12,530 nt of DNA, taken from contig JAFWWX010000292.1 in assembly GCA_017517985.1 (NCBI GenBank), positions 1-12,530 of the forward strand. The letters are read 5' to 3'. The DNA comes from Clostridia bacterium (GTDB lineage: Bacteria > Bacillota_A > Clostridia > Oscillospirales > CAG-382). The notes beneath the pieces were generated by a model. The model had not been told where the DNA came from, did not search any database, and saw only the letters and a program-made list of their open reading frames with translations. Both the position numbers and the translations under genes were made by a program. Position 1 is the stretch's first letter, and each line of letters opens with the position of its first letter. Below, piece after piece: positions 1 to 12,530 of this stretch.

Positions 1-502
1 CCTGGGGAACACCGGGCATAAGTTTTTCACAAGCCTCGATACCGATAAGGTTTGCAGGGTTGTGTAAAGGAGCAAGGTCACAGCATTTCTGGATAGCTGC
101 TTTAACTTCTTCTGCTGTTACAATTCCGTTTTCGTGAACATCAAGATATGTTACCTCATAGCCCTGTTTTTCAAGTTTTTTGAGTGTATGGAGTACTGCG
201 TGATGCTCAAACTTGGTTGATACTATGTGCTTTTTATCTTTTTTTGCACCGTTTATTGCTGCAGAAAGAATTGCCTGATTGTCCGCTTCGCTTCCACCGG
301 AGGTGAAGTAAATTTCGTTTGTATCTGCACCAAGGCATTTTGCAATTCTTTCTCTTGCATCTGTTAGTGCTTCTTTTGCTTCCTGACCTATTGTATGAAG
401 GCTTGAGGGGTTGCCGTATATTTTATCAAAGTATGGGAGCATAGCATGAATCGCTGTGCTGCTTGTTTTTGTCGTTGCTGCGTTATCTGCGTAAATTGTC
501 AT
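1..502 (-). CDS. nifS: NifS/IscS-type cysteine desulfurase, N-terminal part, running in frame into acetate kinase sequence (partial at window edge)
   Basis: NifS-family enzymes are PLP-dependent and take sulfur from cysteine for iron-sulfur clusters and thiolated tRNA. The ATG at 502-500 is preceded by an AGAAAGGA ribosome site. Residues 1-135 are typical: DNAATT at 6-11, GNPSSLH at 30-36, the PLP-site TSGGSEADN at 67-75, and the FEHHAVLHT histidine block at 98-106. After EEVKAAI (131-137) the family should continue with an xDT-xLVSIMxANNEIG-like stretch. Instead the frame reads on into acetate kinase sequence. The PLP lysine and active-site cysteine would lie further on and are not in the window. 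It follows the Rrf2 regulator gene after 158 bases and has its own promoter in that gap. The NifS identity of residues 1-135 is secure; the integrity of the gene is not. Confidence 0.85.
   Translation of the reverse strand, partial: MTIYADNAATTKTSSTAIHAMLPYFDKIYGNPSSLHTIGQEAKEALTDARERIAKCLGADTNEIYFTSGGSEADNQAILSAAINGAKKDKKHIVSTKFEHHAVLHTLKKLEKQGYEVTYLDVHENGIVTAEEVKAAIQKCCDLAPLHNPANLIGIEACEKLMPGVPQ
2..106 (-). other. ackA: Acetate kinase-like segment fused in frame to the NifS N-terminus (chimeric junction)
   Basis: Residues 133-167 of the reading frame that begins at 502 contain LAPLHNPANLIGIEA and then CEKLMPGVPQ. These are characteristic of acetate kinase (ATP:acetate phosphotransferase), where the APLHNP histidine lies in the active site and VAVFDTAFHQ normally follows. 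No desulfurase I know has this block. The change of family falls at EVKAAI (bases about 90-106), a stretch that fits both families, so the join sits in a short region of likely DNA identity. Such a join is what a short-overlap assembly error produces; microhomology recombination would look the same. Neither enzyme would work in this form: the acetate kinase part lacks its N-terminal third and the desulfurase part lacks its catalytic cysteine region. Confidence 0.8.
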
Positions 503-574
503 AACCGACAGTCCTTTCTTTTTGGTCTTTGCTGTTATTAGTCCTAATCCAGAGACTTTTTCAGATACCCTGGA

Positions 575-603
575 ATTATATCATACATATCCTACTTTGT
601 CAA
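575..603 (-). promoter_or_regulatory. Sigma-A promoter of the nifS gene
   Basis: On the minus strand TTGACA (603-598) is followed after exactly 17 bases by TATAAT (580-575), a full consensus match. Transcription would start near 568, giving a leader of about 65 bases to the nifS ATG. The promoter lies after the Rrf2 gene, so nifS can be transcribed separately from cysE and rrf2. Confidence 0.85.
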
Positions 604-608
604 TAGGA
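590..608 (-). promoter_or_regulatory. Palindrome overlapping the nifS -35 box, candidate Rrf2/IscR-family operator
   Basis: The minus strand reads TCCTATTGACAAAGTAGGA, with TCCTA/TAGGA arms around nine bases and two further A/T pairs outside, overlapping the -35 box. A repressor bound here would block RNA polymerase. The adjacent gene encodes an Rrf2 protein, and this family commonly controls its neighbouring iron-sulfur or cysteine genes. The dyad is seen; its assignment to that regulator is inference. Confidence 0.5.
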
Positions 609-660
609 GATATTGTATATTGTTTGAATGTTTGAGCAAAGTTATGTAAATGTTGTAATA

Positions 661-1074
661 TCATACTTTGCCGTCGAGTAAATCTTTAAGAGTGACACTT
701 TCAAGATATGTGTCAATGATGCCGTCAAGTTTCTGCCAGAGGGGAAGTGTTATACAGCCGTCAGCACTCCGGCAAACTGTGTCACAGCCGGCCTCAAGGC
801 AGGCAACCGGTGCAAGTGAGCCTTCAGTTAGCTTCAGTACCGAGCCTATTGTGTATTCGCAAGGGTCTTTTACGAGTTTGTAGCCGCCGTCTTTGCCTCT
901 TTGGGACTGCAGAAATCCTGCTTTGTTAAGTACAGCCACAATTGCCTCAAGATATTTCATTGAAATTTTCTGACGCTCGGATATTCCTTTTAGGGAAACG
1001 TATGCATCTTTATCCTGACGCGCCAGGTCAATCATAACTCTCAGAGCATATCTGCCCTTTGTTGAAATCATCAT
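661..1074 (-). CDS. Rrf2-family transcriptional regulator, IscR-like, with four C-terminal cysteines
   Basis: This 137-residue protein has the Rrf2 length and plan. An N-terminal winged helix-turn-helix (MISTKGRYALRVMIDLA at 2-18, QKISMKYLEAIV at 35-46) is followed by the wing RGKDGGYKL at 59-67 that contacts DNA. The C-terminal sensor carries C92, C97, C101 and C107, then LPLWQKLDGII, matching the IscR region that binds a [2Fe-2S] cluster; C72 is additional. It is probably a sensor of iron-sulfur or cysteine status. The gene begins 24 bases after cysE with only a weak ribosome site (GAAAG), which suggests co-transcription with cysE. Either of two adjacent ATGs (1074 or 1071) may be the start. 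Cluster-sensing IscR and cysteine-sensing CymR types are both possible; the cysteines favour IscR. Confidence 0.9.
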   Translation of the reverse strand: MMISTKGRYALRVMIDLARQDKDAYVSLKGISERQKISMKYLEAIVAVLNKAGFLQSQRGKDGGYKLVKDPCEYTIGSVLKLTEGSLAPVACLEAGCDTVCRSADGCITLPLWQKLDGIIDTYLESVTLKDLLDGKV

Positions 1075-1098
1075 AATATATCACACTTTCTATTATAC

Positions 1099-2016
1099 TT
1101 ACTGTGCGTTGTTTTTCTTTGTGCTGTCCTTAAAAATCAGTTCCGGACTTTTTATGCTGACTTTTGTTCTTGCAGGAACAGACTCCGTGATAAATGAATT
1201 ACCGCCTATAACCGCATCTTCGCCGATAACAGTTTCGCCGCCAAGGATTGTAGCACCGGAATAAATAGTAACATTGTCTTTGATTGTAGGATGTCTCTTT
1301 TTACCCTTGAGAGCCTGACCGCCACGGGTTGAAAGGCCGCCAAGTGTGACACCCTGATATATCTTTACTCCGCTTCCTATTATTGTCGTTTCGCCGATAA
1401 CTATACCGGTGCCATGGTCAATAAAGAAGTACTCACCGATAATAGCACCGGAGTTTATGTCGATACCTGTTCTTGAATGAGCGTATTCACTCATTATTCT
1501 CGGAATAAAGGGAACATTTGCACAGTACAAAACGTGGGATATTCTGTAAACATATATTGCTACAAGACCGGGATATGAGAAGATAATTTCTTCCTTGCTT
1601 TTAGCCGCAGGGTCTCCGTCGTAAAAAGCTTGAACATCCTTATAAAGCATCTGCTGAATATAGGGAAGTTTCTGAAAAAGACCTGTGGTAATTTTTTCGC
1701 TCTTTTCCTTTATCTGCTGTTTTGTGAGATTGTCAGGATTGAAGTAATTAAAAGCTATTTCAATCTGCTTTGCAAGTGTATCAAAGATTCTTGAAAGTTT
1801 ATCACCAATGTAATATTCAGAAAGATTTGCCGAAGTATATTCGTTGTCAAAATATCCGGGGAATATTACCTTGCGAAGCTCACGAAGAATCTCGATAATT
1901 TTATCGCGGTCGGGCAGGGGATTTGAATCCTCTTTGTTTATAAGCTCGGTTTCTTTATGATTTGCAATAAGCTCACCTGTTATTTTTTTAATCTGTTCTT
2001 CGCTATATGTGTTCAT
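1099..2016 (-). CDS. cysE: Serine O-acetyltransferase, long EpsC-type CysE
   Basis: The enzyme makes O-acetylserine from serine and acetyl-CoA, the first step of cysteine synthesis in the cytoplasm. The 305-residue length fits the long clostridial EpsC type. Residues 1-170 form an alpha-helical N-terminal domain, and about 180-285 are left-handed beta-helix hexapeptide repeats. Catalytic landmarks are FIDHGTGIVIGET (198-210, His201) and KRHPTIKDN (240-248, His242), with QGVTLGG at 221-227. The C-terminus is short, as usual for this type. The ATG at 2016 was chosen because AGAGG precedes it by about ten bases; the frame stays open to 2172, but the gene's promoter lies inside that extension. 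It heads a transcript with the Rrf2 gene, linking cysteine supply to iron-sulfur control. Confidence 0.95.
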   Translation of the reverse strand: MNTYSEEQIKKITGELIANHKETELINKEDSNPLPDRDKIIEILRELRKVIFPGYFDNEYTSANLSEYYIGDKLSRIFDTLAKQIEIAFNYFNPDNLTKQQIKEKSEKITTGLFQKLPYIQQMLYKDVQAFYDGDPAAKSKEEIIFSYPGLVAIYVYRISHVLYCANVPFIPRIMSEYAHSRTGIDINSGAIIGEYFFIDHGTGIVIGETTIIGSGVKIYQGVTLGGLSTRGGQALKGKKRHPTIKDNVTIYSGATILGGETVIGEDAVIGGNSFITESVPARTKVSIKSPELIFKDSTKKNNAQ

Positions 2017-2070
2017 ATAGATTAATACCTCTTTTCGGTGGACTTTAAGGCTATTGTTTACCTTGTTTAA

Positions 2071-2099
2071 AGTATACCATTTCAGTAGGAATTTGTCAA
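2071..2099 (-). promoter_or_regulatory. Sigma-A promoter of cysE-rrf2
   Basis: On the minus strand TTGACA (2099-2094), 17 bases, then TATACT (2076-2071). Transcription would start near 2064, leaving about 48 bases before the cysE ATG, too short for a T-box or S-box. The spacer holds TCCTACTGA, which matches the TCCTATTGA of the nifS operator at eight of nine bases, and an imperfect ATTCC/GGTAT dyad. Shared control by the Rrf2 protein is therefore plausible. Confidence 0.8.
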
Positions 2100-2329
2100 G
2101 GTGGAAAATTATGATTCTCCCATTCCGACAAACTCCCATAAAACTTATAGGATAATTTGACATATTCCACAAAATTGCACTGAAAAAATAATATGTGTTA
2201 TTTGTCAGAGTTTATTATAAGCTTAGAGTTAAAATTGCAAATAGGCAGTTCGTAGTCTGCAATATGCACATACGGTTAAGCATAAATTTGATATATACAG
2301 ACAAAATTTGTATTTTTTTGCTCTTTATC

Positions 2330-2358
2330 TTGACTTTTTGTATATTATGCTATGATAA
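2330..2358 (+). promoter_or_regulatory. Probable promoter of the small lipoprotein gene
   Basis: TTGACT (2330-2335) is followed by TATGAT (2351-2356), preceded by TG one base away as in extended -10 promoters; the spacer is 15 bases. An alternative -10, TGATAA (2353-2358), gives a 17-base spacer. Either way the start site falls inside the dyad that follows. The bases from 2173 to 2329 show no gene. Confidence 0.55.
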
Positions 2359-2389
2359 ATAATACAAATATTCCAATATTTGTATTATT
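2358..2389 (+). promoter_or_regulatory. Perfect 15-2-15 inverted repeat between promoter and ribosome site, candidate operator
   Basis: AATAATACAAATATT (2358-2372) and its exact reverse complement (2375-2389) flank CC. The dyad overlaps the expected transcription start and ends eight bases before AAGGAG. As DNA it is an ideal site for a dimeric repressor; as RNA it could fold into an AU-rich stem next to the ribosome site. I do not recognise a specific regulator. Metal sensors of the ArsR type use AT-rich dyads of similar size, which would suit the cysteine-rich product, but that is a guess. Confidence 0.65.
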
Positions 2390-2409
2390 ACAATTCAAGG
2401 AGAAAGAAA

Positions 2410-2619
2410 ATGAAAAAGATTATAGTACTTGCACTTACAGGTATTTTGGCAGCAGGAATGCTTGTTTCTTGTGGAAAGTTCACATGTGACCTTTGCAGCG
2501 AAGATAAGGTTGGAAAGAAATACAAAGAAGATTTTATGGGCGAAGAGATTACTATTTGTAACGATTGCCATAAAGAACTTAAAGAACTGAGAGATTCAGT
2601 TGCGGACCTTTTTGGTTAA
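2410..2619 (+). CDS. Small lipoprotein with two CxxC pairs (zinc-ribbon-like)
   Basis: A 69-residue precursor begins at ATG 2410, seven bases after AAGGAG. Residues 1-20 are a lipoprotein signal peptide (MKK, then a hydrophobic run) ending in the lipobox LVSC, with Cys21 as the lipidated residue. The mature part of 49 residues is charged and holds CDLC (26-29) and CNDCHKEL (50-57), spaced like a treble-clef or zinc-ribbon metal site, then a short helix. It would be anchored on the outer face of the membrane, where reduced CxxC pairs suit an anaerobe. Function is unknown: metal binding, redox buffering or protein contact are all possible. The gene is alone on the plus strand between its own promoter and a strong terminator. 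Confidence that it is a real lipoprotein gene is high. Confidence 0.85.
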   Translation: MKKIIVLALTGILAAGMLVSCGKFTCDLCSEDKVGKKYKEDFMGEEITICNDCHKELKELRDSVADLFG

Positions 2620-2651
2620 TTTTTGTTTTAGAAATAATACATACATATTAT

Positions 2652-2687
2652 AAAAACGGACAGGAAGTCAAAGCCTGTCCGTTTTTT
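2652..2687. terminator. Bidirectional intrinsic terminator
   Basis: AAAAACGGACAGG (2652-2664) pairs perfectly with 2674-2686 across a nine-base loop. The plus transcript ends in six T; the A run on the left gives a T run on the minus strand. It closes both the lipoprotein gene and the convergent dockerin gene. Confidence 0.92.
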
Positions 2688-2713
2688 GTATACCAGTAGC
2701 AATTAAAACTGTG

Positions 2714-3544
2714 TTATCCGTTAATTTCGTCACTTGTGAACGCTTTGTAGTAATCGGATATTTTACCACCCAGATATTTAAGAAGTATTGATGCATCACG
2801 CATATTTACACTGCCGTTAAAATCAAGATCGAAAATTATACTGTAGTCAGAGGTTTGATTTCTTGCGCCTGTAGCATATCCGAGAAGGGAGGCTGTAAGG
2901 TCATTACCGTCAACTGTACTATCACCGTTGTAGTCGCCGAGAATTCCGTAGCTGTAGCCGTTTTGTGCAGCATACTGTATTGCGCCTTGTGCGACAGGGG
3001 AGAAGAAAAGCTTTACTCCTTTGTTAAAAGCATTTTCAAAAATAGTTACCGAGCCATTTTTGATAATTACTTTTTCAACATTCTGTGCGTCTTTAAAAGC
3101 CCCCTCAGCTATTTCATCAATATGTTCAGGCAAAGTAACAACAGTATCGTTACCGCTGTATTTTAAAAGTCTTCCTGCGGCATAAAGCATGCCGTTATCA
3201 TTCATAAGGATACCTTCATTTGATGGTAAAGTATCGCCACCAATATAAATTGTACCAACAGAATCCGTCATTGGAATAAAATCAGAGAACAATACAACTC
3301 CGTTTTCATCAGCTGTTGTTTGGTTGATATATATTATGTTGTCCTCATTGATTTCCGGCATATCTTTGTTTGTATAATCACCTGAAACAACAATTATACT
3401 GTAGGACTTTCCGGGAGTTTTTCCGGTTATTTCTACAGTGTATGAGCCATCTGAATTTTCGGAAAAATCCTCTGCACTTGCTGTGTATACTGTACACATA
3501 AGTAACGCAATTGAAAAGATGGCCATAAGAGATATTTTTTTCAT
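2714..3544 (-). CDS. Secreted protein with leucine-rich-repeat (BspA-like) segment and type I dockerin
   Basis: The 276-residue precursor starts at ATG 3544 after GGAG; the frame is open to 3619, but the promoter lies in that stretch. Residues 1-24 are a signal peptide cleaved after ASA. Residues 28-105 form a beta-rich, Ig-like region of unknown role. Residues 133-200 (LPEHIDEIAEGAFKDAQNV and following) resemble about two LRR_5/BspA repeats, ending with the repeat-capping pattern YAAQNGYSYGI. Residues 203-260 are a dockerin: one calcium loop from GDYNGDSTVDGNDL (D204, N206, D208, D212, D215), a second from DLDFNGSVNMRD (D239, D241, N243, D250). Dockerins plug into cohesins on scaffoldins, so this is probably a cell-surface or cellulosome/amylosome component. 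No catalytic domain is visible, so it may act in binding or as a structural part. Confidence 0.88.
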   Translation of the reverse strand: MKKISLMAIFSIALLMCTVYTASAEDFSENSDGSYTVEITGKTPGKSYSIIVVSGDYTNKDMPEINEDNIIYINQTTADENGVVLFSDFIPMTDSVGTIYIGGDTLPSNEGILMNDNGMLYAAGRLLKYSGNDTVVTLPEHIDEIAEGAFKDAQNVEKVIIKNGSVTIFENAFNKGVKLFFSPVAQGAIQYAAQNGYSYGILGDYNGDSTVDGNDLTASLLGYATGARNQTSDYSIIFDLDFNGSVNMRDASILLKYLGGKISDYYKAFTSDEING

Positions 3545-3572
3545 AAGTTGCTCCTTAAATGAGAATATATAA

Positions 3573-3601
3573 AGTATAGCACACAAAAAAATATTTGTCA
3601 A
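3573..3601 (-). promoter_or_regulatory. Sigma-A promoter of the dockerin gene
   Basis: On the minus strand TTGACA (3601-3596), 17 bases, then TATACT (3578-3573). Transcription would begin near 3566, about 20 bases before the ATG. This rules out a start at 3619 and shows that the gene is transcribed on its own. Confidence 0.8.
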
Positions 3602-3617
3602 TAATGGGACTATAAAC

Positions 3618-3642
3618 AAAAAAACAGCCGGTTGCCGGCCGT
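3618..3642 (-). terminator. Intrinsic terminator after mscL
   Basis: On the minus strand ACGGCCGG and CCGGCTGT pair across CAA, with one G-T wobble, followed by seven T (3624-3618). It lies 13 bases after the mscL stop codon and separates mscL from the dockerin promoter. Confidence 0.85.
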
Positions 3643-3655
3643 TTTGATGGTATAT

Positions 3656-4108
3656 TTACTGTTTGTTCTTGAGAAGGTCTCTGATTTCAGTAAGAAGAAC
3701 TTCTTCGTTTGAGGGCTTTGGCGGTTCCGCCACTGCTACCTGTTCCTCTTCTTTCTTTCTCATAGCCTCTGCTTTTTCTCTTAATTTTGTAATTACCCTT
3801 ACAACAACAAAAATGCAGAAAGCGATAATGATAAAGTCAATGATTGTCTGGAGGAACACACCGTAGTTAATTGTGACAGCGGGAATTTCCGGAGCTTCTG
3901 CCGTACCTGTACCTATTTCCGCAGCCTTGAGAACTATCTGACCTGCAAGCTTTCCACCGCCGGTGATTGCTGTAATACAAGGTGTGATTATTTCGGAAAC
4001 AAGAGCTGAAACAATCTTGCTGAAAGCGCCACCGACAACAACGCCGACTGCCATATCAACAACATTACCGCGAGTAATAAATTTTTTGAAATCTGCAAAG
4101 AATCCCAT
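3656..4108 (-). CDS. mscL: Large-conductance mechanosensitive channel MscL
   Basis: MscL is a homopentameric plasma-membrane channel that opens under membrane tension and releases solutes during osmotic downshock. The 150-residue length is normal. The N-terminal amphipathic helix (FFADFKKFITRGN, 3-15) leads into the pore helix TM1 with the signature VDMAVGVVVGGAFSKIV (17-33) and SEIITP (38-43). A periplasm-side loop (about 46-80) follows, then TM2 (about 83-106, hydrophobic), a charged linker with KLREKAEAMRKKEEE, and the C-terminal bundle helix EEVLLTEIRDLLKNK (135-149). The ATG at 4108 follows an AAAGG site. The gene has its own consensus promoter and terminator, so it is a single-gene unit. 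Confidence 0.97.
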   Translation of the reverse strand: MGFFADFKKFITRGNVVDMAVGVVVGGAFSKIVSALVSEIITPCITAITGGGKLAGQIVLKAAEIGTGTAEAPEIPAVTINYGVFLQTIIDFIIIAFCIFVVVRVITKLREKAEAMRKKEEEQVAVAEPPKPSNEEVLLTEIRDLLKNKQ

Positions 4109-4164
4109 TTTTCAATACCTTTCCTTTCAAAAATATAATAAATAAATTTTCAAATACCTTATGT

Positions 4165-4193
4165 ATTATATCACCATTATTTTCTTCCGTCAA
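4165..4193 (-). promoter_or_regulatory. Sigma-A promoter of mscL
   Basis: On the minus strand TTGACG (4193-4188), 17 bases, then TATAAT (4170-4165). The AT-rich leader is about 50 bases long. The promoter sits in the gap after hpt, so mscL does not depend on the upstream operon. Confidence 0.8.
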
Positions 4194-4252
4194 GAGAAAA
4201 AATAAAATTTGCCGGATATTCCGTAATCTTGTTACAAAATGGTTTTTAGTGA

Positions 4253-4816
4253 TTACTTTTTATATACTTCTTCTTTAAGTACGCCTATATAAGGCAGATT
4301 TCTGTATTTTTCGTTATAGTCAAGACCATAGCCTATTACAAATTCATCGGGGATTTTGTATCCGCAGTAATCGACCTTTACATCCACAACTCTTCTATCG
4401 GGCTTATCAACAAGTGCACAAAGCTTTACACTGTGAGCTTTTCTGCTTTTCAGATGTACCAATAGGTTTGAAAGCGTGTGACCTGTATCAATAATATCCT
4501 CCACAACAACTACATCGTAATCTTCAAGTGTTTCGTACGAGAGGTCATACTTAACCTTGACCTGACCTGTTGAAACAGTGCCGGAACCATAGGAGGAAAC
4601 CTTCATAAAATCAAGAATGCAAGGAATACGGATAGCTTTTAAAAGGTCTGCTGTAAAAGGCAGTGAGCCCTTGAGAATACAAACGAGAAGTAGCATCTTG
4701 TCCGAATCCTTATGATCCTGTGTTATTTTGTCTGCAATTCTCGTGACTGCGTCTTTTATCTGTTCTTCGGTAACGAGAATATTTTTTACATCCTGTTCTA
4801 TGTTGTAGATTGACAT
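4253..4816 (-). CDS. hpt: Hypoxanthine (guanine) phosphoribosyltransferase
   Basis: The enzyme salvages hypoxanthine and guanine to IMP and GMP using PRPP, in the cytoplasm. The 187-residue length is normal. The family marks are all present: VCILKGSLPF (45-54, pyrophosphate-binding turn), the flexible-loop region MKVSSYGSGT (71-80), the PRPP motif VVVVEDIIDTGHT (102-114), the purine-contact region ALVDKPDRR (134-142) and the C-terminal FVIGYGLDYNEKYRNLPYIGVL (159-180). The ATG at 4816 follows GAGAGG. It starts 24 bases after the tsaB stop and is the last gene of the operon. I see no strong terminator after it. In many Clostridia and Bacilli hpt sits with tilS and ftsH, so its place after tsaB is a different arrangement. 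Confidence 0.96.
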   Translation of the reverse strand: MSIYNIEQDVKNILVTEEQIKDAVTRIADKITQDHKDSDKMLLLVCILKGSLPFTADLLKAIRIPCILDFMKVSSYGSGTVSTGQVKVKYDLSYETLEDYDVVVVEDIIDTGHTLSNLLVHLKSRKAHSVKLCALVDKPDRRVVDVKVDYCGYKIPDEFVIGYGLDYNEKYRNLPYIGVLKEEVYKK

Positions 4817-4840
4817 TTTATTTTCCTCTCAATATAAAGG

Positions 4841-5608
4841 TTATTTTGATTTAGCTTCTTTTTCAAGTCTTTCGCGTTCAGCTTGAGAAGCACGAAGATA
4901 AATAGGTGAAAGACCGGCCCCTGAAGCTTCGCAAGCCTCCTTTGAAAAAACGGCTGTTTTTGCAACAGAGAAAGCGTTTTGGTACATATCGGCACTGTCG
5001 CAAAGGGTATATTTAAACGGACATTCCGTTCCCTTTTCTTCGGTGAATTTGTCAAATAAATTTTTGCAAAGCGTTGCACCGTCACCAACGAGTAGAATTT
5101 TTTTGCCTGAATATTTTTCCGAAAGCTCGGAATAAATCTGATCTGCTGTTGGAAGTCTGTCGTCACAAAGACGGACAAGCTTTCCGTTTCTGCCGGTTTT
5201 AAAAAGAGCGTTATAGAATTGGGAACGTCTTGCATCCATAACCGGACAAATAATATAGCCGGAATAGTTCTTTACATTTTCCGAAAGAGCAGCCAGAGAG
5301 GACACTTCTATACATCTGTGAGAAATCCCTTTTGCCGTGAGGGCAAAGGATATGCCCTTGGCACATGAAACACCGATTCTTACTCCGGTAAATGAGCCGG
5401 GGCCGGCGCTGACCGCAATAACGCCTATATCGTCAGAGGTGATTCCGGCCGATGAAAGACAACTGTCAATCATCGGTAAAAGGGTTTCGCTGTGAGTAAA
5501 ACCGCAGTTGCTTGTCCAGAGTGAGAGTGGAATAAGTTCTGTTTCAGAACCTTTTGCCACACAAACCGAGGCGGTTTTTGCTGTAGTATCAATTGCAAGT
5601 GTATACAT
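4841..5608 (-). CDS. tsaB: TsaB, tRNA N6-threonylcarbamoyladenosine biosynthesis protein (YeaZ family)
   Basis: TsaB is the non-catalytic partner of the TsaD/TsaE complex that places the t6A modification at position 37 of ANN-decoding tRNAs. The 255 residues have the ASKHA fold: MYTLAIDTTAKTASVCV (1-17), THSETLLPMID (38-48), and the highly conserved AVSAGPGSFTGVRIGV (65-80) with AKGISFAL (83-90). The C-terminal half (MDARRSQFYNALF and onward) is more variable, as usual, and ends in a charged helix. The ATG at 5608 has a weak GGTGA site; the gene begins 39 bases after the MreB stop and is probably translated from the operon message. TsaE, TsaD and RimI, its frequent neighbours, are not in the window. 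Confidence 0.93.
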   Translation of the reverse strand: MYTLAIDTTAKTASVCVAKGSETELIPLSLWTSNCGFTHSETLLPMIDSCLSSAGITSDDIGVIAVSAGPGSFTGVRIGVSCAKGISFALTAKGISHRCIEVSSLAALSENVKNYSGYIICPVMDARRSQFYNALFKTGRNGKLVRLCDDRLPTADQIYSELSEKYSGKKILLVGDGATLCKNLFDKFTEEKGTECPFKYTLCDSADMYQNAFSVAKTAVFSKEACEASGAGLSPIYLRASQAERERLEKEAKSK

Positions 5609-5647
5609 TAAATAATCACCAAACTTTACTTGTTTTTTTCAGTAACT

Positions 5648-6682
5648 TCACTGTTGGTTTTGCAACGTCGAGTGAATAACAATGCTTTCGATTTTTTGCC
5701 TTAAATCCTGGTTTGCAATAAGCTTTCCAATGCCCTGAATGACGCAGTCAAGAGGTCTGTCGGCAATTCTGACATTCATCTTTGTTTTCTCATGTAGATA
5801 AAAGCTTATACCGCCAAGTAGAGCGCCGCCACCGCTGAGCATAATTCCCGTGTCGTATATATCGGCACACAATTCCGGAGGAGTTGCTTCAAGAACAGAA
5901 CGGATAGCCTCAAAAAGCGAGGAAAGAGGTTCTGTTATTGCTTCTCTTACCTCGGAAGAGTACAGTGTAAATTCTGCGGCTTTTCCGTTACGCATATTTC
6001 TACCCTTTACCTCTATTGCACCAATATCAGTACTTGGATGAGCAGAGCCTATTTTTGTTTTGATTTCCTCCGCACTTGCACTGCCAATAAGAACATTAAA
6101 TTCCTGCTTTATATATGAAATAATAGCATTATCAAAGGTGTTTCCGGCAATTTTTACCGAAGATGAGCAGACAATACCGCCGTGAGAGATTACGGCAATT
6201 TCGGTTGTTCCGGCACCTATGTCAACAATCATACTGCCTTTTGGTGCCATAACAGGAAGTCCGGCACCTAAAGCCGCACATATGGGTTCCTCAAAGGTAT
6301 ATACACTTCCGGCGCCAGCTTCAATTGCAGAGTCAAGAACTGCTCTTTTTTCCACTTCCGTTATCCCGTAAGGTACACAGATAATAACTTTAGGGCGCAG
6401 ACCTGGTATAGAACCTATTGCACGTTTCATAAAATCCGAAAGCATCTCTGCACAGAATTCAAAATCTGAAATCACTCCGTCGCGTAACGGATAAAGGGAT
6501 TTAAGTGATGCAGGAGTTTTTCCTATCATCCTTTTTGCTTCTTCGCCGGTAGCTACAATATTTTCAGTATCCTTTTCAAAAGCAACAACCGACGGTTCCC
6601 GTACAGCAATTCCTTTTTCAAGGGTATAGACAAGGGTGTTGGATGTACCCAAATCTATTCCCACATACCTTGAACTGTTCAA
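5648..6682 (-). CDS. MreB/Mbl-family bacterial actin (rod-shape determining protein paralogue)
   Basis: MreB proteins are membrane-bound actin homologues that polymerise with ATP and guide cell-wall synthesis. The 344 residues show phosphate-1 VGIDLGTSNTLVY (7-19), EPSVVAF (29-35), GEEAKRMIGKTP (46-57), the connect region VPYGITEVEKRAV (103-115), phosphate-2 IVDIGAGTTEIAVIS (152-166) and the adenosine motif IMLSGGGALLGGI (280-292), all intact, so ATP binding is expected. The start is TTG at 6682, with GAGAG seven bases upstream; it gives the usual short N-terminus before GIDLGT, and no in-frame ATG fits. mreC and mreD, the usual partners, are absent; instead it follows the 1660-residue protein after 36 bases. 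It is therefore probably a paralogue with a special role rather than the main mreBCD copy. Confidence 0.93.
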   Translation of the reverse strand: MNSSRYVGIDLGTSNTLVYTLEKGIAVREPSVVAFEKDTENIVATGEEAKRMIGKTPASLKSLYPLRDGVISDFEFCAEMLSDFMKRAIGSIPGLRPKVIICVPYGITEVEKRAVLDSAIEAGAGSVYTFEEPICAALGAGLPVMAPKGSMIVDIGAGTTEIAVISHGGIVCSSSVKIAGNTFDNAIISYIKQEFNVLIGSASAEEIKTKIGSAHPSTDIGAIEVKGRNMRNGKAAEFTLYSSEVREAITEPLSSLFEAIRSVLEATPPELCADIYDTGIMLSGGGALLGGISFYLHEKTKMNVRIADRPLDCVIQGIGKLIANQDLRQKIESIVIHSTLQNQQ

Positions 6683-6701
6683 ATTTTCACTCTCATTTCT
6701 A

Positions 6702-6717
6702 CGGAGAAGACTCTCCG
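6702..6717. repeat. Perfect hairpin in the gap between the large gene and the MreB gene
   Basis: CGGAGA (6702-6707) and TCTCCG (6712-6717) pair across four bases, directly after the stop codon of the upstream gene. No T run follows, so it is not a terminator. It could stabilise the 3' end of the upstream message or tune the ratio of the two products. Confidence 0.55.
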
Positions 6718-6718
6718 G

Positions 6719-9700
6719 TTATATGTTTTCCAGTAGTCCGCAAATATCTGAAATTTCCACATTGTATCCGCGGACTTCAGCTTCTTTTTGTGGAAGAATA
6801 ATTCTATCGTAAGTATCTTTTATAAATCCGTTTTCAAATATCAGTGCATTTTCACCGCATCTAAGGGTGCTGTTACTGCATCGGGAGGCAACTGACGCGG
6901 AGTCCTTTTCCATACGGATACGCAAAAGCTTTTCAAGGTTGCTTATTTCGTCTGTGTGTTTTTCCCTTGTTATATCCACTGTTACAGCGCCGTCTTTTGC
7001 AAAGGAAATCAGCTGTGAAACAGCAAAAGCACCTTTGCAAAGATTATCCGTCATAACATCTTCAGGCTCAAGAGAAGATACCACATAAAGTATCTTTTTA
7101 CAGCAAAGAAGCTCGGAAAGACAAGCCGAACTGCCGTTGTAAAGCTGATTTACGTTATCTGTAATGCCGTAACTTCTTGTTGTTGAGTAAATACTCTTGC
7201 CAAAGGCTACGGAGACAACAATACAGTCATATGATAAATCACCCATATTGCCGATATATCTTACGGGAATTGCGGCAATACGGTTGTCTGAATATTTGTT
7301 TGCAAGAAGTTCAAGACCGTATTTGATTTCTGCCGCCTGAGCATTTGTCAGAGCAATGATTCCCACATTTTCAAAGCCATTCTTTTTTGCGGCAGCAAGT
7401 GCTACATCGCAGACCATATGAGCTTCAATTTTGTTTGTACGCACATTTTTATCGTATAGACCTGCAGGACATTTTACAAATACAACAGAATCAGAATTTC
7501 TATCTTTTGTAAGGCAGGTAACAGCATCCTTGAACAGGCTTTCTGCGAAAGCTGCAACATATCCGTTCTTTTCACAAAGCACACGGCTGAATGTGTATGT
7601 CGGGATTCCGTCGGGAAGGGAAGACATAATACTGCCTGTTCTCTCAAAGGGAGATGAGATGAAAATACATTTGTCAAAGTTTGCACACAAAGGCAGGGCT
7701 TCTGCGGTGTCCGTCTTCTCACTGTCAAGAAGAATAAGAGTTGCAGGGAGATTTTCTATTCTGTAAGCGAAACTGCTTTGAGTAATAATTGCAGTATACA
7801 TAACCTTAAAAAGATCTGGATGTATCTTCAGAATATCAGATACTGAAAGTGAAGCATCGGAAAGGTCTTTTTTCAAAAGATTAAGCTCGTTTCTGCCGTT
7901 TTTGCTGTTTATGTAATCGCGGAATCTTTTTCTGTGGCTCAGAACGACGTTATACTGTGCAAGCTTCTTTTCCTGCAGGTAGTTATCTCTGTAGTTTAAA
8001 TAATCATTTACAATAACTTCGTATTTAGGATATTCTTTTGAGTGGACTATATAATTTGCTAGAGCAAGAAAAATACTCTTTCGTGCAAGTGCACCGGTGT
8101 TTTCAGAAATAGAATTTGTTTCGATGTATTCAACTATTCCGGAAAGACCAAATGCAACAGCCTCTTTTTTTAGAATGTTCAGTCCGTGAAGGTCGAAAAG
8201 CGGTAAGGTGTTTTCACCTATTTCACGAAGCATTTTTGAAAGTCCGTTTTTGCAAAGTATACCGTCTTTATATTTAAGCTCATACAGGTCAGCGCATAAA
8301 GCACCGGAAACGGTATTAATAAGACCGCTTTTACCAGACAGCTTTTTAAATGCACCCATGGCAAGTACAAAATCTGCATTTACATCTGTGTTTTCCATAA
8401 TAGAGGTAATAAGTTTTGTTATTCCATTATAAAGAGCAACAGTGTCCTCACGGGCATTTTTGTATAGCTTTTTTATACACAAATCCAGTGATATTGCAAA
8501 GGAAGAAATGTACTTTACACGTTCAGTGTCTGCTTTGCCACCTGTTATATGATTGCCAAGTTTAATGCCGGCTTCTTCCGAAATGATAGCAAGTTCATTT
8601 TCGAGACTTTCTCTTTTTGCAAGCTTTTCAAGGAGAATACCTGCATCTGACGCTGAAAGCTTTGATTTTGGCAGAAGGTATTTTTTTAGTTCGTGAACAA
8701 GGCTGTTTTTTGCAAAGGGCTTGTTTTCGGCTTCTTTCCATTTTGCGTATAGCTCAGAGAAAGAGACACCGGACATATCGCTACTGAAGTCCGGAAGTTG
8801 CGAATTTACTGCGTGTATTTCATCAATTACAGAACAGGCTTTTTTGATAAATTCCGCGTTTATGCAACTGTTTTCCGAAACAATCCCGCAGGGAAGAAAA
8901 TCTATTCCTGAGTTCATTATAAGCCCAAAAAGCTCACCCAGCGAGAGGAGTGTATTTACATCGGTTATTGCTGATTCGTCAAGTCCGAGACAGCTTCTTG
9001 CAAAGACTGTTTTATCTGCCAAAACATCAAGCTGTTTTGCACATTCATAAAGAATATCTGAAATATTTTTTTGTATTTCAAAGGTGTTCTTTATGTGTTT
9101 GAGATATTCACCGATATTTGTTCGGCATTTTGAGCAAAGCTCTGATATATGCCGAGCCTTTTCAATTAGTTTATCTGAAATATCAAAAAGCTTTTCACAG
9201 CTTGCTTTTGATAGGTTGCCGGCATCAATAGAAAGACTGACAGATGTGTCTGGGCAATCCATTTCATATTTGCTGTATTCGTTAATGCAGTCGTAGAGGG
9301 AATATCCAAAGCTGGATTCTGAGTATAAGTCCCGTGAAAAAGCTGAAAGCTCATTTTCAGCACCTGAAATGTTTGAGTTTATGCTCAAAGAGGGGCGTTC
9401 GAGATCCTTTGTAAAAAGTTCAAGGTCGTTTAAAATATCCCGTTTGGTTTCATCGGACTTTTTCACTGTAAGGCAAAGCTCGGCTATTCCTCCCTCGGAA
9501 AGAGTATCATATAAGGAACTCAGGGACTCGCTGTACTTGGATGTAACAAGAATATTTTTGCCGGAAATAGAGGCTCTTGCAATAATATTTCCGATAGCTC
9601 TCTTCTTTCCTGTGCCGTGTGCACCTGTGATAATAATGCTGTTGTTTTCCGCAGCTGTCACAGCGTATCTTATGTCAGATGGAACATCAAAAGGAAGCGT

Positions 9701-11701
9701 AGCTTCAAGTCTGTCATAACTCTCCTGTGTATTTTCCACCGGTATATATTTGCCGGATTCAAGATAGCATTCAAAACCCTTTTCGTCTGACCTTTCAAGG
9801 CATTCAAGCATAAGGGAATAAGACAAATCAAAGGCGGAAACAAAGCTGTCTATACTAAAGCTAAACATTTCCGGATAATCGTTACAGATGTGCTCATAAA
9901 CAGCAAGGCAGAGTTTGATTTCCCTTGTGTTTGGGTTTTTTTCGGAAATAATGTCAGAAGGGCGGGTGGAAAGTATTTCCTGCTCGCGGACAGGGAAACT
10001 TGCACCGGTTTGATTTTCAATGTAATTTCGCAAACATTTGTTGAAAATGGTTTTTTCAACACCGAATTTCAGCTTAAGTGTACCTGACGCTGATGTGATT
10101 GTGCAGGGAACATAGGCGCAGGGAGCATAATATATATTATCATTCTCTGTGAACTTTACAATTCCTACTGCTGTATATATCAATGTGTTTCCGCTGTGAA
10201 GGGTATCTGCTTTTACAATATCACAAAGTCTTTCGGTATCAGAAATTATTTCGTCCCTTATTCTTTCCGAATACAGTTTTTCTCCGGAGAGCATATATTT
10301 TGAGGGGAATGTATAAATGCTGTTTTTGTCGGGACAAGCTGAAATTTTCTGAATGAGCTTTGAAAGCTTTGAATCATAAACTGCCTGCTCGGTATTGTTT
10401 CTTGTTTGCTTTGATAGATTCCTCGGAACAAAGGAGGAAATGCTCAAAAATGAGTCGGGATTTGAACAAACCGTTTCATCGTCAAGCGGTATGAGGGTAT
10501 ATTCCTTTCCAAAGTCCAAAAGTGTCTGCTGAAGGCAGAGTCCAAGTGAAGTGTGGCTGTAGGGAGAATATCCGTATAAAGAAACGGAGTTCGCATTTTT
10601 TTCGATACGCTTTACTGCAGCACCTATATTTCCGAATGCACCGGACATATTTTTTACAGGCTCGCCGTACGGACGCAGAGAAGAAACACCGCAAAGTCTT
10701 GAGGCGTATATGTCAACACAAAAGGCAAGTGTTGAGTTGCTTTTTAGTACAAGATTTGTTGCCTCCGTAACATTTCTTGCAAAATCCGTTTCTTCAGTTC
10801 CCAGAAGTCCAAGCACGTCGAAAACGAACAGGTCCTTGTCAAGAATTTTATCACGAAGCTCCGAAATGCTCTCGCTTACGGGATTTACCGCATAATAATC
10901 TCCAAGGCAGATACTCACAAGAACTTTAACGGGGCCTGCACCCTTGCGAAGATAAATAATACCCGAACGAAGACCGCATCTTTCTGCACAGGAGCAGTAA
11001 ATAAGAGCCGCTTCCGTAAGACTTATGCTTCTGTTGTTGGATTCCAGGAGCTTATCCTGGTCGCGTATTATGCAGTCACCATCAAGTATTTCTCTGTGAA
11101 TTGCAGAGAATGTCAGCTTTACTGACTGTATATATGAAGCAAGTGCTTCTGCATAGAGCAAAGATTTTGGAGCTGTACGTGAATGTTTCTGCGAAACTTT
11201 CTTTGCGTGACCGGCAAGCATTTTTTCAGCTTTTGCGGCAAATTCACTGCCGGGAAGTACATATGTACAAAGAAGCTCCGGAGGCATTTCCGGACAAACG
11301 TGACCAAAAGGATATATTTTCACGTCCTGAACGGATACAGCAGTAGTTTCTCCGACTGTTACGGAAACACGAATAGCCACAGTTGTGGTTGCTGTGAGTT
11401 TGCGTATAAATGCGGACTTCGGAAGTATGCTGTACTTTTCAAGATTTATAATTACAGTATCCGAGTTTCCCGAAAGGCAGTCATATTTTGAAAAATCAGG
11501 GTTATCAACACTGAAGCTCATAATCTCATCACCAGAAGCTTTTGCCGTGATGTTTATGGCAATACCACTGCGAGGGGTGTCGGGTATGTTTTTGAGTATT
11601 ATATTTTTTATAATCGGTATACCGCTGTAAAAATGGGTGGCAGTATATACCGGAGAAAGATTTGCCGAAACAGAGAATGCCATATCTGCTTGATTGTTCA
11701 T
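6719..11701 (-). CDS. 1660-residue protein with the plan of DUF4011-type SF1 helicases but degenerate catalytic motifs (putative pseudo-helicase)
   Basis: The ATG at 11701 follows AAGGA. Residues 8-130 are beta-rich and Ig-like. Residues 140-302 align in layout with the transglutaminase-like part of the giant DUF4011 helicases, including PEMPPELLCTYVLPG and LTEAALIYCSCAERCGLRS. Residues 395-570 fit DUF4011 (YTAVGIVKF followed by YYAPCAYVPC). A helicase-like core begins with NNSIIITGAHGTGKKRAIGN (686-705), has a helical insert of about 550 residues (770-1310), and resumes with TLILLDSEKTD (1321-1331), AGLYDKNVRTNKIEA (1413-1427), VGIIALTNAQAAEI (1446-1459) and KKILYVVSSLEPEDV (1535-1549). The Walker A Ser/Thr is Lys700, Walker B DE is DS, the motif III GDxxQ and motif VI TRAR are absent, and no nuclease domain follows. 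The frame is unbroken, so it is probably a non-catalytic scaffold. Family placement is from remembered motifs and needs a profile search. Confidence 0.75.
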   Translation of the reverse strand: MNNQADMAFSVSANLSPVYTATHFYSGIPIIKNIILKNIPDTPRSGIAINITAKASGDEIMSFSVDNPDFSKYDCLSGNSDTVIINLEKYSILPKSAFIRKLTATTTVAIRVSVTVGETTAVSVQDVKIYPFGHVCPEMPPELLCTYVLPGSEFAAKAEKMLAGHAKKVSQKHSRTAPKSLLYAEALASYIQSVKLTFSAIHREILDGDCIIRDQDKLLESNNRSISLTEAALIYCSCAERCGLRSGIIYLRKGAGPVKVLVSICLGDYYAVNPVSESISELRDKILDKDLFVFDVLGLLGTEETDFARNVTEATNLVLKSNSTLAFCVDIYASRLCGVSSLRPYGEPVKNMSGAFGNIGAAVKRIEKNANSVSLYGYSPYSHTSLGLCLQQTLLDFGKEYTLIPLDDETVCSNPDSFLSISSFVPRNLSKQTRNNTEQAVYDSKLSKLIQKISACPDKNSIYTFPSKYMLSGEKLYSERIRDEIISDTERLCDIVKADTLHSGNTLIYTAVGIVKFTENDNIYYAPCAYVPCTITSASGTLKLKFGVEKTIFNKCLRNYIENQTGASFPVREQEILSTRPSDIISEKNPNTREIKLCLAVYEHICNDYPEMFSFSIDSFVSAFDLSYSLMLECLERSDEKGFECYLESGKYIPVENTQESYDRLEATLPFDVPSDIRYAVTAAENNSIIITGAHGTGKKRAIGNIIARASISGKNILVTSKYSESLSSLYDTLSEGGIAELCLTVKKSDETKRDILNDLELFTKDLERPSLSINSNISGAENELSAFSRDLYSESSFGYSLYDCINEYSKYEMDCPDTSVSLSIDAGNLSKASCEKLFDISDKLIEKARHISELCSKCRTNIGEYLKHIKNTFEIQKNISDILYECAKQLDVLADKTVFARSCLGLDESAITDVNTLLSLGELFGLIMNSGIDFLPCGIVSENSCINAEFIKKACSVIDEIHAVNSQLPDFSSDMSGVSFSELYAKWKEAENKPFAKNSLVHELKKYLLPKSKLSASDAGILLEKLAKRESLENELAIISEEAGIKLGNHITGGKADTERVKYISSFAISLDLCIKKLYKNAREDTVALYNGITKLITSIMENTDVNADFVLAMGAFKKLSGKSGLINTVSGALCADLYELKYKDGILCKNGLSKMLREIGENTLPLFDLHGLNILKKEAVAFGLSGIVEYIETNSISENTGALARKSIFLALANYIVHSKEYPKYEVIVNDYLNYRDNYLQEKKLAQYNVVLSHRKRFRDYINSKNGRNELNLLKKDLSDASLSVSDILKIHPDLFKVMYTAIITQSSFAYRIENLPATLILLDSEKTDTAEALPLCANFDKCIFISSPFERTGSIMSSLPDGIPTYTFSRVLCEKNGYVAAFAESLFKDAVTCLTKDRNSDSVVFVKCPAGLYDKNVRTNKIEAHMVCDVALAAAKKNGFENVGIIALTNAQAAEIKYGLELLANKYSDNRIAAIPVRYIGNMGDLSYDCIVVSVAFGKSIYSTTRSYGITDNVNQLYNGSSACLSELLCCKKILYVVSSLEPEDVMTDNLCKGAFAVSQLISFAKDGAVTVDITREKHTDEISNLEKLLRIRMEKDSASVASRCSNSTLRCGENALIFENGFIKDTYDRIILPQKEAEVRGYNVEISDICGLLENI

Positions 11702-11738
11702 TATATTTTTCCTTTCGGTAGATATATTGTCGCAAAAA

Positions 11739-11767
11739 AGTATAATTATAATTATTTTACCACACAA
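11739..11767 (-). promoter_or_regulatory. Candidate promoter of the four-gene operon
   Basis: On the minus strand TTGTGT (11767-11762), 17 bases, then TATACT (11744-11739), about 38 bases before the start codon. An overlapping alternative is TTGCAA, 17 bases, TAAAAT slightly further upstream. Both -35 boxes are poorer than those of the other promoters here, so expression is probably modest. Confidence 0.5.
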
Positions 11768-11958
11768 TTTGGATATTTGCAACTTAATTTATAAATTATT
11801 TTGTAAAAAGTAATATTTTTATAGTTATTTGCATAATAGTTTGTGTTGCCGTTGAAGAAAATAATTTGTTGCAATAGAGTGTCAAAGATGAGATTGTGCC
11901 TTGTTTAATTGGAATTTTTTAACATATTGTAAAAATAAGTAAAAATTCGTTGTGCTGC

Positions 11959-11987
11959 TTGCAAAAAAGGAAATAGTATGATATAAT
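11959..11987 (+). promoter_or_regulatory. Sigma-A promoter of pgk
   Basis: TTGCAA (11959-11964), 17 bases, then a perfect TATAAT (11982-11987). Transcription would begin near 11994, giving a leader of about 110 bases before the pgk ATG. Confidence 0.82.
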
Positions 11988-12002
11988 GACAAATGGTGTA
12001 GT

Positions 12003-12020
12003 TTGTTAATTAATTAACAC
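12003..12020 (+). promoter_or_regulatory. Rex (NADH/NAD+ redox repressor) operator in the pgk leader
   Basis: TTGTTAATTAATTAACAC matches the known Rex consensus TTGTTAANNNNTTAACAA at every fixed position except the last. The core TGTTAATTAATTAACA (12004-12019) is a perfect palindrome. It lies about ten bases after the expected transcription start, where a bound repressor would block elongation or initiation. Rex represses fermentation and some glycolytic genes in Gram-positive bacteria when NADH is low relative to NAD+. The match is seen; binding is inferred. Confidence 0.72.
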
Positions 12021-12077
12021 AGCTACGGAATTTAGTTTAAAAATTTTAAAAATAGGGCGGATCTAAAAGACGAGCCT

Positions 12078-12089
12078 CCGGGAAACCGG
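12078..12089 (+). promoter_or_regulatory. GNRA-tetraloop hairpin just before the pgk ribosome site
   Basis: CCGG (12078-12081) and CCGG (12086-12089) close a GAAA tetraloop; a T-G pair extends the stem by one. It ends a few bases before AAGGAAGGA (12092-12100), the ribosome site. Such a short, stable hairpin may protect the message or shape access to the site. Confidence 0.45.
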
Positions 12090-12104
12090 GAAAGGAAGGA
12101 CACT

Positions 12105-12530
12105 ATGCTTAACAAGAAGACAGTTGAAGATCTCAAAGTAACCGGCAAAAAGGTTCTTGTTCGCTGTGACTTTAACGTACCTCTCAAGGACGGCGTTATC
12201 ACAAGTGATAAGAGAATGGTAAGTGCTATCCCCACAATCAAGTACCTGCTTGATAACGGAGCAAAGGTAATTCTTACATCCCATATGGGCAAGCCCCACG
12301 CAGTTCTCACAGAAGGCTTTGGACTTACAAAGAAGGAAAAGGCAAAGGTTGAAGCTCTTCCTGCAGAACAGCAGGCAGAAGCAAAGGCAAAGATGCTTGA
12401 AAAGGCAGCGAAGGAAGACCCGATTAACTTCACACTTAAGCCCGTTGCAGACAGACTTAATGAGCTTCTCGGCGGAAGGGTTACATTTGCAAAGGACATC
12501 ATCGGTGAAGATGCAAAGGCAAAGGTAGCA
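12105..12530 (+). CDS. pgk: Phosphoglycerate kinase, N-terminal 142 residues (cut by window edge)
   Basis: The enzyme transfers phosphate from 1,3-bisphosphoglycerate to ADP in glycolysis. The ATG at 12105 is preceded by AAGGAAGGA. The N-terminal domain shows [14 protein letters not shown] (17-30, substrate-binding D22 and N24), [17 protein letters not shown] (33-49), [13 protein letters not shown] (52-64, with the SHLGRP-type motif and Lys at the Arg position) and [13 protein letters not shown] (111-123). Between SHMGKP and the LKPVADRL helix there are about 45 residues, where typical bacterial enzymes have about 10; the extra part (about 66-107) is rich in Lys, Ala and Glu and looks helical. 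Expression is probably controlled by Rex through the operator in its leader. The remainder, including the ATP-binding domain, is outside the window. Identity is certain. Confidence 0.96.

Follow-up and report, generated by a model that had tools for sequence, protein, structure and literature searches.

A degenerate ProA-type helicase encoded beside mreB in a lineage of Clostridia, a candidate non-enzymatic partner of MreB

Described relatives and the protein in the window

The closest described relatives of the protein presented here belong to two families labelled as anti-phage: ProA (NF058533; the name is taken from NCBIfam), which appears in PADLOC as PDC-S37, and the Hhe or DUF4011-DUF3320-MTES_1575 helicases (NF042953, PF13195, PF11784, PF18741; Hhe in PADLOC). 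The window, here and throughout, is the whole stretch of 12,530 nucleotides analysed, from a Clostridia bacterium. The window protein has the domain order of ProA over its whole length, and has the SF1 core and the insert region in common with the Hhe-type helicases. It differs from ProA by the absence of the helicase motifs, of the transglutaminase-like Cys and His and of the DUF3320 tail, by a decayed nuclease and by its linkage to mreB. It differs from the Hhe-type proteins in that PF13195, PF11784 and PF18741 are unmatched in it (P0001), as they are in L035 and L039 from two related clades, B and C. A DUF4011 gene also flanks a defence hotspot of Pseudomonas aeruginosa, according to one report (PMC10250203).

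Helicase kin without helicase function have been named pseudohelicases before, namely yeast Utp25 and PriA of Deinococcus radiodurans (excerpts of PMC9539457 and PMC4504706). The window protein is almost certainly a pseudohelicase like these two. To our knowledge, neither of them is of the DUF4011 type or has a tie to the cytoskeleton. MreC, MreD and RodZ, the operon partners or binders of MreB, are membrane proteins; the window protein, unlike them, has no strong hydrophobic segment, the highest 19-residue mean being 1.46. In our literature search, no paper was found that joins MreB, a pseudoenzyme and a helicase, and none that combines even five of the six subjects MreB, exaptation, pseudo-enzyme, cell shape, operon and Clostridia; the papers listed that combine MreB, helicase, operon and catalytically inactive proteins concern other subjects by title.

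Table 1. Features of the pseudo-helicase gene and its downstream neighbours (window positions)
Feature	Position	Strand	Basis or remark
Pseudo-helicase gene, degenerate ProA/DUF4011-type protein, 1660 aa (P0001)	6719..11701	-	Open frame; NF058533 score; hhalign
Transglutaminase-like region, about residues 176-300; Cys and His invariant in intact rows absent	10802..11176	-	Alignment
Motif I (Walker A), GAHGTGKK, residues 693-700	9602..9625	-	Lys699 retained, Lys700 instead of Ser/Thr
Motif II (Walker B), LLDSEKT, residues 1324-1330	7712..7732	-	Asp1326 retained, Glu gone
Motif III position, SSPFER instead of GDPKQ, residues 1349-1354	7640..7657	-	Alignment
Motif VI position, ELLCCKK instead of SRAR arginines, residues 1530-1536	7094..7114	-	Precedes VVSSLEPED
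C-terminal remnant, about residues 1590-1660, colinear with MTES_1575 (Vsr-like) nuclease domain	6722..6934	-	hhalign and multiple alignment
MreB, direct downstream partner, TTG start as listed	5648..6682	-	NF010539 435.6 bits (cut-off 293); PF06723 E 7e-127
TsaB, also neighbour in clade A and B loci read	4841..5608	-	TIGR03725 above cut-off; order from ORFs
Hpt (hypoxanthine phosphoribosyltransferase), also neighbour in clade A and B loci read	4253..4816	-	TIGR01203 above cut-off; order from ORFs

The pseudo-helicase gene is a single open frame of 4983 bases and 1660 codons with 0 internal stops, as the first-pass annotation of this DNA had described it, and AAAGGA sits shortly 5' of its ATG. 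Its product scores 176.8 bits (E 4.7e-52) against NF058533, for which the curated cut-off of 1500 lies far above, and reaches E 1.5e-11 against NF042953, far below the curated cut-off of 2000. By whole-protein score it thus falls outside ProA, and the clade B and C proteins L035 and L039 (100.7 and 172.7 bits) lie below the same cut-off. Homology to ProA is colinear over the full length: hhalign against a set of six intact proteins (P0024, P0025, P0026, L044, L046, L047) gave E 2e-50 over 1522 columns, with the DUF3320 tail absent. One member of this set, L044 from a relative, exceeds the ProA cut-off with 2106 bits. The kinship with SF1 helicases and the segment order of the giant helicases, both proposed in the first-pass annotation, are thus recovered with NCBIfam and hhalign.

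Pfam gave no family above cut-off in the window protein and no match to DUF4011 (PF13195); traces of DUF4011 below cut-off were seen in two clade B frames (G028, E 5.5e-4; G035, E 1e-3). A sequence search of the PDB gave no match with the window protein, weak matches (E 0.012 or worse) with alignment A1, and matches to SMUBP-2, SEN1, UPF1 and others with the intact set. Rfam gave no match at the gathering score.

State of the catalytic centres

Relatives of the window protein were collected in three protein searches. Among the best 7985 candidates, clade A comprised 22 further relatives with 99-100% query coverage and 36-76% identity, beyond which intact DUF4011-type helicases followed at E 5.9e-10 and worse. 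Diverged proteins of like length were retrieved when genomes were searched with clade A. Clade B has at least 13 proteins (best 7982 candidates) and clade C has 44, of which 3 are partial (7141 candidates scored); the resulting total of 80 relatives in clades A to C is a minimum and no full census. Profiles built from locus sequences relate clade B to clade A at E 1.5e-71 and clade C to clade A at E 9.2e-39, and relate clades B and C to the intact set at E 1.8e-42 and 1.1e-27.

In intact ProA-type proteins the aligned motifs read GPPGTGKS (I), FDEAS (II), GDPKQ (III) and NVAVSRAR (VI). The four altered strings quoted in the first-pass annotation are all present in the window protein and align to these motifs (Table 1). 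No relative with an intact motif I, II, III or VI was found among the 80 (3 partial); in the control proteins these motifs were intact in 8/8, 8/8, 7/8 and 8/8. Neither a lack of kinship in profile searches nor a relative with intact motifs, two outcomes that the first-pass annotation had named as refuting, was seen. The patterns of active SF1 helicases (AAA_11/AAA_12) were likewise absent from clades A to C, both GxxG[ST]GK[ST] for motif I and DEAS, GDxxQ and SRA for motifs II, III and VI (0/80 each); two DEAS strings occur off the motif II position, in P0034 and P0048.

The loss is graded between the clades. Four P-loop residues (G693, G696, G698, K699) and Asp1326 of motif II do not vary among the 23 members of clade A, in all of which the motif II Glu is absent and motifs III and VI are missing; the Ser/Thr position of the P-loop holds Lys in 22 and Glu in 1. 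The shorter pattern GxxG[ST]GK is kept by clade A alone, some members having GSGK rather than GTGK, and the P-loop is absent in all 57 clade B and C proteins (3 partial). The statement that all visible motifs are altered therefore stands for the Ser/Thr, the motif II Glu and motifs III and VI, but not for Gly698, Lys699 and Asp1326. The conservation of GTGK (or GSGK) and Asp1326 throughout clade A would suit a working ATPase with non-canonical motifs, in which Lys700 and other residues replace the usual Mg and hydrolysis groups. We consider this very improbable, since the Glu and motifs III and VI are missing in the same 23 proteins and the orthologous clades have lost the P-loop.

The accessory centres are decayed as well. 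In the region which we take to be transglutaminase-like, the Cys and His are present in 6/6 intact rows and in 0/44 degenerate rows at the aligned place (23 of clade A, 18 of clade B and 3 of clade C, some of them near-duplicates). At the C-terminus, the MTES_1575 nuclease model (PF18741) gave no Pfam match in the window protein and only the colinear remnant is seen; the hhalign alignment reaches position 1706 of 1955, the DUF3320 tail is missing, and the conserved acidic stretch of intact nuclease rows falls in a gap of the multiple alignment. Because the helicase motifs are broken, the accessory centres are decayed and the whole P-loop is gone in two clades, catalysis appears to be lost, and the window protein is, on the strength of its sequence, almost certainly a pseudoenzyme.

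Linkage to mreB in one lineage

Three findings go beyond the first-pass annotation: the linkage to MreB, the identity of the parent family (ProA, NF058533) and the decay of the transglutaminase-like and nuclease domains. In the window, mreB begins 36 nt past the stop codon of the pseudo-helicase and encodes an ordinary MreB. The pseudo-helicase lies directly upstream of an MreB gene in 14/14 testable loci, that is, in the window and in those 13 genomes (G001, G002 and 11 others) whose contig continues past the gene; G009 and G029 are counted with only the pseudo-helicase end on the contig, and G036, a contig fragment, is left out. The pair is thus conserved in every testable locus. With start codons taken mechanically, the gap between the two genes ranges from -4 to 42 nt, with a 4-nt overlap in 6 loci. 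Further downstream the genes change, with tsaB and hpt in clades A and B and a gpmI-like gene in clade C (named by eye outside the window), while mreB stays. No defence genes were recognised beside the pseudo-helicase in the loci read, the neighbours being of core type.

Of the 13 genomes that offer a testable locus, 12 have a second MreB, and G009 has the partner MreB only. In a tree of MreB proteins, a single clade (100/99) holds the partner MreBs (13 rows) and is joined at 100/99 by four mreC-adjacent MreBs of relatives; 11 second copies fall into a separate clade with the other paralogue (100/98). For this tree, 14 of 20 relative loci passed the ORF filter; L133, L140 and L141 were dropped from seven mreC-adjacent loci, leaving the four rows, and L051 (the same gene as L150) and L078 (a near-copy) were removed.

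Except for G036, every genome with the pseudo-helicase gene yielded an mreC gene (13 of 14). In all 10 loci read in the pseudo-helicase lineage (L151-L160) it has neither mreB nor mreD adjoining it, and it mostly adjoins apparent mnmE, peptidase U32 or dusB genes, named by eye. MreC occurs in 85 of 149 relatives, 72 of which are without the pseudo-helicase gene; the pseudo-helicase is thus not generally needed with MreB. Regarding replacement of RodZ, HTH_25 was above cut-off in 6 of 30 genomes, both with and without the gene. Regarding loss of MreD, its model matched 14 of 32 genomes and 4 of the 14 with the gene. The assemblies are split into many contigs and may be incomplete.

The pseudo-helicase/mreB pair is a lineage trait. 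A scan of genome contigs with the single window protein gave no match, and with the alignment it gave two loci, in G001 (Clostridia bacterium RGIG7291, a MAG from buffalo cecum) and G002 (Oscillospiraceae bacterium SIG622, a MAG). The combined profile recovered the MreB-linked protein from 14 of the 149 genomes related to G001. When 391 genomes of the class were scored, G001, the query's own genome, was alone in scoring strongly; 74 matched at E 0.001, of which a part was inspected, and the next best after G001 was a partial match at 9.0e-43. In an unrooted tree of the helicases, 17 MreB-linked proteins form one group (100/100), separate from seven intact proteins (100/100) and four other degenerate ProA-like proteins (92/93), in a data set with uneven composition and two long branches (L043, L112) that meet.

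Other ProA-like proteins were met in passing. Those at L041 5018-10057 and L111 6605-11632 (1679 and 1675 aa) have a P-loop ending in SGKT and no DEAS that could be found, and adjoin an apparent helicase gene and another gene common to both loci; the L041 protein matches the MTES_1575 nuclease. Those at L112 3485-8269 and L043 6349-11361 are without a recognisable P-loop and lie away from MreB, L112 near capsule-type genes (by eye) and L043 with an MTES_1575 match below cut-off. Dead kin of ProA may have more than one origin.

The 14 genomes with the gene contain no DUF4011 match above cut-off, and both positive controls (G093, G127) were matched; AAA_12 is above cut-off in other frames of 714-1250 aa in 5 of the 14 (G001, G007, G019, G020, G035). 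The idea that the protein regulates an intact paralogue encoded in its own genome was rejected on the DUF4011 result, while the AAA_12 frames in five genomes tell against a clean slate. Carriage as phage or plasmid cargo was also rejected, as the matches are weak: one phage record and 27 plasmid records, all below 60% identity and none over more than 80% of the query; among the matches listed, 4 of 6 rows are annotated as DUF3320. The same observations bear on an anti-phage function retained without enzyme activity, in which the protein guards MreB or, as a decoy, mimics ProA and traps phage inhibitors. The anti-phage labels of the parent families speak for it, but the core-type position, the conserved gene order, the lack of DUF4011 matches and the weak phage and plasmid matches make it improbable.

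Selection and a proposed role beside MreB

Synonymous sites are unsaturated in only one pair of pseudo-helicase genes, that of G007 and G035 in clade B (dS 0.53, dN 0.046, dN/dS 0.086). The clade C pair G025/G016 gave 0.078 at dS 1.62. Selection in clades B and C is thus purifying. Saturation affects the clade A pairs (window/G001, dS 2.43, ratio 0.167; G001/G002, dS 1.94, ratio 0.193), and for window/G002 the ratio is not computable. The view that selection has kept this full-length SF1/DUF4011-type pseudo-helicase is upheld by these low ratios, measurable free of saturation in clade B alone. In the G007/G035 pair the MreB ratio is 0.007, and the pseudo-helicase therefore evolves faster than its neighbour.

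A decaying pseudogene, inactivated recently, would account for the loss of motifs and for the frame in G020 (L038 4332-9219), which is interrupted into two ORFs in this 1 of 13 genomes, either by assembly error or by real decay. It is as good as ruled out by the dN/dS of about 0.08 in two pairs and by the many full-length relatives, which fall into many protein clusters with 26-93% identity to the respective queries.

The most economical account of three findings, namely retention by selection, a place among core-type genes and a link to the principal MreB at each testable locus, is that the protein has a structural or regulatory role together with MreB. We infer such a role and propose, as the probable explanation, that a defence enzyme was exapted as a non-enzymatic scaffold or adaptor of MreB. 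The protein would be the catalytically dead descendant of a ProA-type anti-phage protein (transglutaminase-like region, DUF4011, split SF1 helicase and Vsr-like nuclease) which, in one lineage of gut Clostridia, would have settled among the core genes and formed a two-gene unit with that of the main MreB. It would act by binding rather than by catalysis, its two RecA-like lobes and its large insert offering a platform for MreB filaments, and it might help to assemble or position these filaments or to couple them to the elongation machinery. The GTGK loop that clade A retains might still bind a nucleotide that serves as a structural ligand, and clades B and C would do without. A non-enzymatic role as such, which the first-pass annotation had proposed, would follow from the loss of catalysis.

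The linkage shows joint inheritance and probably joint expression of the two genes, and not binding; the pseudo-helicase could be hitch-hiking in one core operon. Moreover, its fast divergence, with 16-19% identity between clades, against at least 44% among the partner MreBs, is unusual for a tight interface. The pseudoenzyme may serve another binding task, as a nucleotide-, RNA- or DNA-dependent sensor or regulator that is co-transcribed with mreB merely through the shared core operon. That 23/23 clade A proteins keep Gly and Lys in the P-loop and Asp in motif II is compatible with binding without hydrolysis, and neither of the operon neighbours TsaB and Hpt is a cell-shape protein. Clades B and C, however, have no P-loop and stand equally beside mreB, which stays where the further downstream genes vary (tsaB-hpt or gpmI-like), and neither Pfam nor NCBIfam gave a nucleic-acid-binding family at cut-off in the window protein; we regard this alternative as unlikely, though worth serious consideration. 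The nucleic-acid sensor suggested in the first-pass annotation receives no support: the analysis turned up no pointer to nucleic acid, and clades B and C lack the P-loop that was singled out there.

The scaffold or adaptor reading can be carried further, to a version that we offer tentatively and consider possible rather than probable. A whole anti-phage helicase-nuclease may have been domesticated, its catalytic centres extinguished, so that it now serves the principal MreB as an obligate partner in the cytoplasm; in this lineage of Clostridia the mreBCD operon would have fallen apart and the pseudo-helicase would have come to stand beside mreB, giving a new class of bacterial cytoskeletal regulator derived from immunity. 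If exaptation of this kind is true, it would reveal how a phage defence protein can turn to the control of cell shape, and it would point to a candidate regulator of MreB in uncultured gut Clostridia that differs from the partners known so far. A natural series, in which a giant motor loses catalysis and keeps its scaffold, would then run from intact ProA through clade A, where a residual P-loop is left, to clades B and C, where none is. On this reading, ProA- or Hhe-like matches in such genomes need not be defence systems.

Elsewhere in the window, the cysteine desulfurase frame at 1-502 (minus strand) is truncated, and its last part (window 1 to about 85) resembles acetate kinase, Pfam matching both families above cut-offs; this stretch looks like a chimeric contig end. 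The frame at window 2714-3619 (minus strand) has a dockerin type I domain and, below cut-off, a match to LRR_5, and a protein that resembles its product by eye is encoded at L001 18835-19728.
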